From positions 62,001 to 126,000 of the forward strand of contig JAFWEJ010000006.1 in NCBI GenBank assembly GCA_017512985.1: a stretch of DNA of 64,000 nt, in the 5' to 3' direction. Below are positions 1-64,000 of this stretch, piece after piece. The translations under genes were made by a program, and so were the position numbers. Each line of letters opens with the position of its first letter. Positions within the stretch are counted from its first letter, which is position 1. The notes below the pieces were generated by a model. It saw nothing but the letters and a program-made list of their open reading frames with translations, was not told the origin of the DNA and did no database searches. The DNA is from Clostridia bacterium (GTDB lineage Bacteria > Bacillota > Clostridia > Christensenellales > Aristaeellaceae).

Positions 1-52
1 TTTCCGGATCGATCACGGCGTTTTTCGACGGATCAAATTCTTCAAGGAGCAT
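1..52 (-). CDS. N-terminus of a probable nucleoside phosphorylase (cut by window edge)
   Basis: Only the first 17 codons are inside the window, starting MLLEEFDPSKNAV. An ATG at 50-52 is preceded by a good GGAGGTG ribosome binding site at about 57-63 (minus-strand reading). The opening LEEFDP....VI.P resembles the start of purine/uridine nucleoside phosphorylase-like proteins of Clostridia, which cleave nucleosides with phosphate in the cytoplasm. The identification rests on a very short stretch and memory of the family, so it is tentative; that a real gene starts here is much safer. It lies 69 bp downstream of the GNAT gene on the same strand. Confidence 0.4.
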   Translation of the reverse strand, partial: MLLEEFDPSKNAVIDPE

Positions 53-121
53 TGGTTCACCTCCGGGTATCAGGTTTTGACCGGATTACTTCCGGGATTC
101 TTTTCATCATACCGGGAAGGA

Positions 122-583
122 TCACTCCCCCTGGGGAACGGCCTGATTCAGGCTTTTGTTCCGGTAGTTCAGATTGGTGCGCAGCGTATATCCCTGGCTT
201 TCCCAGAACGCGTTTGCGGTCTCGTTGTCTTTAAATACCAGTCCGAAAACTTTTGTGATTCCTTCAGCGCGCAGCGCTTCCTCCGCCTTTTGCAGAAGCA
301 TCCGGGCAATGCCGTGGCGGCGGTACTCCGGGTGGATACACATGTGATGGATGATAGCCCGCCTTCCATCGTGTCCGGTTAGGATCACGCCGATTACACG
401 TTGAGGGTCTTCTGCCGGACAGGCCAGAAAACAGGTGGTTGGATTGCGTCGAAGGTAACGGGCGATTCCGTCCCGGCTGTCATCCACAGGATTCAGCGCC
501 CTTTTGGATTGTTCCGTGCTGATCCAGAGCTCATAGATTTTGTCATAATCTTCAATGGTCACATTCCTGATTGCGATATCCAT
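122..583 (-). CDS. GNAT family N-acetyltransferase
   Basis: The 153-residue protein has the usual single-domain GNAT length. The acetyl-CoA pyrophosphate loop is visible as RRHGIA at residues 88-93 after the beta4 strand HMCIHPEY, and the C-terminal motif B region contains NETANAFWESQGY, typical of this superfamily. Such enzymes transfer an acetyl group from acetyl-CoA to an amine; the substrate cannot be read from sequence. The gene begins one base after the stop codon of the threonine aldolase gene, so both are almost certainly co-transcribed and translationally coupled. No signal peptide, so cytoplasmic. Confidence 0.85.
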   Translation of the reverse strand: MDIAIRNVTIEDYDKIYELWISTEQSKRALNPVDDSRDGIARYLRRNPTTCFLACPAEDPQRVIGVILTGHDGRRAIIHHMCIHPEYRRHGIARMLLQKAEEALRAEGITKVFGLVFKDNETANAFWESQGYTLRTNLNYRNKSLNQAVPQGE

Positions 584-584
584 G

Positions 585-1619
585 TCATTCCTCTTTCAGC
601 GCAGCGTCCAGCGCGCGCAGGTCTTCTTCCGTGGTGGACCAGCCGGTCGCGAAACGGACGACCGTGTGCGCGTCATTCGCCTTTTCCCAGAAGCTGAAGG
701 CCACTTTCTTCGCGAGATGTTCCATCTGCCCGTTCTCCAGCACGACAAACTGCTGGTTTGTCGGGGACTGGATATAGAAGGGAAGTCCGTGGGCGCGGAA
801 GATCTCCTTCATCTTTTCCGCCATTTCAATGGCGTGCCGTCCGATGCGGAAATACAGGCTGTCCGTGAACAGCGCGTCAAACTGAACGCCCAGGAGCCGG
901 CCTTTGGCCAGCAGCGCGCCGCGCTTTTTCACGGAGGTCAGGAAATGCTTCGGCATATTTCCTTTGGTGAAGACGACAGCCTCCCCGCACAGGGCGCCGA
1001 CTTTTGTGCCGCCGATATAGAACACATCGCACAGCGCGGCGATCTCCGGGAGAGCCAGGTCGGTTTCCCTGCTCGTCAGGGCATAGGCCAGCCGAGCTCC
1101 GTCCAGGAACAGGGACAGACGATATTTCCCGCAGATTTCCGCGATGCGGGACAGCTCCGCCCTGGAATACAGCGTGCCGTATTCCGTCGGATGGGACAGA
1201 TAGACCATGCCGGGGCAGACCATGTGCTCATGGTTCTCATCCGCATAGTAATCCGCCAGGTACTTTTCAAGGGCTTCCGAGACGATCTTTCCTTCGGCCT
1301 GCGGCAGTTCCAGAACCTTATGGCCGGCATACTCGATGGCGCCGGCTTCATGGGAACTGATGTGCCCGGTCTTCGCGGCGATCACGCCTTCATGGTCCGC
1401 GAGCAGGGTGGAGATTACCACGGCGTTGGCCTGGGTGCCGCCTATCAGGAAAAAGATCCCGGCGTCCGGGAGGCCGACGGCTTCGCGGATTTTCCGCTTC
1501 GCGCTTTCGCAGTAGGGATCCGAGCCGTAACCCGGCAGGGGCTCCAGGTTGGTCTCCGTCAGTTTCCGGAGGACTTCCGGATGCGCTCCGGCAATGTAGT
1601 CACTCTCAAATGAAATCAT
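585..1619 (-). CDS. ltaE: Low-specificity L-threonine aldolase / beta-eliminating lyase family
   Basis: A 344-residue PLP enzyme of fold type I. It should cleave L-threonine or L-allo-threonine to glycine and acetaldehyde in the cytoplasm. Visible family marks are the N-terminal MISFESDY..GAHPEVL, the GGTQAN cofactor phosphate-binding segment at 60-65, FLDGARL with the PLP-pyridine aspartate D173, and the Schiff-base lysine K206 in the motif YIGGTKVGALCGE. Its start overlaps the stop of the upstream MGMT-GNAT gene as ATGA, and the GNAT gene follows after one base, so the three form a tight minus-strand operon. Family members with broader beta-eliminating activity cannot be excluded. Confidence 0.88.
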   Translation of the reverse strand: MISFESDYIAGAHPEVLRKLTETNLEPLPGYGSDPYCESAKRKIREAVGLPDAGIFFLIGGTQANAVVISTLLADHEGVIAAKTGHISSHEAGAIEYAGHKVLELPQAEGKIVSEALEKYLADYYADENHEHMVCPGMVYLSHPTEYGTLYSRAELSRIAEICGKYRLSLFLDGARLAYALTSRETDLALPEIAALCDVFYIGGTKVGALCGEAVVFTKGNMPKHFLTSVKKRGALLAKGRLLGVQFDALFTDSLYFRIGRHAIEMAEKMKEIFRAHGLPFYIQSPTNQQFVVLENGQMEHLAKKVAFSFWEKANDAHTVVRFATGWSTTEEDLRALDAALKEE

Positions 1620-2671
1620 TTCTGCATCCTTTCCAGATATTCTTCCCGCGTCAGCAGGCAGGAATCTATGTGTTTTACTTCGCCGTCCCAGGGGCGGGTC
1701 AGGTCGTAGGAACGGTCATAACGGAAACCGAAGGACTCCGCGACTTTTTTAGACCGCTCATTGTCCCGGAAATATCCGTACCGGCAGTCACTGGCGCTGA
1801 GCTTCACGAAGACCAGGTCCAGCAGGAGGCTGACGATCTCTTTCCCGTATCTTTTTCCCTGGCATTTTGTCCCGATGCAGATGCCGCATTCCTCCCAGCG
1901 GCCGGGTTCATACTCCCGGACCGCGCACAGGCCGACGGCCTCGTCTGTGTCCTTCAGGGCGACAAACCAGGCATAGTTTTCCTTCTGGTAGTTGATGCTC
2001 CTGCGGCATCTTTCGACGGCTTCCTCTTCCGTCAGGGTGGGCTGGAACAGCATCCACCGGTATACGGCTTCGTCGCCCCAGACGTTTTCCAGCATGGTGT
2101 GCCAGTCCGTTTCCTTGGCTTTGCGGAGGCGGATGTGTTCGCCTTCCAGGGTTTCATACATGGCAGGTATGGTTCCTTTCACAGCCTGCTCCAGCCGCAG
2201 CAGGCGTATTTTTCTGTCTGTTCCGCCGGCGTATCCGCCCGGGCCGCCACCTGACGGCACGACCCGGTGGCAGGGGATGATCAGCGAAATCGGGTTATGG
2301 CTGACCGCGGTGCCGACTGCCTGCGCGGACATCCGGCCTGTGCCGGTTTCCTTCGCGATCCGTTCCGCAATCTGTCCGTAGGTCACGGTTTCCCCGAAGG
2401 GGACGGTAAGCAGGACCTTCCACACCGCTTTCCGGAAGGGCGAGCCTTCCGGCGCCAGCACCGGGGTGAAACCCGGGTCACGGCCGCTGAAGTACAGGTC
2501 CAGCCAGCGGTCCGCCCCGTCAAAAACCGGCAGGCTTCTTTCGACGTGCCCTGCGGGCAGCGTTTCGGCGAAATGCTTCTGCCCGTCAAACCACAGGCCG
2601 GTCAGCGCGCGGCCGTCGGACGCCATGGTGATGCCGCCCAGCGGCGAGGCATAATGATGCGTACAGTTCAT
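1616..2671 (-). CDS. Fusion of methylated-DNA--cysteine methyltransferase and GNAT acetyltransferase
   Basis: Residues 1-163 form a complete Ogt/MGMT repair protein: the suicide-cysteine motif PCHRV is at 133-137, preceded by the helix-turn-helix-like segment FGETVTYGQIAERI and followed by GGYAGG..RK..LL. This domain removes O6-alkyl groups from guanine irreversibly. Residues about 171-351 form a RimJ/RimL-type GNAT domain, with HIRLRKAKETD at its start and CQGKRYGKEI as the acetyl-CoA loop. No frameshift or stop lies between them, so it is one 351-residue polypeptide. The second domain's substrate is unknown. It starts the operon with threonine aldolase. A TATAAT-like -10 with an upstream TG sits about 15 bp before the start. 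Confidence 0.9.
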   Translation of the reverse strand: MNCTHHYASPLGGITMASDGRALTGLWFDGQKHFAETLPAGHVERSLPVFDGADRWLDLYFSGRDPGFTPVLAPEGSPFRKAVWKVLLTVPFGETVTYGQIAERIAKETGTGRMSAQAVGTAVSHNPISLIIPCHRVVPSGGGPGGYAGGTDRKIRLLRLEQAVKGTIPAMYETLEGEHIRLRKAKETDWHTMLENVWGDEAVYRWMLFQPTLTEEEAVERCRRSINYQKENYAWFVALKDTDEAVGLCAVREYEPGRWEECGICIGTKCQGKRYGKEIVSLLLDLVFVKLSASDCRYGYFRDNERSKKVAESFGFRYDRSYDLTRPWDGEVKHIDSCLLTREEYLERMQK

Positions 2672-2717
2672 ATTCAGGATTATACCAGACTGTCTTCAGT
2701 TTTGCCCATTATTCCGA

Positions 2718-3377
2718 TCAGTATTCCATAACATCGATTTTCCTTTGGAGGACTGCCGCGTAATCATGGTGGGTCTTTGTGACATTCTCCGGATTCATCT
2801 GGTAGTGAATGTTATAGAGCATTCCGCTGTCTCCGGTCCGGTCCGCTATATGTTCTTCGTCAATATGGATGCCGATCACCTCAAGGCACAGCATGACATG
2901 ATCATCTCCCGGTACGATCTCCTTTTCCCAGACGTACCTGCATTCAAGATTCATAAAACATTCCCGGACCATAGGAGCATTCACCCACGACGCTTTTTCG
3001 ACAGTCAGGCCTGAAGCGGTGATCTCATCTGTTTCAGACTGATTGTTGTGAATTGTCGCCATACATGCCGCATGATACGCCTCAGACATAAAATTGATCA
3101 CGGCTTCCTTTGTCTCATTGATGCTCTGATACAGATGCCCGTTTTTATTCACGCTGGCAAGGATGGCATAGAAACCGTTTCCGCGGTCAGCGCTTGTAAA
3201 GGTTGCCCAGGACTGCATGCAGGCGTTTGGCAGGCCGTTGGATTTGTATGTGGTAACAAGAAACAGCGGCGCCGGAACAGTCGCAACGAATTCCTTCCAG
3301 GAAAAGCCGAAATTCCTGGAATAATCCCCGTATGTGCCCTTCATGCTTTCAGGCATATCTTTATATTGGTATTTCAT
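2718..3377 (-). CDS. Flavin reductase family protein (FMN-binding split barrel)
   Basis: The start is placed at the ATG whose codon ends at 3377 because GGAGG lies at proper distance upstream; an in-frame ATG 51 bp further out has no ribosome binding site. The 219-residue protein shows the flavoredoxin/flavin-reductase pattern: FVATVPAPLFLVTTYKSNGLPNACMQSW, which corresponds to the FMN phosphate-contacting strand region, and later FMNLECRYVWEKEI and DDHVMLCLEVIGIHID. Members bind FMN and either reduce free flavin or act as small electron carriers in the cytoplasm. A partner is not evident from the neighbours. It is a single gene with its own upstream region. Confidence 0.8.
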   Translation of the reverse strand: MKYQYKDMPESMKGTYGDYSRNFGFSWKEFVATVPAPLFLVTTYKSNGLPNACMQSWATFTSADRGNGFYAILASVNKNGHLYQSINETKEAVINFMSEAYHAACMATIHNNQSETDEITASGLTVEKASWVNAPMVRECFMNLECRYVWEKEIVPGDDHVMLCLEVIGIHIDEEHIADRTGDSGMLYNIHYQMNPENVTKTHHDYAAVLQRKIDVMEY

Positions 3378-3454
3378 ATCTTTTTTTCCTCCGCACAGCC
3401 ATAATGAGAAAAGCCCTCTTTTTCCCACGTGTGATCATACCATTATTTCAGTAT

Positions 3455-3490
3455 AAAAAGCAAAAAGCATCCTTTTGCAAACGGATGCTT
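3455..3490 (-). terminator. Rho-independent terminator after the SGNH hydrolase gene
   Basis: An 8-bp stem, AAGCATCC at 3465-3472 with GGATGCTT at 3483-3490, is followed on the minus strand by a T-rich run at 3455-3466. It lies just below the SGNH stop codon and would end that transcript. Confidence 0.8.
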
Positions 3491-3499
3491 CAGGGAATA

Positions 3500-4129
3500 T
3501 CACACTGTGATGATGTGCGATTCTTTCATTTTGCCCAGGATTGCGGCAGCCAGTTTTTCGTGGCCTTCCGCGTTGAGGTGCTCGTCGTCCGCATGGCAGG
3601 CGGCCGCGTGATCGGAGGCGGCCAGGAAGGCGTTGCCCCGTTTTGCCGCGATCTGCGCATAGACGCTTTTCAGGGCGGCGCAGGTTTCGACGGACTGCCG
3701 GTCAAACGCCGGATCCTTCTCCGGCCGCCAGACTTCCCGGCCCAGCAGGAGCGGAGAGACGACCAGGATCTTTTTCGGCGGGATCCGTTCCTCCAGGAGG
3801 TCCAGACACTGCTCCAGCCCGCTGCCGATCTGTTCCGGTGAAGCGCGGAAAACCGTTTTGCAGTCGTTTGTGCCGAGCATCAGGATGGCCGCGGAAAGGC
3901 TTTCCGTTTTGTACTCTGCGAGGGAATCGACGCCTTTGCGGCCGGAACGGAAAGGGTCCCGGAAGACGGTGGTCCGTCCGCAGACGCCGTCCTCCAGGAC
4001 CGTATAGCCCTCTTTTGCGACAGCTTTCCGCAGAATACCCGTCCAGCGGATATGTTCCGGATATCTTTCACCGGTGCCCGGGATCAGTCCCCAGGTGTTT
4101 GAATCCCCGAAGGCGAGTATCTGCTTCAT
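3500..4129 (-). CDS. SGNH/GDSL-type hydrolase
   Basis: A 209-residue SGNH hydrolase, the usual size for the small single-domain lipase/esterase group. Block I is GDSN at 8-11 with the nucleophile serine S10, block III is GTND at 86-89, and block V is D181-x-x-H184 in the segment DDEHLNAEG. Such enzymes hydrolyse acyl or acetyl esters; with no signal peptide it is probably cytoplasmic. The arrangement resembles arylesterase/TesA-like proteins, but the natural substrate is not visible. It ends in a clear terminator and starts 16 bp downstream of the amino-acid ABC operon, so it may be its last, weakly coupled member. Confidence 0.85.
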   Translation of the reverse strand: MKQILAFGDSNTWGLIPGTGERYPEHIRWTGILRKAVAKEGYTVLEDGVCGRTTVFRDPFRSGRKGVDSLAEYKTESLSAAILMLGTNDCKTVFRASPEQIGSGLEQCLDLLEERIPPKKILVVSPLLLGREVWRPEKDPAFDRQSVETCAALKSVYAQIAAKRGNAFLAASDHAAACHADDEHLNAEGHEKLAAAILGKMKESHIITV

Positions 4130-4145
4130 GCTGCATCATCCTTTG

Positions 4146-4976
4146 TTATTCGGCCAGTCCGCCGCCTTCCAGCACCAGGCTGTCCTCGTAGTCCAGACCG
4201 TAGGTATCGACCAGGGTCGCTTCATAATCCTTGTGGAAGAAGTTTTCGCCGGCCAGCGCTTTGATCTCGTCGTTGATCCAGTTCAGCAGGGTTTCGTTGC
4301 CCTTGCTGACGGCGGGAGCGATGGTGTCCTGGCTGCCCAGGGAGGGAATGCCGACAGTGTAGCCCTCATTCTGCAGGGCGTAGGCAATGACTTCGGTGTT
4401 GTCGTTGGCCCAGGCGGCGGCGCTGCCGTTCTCCAGGGCGGTCTTGGCATTGGCATAGGTATCGAACTTCTGGAGCCTGATTTCCGGATTGTTTTTGACC
4501 AGGTAGTCCTCGGCGGTGGTGCCGGAGATGACGATCACCTGATCATCCGCGGTCAGCTCGTTCAGGTCGGTAATGACGCGGCTGTCCGGAGAAACGACGC
4601 CCAGGGCGACGTTCATATAGGGCAGGGCGAAGTCAACCTTCTCGGCGCGCTCGGGGGTGACGGTGAAGTTGGCCAGGACGATGTCGACCTTGCCGGTTTC
4701 CAGGTATTCCACACGGTTGGCGGCCTCGGTGGAGATGTAGTTCACTTTCACGCCGAGATCCTCGCCGATGCGGACAGCGAAGTAGACGTCGTAGCCCTGG
4801 TAGTCGCCGTTTTCATCCACATAGCCGAAGGGGTTCTTGTCGGAGAAGACGCCGATGTTGATATAGCCGGAAGCCCTGATCTCATCCAGGGTGCGGTAGA
4901 CAGCGTCCGCGGACGCGACGGCGGCGAGGGAAAGAACCAGTACGAGGGCGGTTACGACAGCGATAATCTTTTTCAT
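4146..4976 (-). CDS. Amino-acid ABC transporter substrate-binding protein (SBP family 3)
   Basis: A 276-residue extracellular binding protein with a Sec signal peptide (basic MKK, hydrophobic stretch, SADA cleavage region around residue 23). The family 3 pattern is clear: IRASGYINIGVFSDKNPFGYVDENGDYQGYDV, then TEAANRVEYLETGKVDIVLANFTVTPERAEKVDFALPY. No lipobox is obvious, although the organism appears Gram-positive. It delivers a polar amino acid to the permease pair encoded upstream. Because the operon is preceded by a cysteine-rich leader and the sulfur operator box, cystine or another sulfur amino acid is the likely ligand; that is inference from regulation. Confidence 0.9.
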   Translation of the reverse strand: MKKIIAVVTALVLVLSLAAVASADAVYRTLDEIRASGYINIGVFSDKNPFGYVDENGDYQGYDVYFAVRIGEDLGVKVNYISTEAANRVEYLETGKVDIVLANFTVTPERAEKVDFALPYMNVALGVVSPDSRVITDLNELTADDQVIVISGTTAEDYLVKNNPEIRLQKFDTYANAKTALENGSAAAWANDNTEVIAYALQNEGYTVGIPSLGSQDTIAPAVSKGNETLLNWINDEIKALAGENFFHKDYEATLVDTYGLDYEDSLVLEGGGLAE

Positions 4977-4997
4977 GGGGATTCTCCTTTCGGGCTT

Positions 4998-5759
4998 TTA
5001 AGCCTCTGCTTTGTTTTTTCTGTTGAATTCGAAGGTACGGAGGAATTTCTTCGCCTGCTCAGTTTTCGGGGCGGTGAAGAAGGTTTCCGGGTCGCTTTCC
5101 TCCAGGATCCGCCGGTCCTCCAGCAGGATGATCCGGTCGGCGACGGCCCGGGCGAAGGACATCTCATGGGTGACGATAATCATCGTCTTGCCCTGATCCG
5201 CCAGGTTCACGATGACGTCCAGCACTTCCCGGACCATCTCCGGGTCAAGGGCGGCCGTCACTTCATCAAAGAGCAGGATCTCGGGGTGCATGATCAGCGC
5301 CCGTACGATCGCAACCCGCTGCTTCTGTCCGCCGGAGAGCTGCCGGGGCCAGCTGTCGGCTTTTTCCTTCAGCCCGACGCGTTCCAGCAGGGCCAGCGCT
5401 TCTTCCCGGACGTTCTGCCGGGAGCGTTTCTGGGTTTTCACCGGCGCGAGGAGGATGTTCTCCAGCACGGTGAGGTGGGGGAAAAGTTCATAGTTCTGGA
5501 AAACCATGCCGATCTTCTGCCTCAGCTCCGGAAGGTTTTTCCGGTTGTGGCTGATGAGGTCGCCGCGGAGCCGGATCTCGCCGCCCTGGATGTCTTCCAG
5601 GGCATTGATGCACCGCAGGAGCGTGCTCTTGCCGCAGCCGCTGGAGCCGACGATGACGACGACTTCGCCCTCGCGGACCTCCAGGGAGAGATCCTCCAGG
5701 ATGGTCTGGTCGTCGAACCGCTTCGTCAGGTGCGAGATGCTCAGGACTGCCTCCGCCAC
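4998..5759 (-). CDS. Polar amino-acid ABC transporter ATP-binding protein
   Basis: A 253-residue ABC ATPase of the GlnQ/HisP family with all motifs: Walker A GSSGCGKST at 38-46, Q-loop around FQNYELFPH, signature LSGGQKQR at 141-148, Walker B ILLFDE at 161-166 and the switch histidine in VTHEM. The start is GTG (codon at 5757-5759) with GGAGGTGAGC upstream; no nearby ATG fits. It energises uptake together with the two permeases; the gene follows the second permease by 4 bp. A TcyC/TcyN-like cystine importer role is plausible from the leader peptide upstream. Confidence 0.93.
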   Translation of the reverse strand: MAEAVLSISHLTKRFDDQTILEDLSLEVREGEVVVIVGSSGCGKSTLLRCINALEDIQGGEIRLRGDLISHNRKNLPELRQKIGMVFQNYELFPHLTVLENILLAPVKTQKRSRQNVREEALALLERVGLKEKADSWPRQLSGGQKQRVAIVRALIMHPEILLFDEVTAALDPEMVREVLDVIVNLADQGKTMIIVTHEMSFARAVADRIILLEDRRILEESDPETFFTAPKTEQAKKFLRTFEFNRKNKAEA

Positions 5760-5763
5760 GCGC

Positions 5764-6438
5764 TCACCTCCAGTGCTTTTCCAGTTTCTTCGCCGCCAGG
5801 CTCAGGGGCCGGCAGGCGAGGTAATACATCACAAAGATAGCCAGGTAGACGCCGAACGCCGCGTTCGGGCTTGCCTTCCGGTTCGCCTCGATGATCTGCT
5901 GGGCGACCTTCAGGATTTCCACCACGCCGATCAGGGTCACCAGGCTGGTGGTCTTGATCATGCGGGTGATCAGGTTGATGGACTGCGGGATCAGCCGCCG
6001 CACTGCCTGGGGAAGGATGATCCAGCGGTATACCTGCGCCGGCTTCAGCCCCAGCGCTTCCGCGCTTTCCCGCTGGATGGCGGGAATGCTGCTGACTGCG
6101 CCGCGGACCAGGTCGCCCATCTCCGCCGTTCCCCAGAGGGAGAAGACGATGACAGCGGCCACTTCGCCGGAGAGGTTCCAGCTGAAGAGCCGGGTCGTTC
6201 CGAAATACATCAGGAACAGCAGGACCATCTGGGGCATGATGTGGATGATGCCCAGCCAGACCCGCAGGACCACGGACGAAACGGAGCGTTTCCGGCTGGC
6301 CGCGACGCCCAGGAGAATGCCCAGTACGACGCTGATGCCGGCCGCGATCAGGCTGATGCGGAGCGCGACCCAGAGGCCGCCCAGCAGCCGGACGAAGTTT
6401 TTGCCCTTCCAGAGGACCTCAAGTCCCAAATCCGGCAT
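5764..6438 (-). CDS. Amino-acid ABC transporter permease (HisM/GlnP family)
   Basis: A 224-residue inner-membrane permease with about five hydrophobic helices. The family signature region is present: TAEMGDLVRGAVSSIPAIQRESAEALGL followed by the ATPase-contacting QAVRRLIPQ loop. It pairs with the 219-residue permease encoded immediately upstream, whose stop overlaps this start by 20 bp, as is common for heterodimeric amino-acid importers. The position in the operon between permease and ATPase genes supports the assignment. Confidence 0.92.
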   Translation of the reverse strand: MPDLGLEVLWKGKNFVRLLGGLWVALRISLIAAGISVVLGILLGVAASRKRSVSSVVLRVWLGIIHIMPQMVLLFLMYFGTTRLFSWNLSGEVAAVIVFSLWGTAEMGDLVRGAVSSIPAIQRESAEALGLKPAQVYRWIILPQAVRRLIPQSINLITRMIKTTSLVTLIGVVEILKVAQQIIEANRKASPNAAFGVYLAIFVMYYLACRPLSLAAKKLEKHWR

Positions 6439-7078
6439 GGCGCAGCCTCCTTTCCCAGAAGGTTCCCAGGAGCGAGAGCGGCAGGAGGATCAGCAGGTAA
6501 GCGCCCACCAGCAGGAAGAGGCTTTCCGTTGTCCTGTAATACAGCCCGATCTGGTCCTTGGCGGTAAACATCAGGTCCATGAGGCTCACGGCGGAGAAGA
6601 CGCTGGTTTCCTTCATCAGGAAGATCACGTTTGCCATGAAGGCCGGCGCGCTGATCGCAGCGGCCTGGGGAAGGATCACGTGGAGGAAGGTCTGGAAGCG
6701 GGTGAGGCCGAGGCTCAGGGCGCTTTCTTCCTGGATGCGGTCCACCGCCTCGACGCCGCTGCGGAAGGCTTCGGTCATGTATCCGCCGCCCAGGAAGGCG
6801 AGGCCGATGATGCCGCAGGCTTCCGGGTCGGTTTTGATGCCGATCTTCGGCAGGCCGTAGTAGATGAAGAACAGCTGCACGAGCAGGGGCGTGTTCCGGC
6901 TCAGTTCCACATAGGCGGCGGTGATCTTCCGGAGCACCGGAATCCGCCAGTGGATCGCCGCGGCGCAGAGCAGGCCTGTCAGGGCGGCGAGGAGGATGCC
7001 GGCCGTGCCTGTCCGCAGGGTCAGCCAGGCAGCTTTCCCGTAGAGCGGCAGTACGCTTTCAATATAGGCCCAATCCAC
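6419..7078 (-). CDS. Amino-acid ABC transporter permease (HisM/GlnP family)
   Basis: First structural gene of the operon. The 219-residue protein carries the HisM/GlnP hallmarks: ELSRNTPLLVQLFFIYYGLPK near residue 60-80, GGYMTEAFRSGVEAVDRIQEESALSLGL and the loop ILPQAAAISAPAF. The start is a GTG (7076-7078) preceded by AAGGAAG; upstream ATG codons are out of frame. It forms the membrane pore with the following permease. Its transcription must cross the attenuator at 7125-7156, so expression should depend on read-through. Confidence 0.92.
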   Translation of the reverse strand: MDWAYIESVLPLYGKAAWLTLRTGTAGILLAALTGLLCAAAIHWRIPVLRKITAAYVELSRNTPLLVQLFFIYYGLPKIGIKTDPEACGIIGLAFLGGGYMTEAFRSGVEAVDRIQEESALSLGLTRFQTFLHVILPQAAAISAPAFMANVIFLMKETSVFSAVSLMDLMFTAKDQIGLYYRTTESLFLLVGAYLLILLPLSLLGTFWERRLRHAGFGT

Positions 7079-7124
7079 TGCGCTTTCTTCCTTTCCTTCC
7101 GATCCGGCTGAACCGGTTTCAATG

Positions 7125-7156
7125 AAAAACCCGGCAGCCGTTTACCAGCTCCCGGG
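7125..7156 (-). terminator. Attenuator terminator in the amino-acid ABC leader
   Basis: On the minus strand CCCGGGAGC (7148-7156) pairs with GCTGCCGGG (7130-7138) with one mismatch, followed by TTTTT (7125-7129). It sits after the cysteine leader peptide and 47 bp before the first permease start. Its 5' arm can instead pair over 10 nt with a segment inside the leader coding region (see findings). Confidence 0.75.
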
Positions 7157-7188
7157 CAGATATGGCTTCCGCGTGATCCTGTCGCGGA

Positions 7189-7296
7189 TCATTCAGGGCG
7201 CAGACACATACATGCCGACGCCCCAGCCATAAAGCATGCCCGGGAGATCAGCATTCGACAACAGGTGTTCAGGGTCACTTTCTTTTCCGTAAACAT
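7189..7296 (-). CDS. Cysteine-rich leader peptide (35 residues), amino-acid ABC operon
   Basis: A small gene not normally annotated: ATG at 7294-7296 with AAGGAGG nine bases upstream, stop TGA at 7189-7191. The peptide begins MFTEKKVTLNTCCRML and has five cysteines in 35 residues (positions 12, 13, 21, 29 and 31), an extreme content. It lies between a strong promoter (7345-7373) and an intrinsic terminator (7125-7156) ahead of an amino-acid transporter. The simplest reading is a cysteine-sensing leader for transcription attenuation: scarcity of Cys-tRNA stalls the ribosome at Cys12/Cys13 and favours read-through. The peptide itself probably has no further function. Confidence 0.72.
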   Translation of the reverse strand: MFTEKKVTLNTCCRMLISRACFMAGASACMCLRPE

Positions 7297-7344
7297 GTCC
7301 GCGCCTCCTTTCTTCTCATTCAGCTTCCGGAGAAGCTTGTGGGC

Positions 7345-7377
7345 ATATTATCACCATCGACCTACTATGTCAATAGG
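7345..7377 (-). promoter_or_regulatory. Promoter with CCTA-N9-TAGG operator, amino-acid ABC operon
   Basis: On the minus strand TTGACA (7368-7373) is separated by 17 bp from TAATAT (7345-7350). The -35 lies inside CCTATTGACATAGTAGG (7361-7377), an imperfect dyad also found with identical geometry before iscS and, with two changes, before the mccB leader. A repressor bound there would block RNA polymerase. Confidence 0.8.
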
Positions 7378-7434
7378 CGATATTGTATTACGATTGTTTT
7401 TCACATCAGACGCTGTTTCGGGCGGTTTCTGCTA

Positions 7435-7464
7435 TTGACTTCCCAAACGGATTGATGATACCAT
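7435..7464 (+). promoter_or_regulatory. Promoter of the esterase/ATP-grasp pair
   Basis: TTGACT (7435-7440), an 18-bp spacer and TACCAT (7459-7464) lie 37 bp upstream of the esterase start. The -10 is weak. No operator of the sulfur type overlaps it, although the sulfur box of the divergent operon is about 60 bp away. Confidence 0.5.
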
Positions 7465-7500
7465 GCGGCTAAATTTCCGGAAGACAGGAGATGAAAGACC

Positions 7501-8238
7501 ATGCAGAAGGAAATGGTCACGCAGTACAGCCAGGCATTGAACCGGGAAATGCACGTCATGATCTACGGTCATGACGGAGTGCCGTTCCTGTGCTTTCCGA
7601 CACAGGATTCCATGTGTCGTAACTATGAGGATTTCGGGATGACAGACCAGCTGACCGACTTTATCGATGGCGGCCGGATCCAGTTGTTTGTGGTGGATAC
7701 GGTGGACCGGGAAAGCTGGTCGGCGAAGGGCAGCGATCCGGCGTGGCGCGCCGTGACCCAGGAACAGTACTTTCATTATATTGTTGATGAAGCAATTCCT
7801 CTGATCACCTCCCGGAATCCGCGCACGCCGGCTGTGACCGGATTCAGCTTGGGTGCGAACCACGCGGTGATCACTTTCCTGCGGCGGCCGGAACTGTTCC
7901 GTGGTGTGATCGCCCTTTCCGGCGTTTATGACACGGATTATTTCTTTGACGGATGGATGAATCCGACATTATATGAAAGCGCGCCGGACCGATTCCTGCC
8001 GGGCATGCGGCCGGATCATCCGTATATCGCGCTGTATAACGAACGGAAGATGATCCTGTGCGTCGGCCAGGGCGCATGGGAGGAGGATGGTGTCCGCTCC
8101 CTGAGATATCTGGAGAGCGTGTTCCGGGAGAAGGGTATCCATGCCTGGTGCGATTACTGGGGATATGACGTGAACCATGACTGGCCCTGGTGGTTCAGAC
8201 AGATGCGGTATTTCCTGCCGAAAATGATTGAAGAATGA
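7501..8238 (+). CDS. Esterase family protein (alpha/beta hydrolase fold)
   Basis: A 245-residue cytoplasmic alpha/beta hydrolase resembling the COG4947 esterases. The nucleophile elbow is G-F-S-L-G near residue 117-121, and the C-terminal VNHDWPWW contains the likely catalytic histidine. The ribosome binding site AGGAGATGAAAGACC supports the ATG at 7501. No signal peptide. It is followed after 13 bp by an ATP-grasp protein, a pairing that suggests a shared pathway (ester hydrolysis and ligation), but I cannot name the substrate. Confidence 0.75.
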   Translation: MQKEMVTQYSQALNREMHVMIYGHDGVPFLCFPTQDSMCRNYEDFGMTDQLTDFIDGGRIQLFVVDTVDRESWSAKGSDPAWRAVTQEQYFHYIVDEAIPLITSRNPRTPAVTGFSLGANHAVITFLRRPELFRGVIALSGVYDTDYFFDGWMNPTLYESAPDRFLPGMRPDHPYIALYNERKMILCVGQGAWEEDGVRSLRYLESVFREKGIHAWCDYWGYDVNHDWPWWFRQMRYFLPKMIEE

Positions 8239-8251
8239 AGGTTGAACGTAT

Positions 8252-9436
8252 ATGAACTTTGTATTTGTTTCTCCGCATTTTCCCCATACCTACTGGCAGT
8301 TCTGCGACAGGCTGCGCCGGAACGGGATCAATGTACTGGGAATCGGCGACGCGCCGTACGACAGCCTGGAGGCCCCGCTGAAAGCCGTACTGACGGAGTA
8401 TTACCGGGTAGACAGCCTGGAGGATTATAACCAGGTGTACCGGGCGGTCGCGTTCTTTGCCTGGAAATACGGAAAGATCGATTGGGTCGAGTCCATGAAT
8501 GAATACTGGCTGGAGCAGGACGCACGGCTGCGGACGGATTTCAACATTACCACGGGCATCCGTTCCGACCGAATCGGTTTCATCAAGGAAAAACGCCTGA
8601 TGAAGCAGCTGTACCTGGAAGCAGGGATCCCGACAGCCCGGCAGCATGTGGTATCCGGCCGGGAAGCCGGAAAGGCTTTTATCTCGGAAGTCGGATATCC
8701 GGTCATTGTCAAGCCGGACGTGGGCGTCGGCGCGACCCATACCTGGAAGCTGGAGAACGACGCGGACCTGGAGGCGTTCTATGACAACCTCCCCGCCGTG
8801 CCCTATGTGATGGAGGAATTCATCCAGGGTGAGATCTGCTCCTATGACGCGATCCTTGACTCAAAATGTGAACCTCTGTTCGAGAGCATGACGGTCTGGC
8901 CGCCGGTGATGGACATCGTCAACAAGGACCTGGACCTGATGTACTATACCTGCCCGGAGGTGCCGGAGAAGCTGCGGAAGCTCGGCAGGAAGACGGTGAA
9001 AGCCTTTGGCGTGGACAGGCGGTTTGTACACCTGGAGTTCTTCCGGCTGACAAAGGCCCGGAAGGGCTTGGGAAAGGTTGGTGATTTCGCGGCGCTGGAG
9101 GTTAATATGCGCCCGGCAGGCGGCTATACGCCGGATATGATGGATTTTGCCCATTCCACGGATGTATACCGGATCTGGGCGGACATGGTGGCGTTCGACG
9201 AACGCCGTATTCCGGAACCGTCCGAGCATTTCTACTGTGTGTACGCCAGCCGCAAGGACGGGCATACCTATGCCCGCACCCATGAGGAGATCATGGCGAA
9301 ATACGGCGGCTGCATGATGATGCAGGAGGAGATGCCGCCCATGAACTGGCCCCAGATGGGACGGTATATGTATACCGCCCGGCTGAAGACGTTTGATGAA
9401 GCGCAGGAATTCATCCGTTTTGTCCAGGGCGCCTGA
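8252..9436 (+). CDS. ATP-grasp domain protein (putative carboxylate-amine ligase)
   Basis: A 394-residue ATP-grasp enzyme. After an N-terminal pre-ATP region beginning MNFVFVSPHFP, the ATP-binding core is seen in IKEKRLMKQLYLEAGIPTARQ, GYPVIVKPDVGVGATHTWKL (phosphate-gripping lysine), VMEEFIQGEICSYDAI and the metal-binding LEVNMRPAGG. Such enzymes form an acyl-phosphate and ligate it to an amine or thiol. It follows the esterase by 13 bp and is probably in the same transcript. Substrates are unknown. The distance to the sulfur operon downstream is only 30 bp to its operator, but that operon has its own promoter. Confidence 0.85.
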   Translation: MNFVFVSPHFPHTYWQFCDRLRRNGINVLGIGDAPYDSLEAPLKAVLTEYYRVDSLEDYNQVYRAVAFFAWKYGKIDWVESMNEYWLEQDARLRTDFNITTGIRSDRIGFIKEKRLMKQLYLEAGIPTARQHVVSGREAGKAFISEVGYPVIVKPDVGVGATHTWKLENDADLEAFYDNLPAVPYVMEEFIQGEICSYDAILDSKCEPLFESMTVWPPVMDIVNKDLDLMYYTCPEVPEKLRKLGRKTVKAFGVDRRFVHLEFFRLTKARKGLGKVGDFAALEVNMRPAGGYTPDMMDFAHSTDVYRIWADMVAFDERRIPEPSEHFYCVYASRKDGHTYARTHEEIMAKYGGCMMMQEEMPPMNWPQMGRYMYTARLKTFDEAQEFIRFVQGA

Positions 9437-9465
9437 AAGGGCAAATACAAATGGAAAACAATTTA

Positions 9466-9498
9466 CCCATTGACATGGTAGGCAACTATGTGTAAAAT
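9466..9498 (+). promoter_or_regulatory. Promoter with CCTA-N9-TAGG-type operator, mccB-mccA operon
   Basis: TTGACA (9470-9475), 17 bp, TAAAAT (9493-9498). The box CCCATTGACATGGTAGG (9466-9482) differs from the boxes before the amino-acid ABC operon and iscS at two positions and places the -35 at the same box position. Confidence 0.8.
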
Positions 9499-9530
9499 GC
9501 GCTTAATTCATTCCGAAGGAGGTGCGCAGA

Positions 9531-9605
9531 ATGATCACGGCAAACGGACAATTCTGTTGTCAGGTGTGTTGCGTGTGTCAGGATCATGCTGTGCCCATCT
9601 GCTGA
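9531..9605 (+). CDS. Cysteine-rich leader peptide (24 residues), mccB-mccA operon
   Basis: ATG at 9531-9533 is preceded by a strong GAAGGAGGTG site; TGA is at 9603-9605. The peptide contains FCCQVCCVCQ and ends in cysteine, giving six cysteines in 24 residues (9, 10, 13, 14, 16 and 24). It lies about 25 bp after a predicted transcription start and before two tandem terminators and the cysteine-biosynthesis genes. This is the classical arrangement of an amino-acid attenuation leader, here for cysteine. A segment covering codons 19-22 can pair with the first terminator arm. Confidence 0.8.
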   Translation: MITANGQFCCQVCCVCQDHAVPIC

Positions 9606-9634
9606 ACGGAACTGTGACTGAGTAAAAAAAGACG

Positions 9635-9666
9635 CAGGCGGAGCATGGCGCTCTGCCTGAGTTTTT
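9635..9666 (+). terminator. First attenuator terminator of the mccB leader
   Basis: CAGGCGGAGC (9635-9644) pairs with GCTCTGCCTG (9650-9659) with one G-U pair, loop ATGGC, then a T run at 9662-9666. Its 5' half can also pair with leader codons 19-22 (9586-9595), giving a candidate antiterminator. Confidence 0.8.
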
Positions 9667-9681
9667 GTTACCGTGCCTTTC

Positions 9682-9724
9682 AACCGGCATCGGCCAGCAA
9701 AAACGCGGCCATGCCGGTTTTTTA
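9682..9724 (+). terminator. Second terminator of the mccB leader
   Basis: AACCGGCAT-c-GGCC (9682-9695) pairs with GGCCATGCCGGTT (9707-9719), followed by a T run to 9723. It lies 28 bp before the mccB start. Two terminators in tandem should give very tight off-states. Confidence 0.85.
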
Positions 9725-9751
9725 TTCTGCAATCAAACGGAGGAAAAAGAA

Positions 9752-10909
9752 ATGGCTTCATACAGGCATACGGAATCTGCGCTGATCCACGGCGGAAACA
9801 CGATCGACCCCCTGACCGGGGCGGTGAATATCCCGATCTACCAGACTTCCACCTTTCAGCAGAAGGGGATCGGGCTGGAGCCGGAGTGGGAATATGCCCG
9901 GACCGGCAACCCCACGCGCGCGGCGCTGGAGCGGCTGATCGCGGAACTTGAGGAGGGTACGGCCGGATTTGCTTTCGCTTCGGGCATGGCAGCGATCACG
10001 GCGGTATTGTCCCTGTTCCGTGCCGGAGAGAGGATCCTGATCTCCAGCAATGTATACGGCGGAACCTACCGGGTGCTGGACAAGGTCTTCAGCGCGTTTG
10101 ATCTCCGTTATTCCATTGTGAATACGGAGGACCTGCAGGAGCTGGAAAGGGCGGTGGCGCCGGATGTGAAGGCGATCCTGGTGGAAAGCCCCGCCAATCC
10201 GCTGATGACCGTGACCGACCTGGCCGGAGTGGCGGAGATCGCAAAACGCCACGGTATTCTGTCGATTGTGGACAATACGTTTATGACGCCGTACCTGCAG
10301 AAACCGCTGGCGCTCGGCGCGGATATCGTGCTGCACAGCGGTACAAAATACCTGGGCGGACACAGCGACGTGGTCGCCGGCCTGGCGGCGGTGAAGGATC
10401 CGGAACTGGCGAAGCGCCTGGCGTTTCTCCAGAACGCGACCGGAGGCGTTCTCGGACCGCAGGACTCCTTCCTGATCATCCGGGGCATCAAGACGCTGGC
10501 GGTGCGGATGGACCGGCATGTGGAGAACGCGGAGAAGGTCGCGCGGTTCCTGAAGGATCATCCGGCGGTGGAAAGGGTGTATTATCCCGGATTGCCGGAC
10601 GCACAGGGATACGATATCAACAGCCGGCAGGCAAAGAACGGCGGCGTGATGATCTCCTTTGCGCTGGATGACCGGCATGACTACCGGAAGTTTGTCGCTT
10701 CCCTGAAGCTGATTGCCCTGGCGGAAAGCCTGGGCGGCGTGGAAAGCCTGGTCTGCCATCCGGCGACTATGACCCATGCGTCCATTCCGAAGGAGATCCG
10801 GGAAAAGGTCGGGATCACGGATAATCTGATCCGCCTTTCCACCGGTATCGAACATATTGACGATTTGCTGGCGGACCTGGAACAGGCGATCGAAGCCAGC
10901 ACGGTCTGA
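9752..10909 (+). CDS. mccB: Cystathionine gamma-lyase / gamma-synthase family PLP enzyme
   Basis: The start is the ATG at 9752 with GGAGG 9-13 bp upstream; an earlier in-frame ATG falls inside the terminator. The 385-residue protein has the Cys/Met-metabolism PLP signature: YARTGNPTR near 48-56, the GMAAI segment, VDNTFMTPYLQKP and the Schiff-base lysine K199 in SGTKYLGGHSD. Family members either make cystathionine or cleave it to cysteine. Its partner 13 bp downstream is an MccA-like cystathionine beta-synthase, which favours the reverse-transsulfuration lyase role (homocysteine to cysteine). The cysteine leader upstream agrees. Gamma-synthase activity cannot be ruled out. Confidence 0.85.
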   Translation: MASYRHTESALIHGGNTIDPLTGAVNIPIYQTSTFQQKGIGLEPEWEYARTGNPTRAALERLIAELEEGTAGFAFASGMAAITAVLSLFRAGERILISSNVYGGTYRVLDKVFSAFDLRYSIVNTEDLQELERAVAPDVKAILVESPANPLMTVTDLAGVAEIAKRHGILSIVDNTFMTPYLQKPLALGADIVLHSGTKYLGGHSDVVAGLAAVKDPELAKRLAFLQNATGGVLGPQDSFLIIRGIKTLAVRMDRHVENAEKVARFLKDHPAVERVYYPGLPDAQGYDINSRQAKNGGVMISFALDDRHDYRKFVASLKLIALAESLGGVESLVCHPATMTHASIPKEIREKVGITDNLIRLSTGIEHIDDLLADLEQAIEASTV

Positions 10910-10922
10910 GGAGGAAAAGAAA

Positions 10923-11834
10923 ATGGCTGTTTATGAATCCACGCAGGAGCTGATCGGGAGGACGCCGCTGGTAAGGCTGGCTTATTCCGGTTTTCCGGAG
11001 GACGTGAAAGTCTACGCGAAACTGGAACTGTGGAATCCAAGCGGTTCTGTGAAAGACCGTACCGGGCTTTATATGGTCAGGGACGCGGAGGCGCGCGGCC
11101 TGCTGAAACCCGGCGGAACGATCGTTGAGGCGACGGCCGGCAACACGGGCCTCGGAATTGCCTTTGCGGCGCTGAACCGGGGGTACCGGATCATCTTTGT
11201 GGTTCCCACCAAGTTTTCCCAGGAAAAGCAGACGCTGATGCGTGCACTCGGCGCGGAAATCATCAATACGCCCCGGGAGGGCGGTATGCTAGGCGCAGAG
11301 GAAAAGGCGAATGAGCTGAAAGCGTCCATTCCCGGTGCAATTTCCCTGGAACAGTTTCATAACATGGCCAATCCGCAGGCACACTATGAGACCACAGGGA
11401 AGGAAGTCTGGGAAGATCTGGGACAGAAGATCGACTATTTTGTGGCCGGTGCGGGCAGCGGCGGTACTTACAGCGGGATTGCCCGATATATCAAGGAAAG
11501 GAAACCGGGAATCACCGGAGTACTGGCTGATCCGGTCGGTTCTACGATGGGCGGCGGTAAGCACGGTGACTATGATATCGAAGGTGTCGGCAACGACTTT
11601 ATCGCGGATACGATGGATATGAGCCTGGTGGACCATGTGATTAAAGTGACGGACCGGGAAGCATTTGAAAACGCCAGACTGCTGGCGGCGCATGAGGGCA
11701 TTTTTGCCGGTTCCTCATCCGGCGCGGCGCTGGCTGCGGTACGGAAACTGGTGGAAAGCGGGGCAAAGGGAACGATTGTGACCGTTTTTCCGGATCGCGG
11801 AGACCGCTACTTCAGCAAGGGATTATATGTCTGA
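10923..11834 (+). CDS. mccA: Cystathionine beta-synthase / cysteine synthase family protein
   Basis: A 303-residue fold-type II PLP enzyme. The start ATG at 10923 has GAGGAAAAGA upstream and lies 13 bp after mccB. PLP lysine K44 sits in NPSGSVKDR; EATAGNTGLG is the substrate carboxylate loop; AGAGSGGTYSG binds the cofactor phosphate; the ending FPDRGDRYFSKGLY is typical of CysK/MccA proteins. Within the pair it would condense activated serine with homocysteine to cystathionine, or with sulfide to cysteine. It lacks the C-terminal CBS domains of eukaryotic enzymes. The following operon has its own promoter starting 40 bp downstream. Confidence 0.88.
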   Translation: MAVYESTQELIGRTPLVRLAYSGFPEDVKVYAKLELWNPSGSVKDRTGLYMVRDAEARGLLKPGGTIVEATAGNTGLGIAFAALNRGYRIIFVVPTKFSQEKQTLMRALGAEIINTPREGGMLGAEEKANELKASIPGAISLEQFHNMANPQAHYETTGKEVWEDLGQKIDYFVAGAGSGGTYSGIARYIKERKPGITGVLADPVGSTMGGGKHGDYDIEGVGNDFIADTMDMSLVDHVIKVTDREAFENARLLAAHEGIFAGSSSGAALAAVRKLVESGAKGTIVTVFPDRGDRYFSKGLYV

Positions 11835-11836
11835 GT

Positions 11837-11853
11837 TATAGACTGAGTTTATA
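11837..11853 (+). promoter_or_regulatory. MET-box-like dyad (TATAG-N7-TTATA), Liv-type operon
   Basis: TATAGACTGAGTTTATA is centred about 66 bp upstream of the predicted transcription start, the position expected for a LysR-type activator. It matches the spacing of the published TATAG-N7-CTATA MET-box of lactic acid bacteria with one arm mismatch, and a perfect version occurs at the same place before metY (19864-19880). Confidence 0.55.
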
Positions 11854-11874
11854 ACAGCCTATCGATCTTCGGTA

Positions 11875-11904
11875 TTGGACAAATACCAACTAAACCAGTA
11901 GATT
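11875..11904 (+). promoter_or_regulatory. Promoter of the Liv-type ABC operon
   Basis: TTGGAC (11875-11880), 18 bp, TAGATT (11899-11904). The blocks GGTATTGGACA and TTAATGCCAT are shared exactly with the metY promoter. The spacer holds CCAACTAAACCAGTAG, at best a degenerate version of the Rrf2-type box. Confidence 0.6.
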
Positions 11905-11935
11905 AATGCCATTCAAACGAAAGGGGGTCCCGGCC

Positions 11936-11995
11936 ATGCGATGTCGATGTTGTCCGGAAGCAGTACTGCTAAGCCGGAACCGAATGTGCGGCTAA
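11936..11995 (+). CDS. Leader peptide MRCRCCPEAVLLSRNRMCG
   Basis: A 19-codon gene (ATG 11936, TAA 11993-11995) with AAAGGGGG upstream. It has four cysteines (3, 5, 6, 18). The core EAVLLSRNRM is identical to that of the leader before metY at 19964, and the three nucleotide differences in that core (GCA/GCC, GTA/GTG, CTA/CTG) are all synonymous, which argues that the peptide itself is selected. No terminator follows before the binding-protein gene 65 bp downstream, so the mechanism differs from the two attenuator leaders. I do not recognise a known family. Confidence 0.7.
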   Translation: MRCRCCPEAVLLSRNRMCG

Positions 11996-12060
11996 TACAT
12001 CCGGCGGAATCATCCGTGAACCCACAATAAATCAGACAAAAAGAAAGAAGGAAAAAAGAA

Positions 12061-13236
12061 ATGAAAAACAGAATCATCAGCGCCATCCTCATCGGCGCTC
12101 TGGCAATTACATTACTGACCGGCGGCGCGCTGGCGGGAACGGATCACATCAAAATCGGCGGATTGTTCGCCCTGACCGGCTGGTTTGACAGCTATGATGT
12201 GGCGGGATCCAAGGGATTTAAACTGGCGGTGGAAGAGATCAATGCTGCCGGCGGTGTTGACGGACATGAACTGGAATTTGTGATTTATGACACAACATCC
12301 GACCTGCAGACAGCAACAAACCTGACCAATAAGCTGATCGAGCAGGACAAGGTTGATGTGCTGGTCGGACTGAACGATCCCAATACCGATATCGCCTGCG
12401 GCATCATCGCCCAGGAATCCGGCATCCCGTCCCTGGCGACGGTTTCCACGCTGCCCTACACACAGGAGCGGGTCGGGGATACCGCTTTCCTGGTTCCTTA
12501 CGGTGATAACGTACAGGCCGCCGCGGTTTCGGAATATGCTTTCAAGGAACTGGGCGTCAGGACCGCCTATGTGCTGACCAACAATACGGACGAGTACACG
12601 ATTGCGCTGTCCACGTTCTTCCAGGCTCATTTCCAGGAACTCGGCGGGACGATCCTCTCCCTGGACCAGGGGGACCTGGGCTATGAGTATGATGAAAACA
12701 CCAGCACGGACTTTTCCCCGGTCATCAACCAGATCAAAGCGCTGGACGTGCAGCCGGACGCGGTCTTCCTCGGAAGTTTCACGGACGAAGGGCCCCTGAT
12801 TATCAAACAGCTCAGGGAAGCAGGTATTGATTCCATTGTTCTTTCCGGCGACGGCCTGGACGATCTTTCCGTGGCCCAGATTGCGGGCGCGGCTTCCAAC
12901 AACACTTATTTCAGCACCCATGTGAATTACGCCGATCCGGTTACGGATGCCTTCATTGAGGCCTACCGCGCGAAGTACAGCGAGGATCCGCAGAACGCTT
13001 TCGCGGCGCTGGCCTACGACGCGGTTTACCTGCTGAAATACGCAGTGGAGAAATACGCGAACGGCGATTATTCTCCCGCTTCCATCCGCAATGCCCTTGC
13101 GCAGGTGACCGATTTTGAAGGACTGACCGGAACGATCAGCTATGCGAACGGCAACGTGCCGACCAAGACGGTGTTCATCAACCAGTTCAAGGACGGCGAG
13201 AGCCTGAACGTGACCTCGGTGGTACCGGAAATCTGA
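12061..13236 (+). CDS. Branched-chain-type ABC transporter substrate-binding protein
   Basis: A 391-residue periplasmic-binding-protein type 1 (LivJ-like) with a signal peptide over residues 1-25 ending in ALAG. Visible pattern: IKIGGLFALTGWFDSYDVAGSKGFKLAVEEINAAGGVDG, VDVLVGLNDPNTDIACGI and later AALAYDAVYLLKYAVE, as in the Peripla_BP_6 family. It captures a ligand outside the cell for the LivHMGF-type machinery encoded downstream. The leader with four Cys codons and the MET-box-like dyad suggest a sulfur compound rather than leucine; this is inference. Confidence 0.88.
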   Translation: MKNRIISAILIGALAITLLTGGALAGTDHIKIGGLFALTGWFDSYDVAGSKGFKLAVEEINAAGGVDGHELEFVIYDTTSDLQTATNLTNKLIEQDKVDVLVGLNDPNTDIACGIIAQESGIPSLATVSTLPYTQERVGDTAFLVPYGDNVQAAAVSEYAFKELGVRTAYVLTNNTDEYTIALSTFFQAHFQELGGTILSLDQGDLGYEYDENTSTDFSPVINQIKALDVQPDAVFLGSFTDEGPLIIKQLREAGIDSIVLSGDGLDDLSVAQIAGAASNNTYFSTHVNYADPVTDAFIEAYRAKYSEDPQNAFAALAYDAVYLLKYAVEKYANGDYSPASIRNALAQVTDFEGLTGTISYANGNVPTKTVFINQFKDGESLNVTSVVPEI

Positions 13237-13276
13237 ACAGAACAGAACTGAATGAAAAGGATGGAGGAAAAGGATC

Positions 13277-14035
13277 ATGGCAAACTATAAACTGTGGAAC
13301 GCGCTGGAGAACGCAAAGAAATACAAGTGGGTGGAACTGTCCCACTCCCTGAACAATGACAGTCCCTACTGGTCCGGAATGCCGGAAAACTCCGTGGAGC
13401 TTTCCAAGACGATCTTCGACTGGGGCAATCCGATCCTGGAATGCCAGATCCAATCCTTCCGGTTCCCGGGACAGTTCGGTACGCATATTGATTTTCCCGG
13501 CCATTTCGCGAAAGGCGCGGCCCTGTCCGAAAAATATGACGTGCACAACCTGATCTTCCCGCTGGTGGTGATCGATATCACTGAGCAGGTGAAAAAAGAT
13601 GTGCATTACGCGGTCACAGAGGAGGATATCAGAGCGTATGAAAAGCAGTACGGCGACATCCCGGACGGGGCGTTTGTCGCACTGCGGACCGACTGGTCTA
13701 AAAACTGGCCGGACATGAACGCATTGTCCGGTGCGGCTGAGGACGGTTCCGAAAACTTCCCTGGCTGGTCCCTGGAAGCCCTGAAGTACATCTATGAGAC
13801 CCGTAACGCGGCGGCAAACGGACACGAGACGCTGGATACGGACGCGTCGGCCGTGGCTGCGGCAGCCGGTGATCTGGTCTGTGAAAGGTATGTGCTGGAG
13901 CAGAACAAGATTCAGGTGGAAGTGCTTTCCAATCTGGACCAGGTAATACCCGCGGGGGCGGTCCTGATCGTTTCCTATCCAAGGATTGAAGGCGCGACCG
14001 GACTTCCGGCAAGAGTCTGGGCGATCACCGAATAA
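13277..14035 (+). CDS. Cyclase family protein (kynurenine formamidase-like metal hydrolase)
   Basis: A 252-residue protein of the putative cyclase family (PF04199). The metal-binding motif H70-x-D72-x3-H76 is seen in FGTHIDFPGHF, and the active-site segment YPRIEGATGLPARVWAI closes the protein. Relatives hydrolyse amide bonds such as N-formylkynurenine. It sits between the binding-protein gene and the ABC ATPase genes, so it probably processes the imported compound in the cytoplasm; an N-acyl or cyclic amide containing sulfur is a reasonable guess but is not shown by the sequence. A terminator follows directly, so downstream transporter genes may be expressed at lower level. Confidence 0.8.
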   Translation: MANYKLWNALENAKKYKWVELSHSLNNDSPYWSGMPENSVELSKTIFDWGNPILECQIQSFRFPGQFGTHIDFPGHFAKGAALSEKYDVHNLIFPLVVIDITEQVKKDVHYAVTEEDIRAYEKQYGDIPDGAFVALRTDWSKNWPDMNALSGAAEDGSENFPGWSLEALKYIYETRNAAANGHETLDTDASAVAAAAGDLVCERYVLEQNKIQVEVLSNLDQVIPAGAVLIVSYPRIEGATGLPARVWAITE

Positions 14036-14050
14036 AGAACGCTCCAATGA

Positions 14051-14083
14051 AAAACCTGCGCTTTTGCCGGCGCAGGTTTTTCG
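14051..14083 (+). terminator. Intrinsic terminator inside the Liv-type operon
   Basis: AAAACCTGCG (14051-14060) pairs with CGCAGGTTTT (14071-14080), followed by T residues. It lies between the cyclase and the first ATPase gene and should reduce, or condition, transcription of the transporter genes. Confidence 0.75.
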
Positions 14084-14098
14084 GGTGATTCAGGAATC

Positions 14099-14116
14099 CG
14101 CAGGCAGCTGCCTGCG
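14099..14116 (+). repeat. Perfect 18-bp palindrome before livG
   Basis: CGCAGGCAGCTGCCTGCG reads the same on both strands. Its 3' half CCTGCG is complementary to the 3' arm CGCAGG of the terminator just upstream, so it could form an alternative structure, or it may be a protein-binding site. No T run follows. Confidence 0.5.
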
Positions 14117-14131
14117 CAAAGGGGTATACAG

Positions 14132-14923
14132 ATGGCTGAAACGATACTCAGTGTCCGGAACCTGACCCAGCAGTTCAAAGGCGTGCTGGCGGTGGACCAT
14201 ATCCGTATGGATCTGGAAAAGGGCAGCATCTACGGGCTCATCGGTACAAACGGCGCCGGGAAGAGCACGGTGATCAATATGATCTCCGGCAGTATCCCGC
14301 CCACGGAGGGGGAGATCCTTTTCGGAGGGAAGGATATCGGGAAGCTGGACGCCGCCGGTCGCGCAAAAGCCGGGATCGCGCGGACCTTCCAGAACCTGCG
14401 CCTGTTCAGCGGCCAGACCGTGCTGGATAACGTGATCACCGCAAGCCAGATTACCCGGAAATACAACCTGCTTGAAATGCTGGCCTGCATGCCGCGGTAC
14501 CGCCGGGAAGAAAAGGATTTTTCCGAACGGGCAAAAGATGCCCTGAGGATTATGGATATCGAACGGTATGAGGATTTCCAGGCGGACAATCTTCCGTACG
14601 GACTGCAGCGACGGCTGGAAATTGCCAGATGCCTGGCTATACGCCCGAAACTGCTGCTGCTTGATGAGCCGGCTGCCGGCATGAATCCGCATGAAAGCCT
14701 GAAACTGGTGGATGATATTCGCGTGATCCACAGGACACATCCGGAAATGACGATCCTGCTGATCGAACATGATATGAAGGTGGTTATGAACCTGTGCGGA
14801 TACATTTTCGTGATGGCTTCCGGACGGATGATCGCGGAGGGAACACCGAAACAGATCTATGATTCCGAAGAGGTGATCTCCGCCTACCTGGGCGGGATCG
14901 TACACCGGAAAGAGCGGGCGTAA
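14132..14923 (+). CDS. livG: Branched-chain-type ABC transporter ATP-binding protein (LivG-like)
   Basis: A 263-residue ABC ATPase. Walker A is GTNGAGKST near 46-54, the LivG-specific extended region RAKAGIARTFQNLRLFSGQTVLDNV follows, the signature is replaced by the LivG-like LPYGLQRRLEIARCLA, and Walker B is LLLLDEPAAGMNP. Switch histidine is in LLIEHDM. It is the cytoplasmic motor partner of the LivF-like protein encoded 13 bp downstream. Gene symbols follow the family; the substrate is probably not a branched-chain amino acid here. Confidence 0.9.
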   Translation: MAETILSVRNLTQQFKGVLAVDHIRMDLEKGSIYGLIGTNGAGKSTVINMISGSIPPTEGEILFGGKDIGKLDAAGRAKAGIARTFQNLRLFSGQTVLDNVITASQITRKYNLLEMLACMPRYRREEKDFSERAKDALRIMDIERYEDFQADNLPYGLQRRLEIARCLAIRPKLLLLDEPAAGMNPHESLKLVDDIRVIHRTHPEMTILLIEHDMKVVMNLCGYIFVMASGRMIAEGTPKQIYDSEEVISAYLGGIVHRKERA

Positions 14924-14936
14924 AGGGGCGTATTCC

Positions 14937-15671
14937 ATGTTGAAAGTCAGCAACCTGAGCATCAGTTACAAAAAGATCAACGCGGTCCGGGATATCTCCT
15001 TTGAAATCAGCAAAGGTGAGATCGTATCGCTGATCGGATCAAACGGCGCCGGAAAGACATCCACCATGCGGGCGATCTCCGGCCTGGTCCGGGCAAAAAG
15101 CGGGTCCATTACCCTGAACGGGGAGGAACTGGCCGGAAAACCGCCTGCCAGGATCGTATCGGCGGGGATTGTCCATGTACCGGAAGGCAGACAGGTTTTC
15201 AGCCGGCTGACCGTGGCGGAGAACCTGGAGATGGGCGGCTACCTGACCCGGGACAAGCGGATAGTCCGGGAACGGATGGAATATGTGTTTGACCTGTTTC
15301 CGGTGCTGCGGGAAAGGCTCCGCCAGAAAGCAGGAAGCCTGTCCGGCGGGGAACAGCAGATGCTGGCAATCGGCCGCGGACTGGTGACCGGCCCGAAAGT
15401 CCTGCTTCTGGACGAGCCTTCCCTGGGCCTGGCCCCGATCGTCGTGGAACGCGTGTTTGAAGTGATCCGTAAGCTGCAGCAGGGCGGTATGACCATTCTG
15501 CTGGTGGAACAGAACGCGGTGGATGCCATGGCGATCTCCGGACGGACCTATATCATGGAAAGCGGGGCCATTGTCCTGGACGGCCCCAGCGCGGAGATCG
15601 CGGAGAATGACGAAGTGAAACGAATCTATCTGGGAGGAAAGGAAACATGGGCTACTTCACTGCTCAGCTGA
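14937..15671 (+). CDS. livF: Branched-chain-type ABC transporter ATP-binding protein (LivF-like)
   Basis: A 244-residue ATPase with Walker A GSNGAGKTS, the LivF-type IVHVPEGRQVFSRLTVAENL, signature LSGGEQQMLAIGRGL and Walker B LLLDEPSLGLAP, ending with the LivF-like E-x-V-x-x-x-YLGG element. It heterodimerises with LivG. AAAGGGGCG precedes the ATG. The end overlaps the next gene by 25 bp, indicating translational coupling. Confidence 0.9.
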   Translation: MLKVSNLSISYKKINAVRDISFEISKGEIVSLIGSNGAGKTSTMRAISGLVRAKSGSITLNGEELAGKPPARIVSAGIVHVPEGRQVFSRLTVAENLEMGGYLTRDKRIVRERMEYVFDLFPVLRERLRQKAGSLSGGEQQMLAIGRGLVTGPKVLLLDEPSLGLAPIVVERVFEVIRKLQQGGMTILLVEQNAVDAMAISGRTYIMESGAIVLDGPSAEIAENDEVKRIYLGGKETWATSLLS

Positions 15672-16534
15672 TCAGCGCGGTGAAACTGGGCAGCATCTAT
15701 GCCCTGGTTGCCATCGGATACTCCATCGTTTACAGCATCATGGGAATGATCAACTTTGCCCATGGAGAGCTCCTGATGATCGCCACCTTTTCACTGTGGG
15801 TACTGCTGAACGCGGGTGTTCCGTTCGCCCTGGCCGTGGCGCTGGCGATCCTGGTCACGGCGCTGTTCGGGATCCTGATTGAGCGGATCGCGTACAGGTC
15901 CATCCGTGACGCAGGCGAATCCACACAGATCATCACGTCACTGGCTGTCTCCATTTTCCTGGAGGCGTTGTGCCAGGCGATCTTCAATTCCAGCAGCAAG
16001 GCGCTGATCATTCCGGACTTTTTTTCAAAGACATTCCGGATCCTGGATACGACCGTATCCGTGATCGATGTGGTCACGCTGGCCTGTACGCTAATCCTGA
16101 CCCTGGCAGTGGTGCTTATCATCCGCAGAACCGCGGTGGGAAAGGCCATGCGCGCGGTGGCGGACAATATGGAAGCGGCTGACCTGATGGGAATAGACAA
16201 GAACCGGATCATTACTGCCGCGTTTGTGATCGGATCCGTCCTGGCGGCCGTGGCAGGTATCCTGTATTCCGGCAAATACACATCCTTCAGCAACGACATG
16301 GGATTTATGCTGGGAGTGAAAGCGTTTATCGCGGCAGTGCTCGGGGGCCTCGGAAGCCTGACCGGCGCCGTGACCGGCGGCTATATCATGGCAGTGCTGG
16401 AAGTGTTCTTCAGCGGTTATCTGCCCCGGGGTGTCGTATCCTATCAGACAGCTTTTACTTTCCTGGTACTGATCCTTGTGCTGCTGGTACGCCCGAACGG
16501 ATTGTTCGGAAGCAGCAACAGGCAAAGGAGCTGA
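15647..16534 (+). CDS. livH: Branched-chain-type ABC transporter permease (LivH-like)
   Basis: A 295-residue membrane protein with about eight hydrophobic helices. The opening GSIYALVAIGYSIVYSIMGMINFAHGEL is the LivH hallmark, and the segment DLMGIDKNRIITAAFVIGSVLAAVAGILY is the ATPase-interaction loop region. A GGAGG site inside the end of livF precedes the ATG. It forms the translocation channel with LivM. Confidence 0.92.
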   Translation: MGYFTAQLISAVKLGSIYALVAIGYSIVYSIMGMINFAHGELLMIATFSLWVLLNAGVPFALAVALAILVTALFGILIERIAYRSIRDAGESTQIITSLAVSIFLEALCQAIFNSSSKALIIPDFFSKTFRILDTTVSVIDVVTLACTLILTLAVVLIIRRTAVGKAMRAVADNMEAADLMGIDKNRIITAAFVIGSVLAAVAGILYSGKYTSFSNDMGFMLGVKAFIAAVLGGLGSLTGAVTGGYIMAVLEVFFSGYLPRGVVSYQTAFTFLVLILVLLVRPNGLFGSSNRQRS

Positions 16535-16539
16535 GAACG

Positions 16540-17640
16540 ATGGAAAAAGTGAAACTGAGGAACAATCCGCTTTTCAGGTTCCTGGCCGTGGTGCTGCTGC
16601 CGCTGCTGGCTTTGCTGCTTGCCGCTTTCACAGGGGGAAGCTATTATGAATCCGTGCTGGTGCTGTTCTTCATCAATATCATTCTGGCAGCCAGCCTGAA
16701 CCTGACAAACGGCATCACCGGGATCTTTTCCCTCGGCCAGGCGGGGTTTATGGCGCTGGGCGCATACGCAAGCTCCATTCTGACACTCTCGGAAAAAACG
16801 AAGAATACCATGGTGAGGAACATGCCGGAATGGCTGGCAAAGATCCAGCTGCCGTTTATTCCTGCCCTGATCGTTGCAGCCGTGTTTTCCATGCTGATTG
16901 CCGGCCTGATCGGATTTGCGATCCTTCGGGCGAGAGGTCATTACCTGGCGGTTATTACCCTTGGAATGGTGATCGTGATCAAGAGCGTACTGGATAACGC
17001 CAACAACCTGACCAACGGCTCCCGCGGTCTGAGCGGAATGGCCAGGTATTCCACCCTTCCGGTTGTGGTGATCGCGGCGCTGCTGACGCTGTTCATCCTG
17101 TACCGGATCCGGATTTCCGCGTTCGGCCGGGCAATGATCGCATTGCGGGAGGATGAGGACGCGGCGGCGTCCCTTGGAATCAACTACAGTACGATCCGGC
17201 TGATGTCCTTTATGATCAGCGCCTTTTTCGGGGCTGTCGGCGGGGGACTTTGGGCACATCTGCAGCGGACCATCGCCCCGTCGCTGTTTTATTTCAATGA
17301 GACGTTCATCATCCTGGAGATGTCGGTGCTGGGTGGAATGGCCAGCTTGTCGGGGGCGATCCCAGGGGCGGCGATCCTGACGTTTGTTCCCCAGATCCTG
17401 GCAAATTTCAGTACCGGCTTTACGCTCTTCGGGATTCAGATTCCCCAGATCAACGGACTGACCAATATTGTGATGAGCGTTCTGTTTATTGTTACGATCA
17501 TTTTCCGGAAGCAGGGAATCGCGGGAAACAGCGAGTATATCGTCAGTTCCCTGTTTGACAGGCAAACCTATACAGGACTGTTCAAAAAAGAAACGTACAC
17601 CGGTTTCGCGGATGCTTTCAGACGAAAAAAAAGCGCCTGA
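16540..17640 (+). CDS. livM: Branched-chain-type ABC transporter permease (LivM-like)
   Basis: A 366-residue permease with LivM marks: NLTNGITGIFSLGQAGFMALGAYAS after the first helices, RARGHYLAVITLGM, and ALREDEDAAASLGINYSTIRLMSFMISAFFGAVGGGLW. The C-terminus is longer than usual and ends in a basic RRKKSA tail. It starts 5 bp after livH. With the binding protein, two ATPases and LivH it completes a full importer under control of the cysteine-containing leader. Confidence 0.92.
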   Translation: MEKVKLRNNPLFRFLAVVLLPLLALLLAAFTGGSYYESVLVLFFINIILAASLNLTNGITGIFSLGQAGFMALGAYASSILTLSEKTKNTMVRNMPEWLAKIQLPFIPALIVAAVFSMLIAGLIGFAILRARGHYLAVITLGMVIVIKSVLDNANNLTNGSRGLSGMARYSTLPVVVIAALLTLFILYRIRISAFGRAMIALREDEDAAASLGINYSTIRLMSFMISAFFGAVGGGLWAHLQRTIAPSLFYFNETFIILEMSVLGGMASLSGAIPGAAILTFVPQILANFSTGFTLFGIQIPQINGLTNIVMSVLFIVTIIFRKQGIAGNSEYIVSSLFDRQTYTGLFKKETYTGFADAFRRKKSA

Positions 17641-17687
17641 AAGCAGAAAGGAAAAAATACCCGGCCTGAGCAGGGAGCGGAAGCCTT

Positions 17688-17704
17688 CATATTGAATCAA
17701 TATG
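17688..17704 (+). repeat. 17-bp dyad upstream of the flavodoxin lipoprotein
   Basis: CATATTGAATCAATATG is a perfect inverted repeat around a single central base, 36 bp before the start at 17741. Its AT-rich short arms and position suggest an operator for a dimeric regulator. The regulator is unknown. Confidence 0.45.
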
Positions 17705-17740
17705 TATGCAGAAAGTGAATATGAAGAGGAGTGCGGTAAT

Positions 17741-18373
17741 ATGAAGAAACTGCTGATTATCCTGCTGGGCCTGATGCTTCTCTGCGGCTGCGTTTTCGCG
17801 GAGGAAGCCGCGGAAGAAGATCCGGACGCGGTTACGTCCGCCACACTGAAAATCAACCGGCTTCCTGAAGTGAATGCGGAGGAGAACGGCATCCTGGTGG
17901 TTTATTTCTCCCCGGACGACACGACGCGCGCCGCGGCGTACTGCATCGCGGCCGGGCTGTCGGCCGAGCTGTTTGAGATCGAGGCCGAAGAACCCTATAC
18001 CGCTGAAGACCTGGACTATTACAACCGGTTTTCCCGTTCCATGACAGAGTCCTACAACAAGGACGCCAGGCCGGCGATTGCCGCGCTGCCGGGGGATCTC
18101 AGCAAATATGATACGATCCTCATCGGCTATCCGCTCTGGGGCGGAATGGCGCCGAAGATCCTGCTCACCTTTATGGAAAGCGTCGACCTGTCCGGAAAGA
18201 CGGTCGTGCCGTTCTGCACCTCCAACTCCTCCGCCTTCGGCAGCAGCGACAAGGACCTGAAGAAACGCGCGGGCGATTCCGTGACCTGGAAGAAGGGAAC
18301 ACGGATCAAGAAGGGAGCCACCGCCGAGGAAATCATCGGCTTGGCGGAGCAGATCCTGAATCCGGAGGAATAA
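17741..18373 (+). CDS. Flavodoxin-domain lipoprotein
   Basis: The start is the ATG at 17741 followed by a signal peptide, MKKLLIILLGLMLLCGC, whose last cysteine fits a lipobox (L-C-G-C, somewhat atypical). The 210-residue protein then shows a flavodoxin fold: the FMN-phosphate loop is degenerate (YFSPDDTTRAAA), followed by DTILIGYPLWGGMAPKILLTFMES and VVPFCTSNSSAFG, as in the Flavodoxin_4 group. It is probably an extracellular, membrane-tethered redox protein. The missing threonines of the canonical T/S-x-T-G-x-T loop are noteworthy. A palindrome upstream and a terminator downstream make it a single transcription unit. Confidence 0.78.
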   Translation: MKKLLIILLGLMLLCGCVFAEEAAEEDPDAVTSATLKINRLPEVNAEENGILVVYFSPDDTTRAAAYCIAAGLSAELFEIEAEEPYTAEDLDYYNRFSRSMTESYNKDARPAIAALPGDLSKYDTILIGYPLWGGMAPKILLTFMESVDLSGKTVVPFCTSNSSAFGSSDKDLKKRAGDSVTWKKGTRIKKGATAEEIIGLAEQILNPEE

Positions 18374-18390
18374 CCCCGGAAATATGAAGC

Positions 18391-18422
18391 ATGCCGGATC
18401 AATTCGATCCGGCATCCTTTTA
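18391..18422 (+). terminator. Intrinsic terminator after the flavodoxin lipoprotein
   Basis: ATGCCGGATC (18391-18400) and GATCCGGCAT (18406-18415) form a 10-bp stem with loop AATTC, followed by CCTTTTAT. Confidence 0.85.
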
Positions 18423-18438
18423 TGTGGTTTTTGTCACA

Positions 18439-18987
18439 TTACCGCATATCTTCCAGCATGAAGTCTGTGTCGTCGATCATGTCGCGCAGGACATCGATCC
18501 GTTCTTTGCACAGGCGTTCCTGAAGCTTCATTTCCCTGAGGGTCGCCTTCAGCTTTTTGCTGAACAGGGCCAGATCTTCCGGACTGATGTTTTCCGGTAC
18601 CTCCAGGAGGTCGATCTCCTCAGGCGTGAACACTTCGCTTTCTTCCCGCAGCATACCCTCTACGGGCTGATTGTTCTGCGCGTCTTCCTCATGGGTATAG
18701 AAGAGTTCGTTCACCACGTTCCGTGCAATCTCAAGATCCCTGAAAGCGACAAAGAACAGGCGGTTGCTCATCATGATGGTTCCGCAGCCCTTGATTGACC
18801 GCATTCTCGTCATATACGGGATCCCGCTCTGGGTGAGGATATCCGCGAGGATTGAGGCCTGGACATATCCCTGCTCCGTCAGGAAACAGAGGTCCCCGGG
18901 TTCGGGCATCCGGGTGCCTTCACTGCCGCAGGAAGGGCACAGTTCCGTCTCAAAAACCTGGCTGCATTTCTCACAGTACATACTCAT
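18439..18987 (-). CDS. Zinc-ribbon protein with DUF2007-like domain
   Basis: A 182-residue protein starting with a C-x2-C zinc ribbon, CEKCSQVFETELCPSCGS. Residues about 35-95 (VQASILADILTQSGIPYMTRM ... RLFFVAFRDLEIARNVVNELF) resemble the DUF2007/signal-transducing domain that occurs in small predicted regulators. The C-terminal 60 residues are charged and likely helical (LFSKKLKATLREMKLQERL). AAGGAGG lies before the first ATG. No function is known; a cytoplasmic protein-protein interaction role is a guess. Confidence 0.6.
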   Translation of the reverse strand: MSMYCEKCSQVFETELCPSCGSEGTRMPEPGDLCFLTEQGYVQASILADILTQSGIPYMTRMRSIKGCGTIMMSNRLFFVAFRDLEIARNVVNELFYTHEEDAQNNQPVEGMLREESEVFTPEEIDLLEVPENISPEDLALFSKKLKATLREMKLQERLCKERIDVLRDMIDDTDFMLEDMR

Positions 18988-19095
18988 ATATCTGATCCTC
19001 CTTTTACTGTTCGGTACTCAACTGCACTTCTTCATTTAACATGATAACGGGTATACCGGCACAAATACAGGGCCGGATCGGAAAAATAACCTCAA

Positions 19096-19782
19096 TTATC
19101 CTTCTCCTTCCAGCAACTCTTTCACGATGATCTCCTGTGAAAGCGGGGTCCAGTGGCCGGGGAGGCAGGTGATTGGGTTAAGCTCCTGAATGGTTGCGGC
19201 CAGTTTGTCGCCGAGGGACTGGTCAAACTCCCAGTCCGGGAAGGTGCCGCCGGTGCAGTCGCCCATGATCAGGAACCGTTCTTCCGGGAGCCAGACCAGG
19301 GTGGAGTCGTCCGTGTGCGGGGCTTCCGCCTGGAAGATCCGGATGGGGCAGTTCCCCGCGTCCAGCGCCATCTCTCCCCGGAAAACCAGGTCCGCCGGCA
19401 CCACGACGACCGGTTTGCTGTCCGCGTATTCCCGGCGGATGCTTTCATGCATCGCGAGGAAGAAACCGGCGCCTTCCTTCTCCAGGCGGGTTTTGAAATC
19501 CAGCAGGTAACGGTTTGTCCGCTCATTTGCCAGGGTGAGGCCGTGCACCGCGTGCATGCCGAAGGTGTGATCCCAGTGCCAGTGGGTGAGCACGGTGAGC
19601 TTCGGCAACGGCAGGCCGGCTTTCTCCAGCGCGCTGTAGAACTCCCGGGTATGCGCGTCTGAATGTCCCGCGTCCACTGCCAGGCTCCAGCTGTCTCCCT
19701 TTATATAACTGAGGTTCGGGCGGTCCCGCTCCTCCTCAAACGGATAAACCCAGATCCGTTCAGATATCCTGTCCAGTTTCAT
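19096..19782 (-). CDS. MBL-fold metallo-hydrolase
   Basis: Start at the ATG ending at 19782, which has AAGGAG 11 bp upstream; an in-frame ATG nine codons earlier has none. The 228-residue protein has the metallo-beta-lactamase motif H67-W-H69-W-D71-H72 (THWHWDH), then APHTDDSTLVWLPEERFLIMGDCTGG with the downstream metal ligands and LPGHWTPLS with the last histidine. It is a hydrolase of unknown substrate, probably binding two metal ions, in the cytoplasm. It is a single gene, convergent to none and divergent from the metY leader region. Confidence 0.85.
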   Translation of the reverse strand: MKLDRISERIWVYPFEEERDRPNLSYIKGDSWSLAVDAGHSDAHTREFYSALEKAGLPLPKLTVLTHWHWDHTFGMHAVHGLTLANERTNRYLLDFKTRLEKEGAGFFLAMHESIRREYADSKPVVVVPADLVFRGEMALDAGNCPIRIFQAEAPHTDDSTLVWLPEERFLIMGDCTGGTFPDWEFDQSLGDKLAATIQELNPITCLPGHWTPLSQEIIVKELLEGEG

Positions 19783-19863
19783 GATTTGTTTCTCCTTTGA
19801 TTGCTGCATTTATCTTATCATGCGGAAAAGCAGAAAACAATGAAAAAAGAACCGGACACCGGT

Positions 19864-19880
19864 TATAGACTGGATCTATA
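19864..19880 (+). promoter_or_regulatory. MET-box-like dyad TATAG-N7-CTATA before metY
   Basis: TATAGACTGGATCTATA has perfect 6-bp arms (TATAGA/TCTATA). The centre is about 66 bp upstream of the predicted start, typical for LysR-type activators. The outer TATAG-N7-CTATA equals the MET-box spacing known from streptococcal MetR/MtaR sites. Confidence 0.62.
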
Positions 19881-19901
19881 GATCGATATTAAAATGCGGT
19901 A

Positions 19902-19931
19902 TTGGACAGAAACCTATTGACATGGTAGTTT
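19902..19931 (+). promoter_or_regulatory. Promoter of the metY leader
   Basis: TTGGAC (19902-19907), 18 bp, TAGTTT (19926-19931). The spacer contains CCTATTGACATGGTAG (19913-19928), which keeps 14 of 17 positions of the sulfur box seen before iscS, but here between -35 and -10. Dual control by a LysR-type activator and the Rrf2-type repressor is possible. Confidence 0.6.
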
Positions 19932-19963
19932 AATGCCATCGAAACGAAAGGGGGCCGGCGAGG

Positions 19964-20017
19964 ATGAGCCGATGTAAGCTGGAAGCCGTGCTGCTGAGCC
20001 GGAACCGAATGCAATAA
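19964..20017 (+). CDS. Leader peptide MSRCKLEAVLLSRNRMQ
   Basis: A 17-codon gene (ATG 19964, TAA 20015-20017) with AAAGGGGG upstream, 67 bp before metY. It shares EAVLLSRNRM with the leader at 11936 but has one cysteine instead of four. Synonymous-only differences in the shared core support translation. No terminator follows. It may sense translation status, act as an upstream gene controlling mRNA use, or encode a small functional peptide. Confidence 0.68.
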   Translation: MSRCKLEAVLLSRNRMQ

Positions 20018-20030
20018 TCCAATCAATCAA

Positions 20031-20055
20031 TGAATAATGAATAATACACAATGAA
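20031..20055 (+). repeat. Short AT-rich intergenic repeat (TGAATAATGAATAAT type)
   Basis: Tandem TGAATAA units between the leader and metY. The same or reverse-complement motif occurs at 32753-32785, 34425-34449 and 49543-49561, always in gaps between genes. Confidence 0.55.
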
Positions 20056-20083
20056 CGATGAAAAGAAAAAGGAGATAAAAACA

Positions 20084-21388
20084 ATGTCTGATATTAAGAA
20101 TTCCGCCAACTGGTCTTTTGAAACCAAGCAGCTTCACATCGGCCAGGAACAGGCTGATCCGGCGACCGACGCCCGTGCGGTCCCGATCTACGCTACCGCC
20201 GCCTATGTTTTCCATAATGCCCAGCATGCCGCCGACCGTTTCGGCCTGCGGGACGCCGGCAATATCTACGGCCGACTGACGAACCCGACCCAGAGCGTGT
20301 TTGAGGAACGCATCGCTGCCCTGGAGAACGGCTCCGCCGCCCTGGCGGTCGCTTCCGGCGCCGCGGCCATCACCTACGCCTTCCAGGCACTTGCAAAGGC
20401 CGGCGAGCACATCGTCGCCTCCAAGACCATTTACGGCGGCACCTTCAACCTGCTGGAGCATACGCTGCCCCTGACTACCGGCATCACGACCACCTTTGTG
20501 GATCCGGACGAGGAAGGCGCTTTTGACGCAGCCATTCAGGAAAACACCAAAGCGATCTTCATTGAGACCCTGGGCAATCCGAACAGCAACATCGTGGATA
20601 TTGAAAAAGTGGCGAAGATTGCTCACGCCCACGGCATCCCGCTGGTGGTGGATTCCACTTTTGCGACGCCCTACCTGGTCCGGCCGCTGGAATGGGGCGC
20701 GGACATTGTGGTTCACAGCGCGACGAAGTTCATCGGCGGCCACGGCACAGCCATCGGCGGCGTAATCGTTGAAGGCGGCAAATTCAACTGGAAGGAAAGC
20801 GGCAAATATCCGTGGATCAGCGACGCGAACCCGAGCTATCACGGCGTCAGCTTCTACGACGTGGTCGGCCCCGCGGCCTTCGTGACCTACATCCGCGCGA
20901 TCCTGCTGCGGGATACCGGCTCCACCCTGTCTCCCTTCCATGCCTTCCTGTTCCTGCAGGGCCTGGAAACCCTGTCCCTGCGCGTTGAACGCCATGTGGA
21001 GAACACCCTGAAGATTGTGGATTACCTCAGCAAACATCCCCAGGTGGAAGCAGTGCATCATCCTTCCCTGGAAAGCGAACCCAGTCATGCGCTGTACAGG
21101 AAGTACTTCCCGAACGGCGGCGGCAGCATCTTCACCTTTGAAGTGAAGGGCGACAGCGAGACCGCGAAGAAGTTCATCGACAACCTGGCGATCTTCTCCC
21201 TGCTGGCCAATGTGGCGGACGTGAAGAGCCTGGTGATCCATCCCTTCACCACCACCCACAGCCAGCTGACGGAAGAGGAATTGCTGGACCAGGGCATCAA
21301 GCCCAACACGATCCGCCTGTCCATCGGCACAGAGAACGTGAAGGACCTGATTGCCGCGCTGGAGGCCGCCTTCGAAGCGGTGAAGTAA
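20084..21388 (+). CDS. metY: O-acetylhomoserine sulfhydrylase
   Basis: Start at ATG 20084 with GGAGATAAAAACA upstream. The 434-residue length is typical of MetY, longer than MetB/MccB because of inserted loops. PLP lysine K215 lies in HSATKFIGGHG; NIYGRLTNPTQSVFEERIAALE and VDSTFATPYLVRPLEWGADIVVHS are characteristic, as is the C-terminal TTHSQLTEEELLDQGI. It makes homocysteine from O-acetylhomoserine and sulfide in the cytoplasm. Codons end in C unusually often, suggesting high expression. Control: MET-box-like dyad, promoter and leader peptide upstream. Confidence 0.93.
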   Translation: MSDIKNSANWSFETKQLHIGQEQADPATDARAVPIYATAAYVFHNAQHAADRFGLRDAGNIYGRLTNPTQSVFEERIAALENGSAALAVASGAAAITYAFQALAKAGEHIVASKTIYGGTFNLLEHTLPLTTGITTTFVDPDEEGAFDAAIQENTKAIFIETLGNPNSNIVDIEKVAKIAHAHGIPLVVDSTFATPYLVRPLEWGADIVVHSATKFIGGHGTAIGGVIVEGGKFNWKESGKYPWISDANPSYHGVSFYDVVGPAAFVTYIRAILLRDTGSTLSPFHAFLFLQGLETLSLRVERHVENTLKIVDYLSKHPQVEAVHHPSLESEPSHALYRKYFPNGGGSIFTFEVKGDSETAKKFIDNLAIFSLLANVADVKSLVIHPFTTTHSQLTEEELLDQGIKPNTIRLSIGTENVKDLIAALEAAFEAVK

Positions 21389-21502
21389 GCGCAGGGAAAA
21401 ACAAAACAACCGGAGGGGTGCGGAAAGGACGCATCCCTTCGTTCCGTATCCGGGGGAAATAAAACAGCGTTTGTGATATAATCAGCCCGAGGTGTTGAGA
21501 GT

Positions 21503-22678
21503 ATGAAAACGGATTTCAACGAGATTATTGACCGGCGCGGAACCGGGTCCGAAAAATGGAACGTGCGGGAGAACGAGCTGCCCATGTGGGTGGCGGACAT
21601 GGACTTCCCAACGGCGCCGTGCGTCCGCCGGGCGCTGGAGAAGCGGGCGGCCCACGGGGTGTTCGGCTACAGTATGCTGCCGGGAACCTGGTTTGAGGCC
21701 TACCGGAACTGGTGGGGAACGCACCACGGCCTGGCCGTTGCCCGGGGTGAACTGCTGTTTGCGACGGGCGTGATACCGGCGCTTGCCTCTGCGGTCCGCA
21801 AATTCACCACGCCGGCGGACAAAATCGTCATCCAGACGCCGGTGTACAATCATTTCTTCACTTCCATCCGCAACAACGGGCGGCAGGTGCTGGAAAACCC
21901 GCTCATCTACCGGGACGGGGAGTATGAAATGGATTTTGAGGACCTGGACCGGAAGCTGTCCGATCCGCAGGCGACCATGATGATCCTGTGCAATCCCCAG
22001 AACCCGGTGGGGAGGACCTGGAGCCGGGAGGAACTGGCCCGGATCGGCAGCCTCTGCCGGAAGCACCATGTGCTGGTATTTTCCGATGAGATCCACTGCG
22101 ACCTGACCGCGCCGGATACAGGGTATGTCCCTTTTGCCTCTGTGGATGAAACCTGCCGGATGAACAGCATCACCGCCCTGGCACCGACCAAAACCTTCAA
22201 TATCGCCGGCGTCCATTCCGCGGCGGTCTTTATCCCGGAGGAAGGACTGAGGCAGCGCATGGAGCGCGCCCTGTGGACGGACGAGGTGGCGGAACCGACG
22301 GCCTTTTCCGTGGACGCAACCGTGGCGGCTTTCTCAGATGAAGGATGGGAATGGCTGGTATCCCTGCGGGATTATATCGACGGAAACAAGAAAACCGCGT
22401 ATGCGTTCCTTGAACAGGAACTGCCGGAGATTCACGCGGTTTCCCAGAACGCCACTTACCTGATGTGGCTGGATATCAGCCGGTATACGGACGATTCCGA
22501 AGCGTTCCAGCAGTTTCTCCGGAAGGAAACCGGACTGTATGTGACTCCCGGGACGATCTACGGCGGAAACGGGAATCTGTTTCTGCGCCTGAATGTCGCC
22601 TGCCCCCGGCGCGTTCTGGAGGACGGCCTGGACAGGCTGAAAACGGGCCTCGCGCTGTGGCGGGCCCGTCAGGAGTGA
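21503..22678 (+). CDS. patB: PatB/MalY family C-S lyase (putative cystathionine beta-lyase)
   Basis: A 391-residue fold-type I PLP enzyme of the MalY/PatB group. The opening RRGTGSEKWN is a strong marker, ELPMWVADMDFPTAP follows, the PLP lysine is K230 in LAPTKTFNIAG, and the C-terminal NLFLRLNVACPRRVLEDGLDRL holds the carboxylate-binding arginine. It would release homocysteine from cystathionine, or sulfide from cysteine. It lies 115 bp after metY, preceded by its own TATAAT-like -10 (21477-21482) with an upstream TG, so it may be partly independent. The pair covers transsulfuration and direct sulfhydrylation. Confidence 0.88.
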   Translation: MKTDFNEIIDRRGTGSEKWNVRENELPMWVADMDFPTAPCVRRALEKRAAHGVFGYSMLPGTWFEAYRNWWGTHHGLAVARGELLFATGVIPALASAVRKFTTPADKIVIQTPVYNHFFTSIRNNGRQVLENPLIYRDGEYEMDFEDLDRKLSDPQATMMILCNPQNPVGRTWSREELARIGSLCRKHHVLVFSDEIHCDLTAPDTGYVPFASVDETCRMNSITALAPTKTFNIAGVHSAAVFIPEEGLRQRMERALWTDEVAEPTAFSVDATVAAFSDEGWEWLVSLRDYIDGNKKTAYAFLEQELPEIHAVSQNATYLMWLDISRYTDDSEAFQQFLRKETGLYVTPGTIYGGNGNLFLRLNVACPRRVLEDGLDRLKTGLALWRARQE

Positions 22679-22685
22679 ACTGTAT

Positions 22686-22799
22686 TCAGTTATCCGTTGC
22701 CCGGATCATCCGGTATCCGATCCCGACATGGGTCTGGATCAGCATGGAAGCGTCAGGAGACGCTTCCAGTTTTTTACGCAGCATATACTTTTGCGCCAT
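22686..22799 (-). pseudogene. C-terminal remnant of a KdpE-like response regulator
   Basis: On the minus strand 37 codons read MAQKYMLRKKLEASPDASM followed by LIQTHVGIGYRMI and a stop. LRKKLE....LIQTHVGIGYRM is the end of the winged-helix DNA-binding domain of OmpR-family regulators, closest to KdpE. The receiver domain and most of the output domain are missing; sequence upstream in the same frame is not homologous. It is a decayed fragment left by deletion, not a functional gene. No kdp genes are in the window. Confidence 0.7.
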
Positions 22800-22935
22800 A
22801 GCAGGGAACGATGAAACAAAACAGCCTGTACAATCCGGGCTTCTTGTTCCTGCATGGCTGTGCATCTGTGATATAATTATGTATTATACGAAGAAAAGAC
22901 GCGAAAAAGAGGTTCGCGACCCGCGGAGGGAACAG

Positions 22936-23319
22936 ATGAAATACAGGATTGACGGCCGGGAACTGGACGCAAAGGCATTTATCGCGTTTGTGAATCAGGT
23001 CTGGCCCGGAAACTATGACGAACACAAAACAACCGCCGCATTGTCAAAGACAATGAACATTACAGCCTATGACGGCGGAAAGCTTGCCGGCTGCCTGCGG
23101 ATCCTGACCGACGGGTATTTCTTCGGCACGATTACCGAACTGCTGGTGCTTCCGGACTATCAGAAACAGGGTATCGGGAGCAGGCTCCTTCAGCTGGCCA
23201 GGGAGAACACCCCCACCATGCTGTACTTCGGCGCGCAGCCGGACGCTGAGCGGTTCTATGAGAAGAACGGATGTCCAAAGGGTTTTCAGTCTTATACGAT
23301 TCCGAAGAAACGCAGGTAA
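22936..23319 (+). CDS. GNAT family N-acetyltransferase
   Basis: Start at ATG 22936 with GGAGGG upstream; a longer in-frame extension overlaps the preceding gene and is not needed. The 127-residue protein has the acetyl-CoA loop QKQGIGSRLLQ after ELLVLPDY and a C-terminal DAERFYEKNGCPKGFQSY. Acceptor unknown. A TATAAT (22872-22877) with upstream TGTG suggests its own promoter. Confidence 0.82.
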   Translation: MKYRIDGRELDAKAFIAFVNQVWPGNYDEHKTTAALSKTMNITAYDGGKLAGCLRILTDGYFFGTITELLVLPDYQKQGIGSRLLQLARENTPTMLYFGAQPDAERFYEKNGCPKGFQSYTIPKKRR

Positions 23320-23373
23320 GATATCAGGCTGCCGGAACACCTGACCTTCCGGCGGCTGATATGGAGAACAGCC

Positions 23374-23955
23374 ATGAAACTGATTATTGCCAGTAATAAT
23401 ATGGGGAAGATCCGGGAATACAAGGATATCTTTGAACCATTTGGCTTTGAGGTGTTTTCCCAGGGCGAGGAAAACATCTGCATCGAGGTTGAGGAAACCG
23501 GATCCACATTTGAAGAGAATGCCATGCTGAAGGCACGTGCGGTCTGTGATAAAGCCCATTGCTGCGTCATTTCGGACGACAGCGGACTGGAAGTGGAAGC
23601 TTTGGGCGGAGAACCGGGGCTTTACTCTGCCCGGTACAAAGGCCTGGAGACTGAACATGAGCGAAGGCTTGCCGTCCTGAAAGGACTGGAAGGATCCGAT
23701 AACAGGAGGGCCCGCTTTGTCACATGCATATGCTTTATTGACGGGGCCGGTGAGGAACATCTTTTTACCGGAACCTGGAACGGGGAGATTGCCGCCAAAG
23801 AAGAAGGCACAAACGGATTTGGCTATGATCCGATTTTTATATCCGAAGACGGAAACGGAAAGACGACGGCCAGCCTGCCGCTTTCATTCAAAGAGACATA
23901 TTCCCACAGGGCAAAAGCAGTCCGGGAGCTGATATCCTGGCTGCAGCGAAGATAA
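23374..23955 (+). CDS. rdgB: XTP/dITP pyrophosphatase (RdgB/HAM1)
   Basis: A 193-residue Ham1-family nucleotide pyrophosphatase that hydrolyses dITP, XTP and similar damaged nucleotides to monophosphates. Visible motifs are the N-terminal IIASNNMGKIREY (nucleotide phosphate contact), ESGSTFEENA-like sequence, the metal-binding SDDSGLEVEALGGEPGLYSARY, and NGFGYDPIF near 150, followed by SHRAKAVREL. It follows the GNAT gene by 54 bp. Cytoplasmic housekeeping enzyme. Confidence 0.93.
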   Translation: MKLIIASNNMGKIREYKDIFEPFGFEVFSQGEENICIEVEETGSTFEENAMLKARAVCDKAHCCVISDDSGLEVEALGGEPGLYSARYKGLETEHERRLAVLKGLEGSDNRRARFVTCICFIDGAGEEHLFTGTWNGEIAAKEEGTNGFGYDPIFISEDGNGKTTASLPLSFKETYSHRAKAVRELISWLQRR

Positions 23956-24050
23956 AGCGAGGAACCGGTCCGGGAAATGAGACCGCAGAATGCGGGCCGA
24001 AATAAAGGCCGACAATCCGGACAGGCAGGAGATATTATTGCGGAGGGCAC

Positions 24051-24599
24051 ATGAAAACACTGATACTGAACGGTTCGCCGAGGGAAAACGGCGATACGGC
24101 CAGCCTGATCAGGGAAATAATGAGGAAACTGCCCGGAGAATGCAAAGTGGTGGACGCATACAGATGCGGCATCTCCCCCTGTGTTGACTGCCGGTACTGC
24201 CGGGAACACGACGGCTGCGCAATCAGGGATGAAATGCAGGAAGTGTATGAATACATACAGGAATGTGACAACATCCTGATTGCTTCGCCGGTGTATTTCT
24301 CAGAGCTGACAGGGAAACTGCTGGATCTCGGAAGCAGGCTTCAGACATATTACTGTGCCGCAGCTTTCCGGAAAGAGAAGCCGATTGCCAAAGAGAAAAA
24401 GGGAGCGGTCATCCTGGTTGGCGGCGGAGACGGCCATATGGACAAAGCCTACAGTACAGCCTGTATCCTTCTGCATCATATGAACTGCCATGCTGTTCAC
24501 GATTTGGTCTTCAGCCATCATACGAATGAAGTCCCGGCAACTGAAGACGCAGACGCGATCCGGGGAACAGACAGCATTGTCAGTTTCTTTGTGAATTGA
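24051..24599 (+). CDS. NADPH-dependent FMN reductase / flavodoxin-like protein
   Basis: A 182-residue flavodoxin-fold protein of the NAD(P)H-dependent FMN reductase group. LNGSPRENGDTASL is the FMN phosphate-binding loop; CGISPCVDCRYCREHDGC is the four-cysteine segment found in iron-sulfur flavoprotein relatives, where it can hold a cluster; ILIASPVYFSELTGKL is the family's second flavin contact. It may be a redox carrier or reductase in the cytoplasm. The cluster spacing here is compatible with, but does not prove, Fe-S binding. Confidence 0.82.
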   Translation: MKTLILNGSPRENGDTASLIREIMRKLPGECKVVDAYRCGISPCVDCRYCREHDGCAIRDEMQEVYEYIQECDNILIASPVYFSELTGKLLDLGSRLQTYYCAAAFRKEKPIAKEKKGAVILVGGGDGHMDKAYSTACILLHHMNCHAVHDLVFSHHTNEVPATEDADAIRGTDSIVSFFVN

Positions 24600-24636
24600 T
24601 CACAGCATAAAGAAAACATCAGACAGAGGTGATCCT

Positions 24637-25185
24637 ATGAACCATTGCGGAACACAGAAGATAGAAACCCAGAGGCTGGCCTTACGGAGACTGGCAGCAT
24701 CAGACGCGGAGGCTATGTACAGGAACTGGGCATCTGATCCGGAGGTGACCCGCTTCCTGACCTGGCCCACCCATACGGATGTGAAAGTCACGGAATATGT
24801 GATCGGAACCTGGCTTCCGCTTTATGAAAAGCCGGATTACTACCACTGGGCGATTACGCTGAAAGAGAACGGAGACGAGCCCGTCGGTACCATCCACGGC
24901 CTGGTGAACGACGACCTGGAGCAGGTGACGGTCGGATACTGCCTCGGACGGGCCTGGTGGCACAGGGGGATCATGTCGGAGGCGTTGCAGGCAGTGATCG
25001 ATTTCTTCTTTGACCGGGTCGGGCCGAACAGTATCTGTTCCTACCACGACCCGAACAATCCTCATTCCGGTATGGTGATGAAGCACTGCGGCATGAAATA
25101 CGAGGGGACAAGACGGGCCGCAGACCGAAACAACACAGGCATCTGTGATATGAGCTGGTATTCCATCCTGAAATCGGAATACTGA
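24637..25185 (+). CDS. RimJ/RimL-type GNAT acetyltransferase
   Basis: A 182-residue GNAT protein. It begins with IETQRLALRRLAASDAEAMYRNWASDPEVTRFLTW, the standard start of ribosomal-protein/amino-group acetyltransferases, and has YCLGRAWWHRGIMSEAL as the acetyl-CoA loop region and NPHSGMVMKHCGMKYEG at the end. The substrate is not identifiable. It is one of four GNAT domains in this window, counting the MGMT fusion. Confidence 0.87.
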   Translation: MNHCGTQKIETQRLALRRLAASDAEAMYRNWASDPEVTRFLTWPTHTDVKVTEYVIGTWLPLYEKPDYYHWAITLKENGDEPVGTIHGLVNDDLEQVTVGYCLGRAWWHRGIMSEALQAVIDFFFDRVGPNSICSYHDPNNPHSGMVMKHCGMKYEGTRRAADRNNTGICDMSWYSILKSEY

Positions 25186-25338
25186 ATTCAGGTATTGCGG
25201 CGCTCTTTTTCCCTGTCTTTTTCTCCGCGGAAATGGTATACTCCTTAATGAATCGAAACGTTATTACATGCCTGAATTGTAAAGTTCCATACAGGATGAG
25301 CCGCGCAACAGAAGACCATTCGCAGCGGAGGTTAACAG

Positions 25339-26391
25339 ATGAATAAGGAATGGGCAGAAAAAAATAAAAGGATGCAGTCCCTGATCGGGAAAGAAGCAAG
25401 CTTCCGGGAAGGACTGGACGTCCTGTTTGAGTTACGGGACGAACTGATCGGACTGGTTTCGTCCATTGTGTATACCTTCCCTGCGGAAGCGTTTTACCAG
25501 ATGCCTTTTCCCGGGGCCGAAGGGTACCACAGCAAAACGCTGGCTTATTCCATGTGGCACATCTTCCGGATTGAGGATATCGTCGCCCATACACTGATTG
25601 CACAGGATGAACAGGTTTTGTTCACAGACGGATGGCTTGAGAAGACGAAAAGTCCGATCATTACCACCGGCAATGAACTGAAAGGAACGGAGATCGCTTC
25701 TTTTTCAGAGCGGCTGGATGTGAAAGCGGTATGTGAATACTGCAGGGCTGTGATGAATTCCACAAACGAACTGCTGCGCAAACTGGAATACAGGGACCTG
25801 AAGCGGAAGTTCACAGATGAGGACAGGGAAAGGCTGATCGGCAGCCATTGCGTCAGTACGGACGAAGACGCGTTCTGGCTGATTGACTACTGGTGCGGGA
25901 AGGACATCCGCGGGCTGATCCAGATGCCGTTCAGCCGGCACTGGATTATGCATATTGAGGCGATGTGCCGCATAAAAAACAAACTGTGCCGGAAGGCCAG
26001 GAAAGGCGCGGATCCCATTGCGTATTGCGGCCTGTCCTGCGCTCACTGCTTCCTGAAGGAATGGTGCGGCGGATGCAGGACGGCATACAATGCCTGTTCC
26101 GACGCGAAAAATGCTCCGGACGGTATATGCCCGAATACTGCCTGCTGCAGGGAGAAAGGCATGGACGGATGCTGGGAATGTGAGGATATGACCGGCTGCC
26201 GGAAGGGGTTTTATGCATATGATGATATCAATGCCATAAAAGCCATGGCGCTGTTTGTCCGGAAGTATGGCAAAAAGGAACTGGCGGCGGTTCTTGACCG
26301 GCTGCATCAGCAATATCACTTTGAGAAAATCCAGGAGGTTCTCGGGGAAGACCTGGAACAGGGACTGGCAATCCTGGAGCAGAACAGATAA
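25339..26391 (+). CDS. DinB-like domain fused to a cysteine-rich DUF3795-like domain
   Basis: Residues about 1-215 look like a DinB/YfiT four-helix protein: MWHIFRIEDIVAHTL and FSRHWIMHIEAM provide spaced histidines as in the metal-binding members. Residues about 225-290 hold twelve or more cysteines, YCGLSCAHCFLKEWCGGC then CPNTACC and GCWECEDMTGC, as in DUF3795 proteins that probably bind metal or Fe-S. The last 50 residues are helical. DinB-like proteins often act as thiol-dependent transferases, so a metal or thiol detoxification role is conceivable. The combination is unusual. Confidence 0.65.
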   Translation: MNKEWAEKNKRMQSLIGKEASFREGLDVLFELRDELIGLVSSIVYTFPAEAFYQMPFPGAEGYHSKTLAYSMWHIFRIEDIVAHTLIAQDEQVLFTDGWLEKTKSPIITTGNELKGTEIASFSERLDVKAVCEYCRAVMNSTNELLRKLEYRDLKRKFTDEDRERLIGSHCVSTDEDAFWLIDYWCGKDIRGLIQMPFSRHWIMHIEAMCRIKNKLCRKARKGADPIAYCGLSCAHCFLKEWCGGCRTAYNACSDAKNAPDGICPNTACCREKGMDGCWECEDMTGCRKGFYAYDDINAIKAMALFVRKYGKKELAAVLDRLHQQYHFEKIQEVLGEDLEQGLAILEQNR

Positions 26392-26410
26392 ACAAAATTC
26401 TGAGCCATGA

Positions 26411-26440
26411 AAAAAGCATCCGGTTAGTCGGATGCTTTTT
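26411..26440. terminator. Bidirectional terminator between DinB-DUF3795 and iscU
   Basis: AAAAAGCATCCG and CGGATGCTTTTT flank a short loop, with A/T runs on both sides, so it can end transcripts from either strand. The last codons and the stop of iscU lie inside it. Confidence 0.82.
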
Positions 26441-26819
26441 CAGTTTCGGAACGGCGGCGGTAATAATCATCCAGCGCGGAATGGATCGCCTCTTCGGCCA
26501 GGACCGAGCAGTGGATCTTGTGGGCGGGGAGCCCGTCCAGGGCTTCCGTAACCGCCTTGTTGGTCAGGTTCTTCACTTCGGACAGGGGTTTGCCCTTGAT
26601 CATCTCCGTGGCCATGGAGCTGGAGGCGATTGCGCTGCCGCAGCCGAAGGTCTCGAACCTGACGTCTTCCACGATATCGTCCTTTATTTTCAGGTACATC
26701 TTCATGATATCCCCGCATTTCGCGTTGCCGACTTCGCCGACGGCGTCGGCGTCCTCGATCACGCCGACGTTCCGGGGATGAAGAAAATGATCCATGACTT
26801 TTTCGCTGTACAGTGCCAT
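26424..26819 (-). CDS. iscU: Fe-S cluster scaffold protein IscU/NifU N-terminal type
   Basis: Start at the ATG ending at 26819 with AGGAGG upstream. The 131-residue scaffold has the three conserved cluster-ligand cysteines C35 (AKCGD), C60 (FGCGSAIASSS) and C104 (KIHCSVLAEEA). It receives sulfur from IscS and iron to build clusters that are passed on to target proteins. It follows iscS by 19 bp in a two-gene operon. The stop codon falls in the terminator loop, so its end and the transcript end overlap. Confidence 0.94.
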   Translation of the reverse strand: MALYSEKVMDHFLHPRNVGVIEDADAVGEVGNAKCGDIMKMYLKIKDDIVEDVRFETFGCGSAIASSSMATEMIKGKPLSEVKNLTNKAVTEALDGLPAHKIHCSVLAEEAIHSALDDYYRRRSETEKASD

Positions 26820-26838
26820 ATGCTTATCCTCCTGAAGA

Positions 26839-28026
26839 TCACAGAATGAAGGGCGTTTTACCGCTCTGCAGATCCCGCCATACCGGGGAGAACCCGCGCA
26901 GGTAGGAAACGACGTTTTTGACGGCGGAGATGATGTATTCCACATCCTCCGGGGTGTTTTCCCGCCCCAGGGTCAGCCGCAGGGAACCGTGGGCCACGTC
27001 GTGCACCCGCCCGATGGCCAGCAGCACATGGCTGGGATCCAGGGAACCGGAAGTGCAGGCGCTGCCGGAGGAGGCGCTGATGCCCTTTTCATCCAGCAGG
27101 AGCAGGAGAGATTCTCCCTCGATGCCTTCAAAGCAGAAGCTGACGTTGCCGGGAAGCCGCTTTTCCGCGTCGCCGTTCAGCGCGGAATGGGGGATTTCCT
27201 TCAGGCCCTCGATCAGCCGGTCCCGCAGTTTTGTGAGGCGGGCGGCTTCCGCGTCCCGCAGCGCGACGGTTTCTTTCAGGGCGGCGGCCATGCCGACGAT
27301 GCCGGGCAGGTTTTCTGTGCCGGCACGCCTGTTTTTTTCCTGCGCGCCGCCGTTGATCAGGGGGATCAGCGGCACGCCCTTGCGGGCATACAGGAATCCG
27401 GTGCCTTTCGGACCGTGGAACTTATGGGCGGAGGCGGAAAGGTAGTCGATATTCTCCGCCTGCACGTCGATGGCGAGCGGACCGGCGGCCTGAACCGCGT
27501 CCGTATGGAACAATACCTGACGTGCCCGGCAGATGGCGCCGATCTCCCGGATAGGCTGGATTGTGCCGATCTCGTTATTGGCGTACATGACGGTGACCAG
27601 GCAGGTTTCCGGGCGGATGGCGGCTTCCACTTCTTCCGGCCGGACGACGCCGTTTTCGTGCACGTCCAGCAGGGTTACCTCAAAGCCTTCAGCCTTCAGC
27701 TGCTCCAGGGTATGAAGCACCGCGTGATGCTCGAAGGCGGTGGAGATGATGTGGTTCTTTCCCTTTTTCTTTCCGGCGAGGGCAGCGGAACGGATTGCCT
27801 GGTTGTCTGCCTCGGATCCGCCGGAAGTGAAATAAACCTCCCGCGGTTCAGCACCAATCACGGAGGCGACGTCTTCCCGGGCCTGCTCAAGCACTTCCTT
27901 TGCCCGTTGTCCGATTTTATAAAGACTGGAAGGATTGCCGTATTCCTCCCGCATACATCGGGTCATTGCGTCGATTGCGGCTTCGCTCATGGCGGTGGTT
28001 GCTGCGTGGTCCGCGTAAATGTTCAT
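26839..28026 (-). CDS. iscS: Cysteine desulfurase IscS/NifS
   Basis: A 395-residue PLP enzyme that takes sulfur from cysteine as a persulfide. PLP lysine K202 is in SASAHKFHGPKG, and the mobile catalytic cysteine C324 is in SSGSACTSGSLDPSH, a group I-like loop. MNIYADHAATTAM is the typical start. It is transcribed from a consensus promoter overlapped by the CCTA-N9-TAGG box and is divergent from the Rrf2-type regulator gene, the usual context for feedback control of Fe-S assembly. RBS AAGGAG. Confidence 0.95.
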   Translation of the reverse strand: MNIYADHAATTAMSEAAIDAMTRCMREEYGNPSSLYKIGQRAKEVLEQAREDVASVIGAEPREVYFTSGGSEADNQAIRSAALAGKKKGKNHIISTAFEHHAVLHTLEQLKAEGFEVTLLDVHENGVVRPEEVEAAIRPETCLVTVMYANNEIGTIQPIREIGAICRARQVLFHTDAVQAAGPLAIDVQAENIDYLSASAHKFHGPKGTGFLYARKGVPLIPLINGGAQEKNRRAGTENLPGIVGMAAALKETVALRDAEAARLTKLRDRLIEGLKEIPHSALNGDAEKRLPGNVSFCFEGIEGESLLLLLDEKGISASSGSACTSGSLDPSHVLLAIGRVHDVAHGSLRLTLGRENTPEDVEYIISAVKNVVSYLRGFSPVWRDLQSGKTPFIL

Positions 28027-28058
28027 TCGGGTAACTCCTTTACGTTCATTGCAGGGAG

Positions 28059-28091
28059 ATTATATATACAATAACCTACTATGTCAATAGG
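28059..28091 (-). promoter_or_regulatory. iscSU promoter with CCTA-N9-TAGG operator
   Basis: On the minus strand TTGACA (28082-28087), 17 bp, TATAAT (28059-28064): a full consensus promoter. The -35 lies inside CCTATTGACATAGTAGG (28075-28091), identical to the box before the amino-acid ABC operon. Confidence 0.85.
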
Positions 28092-28111
28092 TAAAAATTT
28101 CAGAAGCGGTA

Positions 28112-28140
28112 TTGACTGCCTATTTACCTTGCGGTAAAAT
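28112..28140 (+). promoter_or_regulatory. Promoter of the IscR-type regulator gene
   Basis: TTGACT (28112-28117), 17 bp, TAAAAT (28135-28140), 28 bp before the start. The iscS box is 18-37 bp upstream, so one bound repressor could affect both genes. GGTATTGACTGCCTATTTACC around the -35 has GGTA/TACC arms, possibly a second type of site. Confidence 0.7.
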
Positions 28141-28167
28141 GGGTAAAAAGACTTGGAGGTATCCTGT

Positions 28168-28572
28168 ATGATCTCGACAAAAGGCCGTTACGCGCTGCGG
28201 GTTATGATCGACCTGGCGGAGCATGACAAAGGACAGCCTGTTCCGCTGAAGGATATCGCGGAGCGGCAGGGTATCTCCAAGAAATACCTGGAGATTATCG
28301 TAAAGGACCTGGTTGACGGAAAACTGGTAAAGGGCGCCAGCGGCAAAGGCGGCGGTTATGTGCTGCTGCGGAAACCTGAAGAGTATTCCGTCGGGGAAAT
28401 TGTGGAACTGATGGAAGGGACCCTTGCGCCCGTCGCCTGCCTGTCGAAGGACGCAGAGGAATGTCCGCGGTACGCCAGCTGCGTGACGCTGCCGCTGTGG
28501 CAGGAGCTGGACCAGCTGGTGCATGATTTCCTGTATCAGAAGAAACTGAGTGAACTGGTGGCAAAGCACTAA
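28168..28572 (+). CDS. iscR: Rrf2 family regulator (IscR/CymR-type)
   Basis: Start at ATG 28168 with TTGGAGGT upstream. The 134-residue protein has the Rrf2 winged helix: MISTKGRYALRVMIDLA, PVPLKDIAERQGISKKYLEIIVKDL as recognition helix region, and the wing GASGKGGGYVLLRKP. Three cysteines C91, C99, C105 (C-x7-C-x5-C) match the Fe-S ligand area of IscR proteins and are absent from B. subtilis CymR. It is divergent from iscSU. It is the natural candidate to bind the CCTA-N9-TAGG boxes listed here; that link is inference. Confidence 0.88.
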   Translation: MISTKGRYALRVMIDLAEHDKGQPVPLKDIAERQGISKKYLEIIVKDLVDGKLVKGASGKGGGYVLLRKPEEYSVGEIVELMEGTLAPVACLSKDAEECPRYASCVTLPLWQELDQLVHDFLYQKKLSELVAKH

Positions 28573-28584
28573 AAGGAATAAGAA

Positions 28585-28615
28585 AAGCCAGACCGTGCGG
28601 TCTGGCTTGTTTATT
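28585..28615 (+). terminator. Intrinsic terminator after the Rrf2 gene
   Basis: AAGCCAGACC (28585-28594) and GGTCTGGCTT (28599-28608) with a 4-base loop, followed by GTTTATT. Confidence 0.8.
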
Positions 28616-28623
28616 GCTGAATA

Positions 28624-29334
28624 TCAGGCTTCGGTGAGGCGGCGCATGATTTCCCGGTAGGCTTCCTCGACACCGCCCATATCCCTGCGGAAGCGGTCCT
28701 TGTCCAGCTTCTCGTTGGTCTTGCTGTCCCAGAGGCGGCAGGTGTCGGGACTGATCTCATCCGCCAGGACGATGGTCCCGTCAGACAGGCGGCCGAACTC
28801 CAGCTTGAAGTCCACGAGGGTCACGCCGACATGTTTCCAGAGGGCTTTGAGTTCTTCGTTGACCGCGAAGGCGTACTTTTTGATGGTTTCAATTTCCTCC
28901 TTCGTGGCGAGCTTCAGCGCCAGGGCATGGTATTCGTTGATCAGGGGATCGCCCAGGTCGTCGTTCTTATAGGAGAACTCGATGGTCGGCGCATCGAAGG
29001 GGATGCCTTCCTCCACGCCGTAGCGCTTGGAGAAGGAACCGGCGGAGATGTTCCGGATAATGACTTCCAGCGGCACGATGGAAACCTTCTTCACGAGTGT
29101 TTCGCGTTCGCTGAGTTCCTGTACAAAATGGGTGGGGATGCCTTTCTTTTCGAGCCGCTGCATCAGCAGGTTGCTCATCCGGTTGTTGATAACGCCCTTG
29201 CCCTGGATGGTTCCCTTTTTCAGTCCGTTGAAAGCGGTGGCGTCGTCCTTGTAGTCGACGATCAGCAGTTCGGGGTCATCCGTGCTGAATACCTTTTTGG
29301 CCTTTCCTTCGTAAAGCTGCTCACCCTTGATCAT
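28624..29334 (-). CDS. purC: Phosphoribosylaminoimidazole-succinocarboxamide synthase
   Basis: A 236-residue SAICAR synthetase of de novo purine synthesis, joining CAIR and aspartate with ATP. Family marks: YEGKAKKVF at the start, [40 protein letters not shown] and [14 protein letters not shown] with the ATP/metal-binding acidic residues. Length is standard for the bacterial single-domain enzyme. It is monocistronic here, with its own promoter at 29367-29394; no purine operon neighbours are present. Confidence 0.96.
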
Positions 29335-29366
29335 GCCGGTGTCCTCCTGTGATTTTTTACGGGAGA

Positions 29367-29394
29367 ATTATAACGCAGAGGCCGAGAAAGTCAA
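29367..29394 (-). promoter_or_regulatory. purC promoter
   Basis: On the minus strand TTGACT (29389-29394), 16 bp, TATAAT (29367-29372), 33 bp before the purC start. No purine riboswitch or PurR-like box was recognised in the short leader. Confidence 0.7.
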
Positions 29395-29474
29395 GGGTTC
29401 CGCCCGTTCCTTCTTTGTATCAAAAACAACCTGTGTTATACTGAATATGATGAACAGGAAAAGGAGAATATCAT

Positions 29475-30740
29475 ATGCCTGAGACCACATTCAGATACAG
29501 GGGTTTTATGCTGGACGTCAGCCGGCATTATATGCCTCCGGAGGAGATCAGGAAGCTCCTTCAGGCGGCCGCGTTCCTGGATATGAACCGGATGCACTGG
29601 CATCTGACGGACGACCAGGGGTGGCGGATCGAGATCCGGAAGTATCCGCTGCTGACGGAAGTCGGCGCCGTGCGGGGAGATTCCTTTTTCGGCGGCACTC
29701 CGGTGAAGGAACGGAACAGCGGATTCTATACACAGGAGGAGATCCGGGAGATTGTCCGGTTTGCCGGAAGCCTCGGGATTGAGATCATCCCTGAGATTGA
29801 GATCCCCGGCCATGCCGCGGCGATGCTGGCGGCTTATCCTGCCTTTGGATGCTGCAGGAATGAAACGGAAAAGTGGCAGGATCATGTGGAAATCTCCGGC
29901 GGGATCTTTTCCTCGCTGGTCTGTGCGGGCAGCGACGGGGCTGTTGCCTTCCTGAAGGATATACTGGACGAGGTCACGGAGCTGTTCCCGTTTGATATGA
30001 TCCATATCGGCGGGGACGAGGCAGTGAAATACCGCTGGCGCCGCTGCCCGGACTGCCGGAGGCGGATCCGGGAACTGGGCCTGCCTTCAGAGGACGCGCT
30101 GCAGCGCTGGCTGGTGCTGGAGATCGGGGAATACCTGGCCGGGAAAGACAGGCGGACCGTCGTCTGGAACGACGTGCTGGATGGCGGACTGCTGCCGGAA
30201 TATTTCATCGTCCAGCAATGGATGGGCGGGGAGGAGAAGACGCGTGCCTTCATGGAAAACGGCGGCAGCGTGATCCGCTCGGATACGGCGTACTGCTATA
30301 TGGATTATCCGTACGGAGCGATCGACGTGAAGCGGATCCGGGAAATGCCGCGGATCCCGGATTATGCTGCGGGGCTGGAAGACCGGCTGCTGGGCATGGA
30401 ATGCCCGCTGTGGACGGAACGGGTAACGGATCTGGACCGGGCGGCTTATCTGCTGTTCCCGCGGCTGACGGCGATGAGCCTGCGGATGAAGGGTGAAGCG
30501 GAGGAACTGGACTGGGAAGCGTTCCGGGATCTTGTGGCGGAAAAGGAAAAGGAACTGGAGCAAAAGACGGGGCTGCGCGGCGCGCCGGAAGCGGAATGGA
30601 GCCTGAGCCCGGAGGAGGCGGAGGCGGAAAGGGACGCCGAAAACCGGAAGATCCACGCGCCCGAAGCGCTGCCGTTTGTGCAGAAGCAGGATGAACTGCT
30701 GCGGATTGAAAAGGAGGAAAGAACGCAAAAAATGCAATAA
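29475..30740 (+). CDS. Glycoside hydrolase family 20 (beta-N-acetylhexosaminidase)
   Basis: A 421-residue intracellular GH20 enzyme; it lacks a signal peptide and the usual N-terminal GH20b domain and begins straight at the barrel: RGFMLDVSRHYMPPEEI, MNRMHWHLTDDQGWRIEI, IEIPGHAAAML. The catalytic pair is D181-E182 in HIGGDEAVKYRW. It should release terminal GlcNAc or GalNAc from imported oligosaccharides by the substrate-assisted mechanism. The next gene is glmS, so amino-sugar metabolism is a common theme, although glmS has its own promoter. C-terminal about 90 residues are charged. Confidence 0.88.
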   Translation: MPETTFRYRGFMLDVSRHYMPPEEIRKLLQAAAFLDMNRMHWHLTDDQGWRIEIRKYPLLTEVGAVRGDSFFGGTPVKERNSGFYTQEEIREIVRFAGSLGIEIIPEIEIPGHAAAMLAAYPAFGCCRNETEKWQDHVEISGGIFSSLVCAGSDGAVAFLKDILDEVTELFPFDMIHIGGDEAVKYRWRRCPDCRRRIRELGLPSEDALQRWLVLEIGEYLAGKDRRTVVWNDVLDGGLLPEYFIVQQWMGGEEKTRAFMENGGSVIRSDTAYCYMDYPYGAIDVKRIREMPRIPDYAAGLEDRLLGMECPLWTERVTDLDRAAYLLFPRLTAMSLRMKGEAEELDWEAFRDLVAEKEKELEQKTGLRGAPEAEWSLSPEEAEAERDAENRKIHAPEALPFVQKQDELLRIEKEERTQKMQ

Positions 30741-30779
30741 AACAGGGAAGATGTATTATAACGTATTATAAAATGAGAA

Positions 30780-30808
30780 TTGACAGGAGCACTTTTCAGT
30801 GATAGTAT
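30780..30808 (+). promoter_or_regulatory. glmS promoter
   Basis: TTGACA (30780-30785), 17 bp, TAGTAT (30803-30808), about 80 bp upstream of glmS. Confidence 0.7.
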
Positions 30809-30815
30809 ACAGGCA

Positions 30816-30863
30816 GCAGGGCAAGGGCGTCATGTGAAACGCTCTGCCCTGCGCTCTCTTTTT
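30816..30863 (+). terminator. Hairpin with weak U-run in the glmS leader (possible attenuator)
   Basis: GCAGGGCA (30816-30823) and TGCCCTGC (30845-30852), with an inner GCGT/ACGC stem, are followed by GCTCTCTTTTT. It lies after the promoter and before the glmS RBS, so it would act on glmS itself. No glmS ribozyme core was recognised. Confidence 0.55.
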
Positions 30864-30889
30864 GGAGAATAACAAAGGAGTTATCAGAT

Positions 30890-32758
30890 ATGTGCGGAAT
30901 CGTCGGATATACGGGACATGTACAGGCCGCTCCGATCCTGCTGGACGGGCTGGCCAGGCTGGAATACAGGGGCTACGACTCGGCCGGGCTGGCGGTCCGC
31001 AACGGCGCGGAACCGGCGGAGGTCGTGAAGGCCACGGGCAAACTGTATCACCTTGCTGACAAGACGGACCAGGGACGCGCCCTGCCGGGCACATGCGGCA
31101 TCGGACACACGCGGTGGGCCACCCACGGAGATCCGAGCATGACCAACGCACACCCGCATGTGAGCGGCAACTGCTCCGGTTCCGGATGCGGACCGGTGGA
31201 GAGCGACGTGGTGGGCGTGCACAACGGCATCATCGAGAACTTCACGGAACTGAAGGAAAAACTCCTGCGGCACGACTACGCCTTCTACAGTGATACGGAC
31301 ACGGAAGTGGCAGTCAAGCTGGTGGATTACTACTACAAGAAATATAAGATCGGCCCGGTGGACGCGATTACCCGTACCATGGTGCGTGTGCGCGGCAGCT
31401 ATGCCCTGGCGCTGATGTTCAAGGACTATCCGGATGAGATTTTTGTTGCCCGGAAGGATTCCCCGCTGGTGATCGGTACGGCGGAAGGCGCTTCCTATCT
31501 GGCGTCGGACGTGCCGGCGATCCTGAAATACACACGGAACGTATATTACATTGACAACCTGCAGGTCGGCCGGATCAGGCCCGGAGAGGTAAGATTCTAC
31601 GACCTGAACGGCGACGAGGTGTCCCTGCCGCTGACGGAAATCACCTGGGACGCGGCGGCGGCGGAAAAGGACGGATATGAGCATTTTATGCTCAAGGAGA
31701 TCCATGAGCAGCCGAAGGCTGTGCGGGATACACTGAACAGCCTGGTAAAGGACGGAAAGATCAATCTGGAAGGCACGGGACTGACGGACGAGACGCTGAA
31801 GAATCTCAGCCGGATTGATATCGTGGCCTGCGGTTCCGCCTGGCATGTGGGCATGGCGGCGCAGTATGTGATCGAGGACCTGGTGAAGATCCCGGTCCGG
31901 GTGGAACTGGCGAGCGAATACCGCTACCGCAGCATCCCTGTGGCTCCGGATACGCTGGTGATTATCATCAGCCAGAGCGGGGAGACTGCGGACAGCCTGG
32001 CGGCCCTGCGGGTGGCAAAGGAACGCGGCGCGATGACGCTGGCAGTGGTGAACGTGATCGGTTCCACGATTGCCCGGGAAGCGGAACACACGCTGTATAC
32101 GCTGGCAGGCCCGGAGATTGCCGTGGCGACGACCAAAGCCTACAGCGCCCAGCTGATCGCCATGGACGTGCTGTCGATACACCTGGCCGCTGTGCGCGGG
32201 ATGATCACGGAGGAACAGGTGGCAGGATACCTGCAGGCGCTTGCGGCAATTCCGGACCAGATCAGCCGGGTGCTGGAAGAAAAACAGCGGCTGCAGTGGT
32301 TCTCCTCCAAGATTGCCAATACGCATGATATCTTCTTCATCGGCCGCGGACTGGATTATGCGATCAGCCTGGAAGGCAGCCTGAAGATGAAGGAGATCAG
32401 CTATATCCATTCCGAAGCCTATGCGGCAGGCGAACTGAAGCACGGCACGATCAGCCTGATTGAGCAGAATACCCTGGTGGTCGGCGTGCTGACCCAGGGA
32501 ATCCTGTATGAAAAGACGCTGTCCAATATGCTGGAATGCAAGAGCCGCGGCGCCTACCTGATGGGACTGACCACGAACGGGAACTTCTCCGTGGAGGATT
32601 CGGTGAACTTTACGGTATATGTGCCGAAGACGGACGAGCATTTCATCGCTTCGCTGGCGATTGTGCCGCTGCAGCTGCTGGCGTATTACACCAGCGTGAA
32701 CAGGGGCCTGGATGTGGATAAGCCGAGGAACCTGGCAAAGAGCGTAACGGTTGAATGA
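30890..32758 (+). CDS. glmS: Glutamine--fructose-6-phosphate aminotransferase
   Basis: A 622-residue GlmS that makes glucosamine-6-phosphate for cell-wall precursors. The N-terminal glutaminase uses C2 (MCGIVGYTG), with GHTRWATHG and HNGIIENF as further markers; two SIS isomerase domains follow (ACGSAWHVGMA, ISQSGETADSL, KTLSNMLECKSRGA) and the conserved end PRNLAKSVTVE is intact. AAGGAG precedes the ATG. The protein is slightly longer than E. coli GlmS. Cytoplasmic, essential pathway. Confidence 0.97.
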   Translation: MCGIVGYTGHVQAAPILLDGLARLEYRGYDSAGLAVRNGAEPAEVVKATGKLYHLADKTDQGRALPGTCGIGHTRWATHGDPSMTNAHPHVSGNCSGSGCGPVESDVVGVHNGIIENFTELKEKLLRHDYAFYSDTDTEVAVKLVDYYYKKYKIGPVDAITRTMVRVRGSYALALMFKDYPDEIFVARKDSPLVIGTAEGASYLASDVPAILKYTRNVYYIDNLQVGRIRPGEVRFYDLNGDEVSLPLTEITWDAAAAEKDGYEHFMLKEIHEQPKAVRDTLNSLVKDGKINLEGTGLTDETLKNLSRIDIVACGSAWHVGMAAQYVIEDLVKIPVRVELASEYRYRSIPVAPDTLVIIISQSGETADSLAALRVAKERGAMTLAVVNVIGSTIAREAEHTLYTLAGPEIAVATTKAYSAQLIAMDVLSIHLAAVRGMITEEQVAGYLQALAAIPDQISRVLEEKQRLQWFSSKIANTHDIFFIGRGLDYAISLEGSLKMKEISYIHSEAYAAGELKHGTISLIEQNTLVVGVLTQGILYEKTLSNMLECKSRGAYLMGLTTNGNFSVEDSVNFTVYVPKTDEHFIASLAIVPLQLLAYYTSVNRGLDVDKPRNLAKSVTVE

Positions 32759-32785
32759 ATAATGAAAAATGAATAATGAAGAATT
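32753..32785 (+). repeat. Short AT-rich intergenic repeat (TGAATAATGAAAAATGAATAATGA)
   Basis: Same TGAATAATGAA-type units as at 20031, directly overlapping the glmS stop and filling the gap to pyrG. Confidence 0.5.
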
Positions 32786-32822
32786 ATTGCTTTACTGAAG
32801 AGTTGCGTGTGAGGGTGGGAGT

Positions 32823-34433
32823 ATGACGAAGTACATTTTTGTGACCGGCGGTGTGGTATCAGGACTGGGGAAGGGCATTACGGCGGCGTCGCTGGGGCGG
32901 CTGCTGAAGGCGCGGGGCATCAAGGTTGCCGCGCAGAAGCTGGATCCGTATATCAATACGGACCCCGGCACGATGAGCCCTTACCAGCACGGCGAGGTTT
33001 ATGTGACCGAGGACGGCGCGGAAACCGACCTGGACCTGGGCCATTATGAGCGGTTCATTGACGAGGACCTGAACAAATATTCCAACCTGACGACCGGCAA
33101 GGTCTACGCGAATGTGATCCAGAAGGAACGCCAGGGTGGATATCTCGGATCCACGGTGCAGACGATCCCGCACATCACGGACGAAATCAAGCGGTTTATC
33201 TACCGGGTCGGCGAAAAGAGCGACGCGGACGTGGTTATTACCGAGATCGGCGGCACGATCGGCGATATTGAGAGCCAGCCCTTCATCGAAGCGATCCGCG
33301 AGGTGGGCCTGGAGGTCGGCCGGGAGAACGCGTGTTATATCCATGTGACGCTGGTGCCCTATCTGAAGGCCAGCGGAGAGCACAAGTCCAAGCCCACCCA
33401 GCACAGCGTGAAGGAACTGCAGGGCATGGGCATCAGCCCGACTATCATTGTGCTGCGGGCGGATGAGAAGATCACCGACGAGACCATATTCAGCAAGATT
33501 GCCCATTTCTGCAATGTGAAGGACGACTGCGTGATCGAAAATACCACGCTGCCGACGCTTTATGCCGCCCCCCTGATGCTGGAAAAGGCCGGTTTCGCGG
33601 CGGTGGTCTGCCGGGAGCTGGGGCTGAAGAGCCCGGCGCCGGACCTGAAGGACTGGGAGAACCTGGTGGAGCGGATCGGCCATCAGACGAAGAAAGTGAA
33701 GATCGGCCTGGTGGGCAAATATGTCCAGCTGCACGACGCCTACCTGTCCGTGGCGGAAGCCCTGCGGCACGCGGGTTATGCCCAGGACGTGAAAGTGGAG
33801 ATTGAATGGATCGATTCCGAGCGGCTGACGGCTGACACAGTGGAGGAGATCCTGAGCCCCCTGCAAGGGATCATCGTGCCCGGCGGTTTCGGAGGCCGCG
33901 GTATTGAGGGAATGATCCTGTCCGCACAGTGGGCGCGGGAGCACCATATCCCGTATTTCGGCATCTGCCTGGGCATGCAGGTGGCAGTGATTGAGTATGC
34001 CCGGAACAAGGCCGGGATGGAAGGCGCGAACTCCCGAGAGTTTGACGAGAATGCTCCCTACAAGGTCATCAACTTTATGCCGGGCCAGAACGACGAGATT
34101 GACAAGGGCGGTACGCTGCGGCTCGGGCGTTATCCGTGCGTCCTGAAAGAAGGAACCGTAATCGCGAAATGCTACGGGGAAACCCGGATCGGCGAGCGCC
34201 ACCGCCACCGCTATGAGTTCGCAAACGAATACCGCGAAGCGCTGCAGGACGCCGGGCTGGTTCTCTCCGGCCTGTCGCCGGACGAGCGGCTGGTGGAGAC
34301 CGTGGAAATCCCGGACGAAGATTTCTTTGTGGGCGTGCAGTTCCATCCGGAATTCAAGAGCCGGCCGAACAAGCCGCATCCGCTGTTCATGGGCTTCATC
34401 GGCGCGGCGGCGAAAGCAATTCAAAATTCATAA
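32823..34433 (+). CDS. pyrG: CTP synthase
   Basis: A 536-residue enzyme that aminates UTP to CTP using glutamine. The synthetase half begins [17 protein letters not shown] and contains [23 protein letters not shown]; the class I glutamine amidotransferase half has the catalytic cysteine C382 in GICLGMQ and the FHPEFKSRP histidine/glutamate near the end. The final residues (QNS) are encoded by an AT-rich repeat that overlaps the stop codon. A strong terminator follows at 34473. Confidence 0.97.
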
Positions 34434-34449
34434 TTCACAATTCATAATT
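34425..34449 (+). repeat. Short AT-rich repeat overlapping the pyrG stop
   Basis: AATTCATAATTCACAATTCATAATT-type units, reverse complement of the copies at 20031 and 32753. It supplies the pyrG stop codon. Confidence 0.55.
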
Positions 34450-34472
34450 GTTTGTCATTCGCCAGTTTACAG

Positions 34473-34503
34473 GGCACGGGGCGGGAGATCCCGTGCCTTT
34501 TTG
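34473..34503 (+). terminator. Intrinsic terminator after pyrG
   Basis: GGCACGGG (34473-34480) and CCCGTGCC (34490-34497) with loop GCGGGAGAT, followed by TTTTTG. Confidence 0.85.
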
Positions 34504-34586
34504 TTTGTGAAACAGGTTGAATTATTTTGCAAAAAAGCGCATAATATACAGACAGGGATTAATACAACTGCAAGGCGGATTTCGGA

Positions 34587-35663
34587 ATGAAGTTTTTTCT
34601 GGATTTTCTGCACCAGAAAGTGCCGAGGGACCGGGGGGAGATCCCGCCGTATTACCGCAGGGCACTGACAGCCAGCGAGATTCTGCAGGCGGTCTATTTT
34701 CTGGTGTGCTTTTTCCTGTATCCGCTGATCAACAGCCGGTGGGAATGGATCCCGATTCTGTTCATCGCCGCCACAGGCGTCTGCCTCTGGGCGGTGAAAA
34801 CGCAGAAAACCCGTACCAACCTGATTCTGTACGCGCTGGTATGCGGCGGATGGGTATTCTGGAACGTCCGGCATTTCGGCTGGAGCAGCGGCGTGCAGCA
34901 TTTTCTGACGCTGATGCTGGTGTTTGTGTTCTTTAATGTTTACGACAGGCCGCTGTATAAGATCATCTGGTTCGTGGCGATTCTGTCGTTCCGGATCCTG
35001 CTGTTCTCCATTTCCCAGCATGTGCCCGCCATGTACAAGATGGAAGCGGACGCCAATACGGTCTACCAGACGGTGAACACGGTTGCCTTCTTCCTGATGC
35101 TGGCTGTCATGTGCGTCATTTTCAGCACGAGCATCCAGGATACAGAGCGGGAACTGCGGCTGAAAAACCAGACGCTGCACAAGGAAGCCGGTACCGATCC
35201 GCTGACCGGGCTGCCCAACCGCCGGGCGATGATTGAGCAGATTGAGCAGCATTTTAAAGAGAACAGTGACCAGCCGTTCAGCGTGGCGATTGCCGATATT
35301 GATTTTTTCAAGACGGTGAACGATACCTACGGGCATAACTGCGGCGACTATACGCTGGTGAAGCTGACGGAGCTGTTCAAAGAGCATGCCATGGGCCGGT
35401 ACAGCGCCTGCCGCTGGGGCGGGGAGGAGTTCTGCTTCTTCATGCCCGGCATGAATATTGACGAGGCCGGCACGGTGATGAACGACCTGTGCTTTGCGGT
35501 GGAGAAGATGGAACTGGAGTATGAAGAGCATCAGTTTTCCATCACCATCACCATCGGCGTGGAGGAATACGACTTTAATTCTCCGTTGGAAGATTTGCTG
35601 GATTCCGCGGATGAGAAGCTGTATATGGGCAAGAATGCCGGCAGGAATCGTGTTGTTGTATAA
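34587..35663 (+). CDS. Membrane-bound diguanylate cyclase (GGDEF domain)
   Basis: A 358-residue protein with about five to six transmembrane helices in residues 33-180 and a C-terminal GGDEF domain. The active-site motif is GGEEF at 278-282, preceded by DPLTGLPNRRAM and DIDFFKTVNDTYGH. The RxxD inhibitory site five residues before the motif is absent, so product inhibition is unlikely. It should make cyclic di-GMP from GTP in response to a membrane signal. The ATG lacks an ideal RBS (CAAGGCGG region). A CDF transporter gene follows after 29 bp. Confidence 0.9.
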   Translation: MKFFLDFLHQKVPRDRGEIPPYYRRALTASEILQAVYFLVCFFLYPLINSRWEWIPILFIAATGVCLWAVKTQKTRTNLILYALVCGGWVFWNVRHFGWSSGVQHFLTLMLVFVFFNVYDRPLYKIIWFVAILSFRILLFSISQHVPAMYKMEADANTVYQTVNTVAFFLMLAVMCVIFSTSIQDTERELRLKNQTLHKEAGTDPLTGLPNRRAMIEQIEQHFKENSDQPFSVAIADIDFFKTVNDTYGHNCGDYTLVKLTELFKEHAMGRYSACRWGGEEFCFFMPGMNIDEAGTVMNDLCFAVEKMELEYEEHQFSITITIGVEEYDFNSPLEDLLDSADEKLYMGKNAGRNRVVV

Positions 35664-35692
35664 CAGCATTAAAACTCAAAGAAGATGTAAGA

Positions 35693-36610
35693 ATGGAAAA
35701 CAATAAGGATATAAAAGAACAATCGAATACCGAGGGGTTCCAGGCCGCGGCGACGAGGGTCTCTGTGATCAGCATGGTCACAAATGTGATCCTGACCATG
35801 CTGAAGCTGGCGGCCGGCGTAATCGCGCGTTCCGGCGCCATGATCAGCGACGCGGTCCATTCCGCGTCGGATATATTCAGCGGGCTGATTGTGCTGATCG
35901 GCGTGCGGATCTCTTCCAAGGCGCCGGATGAAAGCCATCCCTACGGGCACGAACGCTATGAGTGCGTGGCGGCGCTGCTGCTGTCCGGCGTGCTGGCAGT
36001 GGTTGGCGGCACCATCGGCGTGAATGCGGTGAAGGATATCATCAACGGTACCGTGCAGGAGGCGCCTGGCTTCCTGGCGCTGATCGCGGCAGCGGTTTCC
36101 ATTGTGACGAAGGAGACGCTCTTCTGGTATACGCGGGGATACGCGAAACGCTACCGTTCCACAGCGCTGCATGCGGAAGCGTGGCACCAGCGGAGCGACG
36201 CGCTTTCTTCCGTCGGCGCGCTGATCGGTATTGCCGGCGCGCGATTGGGCGTACCGGTCATGGAACCGATCGCGAGTTTTATCATCGCGCTGTTTATTCT
36301 CCGCGTGGCGGTCCGGATTTTCCGTGACGCTGTCGATCAGATGGTGGACCATTCCGCCAGCGAGGAAGCGGAAACCGCTTTCCGCACGACCGCGCTGGAA
36401 CAGCCTGGAGTGCAGGGCGTGGAGCTGCTGCGGACGCGGATGTTCGGCAACCGGGTGTATGTCGACCTGGAAATAGCGGCGGACCCGGCCCTGACGCTGG
36501 CTGAGGCCCATGAAATCGCGGAACGGGTGCACGACGCGATCGAGCAGACTTATCCCGATGTGAAGCACATTATGGTCCACGTTAACCCGGTAAAGGGGCA
36601 GGCAACATGA
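35693..36610 (+). CDS. Cation diffusion facilitator family transporter
   Basis: A 305-residue CDF antiporter for divalent metals such as Zn2+, Mn2+ or Fe2+. Six helices are expected; metal-site motifs are SDAVHSASDIFSG in helix 2 and AWHQRSDALSSVG in helix 5 (HxxxD/DxxxD pattern). A cytoplasmic C-terminal domain (GVQGVELLRTRMFGNRVYVDLEIA) closes the protein. The stop overlaps the start of the Crp/Fnr gene as ATGA, so metal efflux and that regulator are likely linked. Metal specificity cannot be read. Confidence 0.9.
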   Translation: MENNKDIKEQSNTEGFQAAATRVSVISMVTNVILTMLKLAAGVIARSGAMISDAVHSASDIFSGLIVLIGVRISSKAPDESHPYGHERYECVAALLLSGVLAVVGGTIGVNAVKDIINGTVQEAPGFLALIAAAVSIVTKETLFWYTRGYAKRYRSTALHAEAWHQRSDALSSVGALIGIAGARLGVPVMEPIASFIIALFILRVAVRIFRDAVDQMVDHSASEEAETAFRTTALEQPGVQGVELLRTRMFGNRVYVDLEIAADPALTLAEAHEIAERVHDAIEQTYPDVKHIMVHVNPVKGQAT

Positions 36611-37278
36611 AAAAGAAGCAGCTGAACGAGCAGGACCTGGCTGTGCTGCGGACCAATCCGCTTTTCAAAGGGCTGGAGCAAGACCGGTTTGAACGGCAGC
36701 TGCAGGTGATGAAGGCGGAGAAAGCAACCGGTGAAAAGGGAGAGATGCTCCAGGCCATCGGGGAACCCATCCGGCGGTTCGGCATCGTGCTGAGCGGCGC
36801 CGTGCAGGTGTGTGTGGACGACATCGAGGGCAACCGGATGATCATGGCCGAGGTGGCGCCCGGCAATTCCTTCGGAGAGTCGCTGTGCTTCCTGCGGACA
36901 AAGGAATCCCCGGTCTATATCTTTGCATCCGAGGACTCGGAACTGCTGTGGCTTTCCACGGAAGAACTTTTTGCCGGATCCGACGCGTTCTACCGGGAGA
37001 TCCAGCACCGGTTCACCGCCACGCTGGCCGGGAAAGCCCTGACGATGAATAACCGGATCCAGGTGCTCAGCCGGCTCAGCCTGCGCGGGAAACTGACCGC
37101 GTATTTCACGGAGCTGGCGGCTGCCCAGGGAAACGACGTGATCCGCCTGCCGATGAACCGGGAGGATACCGCGGCGTATATCGGCGCCAACCGCAGCGCC
37201 CTGTCCAGGGAACTGGCTAGGATGAGGAATGAGGGCTTGATCGATTACCGGAAAAACGAGATCAGGATATTGAGATAA
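36607..37278 (+). CDS. Crp/Fnr family transcriptional regulator
   Basis: A 223-residue regulator with an N-terminal cyclic-nucleotide-binding beta barrel (LFKGLEQDRFERQL ... APGNSFGESLCFL) and a C-terminal HTH_Crp (MNREDTAAYIGANRSALSRELARMRNEGLI). Fnr-type cluster cysteines are absent, so the signal is a small molecule, not oxygen through a 4Fe-4S cluster. It overlaps the CDF gene by 4 bp, suggesting control of that operon or of the ABC genes beyond the terminator downstream. Confidence 0.88.
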   Translation: MKKKQLNEQDLAVLRTNPLFKGLEQDRFERQLQVMKAEKATGEKGEMLQAIGEPIRRFGIVLSGAVQVCVDDIEGNRMIMAEVAPGNSFGESLCFLRTKESPVYIFASEDSELLWLSTEELFAGSDAFYREIQHRFTATLAGKALTMNNRIQVLSRLSLRGKLTAYFTELAAAQGNDVIRLPMNREDTAAYIGANRSALSRELARMRNEGLIDYRKNEIRILR

Positions 37279-37292
37279 ACAGAGAGGTACAG

Positions 37293-37320
37293 AATCCGTT
37301 GCAATCGCAACGGATTTTTG
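37293..37320 (+). terminator. Intrinsic terminator after the Crp/Fnr gene
   Basis: AATCCGTTGC (37293-37302) and GCAACGGATT (37307-37316) around AATC, followed by TTT. It separates the CDF-Crp unit from the ABC genes. Confidence 0.82.
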
Positions 37321-37376
37321 TTATGCTTTCTGCTATGATGGCGTCGCCGAAACGGCAAGGAAAGGATGATTTGGTT

Positions 37377-38291
37377 ATGAAAAAGATCATTGCGCTGATG
37401 ACGGCGCTGGTGCTTGTGATGGGACTGTGCGCTTTTGCGAACGCGGAGGACGCGGATATTTCCGGCCTGACCGTGACTTCCCCGGGCGGAGCGCCGGCGC
37501 TGGCACTGGCCACGATGGCTGTGGAAAACAAGGACAACTATACCTATATTGCCGCCGACACGATCGCTGCGGCGTTTGCGGGACAGGAAGCCGACTTTAT
37601 CATTGCTCCGGTGAATGCCGGCGCGAAGCTGTACAAGGCCGGGAAGTCCACCTATAAGCTGGCGGCTGTGGTGAGCTGGGGCAACCTGTTCATTGCTGCC
37701 CAGAAGGCGGACCTGACAGCAGAAGACCTGAACGGCGCAAAAATTACGCTGTTCGGCGAGAACACGATCAACGCCTCCGTGGTGCTGTATGCCCTTAAAG
37801 CAAACGGCATCGAACCTGCGAGCGTGGAATACCTGGCCGGCGCGGCGGAAACCCAGGCGTTGCTGCTGACTGATGCGGAAGCCATCGTGGTGACGGCGGA
37901 ACCTGCCCTGACCGCGGCAAAGATGAAGAACGACCAGATCGGCGCCATTGCGGTGAACGGCCTGTTCGGCGAGGAAGGATACGCCCAGGCCGGCCTGTTT
38001 GTGAAGGCCGGCACGCTGGAAGCGCAGCCGGAAGCGGTGGCAGCTTTCCTGAAGGCCGCTGAGGAAGCCTGCGGCAAGTGCACAACAGACGTGGCGAACG
38101 TGGCGGAAGCGGCTGTGGCCCTGGAAATCCTGCCCAACGCCAAGGTGGCCGCTGCGGCGATCCCGGGATGCGCGATCCGCTTTGTGACGGCGCAGGACGC
38201 GAAGGCGCTGGTAGAGAAGACCGTGCAGATCGATCCGGCGCAGTTCGGCGGCGAAGTACCCGCGGACGATTTCTACTATGGAGCGGAATAA
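37377..38291 (+). CDS. ABC transporter substrate-binding protein (SsuA/NMT1-like)
   Basis: Start at ATG 37377 because a signal peptide follows (MKK, hydrophobic core, ANAED). The 304-residue protein resembles the nitrate/sulfonate/thiamine-precursor binding proteins: LTVTSPGGAPALALATMAVEN, ADFIIAPVNAGAKLYKAG, VVSWGNLFIAAQ and ALLLTDAEAIVVTAEPA. It would hand its ligand to the permease encoded next, whose start overlaps by 14 bp. The ligand is unknown. No cognate ATPase is encoded alongside. Confidence 0.82.
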   Translation: MKKIIALMTALVLVMGLCAFANAEDADISGLTVTSPGGAPALALATMAVENKDNYTYIAADTIAAAFAGQEADFIIAPVNAGAKLYKAGKSTYKLAAVVSWGNLFIAAQKADLTAEDLNGAKITLFGENTINASVVLYALKANGIEPASVEYLAGAAETQALLLTDAEAIVVTAEPALTAAKMKNDQIGAIAVNGLFGEEGYAQAGLFVKAGTLEAQPEAVAAFLKAAEEACGKCTTDVANVAEAAVALEILPNAKVAAAAIPGCAIRFVTAQDAKALVEKTVQIDPAQFGGEVPADDFYYGAE

Positions 38292-39045
38292 CAAAAGGAA
38301 CAATACGCTGGCCTTCTGCCTGGGGATTCTCCTTGTCGGGGTGATGATCCAGGCAGCCGGCTGGCTGAAGAGCGACCGCCTGGTCTTTCCCGGCGTGGGG
38401 GAGATCCTGGCGGCGTTTGTCCGTCTTTTGGGCACGGAAAAAGCCTGGAGGCAGATCGGCACGACGCTGCTTCACCTGGCGGAGGCGCTGGCGGTCTCTT
38501 CCGTGACCGGCATCGCGCTGGGCCTGGCACAGGGACGGAGCCCGTTCTTCCGGACGCTGCTCCGGCCTTTGATGATCCTCCTTCGTTCGATCCCGATGAT
38601 CGTGATGACGGTGATCATCATGGTGCTGACAAAGTATGAGAAAGTGCCGCTGATTGCCACGTCCCTGATGCTGGTTCCCCTGATCAGCGAGGCGACCTGC
38701 GAAGGTTTCCTGCGGATCGAACCGGAACTGGTGGACGTATACCGGATGAACAGCGGGTTCACGCCCCGAGTGCTGTTCCGGGTTTACCTGCCGCTGATGG
38801 CGGGGTACCTGAAACAGGCCTATGTGAACGCGGTCGGCATGGGCATCAAGCTCACGGTGACCACGGAATACCTGGTCCAGGCGCGGGATACGCTGGGCAA
38901 GGCGGTCTACTCCAGCAGCTATTTCAACGAGTACGCGGAGATCTACGCCTATGCCATGATCATGATCATCCTGGTAGTGCTGGTCGGCGCGCTGCCGGGC
39001 CGGATCGGGAAATTGGCAGAAGCATACAGAAGGAGCCATCCGTGA
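38278..39045 (+). CDS. ABC transporter permease (SsuC/TauC family)
   Basis: A 255-residue membrane protein with six helices. The BPD_transp_1 pattern is present: LHLAEALAVSSVTGIALGLAQG, LRSIPMIVMTVIIM and the ATPase-contact loop region EPELVDVYRMNSGFTPRVLFRVYLPLMAGY. It overlaps the binding protein gene by 14 bp. It ends in a hairpin (39033-39058). Without a neighbouring ATPase gene it must borrow one encoded elsewhere. Confidence 0.85.
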   Translation: MERNNKRNNTLAFCLGILLVGVMIQAAGWLKSDRLVFPGVGEILAAFVRLLGTEKAWRQIGTTLLHLAEALAVSSVTGIALGLAQGRSPFFRTLLRPLMILLRSIPMIVMTVIIMVLTKYEKVPLIATSLMLVPLISEATCEGFLRIEPELVDVYRMNSGFTPRVLFRVYLPLMAGYLKQAYVNAVGMGIKLTVTTEYLVQARDTLGKAVYSSSYFNEYAEIYAYAMIMIILVVLVGALPGRIGKLAEAYRRSHP

Positions 39046-39058
39046 TGACGGATGGCTC
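39033..39058. terminator. Hairpin overlapping the SsuC-like stop codon
   Basis: GAGCCATCCGT (39033-39043) and ACGGATGGCTC (39048-39058) form an 11-bp stem around GATG. A T run is missing on both sides, so it may stabilise mRNA ends or work as a weak bidirectional terminator between the convergent genes. Confidence 0.5.
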
Positions 39059-39074
39059 CTGAACTATACTGGGG

Positions 39075-40373
39075 TCATTTCTTCGCGCCTTTTTCGGCGA
39101 GGAGTTTCTTCGCGCTGGCGATGCGAACGCACAGGGTGAAGGTTTCCATGGCGGTCTGCAGCTCATTGAGCGTCGGGTAGGTCGGCGCGATGCGGATGTT
39201 GGAGTCGTTGGGGTCCTTTCCGTAGGGCCAGGTGGCGCCGGCGGGAGTCATGATGACGCCCGCTTTCTTCATCAGGGCGACGATCTCCTTCGCGCAGCCG
39301 GGCAGGGAATCGAACAGGATAAAGTATCCGCCGCGGGGCTTGGTCCAGGTGCCGATCTCCAGGCCGGCGAGGTGCTTTTCCAGAGTATCCTCCACCATCT
39401 CGAACTTCGGGCGGATGATGGCGGCATGTTTGCGCATATGCTCCACCATGCCGTGGATATCACCGAAGAAACGCACGTGGCGCAGCTGGTTCACCTTGTC
39501 GTGGCCGATGGTCTGGAACTTCAGGGTGTTCACGAAGTCGACCATGTTGTTCGGGCTGGTGGCCACGGCGGCGATGCCGCTGCCGGGGAAGGTAATCTTG
39601 GAGGTGGAGGCAAACTTGTAAACCAGGTCCGGATTGCCGGCGCGCTTGCACTCCGCCAGGATCTCGATCAGGTAGTCCTGATGGTCGTCATAGAGGTGAT
39701 GCATGCCGTAGGCGTTGTCCCAGAAGATCCGGAAGTCCGGCGCGGCAGGCTTCAGCCGGGCGAAGCGGCGGACCGTCTCGTCCGAGTAGGAAATACCCTG
39801 GGGGTTGGAGTACTTCGGCACGCACCAGATACCCTTGATCGTCGCGTCTTCGCTGACCAGCTTTTCCACGATATCCATATCGGGGCCGGTGGGAGTCATG
39901 GGAACGGGGATCATCTTGATGCCGAAATACTGGGTGATCGCGAAATGGCGGTCGTAACCGGGCACGGGGCAGAGGAACTTGACCTCCGGCTGCTGGCACC
40001 AGGGGGTGTTGCCCATGACGCCGTGGGTCCAGACGCGGGAGATGGTATCGAACATGACGTTCAGGGAGGAGTTCCCGTAGATGATAATATCCTTGGGGTT
40101 GTTCTCCATCATGTCGCCCAGCAGCTCGCGCGCTTCCTCGATACCGGTCAGCTGGCCGTAGTTCCGGCAGTCTGTACCGTCTTCGCAGGTAAGATCGGAA
40201 GAAGAATCCAGCACGTCCATCATATGCATGGAAAGATCCAGCTGGTCAATGCAGGGGATGCCCCGGCTCATGTTCAGCTGCATATCCATGGCCTGAACCT
40301 TTTTGTATTCCTTTTTCAGCTCATCCAGTTCCAGGGCGAGTTCTTCAGCGGTCATCTCCACATAAGGCTTCAT
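39075..40373 (-). CDS. Aminotransferase class I/II (MocR-like aspartate aminotransferase, PF12897 type)
   Basis: Start at the ATG ending at 40373: AGAAAGG upstream is spaced correctly for it, while the in-frame ATG three codons earlier abuts that site. The 432-residue enzyme starts LALELDELKKEYKKVQAMDMQLNMSRGIP, typical of a distinct group of bacterial aspartate aminotransferases. PLP lysine is in FASTSKITFPGSGIA, and WDNAYGMHHL holds the cofactor aspartate/tyrosine. It should convert aspartate and 2-oxoglutarate to oxaloacetate and glutamate. Single gene. Confidence 0.87.
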   Translation of the reverse strand: MKPYVEMTAEELALELDELKKEYKKVQAMDMQLNMSRGIPCIDQLDLSMHMMDVLDSSSDLTCEDGTDCRNYGQLTGIEEARELLGDMMENNPKDIIIYGNSSLNVMFDTISRVWTHGVMGNTPWCQQPEVKFLCPVPGYDRHFAITQYFGIKMIPVPMTPTGPDMDIVEKLVSEDATIKGIWCVPKYSNPQGISYSDETVRRFARLKPAAPDFRIFWDNAYGMHHLYDDHQDYLIEILAECKRAGNPDLVYKFASTSKITFPGSGIAAVATSPNNMVDFVNTLKFQTIGHDKVNQLRHVRFFGDIHGMVEHMRKHAAIIRPKFEMVEDTLEKHLAGLEIGTWTKPRGGYFILFDSLPGCAKEIVALMKKAGVIMTPAGATWPYGKDPNDSNIRIAPTYPTLNELQTAMETFTLCVRIASAKKLLAEKGAKK

Positions 40374-40571
40374 GACGGACATCCTTTCTACTGAAAAAGA
40401 TTACACATAAAATTATCATAAACCCCTTTTGTTTTCAAGCATCGGGATGTTTTTTGGGTGGTTTGTTTAAAATGTCACCGGTTATTAACATTCAGGTTTT
40501 GATTTGTCAGCCTGCGTTGATTGACACGCAACGGTTTGAGAAATATGATAATTCCGAAAGGTGGGAAATGT

Positions 40572-40988
40572 ATGATCGGGAAGAACCTTCAGAAACTTCG
40601 GAAACAGAAGAGCCTGACCCAGGAAGCGCTGGCAGAGTCGGTCGGCGTTGCCCGCCAGACCATCGCGAAATGGGAGAACGAAGAGAGTACGCCGGACCTG
40701 GAAATGTCCGGAAGGCTGGCGGAAGCGCTGGCGGTCACGCTGGACGACCTGGTCAACGCGCCGGAGGGCGAGCTGGACAGCCGCCCCGGCATGCGGGGCA
40801 AGCACATGTTCGGCCTGGTCACTGTGGGCGACAAGGGACAGATCGTGATCCCGGTGCGCGCGCGGCGCGTGTTCAACATCAAACCCGGGGACCAGCTGAT
40901 GGTGCTCGGGGACGAGAACAGCGGGATCGCGCTGGTGAACGCCCAATTCTTTATGAGTGTAGCGGAGGGAATAAACAATGGTTTCTGA
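40572..40988 (+). CDS. XRE-type HTH regulator fused to an AbrB/SpoVT domain
   Basis: Start at ATG 40572 with AAAGGTGGG upstream. The 138-residue protein has an HTH_3 domain in residues 1-60 (IGKNLQKLRKQKSLTQEALAESVGVARQTIAKWE) and a swapped-hairpin AbrB domain in about 75-125 (GLVTVGDKGQIVIPVRARRVFNIKPGDQLMVLGDE). Both are DNA-binding modules. Its end overlaps the next ABC ATPase gene by 11 bp, so it probably controls that exporter operon. This domain pair recurs in Clostridia next to ABC-2 exporters. Confidence 0.88.
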   Translation: MIGKNLQKLRKQKSLTQEALAESVGVARQTIAKWENEESTPDLEMSGRLAEALAVTLDDLVNAPEGELDSRPGMRGKHMFGLVTVGDKGQIVIPVRARRVFNIKPGDQLMVLGDENSGIALVNAQFFMSVAEGINNGF

Positions 40989-41832
40989 GATGAAAAGCCC
41001 CCTGGAGGTCCGGGGACTGAGCAAGAATTATCCGGCTTTCCGGCTGCAGGATATATCCTTCAGCCTGGTGCCGGGAAGCATTACCGGCTTTATCGGCCGG
41101 AACGGCGCAGGCAAGACGACGACGATCAACTCCATGCTGTCCTTTGTGCATCCGGACGGCGGGGAGATTGCCTTCTTCGGCCTGCCTTTCGCGGAGCATG
41201 AGGCGGAGATCAAGGAAAAGATCGGATTTGTGTCCGCCGGCATGACCTACTATACCCGGAAGAAGCTTAAGGCGATCACCGCGGTGACAAAAACCTTCTA
41301 TCCGGGATGGGACGACGCGGCCTACCGGAAGTATATGGACGCGTTCGGCCTGGACGAAAACAAGACGCCGGCGGAGCTTTCCAACGGCATGAAGATTAAA
41401 TACGCGCTGGCGCTGGCGCTGAGCCACGGCGCGGAACTGCTGATCCTGGATGAGCCGACGAGCGGACTGGATCCCGTGAGCCGGGAGGAACTGGTGGAGG
41501 TTTTCCTGAACCTGAAGGACGAAGGAAAGACGGTGTTCTTCTCCACTCACATTACCTCCGACCTGGAGAAATGCGCGGACCGGATTTTGTTCCTGCAGCA
41601 GGGCTGCCTGAAAGCGGACGACACGCTGGACAGTTTCCGGGACGCCTGGCAGATTGCCGAATGCGCGGGAGAAATTCCGCCGGCGCTTGCGCAGGCGGCG
41701 CGCGGGACATGCAGGACACGGGGCGGATATACCGTGCTGGTGCGGGCGGAGGACGCCGAAGGGTTTGAGACCCGGGAAGCCAGCCTGGAGGAGATCATGA
41801 TCCACCTGGAAAAGGAGGCGGAGAAAGAATGA
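40978..41832 (+). CDS. ABC-2 type transporter ATP-binding protein
   Basis: A 284-residue ATPase: Walker A GRNGAGKTT near 39-47, Walker B LLILDEPTSGLDP and the switch histidine in FSTHI. The signature motif is degenerate, LSNGMKIKYALALALSHG, as in YtrB/BcrA-like exporters of Gram-positive bacteria. GGAGGG precedes the ATG. It overlaps both the regulator before and the membrane protein after it, a tightly coupled three-gene operon, probably for export of a peptide or lipid-active compound. Confidence 0.9.
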   Translation: MVSEMKSPLEVRGLSKNYPAFRLQDISFSLVPGSITGFIGRNGAGKTTTINSMLSFVHPDGGEIAFFGLPFAEHEAEIKEKIGFVSAGMTYYTRKKLKAITAVTKTFYPGWDDAAYRKYMDAFGLDENKTPAELSNGMKIKYALALALSHGAELLILDEPTSGLDPVSREELVEVFLNLKDEGKTVFFSTHITSDLEKCADRILFLQQGCLKADDTLDSFRDAWQIAECAGEIPPALAQAARGTCRTRGGYTVLVRAEDAEGFETREASLEEIMIHLEKEAEKE

Positions 41833-42479
41833 AAATGCTGATGAAGGAATGGAAACTGTGCATGCACCCCATGGGATACATCATGCTCCTGTGCGCGGCG
41901 CTGATCCTGGTGCCGGGTTATCCCTACGGCGTGACCTGTTTCTATATGGGCCTTGCGATCTTCTTTATCTGCCTGGAGGCGCGGGAGAACCACGACGCCG
42001 CCTATACGCTGACGCTTCCGGTTTCCCGCCGGGACGCGGTGAAGGGCAGGATCCTTTTCTGCACCGTACTGGAAGTGATTGACCTTCTGCTGATCGCCCT
42101 GTTCATCCTGATCAAGCAGCTGATCGGCGGGCCGCGGAACCCTGCCGGCCTGGACGCCGGCGTGGCCCTGATCGGCGAGGCGCTGATTATCTTCGCAATC
42201 TTCAATATGATCTTTTTCCCGGTTTACTACAGCGATATCAACAAGCCCGGAAAGGCATTCGTATTCGCGGCTGCCGCCGTGTTCCTGTGGATCCTGCTGG
42301 AAATCGCCGGAACCTATACGGTTCCGTTCCTGCGGGACGCTCTGGACCAGCCGGATCCCGCCAACATGAGCGACAAGCTGCTGTTCACGCTTGCCGGGCT
42401 GGCGCTGTTCCTGGGCGGAACGGCAAAGAGCGTCCAGATGAGCGCAAAGAAGTTTGAGGCGCTGGACCTGAGCCTGTAA
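41829..42479 (+). CDS. ABC-2 type transporter membrane protein
   Basis: A 216-residue hydrophobic protein with about six membrane helices (for example residues 12-45, 75-105, 115-140, 145-170 and 185-200). The segment CLEARENHDAAYTLTLPVSRRDAVKGRI is typical of short ABC-2 permeases such as YtrC-like or ABC2_membrane_2 proteins. It overlaps the ATPase gene by 4 bp and ends 17 bp before a strong terminator. The exported compound is not identifiable. Confidence 0.82.
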   Translation: MKMLMKEWKLCMHPMGYIMLLCAALILVPGYPYGVTCFYMGLAIFFICLEARENHDAAYTLTLPVSRRDAVKGRILFCTVLEVIDLLLIALFILIKQLIGGPRNPAGLDAGVALIGEALIIFAIFNMIFFPVYYSDINKPGKAFVFAAAAVFLWILLEIAGTYTVPFLRDALDQPDPANMSDKLLFTLAGLALFLGGTAKSVQMSAKKFEALDLSL

Positions 42480-42495
42480 CCTGATTCCGGAAATG

Positions 42496-42527
42496 ATTGC
42501 GGCGTTTGCAAAAACGCCGCAATTTTT
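42496..42527 (+). terminator. Intrinsic terminator after the ABC-2 operon
   Basis: ATTGCGGCGTTT and AAACGCCGCAAT form a stem around a 3-base loop, followed by TTTTTC. Confidence 0.88.
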
Positions 42528-42654
42528 CATAGATGTACGTAACAAATGAAAAGGTTTGCATTGATACCAATATATGGCAGGAAGATTCGGATGCAAAAAT
42601 GTAAAAAACGGATAAAAACAAACCAATCAGAATAAAAACTTAACAAAAAAGATG

Positions 42655-42683
42655 TTGACATTGGTTGAATCATGCGATATTAT
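42655..42683 (+). promoter_or_regulatory. Promoter of the LacI-led glycan operon
   Basis: TTGACA (42655-42660), 17 bp, TATTAT (42678-42683), followed by the operator at 42689 and the LacI start at 42733. Confidence 0.8.
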
Positions 42684-42688
42684 GCCAT

Positions 42689-42702
42689 TGCAAACGATTA
42701 CA
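42689..42702 (+). promoter_or_regulatory. LacI/CcpA-type operator (cre-like)
   Basis: TGCAAACGATTACA fits the cre/LacI-family pattern TGNAANCGNWNNCA with the central CG. It overlaps the expected transcription start, so binding would repress. Either the LacI protein encoded 31 bp downstream or CcpA may bind. Confidence 0.65.
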
Positions 42703-42732
42703 ATATTGCGCAACAAGAGGGGAAAAACCACC

Positions 42733-43737
42733 ATGAGGACAGTCCGGCTGAAAGATATTGCAGATGTTTGCGGTGTTTCAACCGCAACGGTTAGCCGCGC
42801 GCTGAACGGACTGACCCAGGAGAACAACAAGGTAACCTCCATGATCCGACAGAAGGCAGCTGAAATGGGATATGTCCCGAACGCAGCGGCGCTGACGCTG
42901 AAAACGAACCGCTCAAACAATATCGGCGTTCTGTATGAAGACCAGATGGATCATGAATACTTCAGCTCGCTCCTTGACGCGCTCCGGCGCGAGGCAAGCC
43001 GGCGGGGATATGACCTTTCCCTGATCGGGGAAGAGGGTGGAAACGGGATCAATTACCTGGAGCATATCCGCAGGCGTAACCTTGACGGTGTAATCGTGAT
43101 CCAGGCGGATTTCGATTCCGCCGAGGTGATCCGCCTGGCAACCAGTTCCATCCCGTCGGTCGTGATCGACCACCTGTATGAAGGATGCAACTGCGTCAGC
43201 AGCGACAACCGGGAAAGCATGAAGCAGATTGTCCGCTGTGCCGTGGAGCACGGGCACAGGCGGATTGCCTATATCACCGGCGAACAGGGAGCTGTCACAA
43301 ACGAGCGCCTTGCCGGGTTCTACAAAACCTGCGCGGAGATGGGCATCCGCGTGCCGGAGGGCTCCGTGAAGGAGGGCCGCTTCCATGAACCGGAAGACTG
43401 CGTCCGCCTGATCCGGGAGCTGATGGCCGGCCCTGTCAGTGCGACGTGCATCCTCTGCCCGGACGACTACAGCTGCCTGGGCGCCCTCTGGCAGCTGAAG
43501 GAAGCAGGAATTGGTGTTCCGGAGCAGGTGAGCCTGATCGGATACGACGGAATCCGGATGGGGCAGATGATTCCCCCGCGGCTGACGACGTACCGGCAGG
43601 ATACCGCCGGGATCGCGGCCGAAGCGCTTACCCTGCTGACGGACACGATTGAGTCGCCGGACTCCCTGCCCGCCAGGCAGATCGCGGTGGCCGGAAAGAT
43701 GATTGAAGGGGAAACAGTCTGCGTACCTTCCCGCTGA
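42733..43737 (+). CDS. LacI family transcriptional regulator
   Basis: Start at ATG 42733 with AGAGGGG upstream. The 334-residue repressor has the LacI helix-turn-helix and hinge (VRLKDIADVCGVSTATVSRALNG ... YVPNAAALTLKTNRSNNIGVLY) and a ligand-binding domain with IPSVVIDHLYEGCNCVSSDNRESM and the end SLIGYDGIRMGQMIPPRLTTYRQD. It begins the glycan operon: the anchored module protein follows after 46 bp without a terminator, and a cre-like operator lies between its promoter and start, so it probably represses the whole operon until a sugar binds. Confidence 0.92.
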   Translation: MRTVRLKDIADVCGVSTATVSRALNGLTQENNKVTSMIRQKAAEMGYVPNAAALTLKTNRSNNIGVLYEDQMDHEYFSSLLDALRREASRRGYDLSLIGEEGGNGINYLEHIRRRNLDGVIVIQADFDSAEVIRLATSSIPSVVIDHLYEGCNCVSSDNRESMKQIVRCAVEHGHRRIAYITGEQGAVTNERLAGFYKTCAEMGIRVPEGSVKEGRFHEPEDCVRLIRELMAGPVSATCILCPDDYSCLGALWQLKEAGIGVPEQVSLIGYDGIRMGQMIPPRLTTYRQDTAGIAAEALTLLTDTIESPDSLPARQIAVAGKMIEGETVCVPSR

Positions 43738-43783
43738 AAGGCGGAAGAGATAAACAGAATCAATTATTTAAGGAGGAGAACCC

Positions 43784-46078
43784 ATGAAGAAGGCACTTAC
43801 CCCCATCCTGGCTGTCGTGGCAGTCATCGCGATCGTTGTTGCGTGCGTTTTCGGCGCGCAGAACGGGAGCAACAAATCCAAACTGGATGAGACGACCGCC
43901 GCGCTGAACGCGGCAAACGACAGCGTCAAGACGCTCGAGGATGAAAAAGCCAAACTGTCCGCCGACCTGGAAGCAGCGAAAGCGGACCTGGAGGCCAAGG
44001 CATCCGAGCTGGAGACCAAAGTATCCGAGCTGACCGCCAAAGCCGGTGAGTTCGACACGGCCAAGGCAGACCTGGAAGCCAAGGTGGCTGAACTGGAGCA
44101 GAAGCTGACAAAAACCGAGCGCGCGCTGACCGCCGCGAAGAGCAACGCCTACATCATGTTCGCCAGCGCGGACTGGTCCGTTTCCAACTGGGGCACCGCC
44201 GACAGCGACGACGACACCGTGAAAGTGACCCCCGCCGCGGTTTCCGGCCCCGGGGACTACACCGTCGGCCTTGAGTTCGCGCAGCCGGTTTCCGGCCTGG
44301 CCTTCACCGCGCTGGGCGTGAAGAACGGCGAGATCGACTTCCCCGGATACTACCTGCGTGTGAACGAGATCCGCATCAACGGCGAAAAGATCAGCTGGCT
44401 GGAAGACAAAATCGGCTACACCTCTTCCGACGACGGAAAAGAGACCCGCGTCAACATCTACAACGAATGGGTTTCCGAACTGCCCGCCGACGCCCGCGTA
44501 TGGAACGGCGACAAGGCCCATGCCGCGCCTGTGTTCGTGGACAAGGCCGCCTTTGACGCGGTGAAGACCTACGAAGTGGATTTCACCGTGTTTGACGGTC
44601 CCACCGATTACGCCTACATCATGTATGCCAACGCTGACTGGACCGCCTCCAACTGGGGCATCACGGACAGCGAGGACGGCAATGTGAAAGTAACGGCTCC
44701 CGAAATCCGGGGCGCCGGGGACTACACCACCAGCATTGAATTCGCGACGCCGGCCGCCGGCCTGGCCTTCACCGCCCTGGGCGTTGTGAACGGCGAAATT
44801 TCCTTCCCCGGCTGGTACCTGACCATCAGGGAAATCCGCGTCAACGGCGAGAAGATCGATTTCCTGGCCGACAAGAAAGGCTACACCTCTTCTGACGAAG
44901 GCATCACCACCCGCGTAAACCTGTACAACGAATGGGTGAGCGAAGTGCCCGGCGACGCCCGAAGCCTGGACGGCGACCTCGCGAACGCTTCCCCGATCGT
45001 TGTGGACAAGGCCGCGTTCGAATCCGTAAGCAAGTTCGAGATCGACTTCAATTACAGCCCGATCTCCGCCTACATCATGTACGCCAACGCCGACTGGTCC
45101 GTCTCCAACTGGGGCTACACCAGCACGGACGCCGTGAAGGTCGCGCCCGCGACCCTGCTGGGCGAAGGCAGCTACACCACCTCCCTTGAGTTTGCCGAAC
45201 CCGCGGAAGGCCTGGCCTTCACCGCCCTGGGCATCAAGAACGGCGAGCAGGTGCTGCCCGGCTGGATCATCCGGATTGACAGCATCAGGCTGAACGACAG
45301 CGAAGAGAACATCCTCAAGGGTATTCCCTACACCTCCTCCGACGATGAGAAGGAAACCCGCTCCAACATCTACAACGAATGGGTCACTGACCTCCCGAAG
45401 GACGCCCGGACCGAATCCGGCAACCTGGACAACGCTTCCCCTGTGGTGGTTGACAAGGCCCTGTTCACCGGCGTCAAAAAGATGACCGTGGACTTCACAC
45501 TGATCAAGGGCAGGGAAGTTGCCGCTGCCGCCGCCGACGAGAACGCGCTGACCCGTGAAAAGTGGGACGAGCTGAAGGCCAACGGCTTCAATGCCTACAT
45601 CGGTGTGCAGAGCACGAGCTACATCTTCCGGAACACCTGGGACGAGGCGAAGTACGGCCGTGATTCCCAGGACAACCCCGAATGCTTCGGACAGCTGACC
45701 GGCTGGGATGCAGACAACAATAAGGTCAACTATGGCGGCACCTTTGCGGACACGAAGGTGACGGACAAGGGTGAATACACCGTGTCCCTGACCACCGGCG
45801 AAATGGGTTTCGGCTCGGACGAGACCTTCCGGATGCTGTTCGTTTCCACGGAGATTCCCTCGGCCGCGATTACCCAGGGTTACACGAAGATCGACAACGT
45901 GCGGGTCAAGATCGGCAATGCCGCAACCCAGACCTATACGGATGTGGATACCTCCGGAGACTACGCGCGGATCATCCTGATCGATGAGTACAACCGCGGC
46001 GAGGCGCCTTTCGGTTATACCGTTCCCGGAGCTGACAGCACCATTACCGTCAACTTCGAAGTGACTGAATGGCAGTAA
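43784..46078 (+). CDS. Membrane-anchored coiled-coil protein with four repeated beta-rich modules
   Basis: A 764-residue surface protein. Residues 7-24 are a single membrane anchor, 33-117 a heptad-rich Ala/Leu/Glu/Lys coiled coil, then three close copies of a module at 122-269, 277-423 and 429-573, and a diverged fourth at about 604-762. Each copy has AYIMxAxxDWxxSNW, G-x-Y-T, AFTALG-x-x-NGE, PG(Y/W), YTSSD and TR-x-N-x-YNEWV. The same module ends the GH5 enzyme encoded downstream, which implies glycan binding. AAGGAGGAG precedes the start; codons are strongly C-ending, suggesting abundance. It may hold substrate near the CUT1 importer. I recognise no named family. Confidence 0.78.
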   Translation: MKKALTPILAVVAVIAIVVACVFGAQNGSNKSKLDETTAALNAANDSVKTLEDEKAKLSADLEAAKADLEAKASELETKVSELTAKAGEFDTAKADLEAKVAELEQKLTKTERALTAAKSNAYIMFASADWSVSNWGTADSDDDTVKVTPAAVSGPGDYTVGLEFAQPVSGLAFTALGVKNGEIDFPGYYLRVNEIRINGEKISWLEDKIGYTSSDDGKETRVNIYNEWVSELPADARVWNGDKAHAAPVFVDKAAFDAVKTYEVDFTVFDGPTDYAYIMYANADWTASNWGITDSEDGNVKVTAPEIRGAGDYTTSIEFATPAAGLAFTALGVVNGEISFPGWYLTIREIRVNGEKIDFLADKKGYTSSDEGITTRVNLYNEWVSEVPGDARSLDGDLANASPIVVDKAAFESVSKFEIDFNYSPISAYIMYANADWSVSNWGYTSTDAVKVAPATLLGEGSYTTSLEFAEPAEGLAFTALGIKNGEQVLPGWIIRIDSIRLNDSEENILKGIPYTSSDDEKETRSNIYNEWVTDLPKDARTESGNLDNASPVVVDKALFTGVKKMTVDFTLIKGREVAAAAADENALTREKWDELKANGFNAYIGVQSTSYIFRNTWDEAKYGRDSQDNPECFGQLTGWDADNNKVNYGGTFADTKVTDKGEYTVSLTTGEMGFGSDETFRMLFVSTEIPSAAITQGYTKIDNVRVKIGNAATQTYTDVDTSGDYARIILIDEYNRGEAPFGYTVPGADSTITVNFEVTEWQ

Positions 46079-46089
46079 TTTTCCTCCTT

Positions 46090-46124
46090 CGGCGGCGCCG
46101 ATCCCGGACCGGCGCCGCCCCTTT
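46090..46124 (+). terminator. GC-rich hairpin between the module protein and the permease gene
   Basis: CGGCGGCGCCG-side arm (46091-46100) pairs with CGGCGCCGCC (46110-46119), followed by CCTTTAT. As an intra-operon element it probably terminates partly or protects the upstream mRNA, giving more module protein than permease. Confidence 0.6.
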
Positions 46125-46148
46125 ATCTGACTGAAATGAGGCAGACCT

Positions 46149-47675
46149 ATGACTGAAAAAAGCACCCGGAAACGCCTGGCTCCGGCCGACCAGACCGGGC
46201 CGGAACGCGTGTCCCTCTGGTGCCTGCGCACCACCGCGATCCTGGTGTTGCTGATGATTTTCTTCCCGCCGTTCAATCCGGGAAGGATCTCCACGCAGAT
46301 CAGCGGCAACCTGACCCTGCTGACGTCCGCCACCTCTTTTTCCACGGTGACGACCAAGCTCAGCGCCTATATGACCAGCGGCAACCGGTTTGCCCTGCGC
46401 GCTTCCGACATGGCTCAGTCCATGGCGGGCTGCGCCATGATCCTGGCCGGTGCGGTGCTGGCCGGCGCCGGCGCCTGTGTCAGCCTCGGCAACCGGAAGA
46501 TGCGCCGCATCGCGGTGTTCTTTCCGCTGGCGGGCGGCGCCCTGATCCTGGGCGGTCTGGGAGTGAACCGCGCGGCGTACCGGCAGATTGCTGATTTTGT
46601 GAACAGTATGGACCTGCCTGCTTCCCATATTGAGGAACACCTGCGGAACCTGTCCCTGCAGTGGCCGGAATTCGCGAACACGGCCTGGGCTGCCGGCGGT
46701 GTGCTGCTGCTGGCGGGCGGACTGGCTGCCGCCGTGTTTGCCTGGAAGAAGAAATGCCCGGAAGCGCGGCCCGAGATGGAAGAGAAATACAAGCTCTTCA
46801 TCATGTTCCTGCCGGTACTGATCCTGTCCTTTGTGTTTGCCTACCTGCCTATTTACGGATGGCGGTACGCGTTTTATGACGCGAAGGCCGGGGACGAACT
46901 GACAAAGGAAATCTTTGTCGGGTTCAGCAACTTCTCCATGCTGATCAACGATCCGGGCTTCTCCGCGAAAATCCTGCAGGTGCTGCGCAACACCCTGATC
47001 ATGAGCGGCCTGGGCATTGCCACAAGCTGGCTGCCCATCGCGTTCGCGATCCTGCTGGCAGAGATCAGGTCCTCGAAATTCCAGCGCACGGTTCAGACGC
47101 TGACCACCATTCCCAACTTCCTGAGCTGGGTGCTGGTCTATGCCGTCGCGCTTTCTATCTTTGCCGCGGACGGCTTGGTCAATAACCTGACCAGCCTGAT
47201 CAGCGGGGTCGGGTTTACCCGAGTGGACTACCTGGCCAGCGCGGACGCGACCTGGATCAAGATGCTGCTGTGGGGTACCTGGAAGGGCCTGGGCTGGAGC
47301 GCCATCATCTATGTGGCCGGCATTGCGGGCATCGACCAGCAGCTCTATGAGGCGGCCCGGGTGGACGGGGCAAACCGCTTCCGCTGCATCTGGCACATTA
47401 CCGTGCCGGGCCTGATGCCAACCTATATGGTCATGCTGCTTATGAGCGTAGCCGGTATCCTGAGCAACGGAATGGAACAATACCTGGTTTTCTCCAATCC
47501 GTACAACGGGGATTTTATCCAGGTGCTTGACCTGTATGTCTATAACCTGGGCATCGGAAACAGCCAGCTTTCGGTGTCCACGGTGATCGGTATTCTCAAG
47601 TCGGTCATCGCGGTGATCCTGCTCTTTGGCGCGAACGGCATCTCCAAGGCCGTGCGCGGCGAGAGCATCATATAA
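46149..47675 (+). CDS. CUT1 ABC sugar permease (LplB-like) with N-terminal membrane extension
   Basis: Residues about 212-508 are a complete LplB/YtcP-type permease: KLFIMFLPVLILSFVFAYLPIYGWRYAF, NTLIMSGLGIATSWLPIAFAILLAEI, the EAA loop EAARVDGANRFRCIWHITVPGL and the end FGANGISKAVRGES. Residues 1-210 are extra and contain about four membrane helices (28-40, 93-112, 118-139, 180-199) with an extracytoplasmic stretch in between; ordinary LplB proteins are about 300 residues. It pairs with the next gene. Role: uptake of oligosaccharides bound by the LplA-like protein, using a shared ATPase encoded elsewhere. Confidence 0.87.
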   Translation: MTEKSTRKRLAPADQTGPERVSLWCLRTTAILVLLMIFFPPFNPGRISTQISGNLTLLTSATSFSTVTTKLSAYMTSGNRFALRASDMAQSMAGCAMILAGAVLAGAGACVSLGNRKMRRIAVFFPLAGGALILGGLGVNRAAYRQIADFVNSMDLPASHIEEHLRNLSLQWPEFANTAWAAGGVLLLAGGLAAAVFAWKKKCPEARPEMEEKYKLFIMFLPVLILSFVFAYLPIYGWRYAFYDAKAGDELTKEIFVGFSNFSMLINDPGFSAKILQVLRNTLIMSGLGIATSWLPIAFAILLAEIRSSKFQRTVQTLTTIPNFLSWVLVYAVALSIFAADGLVNNLTSLISGVGFTRVDYLASADATWIKMLLWGTWKGLGWSAIIYVAGIAGIDQQLYEAARVDGANRFRCIWHITVPGLMPTYMVMLLMSVAGILSNGMEQYLVFSNPYNGDFIQVLDLYVYNLGIGNSQLSVSTVIGILKSVIAVILLFGANGISKAVRGESII

Positions 47676-47687
47676 GGGGGTGCGCCT

Positions 47688-49541
47688 GTGGAAGAGAGAA
47701 AAGGATTCCTGTCCAAGCGCATCCGCCTGAAGCTGTGGCAGAAGCTGCTGCTGATCGCGGGCTGCACCGCGCTGTGCGCCCTGCTTGCCTTGGTTTACTG
47801 TGAAAAGATCGCGGCGCCTGTTTATTCCAGTACCGTCCGGACCCAGCTGCGGATTGCGGATACGGATTCGTTGACCGCCTCCGGGGATCCTTCCCTGACG
47901 GTGGAGGCGCTGGATATTCCGGCCGGACTTCGGGACGAGCTGGCGGCGGTCGGCAGCAAGAACAAGGGGCTGTTCTACCGGAACATCACCGACGAGATCC
48001 AGCAGGCTACGGGTGAACTGATCAAGCCCAAGGACCTGAAAAACATGATCAGCGTCTCGGCGGATGAGACGGATGAAAGCCGCCGCACCGTGCTGATCAC
48101 CGTCAAAAACAGCGACACGGACAAGGCTGCCCTGATCAGCGCGGCGGCCGCGAACCAGTTCGGAACGCTGGTGTTCGGCGCGCCCGCGCAGCCAGACCAG
48201 GCGGAGATCACGGACGAGGCGCGGGACGGGAACGTCCGCACGGTCACCTTCCGGGTCACGGAGACAGCCGCCGCACTCCTGCCGGAGAAATTCCTGGGCA
48301 GGACGCTGGACCTGGTGACGCCGGTCCGGAACCTGCTGGCGGACGACGTGTTCTGCGCGAAGATTGCGGAGCGGGCAGGCGTCCGGGCGTCCGGCAGCGA
48401 GGTGCGCAAGTCTGTGGGCATGGCCACAACCGCGGATCCGTTCGTCATGACGCTGACGGCGGTGTGGAAGGATGAGGAAGAAGCCCGGAAGCTGGCCACC
48501 GCCGAGGGTGAACAGATTGCGGCCGAACTTTTCGGCGGCAGCTTCGAACCCTGGCAGGCGGAGGTGGATGAACCGACCGCTGTCAGCGAGAACGTGAAGA
48601 CCTGGCCGAATACGGCACTGATCACTGCGTTCGTTGCACTGGCCGCTTTGGCCGTCAGTTTCGCCCTGTTTTCCCAACAGCCGCTGTTTGACACCTGCGT
48701 CGTGATCTTCTTTGTCCTGTTCACATTCATCTGCGTGTTCCCGTTCTATTACCTGTTTATCAACACGATTTCAGACAACAACCTGGTCGCCGGCGGCCAG
48801 ATCAACTTCCTGCCGCAGGGTATCCATTTCAAAAACTATGAACGGATCCTGGGGCAGGAGGAACTGAAGGACGCGCTGATCGTGACGGTCAGCCGCACGG
48901 TCCTGGGCACGGCGCTGATGGTGCTGACATCCGCCTGGGCGGGTTACCTGGTCACCAAGCGCAAGATGTGGCACCGGAGCTTCTGGTACCGGGCATTGGT
49001 CGTGACCATGTATTTCAACGCCGGCCTGATTCCCTGGTACACCAATATGCTGATGCTGGGACTGACCGGGAATTTCCTGGCCTATATTATCCCGGGCATG
49101 GTGGCGCCTTACAACATCATCCTGGTCAAGACCTATATCGAGTCCATTCCCGGATCGCTGGAGGAAAGCGCGATCATTGACGGCGCGTCCACCTTCAAGG
49201 TCTTCCTGAAGATCATCCTGCCGCTGTCGATCCCGATCCTGGCGACCATCTCGATCTTTGGCGCCGTGGGAAACTGGAATTCCTTCCAGGATTCGCTGCT
49301 GCTGATGAGCTCCACCCCAAAGCTTTATACCCTGCAGCACCGGCTGTATATCTACCTGAACCAGACCACCAGCATCAATACCGAGCAGATTTCCGAGCAG
49401 ATGGCCCAGAACCTGCTGAACAACGGGGTCACGACGAAGTACACAATCGCCATGATCACAATTATCCCGATCCTGCTGGTATATCCTTTCATGCAGCGGT
49501 ACTTCGTCAAAGGGATCATGTTAGGAGCAGTTAAAGGATAA
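47688..49541 (+). CDS. CUT1 ABC sugar permease (LplC-like) fused to an N-terminal Wzz-like domain
   Basis: A 617-residue protein starting at GTG (47688) after AAGGGGG. Residues 19-37 are a membrane helix, 38-305 an extracytoplasmic region, 308-328 a second helix; this helix-loop-helix plan, with YSSTVRTQLRIAD and two segments like ISVSADETDESRRTVLITV, resembles Wzz/YveK chain-length proteins. Residues 332-617 are a full LplC permease with the EAA loop EESAIIDGASTFKVFLKIILPLS (492-514) and the end QRYFVKGIMLGAVKG. No frame break separates the parts. The N-terminal part could contact glycan or the anchored module protein. The fusion is new to me. Confidence 0.8.
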   Translation: MEERKGFLSKRIRLKLWQKLLLIAGCTALCALLALVYCEKIAAPVYSSTVRTQLRIADTDSLTASGDPSLTVEALDIPAGLRDELAAVGSKNKGLFYRNITDEIQQATGELIKPKDLKNMISVSADETDESRRTVLITVKNSDTDKAALISAAAANQFGTLVFGAPAQPDQAEITDEARDGNVRTVTFRVTETAAALLPEKFLGRTLDLVTPVRNLLADDVFCAKIAERAGVRASGSEVRKSVGMATTADPFVMTLTAVWKDEEEARKLATAEGEQIAAELFGGSFEPWQAEVDEPTAVSENVKTWPNTALITAFVALAALAVSFALFSQQPLFDTCVVIFFVLFTFICVFPFYYLFINTISDNNLVAGGQINFLPQGIHFKNYERILGQEELKDALIVTVSRTVLGTALMVLTSAWAGYLVTKRKMWHRSFWYRALVVTMYFNAGLIPWYTNMLMLGLTGNFLAYIIPGMVAPYNIILVKTYIESIPGSLEESAIIDGASTFKVFLKIILPLSIPILATISIFGAVGNWNSFQDSLLLMSSTPKLYTLQHRLYIYLNQTTSINTEQISEQMAQNLLNNGVTTKYTIAMITIIPILLVYPFMQRYFVKGIMLGAVKG

Positions 49542-49542
49542 T

Positions 49543-49561
49543 CAATTCATAATTCATAATT
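49543..49561 (+). repeat. Short AT-rich intergenic repeat (AATTCATAATTCATAATT)
   Basis: Same motif as at 34425, here filling the gap between the LplC-like and LplA-like genes, immediately before the RBS GGGAGGAAG. Confidence 0.55.
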
Positions 49562-49575
49562 GGGAGGAAGAAAAC

Positions 49576-51318
49576 ATGAAGAAACTGATCGCGATGATGA
49601 TGTGCCTGGTTATGCTGCTGGCAGCGATGCCGGGCCTGGCGGAAGAAGCGGCGGCGGAACCGGAAGAAGGCATCATCCGGCTGGACGTTTACAGCCAGCT
49701 TGCCAACTTCTCCGGTATCCAGCAAGGCTGGGGCGCTACGCTGCTGAAGGACAAGTTCGGTGTGGAGATCAACATCATCCCGGAACAGGACGGCACCTAC
49801 GCCACCCGGATGGAGGCAGGCAATCTGGGCGATATCGTCGTCTGGGGAGCCAACGGCGACGACTACAAAAACGCGGTTGCCAAGGGCATGCTGCTGGACT
49901 GGGAACAGTTTGACCTGGGGAAGACCTATGCGCCATATATCATGGAGCATTATACCGACGCACTGGAGAGCAACCGGAAGATCAGCGGCGATGACAAGAT
50001 CCACGGCTTCGGTTTCAATGTCGCTTTCAGCGCGGATAGCCACCAGTCTTTCTTCTATACCTGGGACGTGCGCTGGGACCTGTATAAGGAACTGGGTTAT
50101 CCGGAAGTGAATTCCCTGGACGACCTGCTGGACCTGTTTGTACAGATGAAGGAGATCTGTCCGAAGGACGAGGTCGGCAATGAGACTTACGCCCTGAGTT
50201 CCTGGCCGGACTGGGACGTGAACATGGTCATGTATGTGAAGGCACTGGGAACGGCTTTCTACGGCTATGACGAGCTGGGTTTCGGACATTACAACCCGGA
50301 GAACGGCGAGTTCCTGTCCTGCCTGGACGACGACGGCGTCTATATGGAATGCCTGCGGTTCTTCAACAAGCTCTACCGCGCAGGCCTGCTGGATCCCAAC
50401 TCCTCCAGCAACACCTACGACAAGATGAGTGAAAAGCTTAAAAACGCCGGCACATTCTGGTCCATTTTCAACTATGCGGGATCCATGGCCTTCAATACCG
50501 ACAAGCACCTGTCCGAGGGTAAATATATGTATACCCTGGTACCGGGGGACGCGACGCCCATAGTATACGGCCTGGGTTCCACCGGCGGTATCCGGGTCTG
50601 GTCCATCGGCAATTACACCAAGTATCCGGAAAAGTGCCTGGAGATCCTGGACTGGCTGGCCTCCCCGGAAGGCTCCATGACCGCCTGGTACGGACCGAAG
50701 GGCCTGACCTGGGACTATGACGAGAACAAGGGGATGTATTTCACGGAGCTGGGGAAGCAGACCTCCGCGGACAGCACCTTCAATATGGCGGGCATCGAGT
50801 GGACGTCCCCCTATACCGGGAAGACCTATACCCTCAGCGGTACCTATAACGACGGCAGCATCCAGATCAACAACACTACCCTGTGCAAGGACATGATCAA
50901 CCCGGACGGCAACGGACTCGAGACCTTCAACAAGGATACATGGGCATCCGTGGCAACAGCGGTAACATACCCGATCCAGGAGGACTGGCGGGAGAAAAAC
51001 AACGCAGTGCTGGCGGACGACTATATGGAGAACCGTGTGGATGAATACGGCGACCAGAAATATGTCGTGATGCCGGACATCCCGTATTCCGCGACGCCCC
51101 AGTCCTCTGAACTGGCACTGAAGTGGAAGAACTGCGCCAAAACAATCCGGGATTATTCCTGGCGGGCGATTTACGCCAAGGCGGACGCGGAATTTGATTT
51201 CCACGTCAGAGAGATGAAAAAACTCTGTGACCAGTACGGTTACGCGGAGTGCGTGGAATGGTGCAAAGGGGAGGCTGCCCAGATGTGGGAGCTGACGCAG
51301 CAGCTGAAGGGTGAATAA
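49576..51318 (+). CDS. Extracellular solute-binding protein (LplA-like, SBP family 1)
   Basis: A 580-residue sugar-binding protein with a signal peptide (MKKLIAMMMCLVMLLAAMPG; the processing site may be at GLAEE). No lipobox in the best position, though the cysteine at residue 9 lies within the hydrophobic core. Family pattern: GATLLKDKFGVEINIIPEQDGTYATRMEAGNLGDIVVWGAN, then GGIRVWSIGNYTKYPEKCLEILDWLASPEG. The length fits the LplA/YtcQ group that works with LplB/LplC permeases. A terminator follows within 60 bp and the GH5 gene is next, so its ligand is probably a beta-glucan oligosaccharide. Confidence 0.9.
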   Translation: MKKLIAMMMCLVMLLAAMPGLAEEAAAEPEEGIIRLDVYSQLANFSGIQQGWGATLLKDKFGVEINIIPEQDGTYATRMEAGNLGDIVVWGANGDDYKNAVAKGMLLDWEQFDLGKTYAPYIMEHYTDALESNRKISGDDKIHGFGFNVAFSADSHQSFFYTWDVRWDLYKELGYPEVNSLDDLLDLFVQMKEICPKDEVGNETYALSSWPDWDVNMVMYVKALGTAFYGYDELGFGHYNPENGEFLSCLDDDGVYMECLRFFNKLYRAGLLDPNSSSNTYDKMSEKLKNAGTFWSIFNYAGSMAFNTDKHLSEGKYMYTLVPGDATPIVYGLGSTGGIRVWSIGNYTKYPEKCLEILDWLASPEGSMTAWYGPKGLTWDYDENKGMYFTELGKQTSADSTFNMAGIEWTSPYTGKTYTLSGTYNDGSIQINNTTLCKDMINPDGNGLETFNKDTWASVATAVTYPIQEDWREKNNAVLADDYMENRVDEYGDQKYVVMPDIPYSATPQSSELALKWKNCAKTIRDYSWRAIYAKADAEFDFHVREMKKLCDQYGYAECVEWCKGEAAQMWELTQQLKGE

Positions 51319-51340
51319 GCGAATCACTGAATATCAGGAA

Positions 51341-51377
51341 ACGGCGTGTCCCGGGTTTGCCGGAGCACGCCGTTTTT
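51341..51377 (+). terminator. Intrinsic terminator between the binding protein and GH5 genes
   Basis: ACGGCGTG (51341-51348) and CACGCCGT (51366-51373) followed by TTTTT. It ends 15 bp before the GH5 start, so GH5 would need read-through or another promoter. Confidence 0.72.
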
Positions 51378-51391
51378 CAGAAGGAGAAGCA

Positions 51392-53164
51392 ATGAAAAGA
51401 ATCATCATGATCATGCTGGTGCTGCTGGCCGCGGCGCTGTGCGGTGCCGCGTCGGCCGAGGAAGCGCCGGCGGACGCCCTGGAGATGAGCCGGCGTATGG
51501 GGAACGGCATCAACCTGGGCAATACCATGGAAGCCTGCAATAACGGCAAACTGGGCGGCAATACGACGGACAATCCGAAGTTTTATGAAACCTTCTGGGG
51601 CCAGCCGGTGACTACACCGGAGATGCTGCGGGCTATGAAGGACTGCGGTTTTGACACAATCCGGATCCCGGTCGCCTGGATGACCAACGCGACGCACCTG
51701 GACAAGGGGGATTTTACGATCTCCGAAGCGTACATGGAACGGGTGGAAGAGATCGTGAATTACGCATTGGACGCCGGCATGATCGTGATCATCAACGACC
51801 ACTGGGACGGCGGATGGTGGGGCATGTTCGGATCGGACACCGAGGCGACCCGGAACCTGGCCATGGAAGCCTATACCGGCATGTGGAAGCAGCTGGCGGA
51901 ACGGTTCGGCAAGTATGGCTGGCAGCTGGTTTTTGAGAGCGCCAACGAGGAGCTCGGCACCGGGTTTGACGAAAACAGCCCGCTTTATTGCGACGATTCG
52001 CTTGCGCACACGATGCCGGAGAGTGAGCGCTATGCCCTGGCCAACCGGATCAACCAGGTGTTTGTGGACACCGTGCGGGCGTCCGGCGGGAACAACGCGG
52101 ACCGGTTCCTGCTGATTGCGGGATACAGAACGGATATCAGCAAAACCTGCGATATGCGCTTCGAAATGCCGAAGGATCCCGCGGCAGGCAGGCTCCTGGT
52201 CTCCGTGCACTATTACAGTCCCTGGAGCTACTGCGGGGCAAGTACTGCGAAGAGTGCGACCCTGTGGGGAAAGCAGGCTGATTATGAGGCGATGTATGCC
52301 GACCTGGGCCGGCTGAAACGGTTTACCGCCGCCGGATACGGCGTGGTAATCGGCGAATACGGCGCGCTGCCCGGCAGCGACGGCGTGATGAAAAAGAATG
52401 CGCCGGCCTATCACGAAGCCTTCCTGAACTGCTGCGACGCGCTGGACCTGGGAAACTGCCTGTGGGACTGCAGCGGATTCTTTGTCCGGAAACAGCTGAT
52501 AATCGTTGAAGAAGAGATGGCGGCAGTCTATGCGGGACGGAACGCGGCTTCCGAATCGGGCCGTGATTACGCGGAGATCGCGGCAGCCGGGAAGGCTGCC
52601 CTGGACGCGATGACCGCCGCGGCGCCGGAATCCCTGGTGGAAAACGCGCTGAACGCGGACGCGGACAGCTGCGTTGCCTGGATCATGTTCAGCGGCGGGG
52701 ACTGGACGATGAGCTACAGCGTGGGCGATGTCTATACACCGGATTCCATGACGCCCGGGATCGTGCCGACCGACGCGGAGATCACCGGCGCCGGGACCTA
52801 TACCGTGGCGCTGGACTTTACCGGCACCGAAACGGGATACGCGTCCAACACGGCTTTCAGCGCGATCGGGATCTCCAACGGGGAACAGAAATATCCGGGC
52901 TACTGTATTTTCTTCACGGAAGTGATCATCAACGGGGAACCCGTGAGGCTGAAGGGCCGGAATTACACCTGCTCGGACGACGGAAAGTGCACAAGGAGCA
53001 ACCTGTATAACGAATGGGTGGATATAAAAACCGCCCGCAGCGGGGCACGGGTGCTGGTCGGCGACCTGACCGGGATCTCGGCAACAATCCTGGACCGCGG
53101 CCTGGAAGCCATGCAGAAGATCCGCACCATTGAGATTACCTTCCGGTATGAGCCCAGGAAATAA
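51392..53164 (+). CDS. Secreted GH5 endoglucanase with C-terminal shared module
   Basis: Start at ATG 51392 (AAGGAGAAG upstream), followed by a signal peptide to about residue 22. The 590-residue protein has a GH5 catalytic domain in about 30-400: MGNGINLGNTMEACN, IRIPVAWM, NDHWDGGWWG, the acid/base E186 in FESANEEL and the nucleophile E322 in VVIGEYGALPG. Residues 426-587 are one copy of the module found four times in the anchored protein encoded at 43784. It should cut cellulose or another beta-glucan outside the cell, with products taken up by the CUT1 system. Confidence 0.88.
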   Translation: MKRIIMIMLVLLAAALCGAASAEEAPADALEMSRRMGNGINLGNTMEACNNGKLGGNTTDNPKFYETFWGQPVTTPEMLRAMKDCGFDTIRIPVAWMTNATHLDKGDFTISEAYMERVEEIVNYALDAGMIVIINDHWDGGWWGMFGSDTEATRNLAMEAYTGMWKQLAERFGKYGWQLVFESANEELGTGFDENSPLYCDDSLAHTMPESERYALANRINQVFVDTVRASGGNNADRFLLIAGYRTDISKTCDMRFEMPKDPAAGRLLVSVHYYSPWSYCGASTAKSATLWGKQADYEAMYADLGRLKRFTAAGYGVVIGEYGALPGSDGVMKKNAPAYHEAFLNCCDALDLGNCLWDCSGFFVRKQLIIVEEEMAAVYAGRNAASESGRDYAEIAAAGKAALDAMTAAAPESLVENALNADADSCVAWIMFSGGDWTMSYSVGDVYTPDSMTPGIVPTDAEITGAGTYTVALDFTGTETGYASNTAFSAIGISNGEQKYPGYCIFFTEVIINGEPVRLKGRNYTCSDDGKCTRSNLYNEWVDIKTARSGARVLVGDLTGISATILDRGLEAMQKIRTIEITFRYEPRK

Positions 53165-53286
53165 CTGATCCGGCTGCCGGGATACGGACCTGTAAGCACT
53201 TGCGCCGGAAGCTTTTGTCGGTTATGATACGTTATATGGAAGAAGGGAAAAAACATTCGGGACATAACCGCAGGGAGGCGTGATTC

Positions 53287-54354
53287 ATGAAGAAGATCCG
53301 GACGGCGCTTGCGATACTGGCAGCCCTGTGCCTGCTGCTGGCCGCGGCCGGCAGCGGCGCGGAAACGTATCTCGACTCGAACGGGGAGATTCCGGACCGG
53401 ACCGTATACCACGGGGACTGGCAGAGCGTTTATCTCCGGGTTCTGGAGGAACACTCCCGGGAAATCCACGCGTATCAGGCGGTTCCGTTTGAATGGGACG
53501 GGGAGGATTCCCGGCTGCTCCCCTGTTTTCCGGTGAGCCTGAAGGACCTGAATGACGACGGGATCCCGGAACTGTTTTTCCTGGAAGCCGACGGAAACAG
53601 GGTGGATATGTATATTTACAGCGGAAACGGAAGCACCGGGAAGTGCGCGCTGTATGTGCCGGGGATCAGGCGCCTGGATTACGACGCGGCGCTGGGCTTT
53701 GAGATTTACCTGCTGCCGGGGCATCTGCTGACGATTCAGCACTACCGGTACGAAGACGAGTATCTTCTTCAGTTTTATGCGGGCGGGCAAGGCCCGTATG
53801 GCCTGCTTGATTCCGCATACAACCGGGTGGACGCATCCGGGGAGGGAGACGGCTGGTATTACCTGAACGGAAGAGAGATTTCCCATGACGCGTATTACCG
53901 CATCCGGGACATCTGGAACGCAGACGGGGAATGCATTTCCAAATACTTCGCGAAAAACGAAATGAGCTACGGACTGGACTATACCTATGAAACGGCGGTG
54001 TCCGTGCTCGGCGGGACAACACGGCAGACCGCGGCGCCGACCATGGCGCCGACCATGGCGCCGACCATGGCGCCGACCGCAGCGCCGGCTGCCAGGACAG
54101 GGGTTTACGGATATACGATCGATAAGCTTGCGACCCGCAAAGGACCCGGCACCCAGTACGAGGAAGGCGGCACATATTTCGTAAAAAACCAGTGGATCAA
54201 GGTGCTGGCCAAGGCGTACGACAGGCGGAACAAGATCTGGTGGGTTAAATGCGAGATCCCGTACAAAAACGAAATCCGGACCCTGTGGACCGGATATCAG
54301 CGGTTTGACAATACGATACTGAACCTGGATGACCTGCCGGAGGAAATCTGGTAA
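53287..54354 (+). CDS. Secreted protein with MAPT repeat linker and SH3-like C-terminal domain
   Basis: A 355-residue protein with a signal peptide (MKKIRTALAILAALCLLLAA, cleavage near GSGAE). The N-terminal 230 residues contain CFPVSLKDLNDDGIPELFFLEADGN, a pattern often seen in secreted proteins with an EF-hand-like calcium or FG-GAP-type segment. A proline-threonine linker with MAPT repeated lies near 248-268, then a bacterial SH3-type domain (YTIDKLATRKGPGTQYEEGGTYFVKNQWIKVLAKAYD) that may bind peptidoglycan. No enzymatic motif. Function unknown; probably a wall-associated sensor or binding protein. Confidence 0.65.
   Translation: MKKIRTALAILAALCLLLAAAGSGAETYLDSNGEIPDRTVYHGDWQSVYLRVLEEHSREIHAYQAVPFEWDGEDSRLLPCFPVSLKDLNDDGIPELFFLEADGNRVDMYIYSGNGSTGKCALYVPGIRRLDYDAALGFEIYLLPGHLLTIQHYRYEDEYLLQFYAGGQGPYGLLDSAYNRVDASGEGDGWYYLNGREISHDAYYRIRDIWNADGECISKYFAKNEMSYGLDYTYETAVSVLGGTTRQTAAPTMAPTMAPTMAPTAAPAARTGVYGYTIDKLATRKGPGTQYEEGGTYFVKNQWIKVLAKAYDRRNKIWWVKCEIPYKNEIRTLWTGYQRFDNTILNLDDLPEEIW
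54034..54078 (+). repeat. Tandem 12-bp coding repeat (GCGCCGACCATG)
   Basis: Three perfect units at 54034-54069 and a fourth starting at 54070 that diverges. They encode APTM repeats of the linker in the secreted SH3-like protein; unit number is likely variable between strains. Confidence 0.85.
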
Positions 54355-55491
54355 TCAGGTTCCGGTCAGGTCGCTCCAGGCGGAGACAAGGCTTTCAATA
54401 ATGTTCAGATGCTGGGGGCAGGCAGCCTCACACGCGGCGCAGGACACGCAGTTGTCCGCGCCGTTGTTTTTCTCCAGGATCATGCGGAACATCCAGTCTT
54501 CCTTTGGGTCGGTGCCGTAGAGGGACCAGTTGTTCCAGGCGGAGAAGATGCCGGGAATGTTCACGCCGTTGGGACAGGGCATGCAGTAACGGCAGCCGGT
54601 GCAGCCGATCTTTGTGCGGCTGATATAGGCTTCGCGCACTTCGTCGATGAGCTTCAGTTCTTCTTCGCTCATGATGCCCGTGTCCACGGTATCGAAGATG
54701 CGCAGGTTCTCGTCAATCTGCTCCGCTTCGTTGCAGCCGGAGAGCACCACGGAGACCTCCGGATGGTTGCACAGCCAGCGGAACGCCCATTCCACCGCGG
54801 AGCGTTTCACCGGGAAGGCGTCATAGAGCGCCTGCACATTGTCCGGCGCGTTGGCCAGGCGTCCGCCGAGCAGGCCTTCCATGATCACGACCGGAATCCC
54901 CCTGCTGCCGGCCAGCTCCAGGCCCTTCGTGCCGGCCTGGTTGCCGATGTCCATAAAGTTGTACTGGATCTGGCACATATCCCAGTCCCAGTCGTTGAGG
55001 ATATATTCGAACTCTTCATACGGGCCGTGGAAGGAGAAACACTTGTAACGGATCTTTCCCTCCCGTTTCATGTCGTCAAAGAATTCCGGGGCGCCGATGG
55101 CCTTCATATGCTCCCACTTCTGCTTGTTCATGGCGTGCATGAGATAAAAGTCAATATGGTCTGTCTGCAGCTTTTTCAGTTCTTCGGCGAGGATTTTTTC
55201 CATGTCTGCGCGGCTGTTGACCATATCCGGCGGCACCTTGGTGGCGATGGTCACCTTCTCCCGGTAACCGTCCAGCAGTGCCTTGCCGAGCACGATTTCG
55301 GAGGTTTTGTCCAGATAGATGTAGGCGGTATCGATATAGGTGACGCCGCCGTCAATGGCCCGGCGGATCAGGGAGACGGCTTTCTGCTCGTCAATGACGC
55401 TGTCCCCGGAAGCGGCGCCGTTAAAGCGCATGCAGCCCAGGCCGAAAGCGGAAGCGCAGACGCCGAGTTTGCCCATGGTGCGGTATTTCAT
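54355..55491 (-). CDS. Aldo/keto reductase with C-terminal 4Fe-4S-type cysteine motifs
   Basis: A 378-residue protein: an aldo/keto reductase barrel in about 1-285 (MKYRTMGKLGVCASAFGLGCMRFNG, DGGVTYIDTAYIYLDKTSE, DHIDFYLMHAMNK, GIPVVIMEGLLGGRL) followed by a ferredoxin-like tail with CTGCRYCMPCPNGVNIPGIF and CVSCAACEAACPQHLNI, which can hold two Fe-S clusters. This architecture is common in anaerobic Clostridia and probably couples reduced ferredoxin or NAD(P)H to carbonyl reduction. RBS GGAGGATCTGT. Substrate unknown. Confidence 0.87.
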   Translation of the reverse strand: MKYRTMGKLGVCASAFGLGCMRFNGAASGDSVIDEQKAVSLIRRAIDGGVTYIDTAYIYLDKTSEIVLGKALLDGYREKVTIATKVPPDMVNSRADMEKILAEELKKLQTDHIDFYLMHAMNKQKWEHMKAIGAPEFFDDMKREGKIRYKCFSFHGPYEEFEYILNDWDWDMCQIQYNFMDIGNQAGTKGLELAGSRGIPVVIMEGLLGGRLANAPDNVQALYDAFPVKRSAVEWAFRWLCNHPEVSVVLSGCNEAEQIDENLRIFDTVDTGIMSEEELKLIDEVREAYISRTKIGCTGCRYCMPCPNGVNIPGIFSAWNNWSLYGTDPKEDWMFRMILEKNNGADNCVSCAACEAACPQHLNIIESLVSAWSDLTGT

Positions 55492-55600
55492 ACAGATCCT
55501 CCTTCATGCGGCGGCAGGCCGGATATGTGTTTTCCTGTTTCTGAAAAGAATGTACTCCTTAGAGTTTACTCTAAGTCAACCGGAAAAAGAAAATGCCGGA

Positions 55601-58198
55601 TTATTCCGGCATGAATTCGATGACGCCGTCGTTCTCCGCCGGTGTCACGGCGTCTTCCGTACAGGTGGAGAGGATCGCGTCCGCGGTGCGGTTGTAGAGG
55701 GAAAGCAGCTGGGCGTGTTCCTGCTGGATTGGTTCCGGGTCGTCCCGGCGGGCGGCGTGCTCCAGGCGCGCGGCCATCTCCGACAGACGCGCGGCGCCAA
55801 TGGTACCGGAGGTGCTTTTGAGGGCGTGGACGACAATGGCGTAGTTCTTCCAGTCGGCCGACGCGTAATACAGCTGCAGGCGCTCCGATTTTTCAGCGGC
55901 GGCGCTGCCGTATTCCCACAGGACGGAGCGGTACAGCGCTTCATCGTTCTGGCAGAAGGCCAACCCCTGCGCGACGTCGATCTCCGCGGCGCGGAGTGTC
56001 GGGAACAGGTTTTCCGCGGCAGGGGAGGCTCCTTCCTCCGCGGGTGCCTCCACGGGAATCACCTTCTCCGGCGGCAGGCAGGCCATCAGGATCCGGATCA
56101 GCGACTGGCTGTCGATCGGCTTGGCCAGGTAGTCCGTGAAGCCCTCGGCAAGATAGCGCTCCCGCGCACCGGCGATCGCGTCGGCGGTCAGGCAGATGAC
56201 CGGCGTCTGCCGGTTGCGGCCGTCCTCCTGCTCCCGGATCAGGTGCATGGCCTCGGTGCCGTCCATCTCCTGCATGCGCTGGTCCATGAGGATCAGGTCA
56301 TAGGGGACAGACTGCGTCAGGCGCAGCGCTTCCGCGCCGGAAAGGGCGGTGTCGGCCCGGATCTGCGTGTCTTTGATCAGTCCTTCCGCCACGGTCAGAT
56401 TCATGCGGGTGTCGTCCACGATGAGGATATGCGCGTCCGGCGCATGGAAGAACAACCCGGAGGGTTTCCCGTTTTCCGCGCTGGCCTCAAACCGCTCACG
56501 GAAATCGCCGATCGGTTCGGCGGAAACAGCCTTTTGCGGAATGGTGACCGAGAAGACGGATTCTTCGCCGTAGGTGCTGTCCACATCGATGGTGCCGCCC
56601 ATCATGTCCAGCAGGCTCTTCACGATGGCCAGGCCCAGGCCGGTGCCTTCCACATTTTCGAACTCCGCCGGGCGGATCCGTTCAAACTTTTCAAAAAGCC
56701 GGTCCAGGTCCTCCTTCCGGATGCCGATGCCCGTATCCCGGACGGAGAAGGCCAGGCGGAAGGTTCCGTCGTCTTTGGTTTCACCGGAAACGGACAGGGA
56801 AACCTCACCCCGGACGGTGTATTTGACGGCGTTGTTCAGGATGTTGAGCATGATCTGGCGGATCCGGATCTCATCCCCGTACAGGCGGTCCGGCACCTGT
56901 TCGTCCACGTCCACCAGGAAGGACAGGTTCCGGGACTGGGCCCGGAAACGGATCAGGTTGCAGACGTCGTTCAGCACGGAGCTCAGGCGGTATTCGCCTT
57001 CCCGGATCTCCAGCTTGCCCGCCTCGATCCGGGAGATGTCGAGAATGTCGCTGATGATGGCCAGCAGGTTCCGGCCGGCGGTGTTGATGATTCCGGCATA
57101 GCCGCTGATATCGGAGAAGACCCCGCGGACTTTTTCACTGTCATCCGGCAGGCGGTCCCGGGCCTGCATGCTCTCCCGCAGGATGATCTCGTTCATGCCC
57201 ATGACCGCGTTGATCGGCGTGCGGATTTCGTGGCTGATGTTCGCCAGGAATTCGCTCTTGGCGGCATTGGACTGCTCCGCGATGCGCCTTGCCTCGCGCA
57301 GGGCATTGTTCTCGGACGCTTTCTGGCCGAAATAGACGATGAAGACAATCGCGATGGTGAAGATGACCAGGATCAGGGAGATCACAAAGAGCATCACCGG
57401 GATCACGTCGTAGACGCTGGAGGCCGCGGCGGGATCGACGTTTTCCGTCATGATGTTCCGCATCCAGACGCCGAGCATCATGCCGCCGACGGAGCCCGGC
57501 AGCAGGATGCCGAGATAGGACAGCTTCAGGATACGCTGGTATTTCCGGTCAAAGGTGGTGGAGGCGGGCAGCTGCTGTTCCGAGTAGGAACGGCGGATCG
57601 CCCAGGCGAGGAACAGGTAATCGATGCTGTTGAGGATGGAGAAGAAATAATACAGATTAAACCAGGGCTCATACAGGCAGGAGAAGGTCCACATGCCGAA
57701 CTCGGTTGTGATGAAGACCAGGATGGCGAGGCAGCCGTACGGCATTGCCGTGCCCTTTTCCCGGTTTTTGCAGTACCAGAGGATGCCCTGCAGGCTGAAG
57801 CAGGCGATCAGCGTGCCGATCAGGACCTGGTAGATGTTGTTCAGCAGGTCGCCGTAGGGCAGGTAAAGGATCAGCTGCAGGACGTTCAGCGGGAGCGGGA
57901 GCAGCATCAGGGGATGGAAGAAGGACCGTTCCTCCGGGGTTTTCATATGCATGAGCAGCAGGAACAGGACCAGGAAGGAGGCGTTCCATCCGGAATAGGT
58001 CAGCCAGTCAAGACTCCTGGGCGAGTCTCCCATGATGACCAGGTAGGTGGTCCAGTAGTAGCTGCTCAGCAGGCTGCACAGGAAGAAAACGATGGCGTAG
58101 AACCAGCCCCTGCGCTTGTTGGAGATATAGTAAAACAGGCACAGCAAAAGCGCGATGAGGTTCGCCGACAACTGAACGATATTCTCCGCGTATTCCAC
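55601..58198 (-). CDS. Hybrid sensor histidine kinase with receiver and HPt domains
   Basis: An 865-residue membrane sensor. Residues 1-295 contain about eight hydrophobic helices in a 7TM-like N-terminal sensor; HisKA has the phosphoacceptor H323 in ISHEIRTP; HATPase_c shows NILNNAVKYT, DTGIGI and GTGLGLAIVKSL; a receiver domain (590-710) has the acceptor D639 in LILMDQ; an HPt domain ends the protein with H791 in VVHALKSTSGTIGA. The start is GTG (58196-58198) with AAGGAG ten bases upstream. It runs an internal phosphorelay; its output partner is not adjacent. Confidence 0.9.
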   Translation of the reverse strand: MEYAENIVQLSANLIALLLCLFYYISNKRRGWFYAIVFFLCSLLSSYYWTTYLVIMGDSPRSLDWLTYSGWNASFLVLFLLLMHMKTPEERSFFHPLMLLPLPLNVLQLILYLPYGDLLNNIYQVLIGTLIACFSLQGILWYCKNREKGTAMPYGCLAILVFITTEFGMWTFSCLYEPWFNLYYFFSILNSIDYLFLAWAIRRSYSEQQLPASTTFDRKYQRILKLSYLGILLPGSVGGMMLGVWMRNIMTENVDPAAASSVYDVIPVMLFVISLILVIFTIAIVFIVYFGQKASENNALREARRIAEQSNAAKSEFLANISHEIRTPINAVMGMNEIILRESMQARDRLPDDSEKVRGVFSDISGYAGIINTAGRNLLAIISDILDISRIEAGKLEIREGEYRLSSVLNDVCNLIRFRAQSRNLSFLVDVDEQVPDRLYGDEIRIRQIMLNILNNAVKYTVRGEVSLSVSGETKDDGTFRLAFSVRDTGIGIRKEDLDRLFEKFERIRPAEFENVEGTGLGLAIVKSLLDMMGGTIDVDSTYGEESVFSVTIPQKAVSAEPIGDFRERFEASAENGKPSGLFFHAPDAHILIVDDTRMNLTVAEGLIKDTQIRADTALSGAEALRLTQSVPYDLILMDQRMQEMDGTEAMHLIREQEDGRNRQTPVICLTADAIAGARERYLAEGFTDYLAKPIDSQSLIRILMACLPPEKVIPVEAPAEEGASPAAENLFPTLRAAEIDVAQGLAFCQNDEALYRSVLWEYGSAAAEKSERLQLYYASADWKNYAIVVHALKSTSGTIGAARLSEMAARLEHAARRDDPEPIQQEHAQLLSLYNRTADAILSTCTEDAVTPAENDGVIEFMPE

Positions 58199-58354
58199 CT
58201 GTCCGGATCTCCTTATATGTAATTGAATCTGATATCATTATACGCGGGACAGGGAGAAAACACAATGAGCGGATGAAGGAATTATTCCTTCTCAAACCGT
58301 TTTTCCGGGCGTATAATGATCGCAGTGAAAACACAGCGGAGGAGCAGGGAAAAG

Positions 58355-59215
58355 ATGAAAAAAGGACAGAAGAACGCCGTCCGGGAATGGTTGTACATCA
58401 CAGCCGGTATCCTGATCATGTCGGCGGGTATTTATTTTTTCAAATTCCCGAACCATTTCTCCACAGGCGGTGTGACCGGCATCGCAATCGTGCTGGGACA
58501 CTATATTCCGTCCATTACGCCCGGCACCCTGGTGACAATCATCAATGTCCTGCTGCTGCTCGTCGGGTTCGCGGTGCTCGGAAAATCCTTCGGTATCCGG
58601 ACAGTATACGCGTCCCTGCTGATGTCCGGCACCCTGCAGCTGCTGGAGGCCGTCTGCCCGATGGACGCGCCGATGACGACCCAGCCGCTGGTTGAACTGA
58701 TGTTCGCTGTCGGCCTGCCGGCAGTGGGCTCCGCCATCCTGTTCAACCTGGACGCATCCTCCGGCGGAACGGACATCCTGGCAATGATCCTGCGGAAGTA
58801 TACCGCGCTGAACATCGGCGTCGCGCTGCTGTGCAGCGATATCGTCATTACGGTGTCCGCCTGCTTTGCCTTCGGCATGGAGACGGGATTGTTCTCCATA
58901 CTGGGGCTGATTATCAAATCGCTGTTCATGGACCTGGTCCTGGACAACCTCATGACCCGGAAGTGCTTCCAGATCATCACCTCCGACCCGGACCCGATTG
59001 AGGCGTTCATTATGGAAACGCTTCACCGCGGCGCGACCCGCCTGCACGGGGAAGGGGTCTATACGCACGAGGGGAAAACGGTGCTTCTGGCTGTGGTGTC
59101 CCGGCATGAAGCGGTGCTTTTGCGCAACTTCATCCGCAAGCAGGATCCCGCGGCGTTCATGATCATCACCTCCAGTACGGAAATCATCGGCAAAGGTTTC
59201 CGCGGAGTAAACTGA
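58355..59215 (+). CDS. YitT family membrane protein (DUF161/DUF2179)
   Basis: Start at ATG 58355 preceded by GGAGCAGGGAAAAG. The 286-residue protein has five to six membrane helices (YITAGILIMSAGIYFFKFPNHFSTGGVTGIAI is the family hallmark; SILFNLDASSGGTDILAMIL follows) and a cytoplasmic DUF2179 domain at the C-terminus (RGATRLHGEGVYTHEGKTVLLAVVSRHE). YitT proteins are widespread in Firmicutes with no settled function. It is divergent from the hybrid kinase gene, 157 bp away. Confidence 0.9.
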   Translation: MKKGQKNAVREWLYITAGILIMSAGIYFFKFPNHFSTGGVTGIAIVLGHYIPSITPGTLVTIINVLLLLVGFAVLGKSFGIRTVYASLLMSGTLQLLEAVCPMDAPMTTQPLVELMFAVGLPAVGSAILFNLDASSGGTDILAMILRKYTALNIGVALLCSDIVITVSACFAFGMETGLFSILGLIIKSLFMDLVLDNLMTRKCFQIITSDPDPIEAFIMETLHRGATRLHGEGVYTHEGKTVLLAVVSRHEAVLLRNFIRKQDPAAFMIITSSTEIIGKGFRGVN

Positions 59216-59228
59216 TTTCCGCGGAGAT

Positions 59229-59262
59229 GAAAAAGCCCTCCGGCCTGGAAAGGCCGGAGGGC
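59229..59262 (-). terminator. Intrinsic terminator after the 82-residue protein gene
   Basis: On the minus strand GCCCTCCGGCCT and AGGCCGGAGGGC form a long GC stem, followed by TTTTT (59230-59234). It probably also slows the convergent yitT transcript. Confidence 0.82.
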
Positions 59263-59280
59263 CTGTGTATGAACTGAAGC

Positions 59281-59529
59281 TTACGCGCTTTTCTTTTCAA
59301 TGGTATTGAAGTAATCAAAGAACGCCATTTCGTCTTTGGCGCAGGAGGTGAACAGCTCCGGTTCTTCATAACCGCTCTTGCTGAGCAGCTCCGCGATACC
59401 CAGGTAACGCTGGGCGGGATCGGTCAGGTCATATTGTTCACCCTGCTGCGTCACGAGCAGGACGGAAGCATCGCAGCGGTCAAGCGTCTCTTCAAACAGT
59501 TTCAGTTCTTCATTGTTTCTGATCTTCAT
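59281..59529 (-). CDS. Small conserved-looking protein of unknown function (82 residues)
   Basis: Start at the ATG ending at 59529, with AAAGGAG ten bases upstream. The acidic protein begins MKIRNNEELKLFEETLDRC, continues with a short strand ASVLLVTQQGEQYDL and a helical second half with YLGIAELLSKSGYEEPELFTS and DEMAFFDYFN. No membrane segment or signal. I recall similar small proteins in gut Clostridia but no function. Good RBS and its own terminator indicate a real gene. Confidence 0.6.
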   Translation of the reverse strand: MKIRNNEELKLFEETLDRCDASVLLVTQQGEQYDLTDPAQRYLGIAELLSKSGYEEPELFTSCAKDEMAFFDYFNTIEKKSA

Positions 59530-59729
59530 CTGTATCCACTCCTTTACGACCAGAATGCGGGGAAGGCACACTGTCTTCGTCCGCATTCAATGATACAACT
59601 TTCCGCCGCCGACACAATCGACGAACAGGCGATTTCACGGACAAAATGTACAGCTTTGGCAATACATGTCGTATCCGGCCAAAAAGAGACAGGGTGGATA
59701 TTTTACTGCTGAAAACCGATCTTCTGTTC

Positions 59730-60647
59730 TCAGTTGCCGAGGATCCGCAGGAAGTTGAACAGGCCCAGGTACCAGATGTCAAAATTGTGGTCGCCGGGGC
59801 ATTCCTGCCAGAGCCAGTTTTCCTCTGTGAAGCGGTCGGAATACTGCGGCAGGTTTTTCGCGGCTCCGGAGGCGGACGCGTAGGCGATCGAGTCCTGCAG
59901 GCCGCAGACGCTGTAGAAGAACCGGACGGGATAACCCTCAAACGGCTTTACTTTACCGGCAATCTGGGCGGACGAATAACTGGTCGGCGCGGCGGAAAAG
60001 GCGCCGAAGGCGCTGAACAGGTCCAGGCATTCGCACAGGCCGATGTTGATCGTCTGCATACCGCCCATGGACAGGCCGGCCATATATCGGTGATCCCGGG
60101 CGGCGGAGAGGTCGTCCGGCGTCAGGGAGCCGTAGGTGGAATAATGTGAATCAATATACGGCAGCAGGTCGTTGCGGATCTCCTGCCCGAAAGTGTAGAA
60201 AGACGCCATGTTGTTGAAGCTGATGTCGCTGAAGTTGGCTGTGGAACGGCCGTTGGGCATGACGATGATCAGGGGTTTGATCTCGCCGCCGGCGATCAGG
60301 CGGTCCACGGCGGATCTTCCGTCGCAGCCCGGGTTCAGGAATCCCCATTCGTATTCGGTCCCGCCGATGCCGTGGCACAGGACGAGCAGGTCATACTGCT
60401 TGTCTTCGGAATAGCCGGCGGGCAGGTAGACCAGCGCGTTCTTGGTTACTTCCGCTCCGTCGCCGGTGTAATCTCTGGAAGGATACTGGATTTTCTGAAC
60501 CGTTCCCGCACCTTCCTCCAGGGGGACTTTGTATTCAGCCGGGAGCTGTTCCGGCAGATCAGGCAGTTCGGCGGATTCTTCCGCCAGGGAAGCCGCGGCG
60601 CAGCAGAGCAGGCAGACAAGCATAAGGATCAACAGGAACAGTTTCAT
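59730..60647 (-). CDS. Secreted esterase (feruloyl/acetyl-xylan esterase-like, CE1 type)
   Basis: Start at the ATG ending at 60647 (GGAGGCG upstream), followed by a signal peptide ending at ASLAEES. The 305-residue protein has an alpha/beta hydrolase domain of the esterase D/CE1 type: LVLCHGIGGTEYEWGF, LIIVMPNGRST, the nucleophile in GLSMGGMQT and the histidine in PGDHNFDIWYLGL. It would remove ferulate or acetate side groups from xylan outside the cell, complementing the GH43 enzyme nearby. C-terminal module absent. Confidence 0.82.
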   Translation of the reverse strand: MKLFLLILMLVCLLCCAAASLAEESAELPDLPEQLPAEYKVPLEEGAGTVQKIQYPSRDYTGDGAEVTKNALVYLPAGYSEDKQYDLLVLCHGIGGTEYEWGFLNPGCDGRSAVDRLIAGGEIKPLIIVMPNGRSTANFSDISFNNMASFYTFGQEIRNDLLPYIDSHYSTYGSLTPDDLSAARDHRYMAGLSMGGMQTINIGLCECLDLFSAFGAFSAAPTSYSSAQIAGKVKPFEGYPVRFFYSVCGLQDSIAYASASGAAKNLPQYSDRFTEENWLWQECPGDHNFDIWYLGLFNFLRILGN

Positions 60648-60815
60648 GGAAAACGCCTCCTTCGGGCAATTCGTTTCAGTATGATTACTATATGCCCTCC
60701 GCGGGTGAAAGACAAGCAAAAACACATACAGACAGAGACAATCCACGGCAGGAAAACACGGCAGGCAAAGCGAAAAAATGAAATGATCTTCTGAATTCAA
60801 AGGGGAATCGAGACC

Positions 60816-61982
60816 ATGAAACATAAAGCTGCCGGGTGGAAATTCCTGGTACCGCTGATCCTGGGAATCCTGATCATGTCCGTGGCGTTCGTCCTGATCA
60901 GTTATCATACCTTCCGGGATGTTGAAATTCAGGACTATGCTGACTACGCCAAAGGCCTGACCGGCCTCATTGCCAAAGACATCATCAGAGTCGACGATAT
61001 TGACGGATACCTGGAGCAGGGGCGGGACTATCCGTGCTACGGCGAGATGGAACGCAAACTGAGCAACCTGCGGGAAGCCTATCCGGACGTTGTATACCTG
61101 TATGTGTACCAGTTCCGGGAGGACGGAGCCCATGTGGTATTTGACCTGGACACGGCGGAATACAAGGGATCCGAGCCCGGATCGGTGGAGCGGTTTTTCC
61201 CCGCGTTCGAGAGCCTGATTCCGGACCTGCTGGCCGGAAAACCGGTGCCTCCGGTGGAATCCCATGAGCAGTACGGGTACGTGCTGAGCGTGCTGACGCC
61301 CCTGTATGACGAAACCGGTGTATGCAAGGCATATGTCGGCGCGGACTGCTCCATGGACCGGCTGACGGATTATGTATGGAATATCATCCGGCAGATCGCC
61401 TGTGTCTTCCTGGTTGTGCTGGGGCTCGCCCTGATCGCGAGCGTCGTGATGACGAATATCGGCGTGAAGCGGATGAAGGGCCTGGAAAACCGGGCGTATA
61501 TCGATACCCTGACCGGCCTGCAGAACAGGACTGCCTACTATGACTACAACAACGAACTGAACAAAAAGCTGGATGAGGGGCGGGCGGACTTCTCAATCCT
61601 CATGATTGATATCAACTGGCTGAAGAAAATGAACGATACCTACGGCCATGAACAGGGGAACCTCTACCTGCAGGGCGCCGCGAACCTGATCCGGAGCGTC
61701 TTCGGGGACGACCATCTGTACCGGATCGGCGGGGACGAGTTTGTGATCATCCTGGAGGGAAAGGCGCAGGAAGGCACAGAAGACCGGATCAGGAAATTCA
61801 AGGAAGAAATCGCGCGCCTGCAGGCGGATGAATCCCTGAAACCGTGGGAGAAAATCTCCGCGGCGGTGGGACTTGCCAGATATGAAAAAGGCGTATACCG
61901 CGAGACGGAGGAAGTGCTCCGGAAGGCGGACGAGGTCATGTACGCGGACAAGATGGCCATGAAGGCGGTCCGCACGGACTGA
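60816..61982 (+). CDS. Diguanylate cyclase with extracytoplasmic sensor domain
   Basis: A 388-residue protein: membrane helix 10-30, extracytoplasmic sensor about 31-188 (YLYVYQFREDGAHVVFDLD, GYVLSVLTPLYDETGVCKAYVGAD, a Cache-like ending), helix 190-212, and a GGDEF domain with DTLTGLQNRTAYY, DINWLKKMNDTYGHEQGN and GGDEF at 305-309. The RxxD inhibitory site is absent. It makes cyclic di-GMP in response to an outside ligand. The yfcE gene starts 25 bp downstream, maybe in the same transcript. Confidence 0.9.
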   Translation: MKHKAAGWKFLVPLILGILIMSVAFVLISYHTFRDVEIQDYADYAKGLTGLIAKDIIRVDDIDGYLEQGRDYPCYGEMERKLSNLREAYPDVVYLYVYQFREDGAHVVFDLDTAEYKGSEPGSVERFFPAFESLIPDLLAGKPVPPVESHEQYGYVLSVLTPLYDETGVCKAYVGADCSMDRLTDYVWNIIRQIACVFLVVLGLALIASVVMTNIGVKRMKGLENRAYIDTLTGLQNRTAYYDYNNELNKKLDEGRADFSILMIDINWLKKMNDTYGHEQGNLYLQGAANLIRSVFGDDHLYRIGGDEFVIILEGKAQEGTEDRIRKFKEEIARLQADESLKPWEKISAAVGLARYEKGVYRETEEVLRKADEVMYADKMAMKAVRTD

Positions 61983-62007
61983 AAACAGGAAGAATGGAGA
62001 AATCCGC

Positions 62008-62556
62008 ATGAAGATCCTGATCGCGTCGGATATCCACGGCTCGGCAAAGTACTGCCGGGCATTGCTGGACCGCTATGAAAAGGAAAAAGCCGGCAGGCTC
62101 CTGCTGCTGGGCGACCTGCTGTATCACGGGCCGCGGAACGACCTGCCGGAGGAATACGCGCCGAAGCAGGTTATCGGAATGCTCAACGGACTGAAGGATG
62201 AGATCCTCTGCGTACGGGGCAACTGTGAAGCCGAAGTGGACCAGATGGTGCTTTCCTTTCCTGTGATGGCAGACTACGCCCTGATGCCCCTGGGGGAGCG
62301 GATGATCTATATTACCCACGGACATGTGTACAACAAAGAAAACCTCCCGCCGATGAAGGCGGGAGATATCCTCCTGCACGGGCATACGCATGTGCCTGCC
62401 TGTGAGGAGTTCGGCGGATATGTGTATATGAATCCCGGCTCCGTTTCCATTCCCAAGAACGGGACGCCCCGCGGCTATATGACGCTGGAAGGGACGGACT
62501 TCACCTGGAAGACGCTGGAGGGAGAGGTGTTCAATCGGTATCCTGCCGGTAAGTGA
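62008..62556 (+). CDS. yfcE: YfcE-type metallophosphoesterase
   Basis: A 182-residue calcineurin-like phosphoesterase with the full metal motif set: D-x-H in ASDIHGS (8-10), GDLLYHG, GNCE (GNH/D variant), THGH and GHTHVP. The closing NPGSVSIPKNGTPRGYM is typical of YfcE/MJ0936 phosphodiesterases, which act on cyclic or diester phosphates in the cytoplasm. It follows a diguanylate cyclase. Its last 26 bp overlap the convergent GH43 gene. Confidence 0.92.
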   Translation: MKILIASDIHGSAKYCRALLDRYEKEKAGRLLLLGDLLYHGPRNDLPEEYAPKQVIGMLNGLKDEILCVRGNCEAEVDQMVLSFPVMADYALMPLGERMIYITHGHVYNKENLPPMKAGDILLHGHTHVPACEEFGGYVYMNPGSVSIPKNGTPRGYMTLEGTDFTWKTLEGEVFNRYPAGK

Positions 62557-64000
62557 AACCGGAAAAGGAGGCTGAGCCGCCCGTTTCTTCCGTTGCGTAC
62601 AGGAACAGGCCGAAGCGGCAGCCCGTGAAATGGTCCAGCGCGAAGGCCATGGTATGGACGGGTCCCAGGGGTTTCCATGCTTCACCTTCCAGGTATTCAA
62701 ACTGCACTATGCCTTCATGCCCGGCAAAGCGGACGGACGCCCGCAGCCGGGCTTCCTTTTTGTCCCACGGAATCCGGGCGTATTCCTGTTCCTCCTGCTC
62801 CCGGGGTTTCCTCGCTTTCATGACCAGTGCATACCCTTCCTTTTCCCGGGTGACGCCGATCAGGCCGTAACTGCCGATGAGCAGGCACAGGCCGGCCACG
62901 TCGCCCGGGCGGACAGACGACGCGTCTAAGGTCACTTCCGCTGTGCAGCCGGGGAGTACGGTGCGCTGGGTGAGGGTATTACGGGCGAACTCCAGCGTGC
63001 GGCTGACCTTGTCCGTGCGGATCACATAGGCGCCGTTTCCGGTTTCCCAGCAGCCGGCGCGGGGCTCGTGATTGAACTGCCAGACGTTCTTCAGCGCCGG
63101 GGAGGTAAAATCATCCCCGGCGAAAAGCGGCTGCGGGGTCCAGTCCGGCCGGGTGCAGGCGTTGGAAACTTCTTTGGCAACTTCACCGAAGACCGGAAAA
63201 CCGTATTGGTTCCATGTAACCGGAACGAGCACCGGGATACGCCCGACGGCGCCGCGATCCTGGAACAGCACGGCAAACCAGCGGCCGTCCGGCGTATCGA
63301 CGATCCCACCCTGGGCGGCGCCGCTGTGCAGGCCGTCCAGGTCCGAATAAAGCACGTCACCGCCGGCCCAGACGCCTTCCAGGTCGTCCGTGATGAAGCA
63401 GGCTTCGGTCCGGAACCATTCCCGCAGGCGGGAGTGGATCAGGAAGAGGACATATTTCCCGTTGATTTTATAGAGGTGGGAACCTTCATACCCCAGAGGG
63501 CCGCCCGGCGCGTCCCGGAGAATGATCCGGTCGACGCCGCCCGGCTTCGGACCGGAAATGTCCTCCTTCAGCTCTGTCAGGCGGATATCCCGGTTGCCGT
63601 AGACGATATAGATCCGCCCGTCGTCATCAAAGAGCAGGGACGGATCGTGATAAATTCCATCAATATATTGCTTTGTCCAGGGGCCCTCGATGTTTTCCGC
63701 CGTGAAAAGAAAGGTCTTCGGCCACTCGTGGGCGATGAAGATGACATAAAACCGGCCGGCGCGGTACCGGAGAGAAGCGGCCCACATGCCGTGGCCGTAG
63801 GCCGTCTGTTCCCCCTCCAGCGTTTCGCCCGGGGTATGCTCCAGCGCTTCGTAGAGATAGGAGCAGATCTCCCAGCGGATCAGGTCGTGGGACCTGAGGA
63901 TGACGGCGCCGGGGAAAAAGTGCATGGTGGTGCTGATCATGTAGTATGTGTCTCCGACGCGGATGACGTCCGGATCCGGATAGTCCATCCCGGTCAGGGG
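62531..64000 (-). CDS. Glycoside hydrolase family 43 (xylosidase/arabinofuranosidase type), N-terminus outside the window
   Basis: At least 489 residues are present. The first in-window residues, PLTGMDYPDPDVIRVGDTYY, continue to the window edge, and GH43 proteins normally have some residues before this base-aspartate segment, so the start is outside. Catalytic residues: the general base D in YPDPDVI, the pKa-modulating D in FDDDGRIYIVYG and the acid E in GYEGSHLYKI. Residues about 290-485 are a beta-sandwich (GH43_C2-like). No signal peptide is visible. Function: hydrolysis of xylo-oligosaccharides or arabinoxylan, probably intracellular. Confidence 0.88.
   Translation of the reverse strand, partial: PLTGMDYPDPDVIRVGDTYYMISTTMHFFPGAVILRSHDLIRWEICSYLYEALEHTPGETLEGEQTAYGHGMWAASLRYRAGRFYVIFIAHEWPKTFLFTAENIEGPWTKQYIDGIYHDPSLLFDDDGRIYIVYGNRDIRLTELKEDISGPKPGGVDRIILRDAPGGPLGYEGSHLYKINGKYVLFLIHSRLREWFRTEACFITDDLEGVWAGGDVLYSDLDGLHSGAAQGGIVDTPDGRWFAVLFQDRGAVGRIPVLVPVTWNQYGFPVFGEVAKEVSNACTRPDWTPQPLFAGDDFTSPALKNVWQFNHEPRAGCWETGNGAYVIRTDKVSRTLEFARNTLTQRTVLPGCTAEVTLDASSVRPGDVAGLCLLIGSYGLIGVTREKEGYALVMKARKPREQEEQEYARIPWDKKEARLRASVRFAGHEGIVQFEYLEGEAWKPLGPVHTMAFALDHFTGCRFGLFLYATEETGGSASFSGFTYRQDTD

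Follow-up and report, generated by a model that had tools for sequence, protein, structure and literature searches.

A module shared by a tandem-module protein and a GH5 enzyme in a Clostridia operon, with a probable role in beta-glucan binding

Gene content of the locus

We analysed 64,000 nucleotides of DNA from a Clostridia bacterium (contig JAFWEJ010000006.1); this whole stretch is referred to here as the window, and positions are those of the window. The locus holds a LacI-family regulator, a protein built of tandem modules, two ABC permeases, a solute-binding protein, and a GH5 enzyme, with the following features.

42652..43737, +, LacI-family regulator that opens the operon (Pfam LacI 1.7e-9, Peripla_BP_3 1.2e-25)
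43784..46078, +, tandem-module surface protein, 764 amino acids (open reading frame; 76 of 79 named loci encode a module protein)
43784..43858, +, N-terminal membrane anchor, residues 1-25 (sequence and comparison of relatives)
43874..44140, +, coiled-coil-like stalk, residues 31-119 (L/I/V/M periodicity, composition)
44141..44596, +, type-A module 1 (A1), residues 120-271 (profile and alignment)
44606..45061, +, type-A module 2 (A2), residues 275-426 (profile and alignment)
45062..45508, +, type-A module 3 (A3), residues 427-575 (profile and alignment)
45590..46075, +, type-B module, residues 603-764 (profile and alignment; profile-profile comparison with type A)
46091..46119, +, GC-rich predicted hairpin between the module gene and permease 1 (gap MFE -28.6)
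46149..47675, +, ABC permease 1 with approximately 200 extra N-terminal residues (BPD_transp_1 3.7e-15, best stretch residues 298-498)
47688..49541, +, ABC permease 2 with an N-terminal extension (BPD_transp_1 1.5e-8, Wzz 1.2e-5)
49576..51318, +, extracellular solute-binding protein (SBP_bac_1 1.6e-9)
51338..51376, +, predicted hairpin between the solute-binding gene and the GH5 gene (gap MFE -33.4)
51392..53164, +, secreted GH5 endoglucanase that ends in a type-A module (Pfam Cellulase 2.9e-41, PDB matches, motifs)
52667..53158, +, type-A module carried by the GH5 enzyme (own-genome search, alignment, tree clade)

As stated in the original prediction, the tandem gene is the first after LacI: the regulator at 42652..43737 precedes the open reading frame at 43784, whose ATG start is preceded by AAGGAGGAG. 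The opposite strand of the tandem gene also holds a long open reading frame (43760-46357), and we uphold the + strand protein at 43784-46078 because of its homologues. The open reading frame listed for the GH5 enzyme opens at 51311, and its start was placed at 51392 on the basis of the signal peptide.

Both permeases carry additional N-terminal sequence. The extension of permease 1 (residues 1-200) contains several hydrophobic segments ahead of the permease domain, and that of permease 2 (residues 1-330) gave a Wzz match of 26.0 bits with a cut-off of 25.5. The permease 2 extension is missing in many relatives, whose permease 2 is approximately 318 amino acids long. The solute-binding protein (49576-51318) is without a lipobox although the cell seems monoderm; by pattern, 8 of 67 relatives have one, with L048 and L069 doubtful and several true N termini out of view. 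Further downstream, open reading frames 54409 and 55340 (54409-58222) have no Pfam match and a C bias of 0.44, much below their neighbours, and are possibly of other origin.

Tandem modules and family searches

Three obvious repeats and a diverged fourth had been predicted in this protein, and they are real. The type-A modules, approximately 150 amino acids long, are 56-64% identical to one another (pairwise blastp identities of 64, 57, and 56% with E values of 1.5e-71, 1.1e-58, and 1.4e-54, far above chance), and a linker of 27 residues lies between A3 and the type-B module. Pairwise blastp comparisons of type B were nonsignificant with A1-A3 (E 0.6-1.5) and weak with the GH5 module (E 0.003). 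Profile-profile comparison related type B to type A over 84 columns (E 4.4e-6, probability 86.7%), and on account of this relation the label of a diverged fourth repeat is fair at the family level. The description of four copies holds for the number of modules, but their composition is three type A and one type B; similarly, the interval given for the module (44147..46069) holds the tandem copies but misses the type-A copy at 52667-53158.

Aromatic residues (F, W, and Y) comprise 9-13% of the modules. Among 103 module rows, W12, F55, and W110 are almost invariant and many aromatic and polar residues are conserved, the conservation of the NEWV columns being partly a product of the search pattern (RxN[LI][YF]NEWV). 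These aromatics may be core residues.

We found no significant Pfam, NCBIfam, or PDB sequence match for type A or type B. No family rose above its cut-off when 36 single type-A members were searched against Pfam and NCBIfam or when 10 single type-B members were searched against Pfam, and no bridging family emerged when ten divergent relatives were searched against Pfam. The top sub-cut-off Pfam match of type A was Shr-like_HID, a heme-protein domain (E 0.0076 among the 36 members; best in L108, E 0.00072), which was set aside since it spans a stretch of approximately 35 residues and remains below the cut-off (20.4 of 22.3 bits). With this as the nearest match, the profile search of the modules against Pfam gave no confident non-carbohydrate domain. 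For type B, the top sub-cut-off Pfam match was Invasin_D3 (E 0.031, 4 of 10 members), and its PDB matches, among them a pyruvate dehydrogenase component at E 0.038, were not significant. Pfam and NCBIfam matches of the whole tandem protein were discarded as well; they are located in the stalk region. Type-A profiles searched against PDB sequences gave 0 matches at E<=10 in one search and two unrelated ones (E 0.13 and 0.77) in another.

Neither these Pfam and PDB searches nor the CBM65 comparison given below related the modules significantly to a known carbohydrate-binding module. Structures of CBM78, CBM79, and CBM80 are present in the PDB, and type-A profiles did not match these in the PDB sequence search. 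PMC4954948 names 12 mutated residues in a novel CBM from R. albus Ra1831; their spacing was reproduced without gaps at 5 of 12 positions at most in the open reading frames, and this CBM was rejected to the extent that an ungapped comparison allows. We recognised no description of the module or of the tandem protein in the open literature, which was covered mostly at the level of titles and abstracts.

A type-A module on the GH5 enzyme

A search of the organism's own genome returned a second module site, located C-terminally in the GH5 enzyme (window 52652-53170), which is encoded by the fourth gene downstream. This module is 37-39% identical to A1-A3. The GH5 domain contains the NE and EYG motifs, which mark the catalytic residues, and it matched 55 distinct PDB sequences at E<=0.001, led by a xyloglucanase (2jep, 1.4e-47) and a beta-1,3-1,4-glucanase (4x0v, 6.1e-45). 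We infer that the enzyme belongs to subfamily GH5_4. In the CAZy sense, a carbohydrate-binding module is a discrete module joined to a carbohydrate-active enzyme, and type A occurs in this way at the GH5 C terminus, both in the window and among the named loci described below (30 of 79). Genomes of another family (L114 and L193-L196) also have a GH5 with module A.

In a quick tree of 120 modules, many inner branches of which are weak, all 21 GH5 module copies fell into one clade (SH-aLRT 98). Labels changed 30 times on this tree, compared to a mean of 75.3 for shuffled labels, and positions 1-3 cluster. Given the GH5 clade and the label clustering in this quick tree, fusion to GH5 looks like a single event and the positions seem to have partly retained their identity. 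These data also bear on whether the modules could be structural spacers that bind no ligand. Surface proteins commonly display tandem repeats on a stalk, and the failure to match known binding families is compatible with such a role, but a lone C-terminal copy on a GH5 enzyme spaces nothing, and neither the numerous conserved aromatic and polar residues nor the separate clade of GH5 copies and the clustering of positions 1-3 above shuffled labels would be expected of spacers. We consider this explanation very unlikely.

Two known accessory modules of rumen GH5 enzymes offer a comparison. CBM65 is described in the available passages of PMC4954948 and PMC10992016 as an accessory module of GH5 enzymes from rumen Firmicutes that binds xyloglucan and beta-glucan. 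The type-A module is also accessory to GH5, but we found no sequence relation to CBM65: PF18259 (CBM65) was not among the matches of the 36 type-A members, and hhalign against a profile of 20 PF18259 members (probability 0.2, E 0.28) gave no relation of CBM65 to types A or B. According to the passages available from PMC4725902, CBM72 is C-terminal on rumen GH5 endoglucanases, binds beta-glycans broadly, and has six conserved aromatics (F372, W380, Y411, Y418, W423, and F462). The type-A copy is also C-terminal on a GH5 endoglucanase, a likeness of position in which sequences had no part; compared by the described spacing only, without gaps and across 1935 open reading frames, the best among the matches listed reproduced 4 of the 6 aromatics.

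Distribution of the module and conservation of the operon

A module match was present in 13 of 41 related genomes, the organism's own being one of the 41. Within the genus of the window (25 genomes), the tandem protein was found in 10 and the GH5 copy only in two (G015 and G022), and G019 has a weak match in a different protein. None of 16 genomes from other families of the order had a module match. An even draw from the phylum gave a match in 2 of 398 genomes (own included), and 27 of 197 genomes drawn from the family to which the second of these belongs had one. A pattern scan of named genomes, in which 242 of 246 stretches were confirmed, yielded 79 loci (the named loci), mostly from Clostridia MAGs, many titled rumen or gut; L105 is titled Anaerolineaceae.

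Module proteins without GH5 comprise 80 open reading frames in 76 of the 79 named loci, with the module order AAAB in 54 and AAB in 13. The module gene is split over frames in L089 and L092, and the fetched stretches of L109, L111, and L112 contain only a GH5 enzyme with module A and no tandem protein. In many loci the gene order is collinear (LacI, module protein, permease 1, permease 2, solute-binding protein, GH5), and a LacI match lies upstream of the module gene in many relatives. In 73 of the 76 loci, a same-strand permease 1 gene lies downstream; L035, L058, and L064 stop at a contig edge. A GH5 gene intervenes between the module gene and permease 1 in L102 and L108 and lies upstream in L106. 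GH5-like neighbours without module A were seen in L061, L078, L102, L106, and L108, where all 5 tested are Pfam Cellulase, and similar neighbours without module A are present in L072, L081, L082, and L088.

We asked whether the type-A module might be a docking module for a protein partner, so that the tandem protein would scaffold the GH5 enzyme at the importer; the solute-binding protein, the permease extension, and another A module are the candidate partners. A module common to a scaffold-like protein and an enzyme is somewhat reminiscent of cohesin and dockerin. Moreover, the extended permease 1 tracks the tandem protein within the genus: matches that include the extension were found in 9 of 25 genomes, all within the 10 with the tandem protein, and G009 has the tandem protein with no such match. 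Against docking, in another family the type-A module is carried by lipoprotein-like proteins with a single module as well as by GH5 enzymes, and nine fetched regions from that family (L187-L189 and L191-L196) have the module alone with no match to the window's permeases. In addition, similar operons hold GH5 enzymes without the module, and neither cohesin nor dockerin was among the Pfam matches shown. Docking to a protein is, in our judgement, improbable.

The coupling of these genes is not strict. In L032 (G015) a GH5 gene with module A directly follows LacI, with the tandem protein and importer absent between them, which counts against strict coupling of tandem protein, importer, and GH5. 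GH5 enzymes with module A but no tandem protein (L109, L111, L112, and G015) and the nine regions with the module alone also speak against the tether reading proposed below. By eye, a third kind of module (type C) replaces type B near the C terminus in L102, L104, L105, L106, and L108.

Codon bias and predicted hairpins

Strongly C-biased codons had been reported for the tandem gene, and our measurement agrees: C/(C+T) at two-fold sites is 0.87, and 16 other genes of the window gave 0.44-0.78. We also found that predicted hairpins recur at two points of the operon. We compared the 70 bases past each stop with 40 mononucleotide shuffles each; 56 of 73 loci had z at or below -3 after the module gene, as did 25 of 41 after the solute-binding gene. 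The same threshold was reached after permease 1 in 1 of 71 loci, where the 70 bases are mostly coding, after permease 2 in 7 of 67, and after LacI in 1 of 39. Nine printed examples differ in sequence, and eight of these fold into a strong hairpin, L105 being the one without. Together, the recurrent hairpin and the strong codon bias suggest high expression, in support of the predicted abundance of the protein. In E. coli, a similar arrangement follows malE, and the binding protein outnumbers the permeases.

Anchor, stalk, and surface placement

Residues 5-24 of the tandem protein are strongly hydrophobic. Since a lipobox-like VVAC site is present at Cys21, a lipid anchor is as possible as a membrane helix. 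Of the 10 stalked rows shown, 7 have a cysteine at this position (two being the same gene), and L066, L083, and L096 have none there. Residues 31-118 have a heptad-like L/I/V/M periodicity of 3.5 residues that was equalled by 0 of 300 shuffles, and A, E, K, L, D, and Q comprise 66% of residues 1-119.

We next considered whether this architecture is general, using simple hydrophobicity rules on the window's module protein and 80 others, taken from the named loci; 11 of these 81 rows lack a usable N terminus, leaving 70. At least 70 residues precede the first module in 12 of the 70 rows, with L049 and L063 among those that have a cleavable-looking signal first. A rule-based hydrophobic region C-terminal to the last module was found in 12 of the 70, including L102, which by eye has no C-terminal helix, and a sortase-like motif in 5. 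In 46 of the 70 rows, including L089 and L092, which are fragments, and L064, which is cut, there is a signal peptide only; having no visible anchor, these proteins may therefore be released. The predicted anchor and stalk are thus present in the window protein, in the form of hydrophobic residues 5-24 and a periodic stalk, but are not general among its relatives.

No Omp85 match was found in the organism's own genome (89.7% complete), with control matches in 7 of 14, and a diderm envelope was rejected on this basis. An absence of lipoproteins was ruled out as a reason for the anchor by Lgt matches in 25 of 25 genomes; the lipobox-like site in two of the organism's own solute-binding loci (L157 and L161) also counts against it.

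The large share of rows without a visible anchor would suit modules that bind glycan mainly as a plant-fibre adhesin or a secreted capturer, with the importer merely co-regulated, and codon bias and hairpin both indicate an abundant protein. Yet the presence of permease 1 behind the module gene in 73 of 76 loci, together with its co-occurrence with the tandem protein within the genus, exceeds what adhesion would need, and we find this alternative unlikely.

A surface tether for beta-glucan

We think it likely that the tandem-module protein is a surface glycan-binding tether of a Gram-positive beta-glucan locus and that its modules form an undescribed carbohydrate-binding family. A carbohydrate-binding role is favoured because the module is shared by tether and enzyme, is linked to an importer, is rich in aromatic residues, and is likely placed at the surface. 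The original prediction of a cell-surface grab for polysaccharide remains the best reading, given the module shared with GH5, the importer in 73 of 76 loci, the lack of an Omp85 match, and other anchors in some relatives (a C-terminal helix or a sortase-like motif), but the N-terminal anchor on which it leaned is not general.

As a tether, the protein would act as follows. The three type-A modules, and probably type B too, would bind beta-1,4-linked glucan, most likely xyloglucan or mixed-linkage beta-glucan, a putative specificity for which the GH5 relatives are the sole source. The membrane anchor and stalk would lift the modules through the wall, and polysaccharide would be held at the surface of the cell. 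Via its own type-A module, the secreted GH5 enzyme would settle on the same chains and cut them, and the resulting oligosaccharides would be handed over to the solute-binding protein and the two permeases for import. The hairpin after the tandem gene may permit an excess of tether over permeases. A bolder version would make types A, B, and C a new carbohydrate-binding superfamily and the tandem protein an importer subunit that works with the permease 1 extension, with a SusD-like grip and overproduction by way of the hairpin; this is possible, and we advance it only tentatively.

The retention of fibre before import appears less worked out for Gram-positive gut and rumen bacteria than for the Sus system. 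A module that is common to tether and enzyme and that has no significant Pfam, NCBIfam, or PDB sequence match would name a component that is now without a family, in a type of operon that recurs in rumen and gut Clostridia.

SusD and other surface glycan-binding proteins of Bacteroidota are non-catalytic and are encoded beside a polysaccharide importer. The likeness here is that the gene for a non-catalytic, predicted surface protein adjoins the importer genes of a polysaccharide locus; the differences are an ABC importer, no Omp85 match in the genome, and no SusD match. The SusD family was not among the best 25 of 35 Pfam families for the tandem protein, nor among the matches shown for single type-A or type-B members. 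In the cellulosome, a repeated module on the surface scaffoldin (cohesin) is paired with a related module on the enzyme (dockerin), whereas here one module type is found on both surface protein and enzyme. Cohesin and dockerin were not among the Pfam families shown for ten window proteins (for the tandem protein, the best 25 of 35). The predicted comparison to SusD and cohesin systems is one of role only.

Within Firmicutes, Sas20 of the Ruminococcus bromii amylosome is described in the available passages of PMC9112005 as having two different starch-binding domains and as being assembled in amylosomes. Both Sas20 and the tandem protein would be multi-domain glycan-binding proteins on the surface of a gut Firmicute, binding being predicted here, and the tandem protein differs in that it repeats a single module and its gene adjoins those of an ABC importer and a GH5 enzyme. 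A regulator, an ABC transporter, and a polysaccharide-degrading enzyme in one locus are common to this operon and to Gram-positive polysaccharide utilization loci (gpPUL) as outlined in the passages seen of PMC5320581, the gpPUL components in the window being GH5, two ABC permeases, the solute-binding protein, and LacI. Those passages name no non-catalytic tandem-module protein, which here is encoded by the first structural gene.

Two further arrangements were seen among the relatives. In L187 (G456), a single-module lipoprotein-like protein is encoded near a solute-binding-like protein and a GH5 enzyme, and this GH5 has a Cbm74 match along with CBM65_1 and dockerin matches below cut-off. G024 has two tandem-module proteins on separate contigs (L021 and L022), and the full operon was seen beside L022 only.
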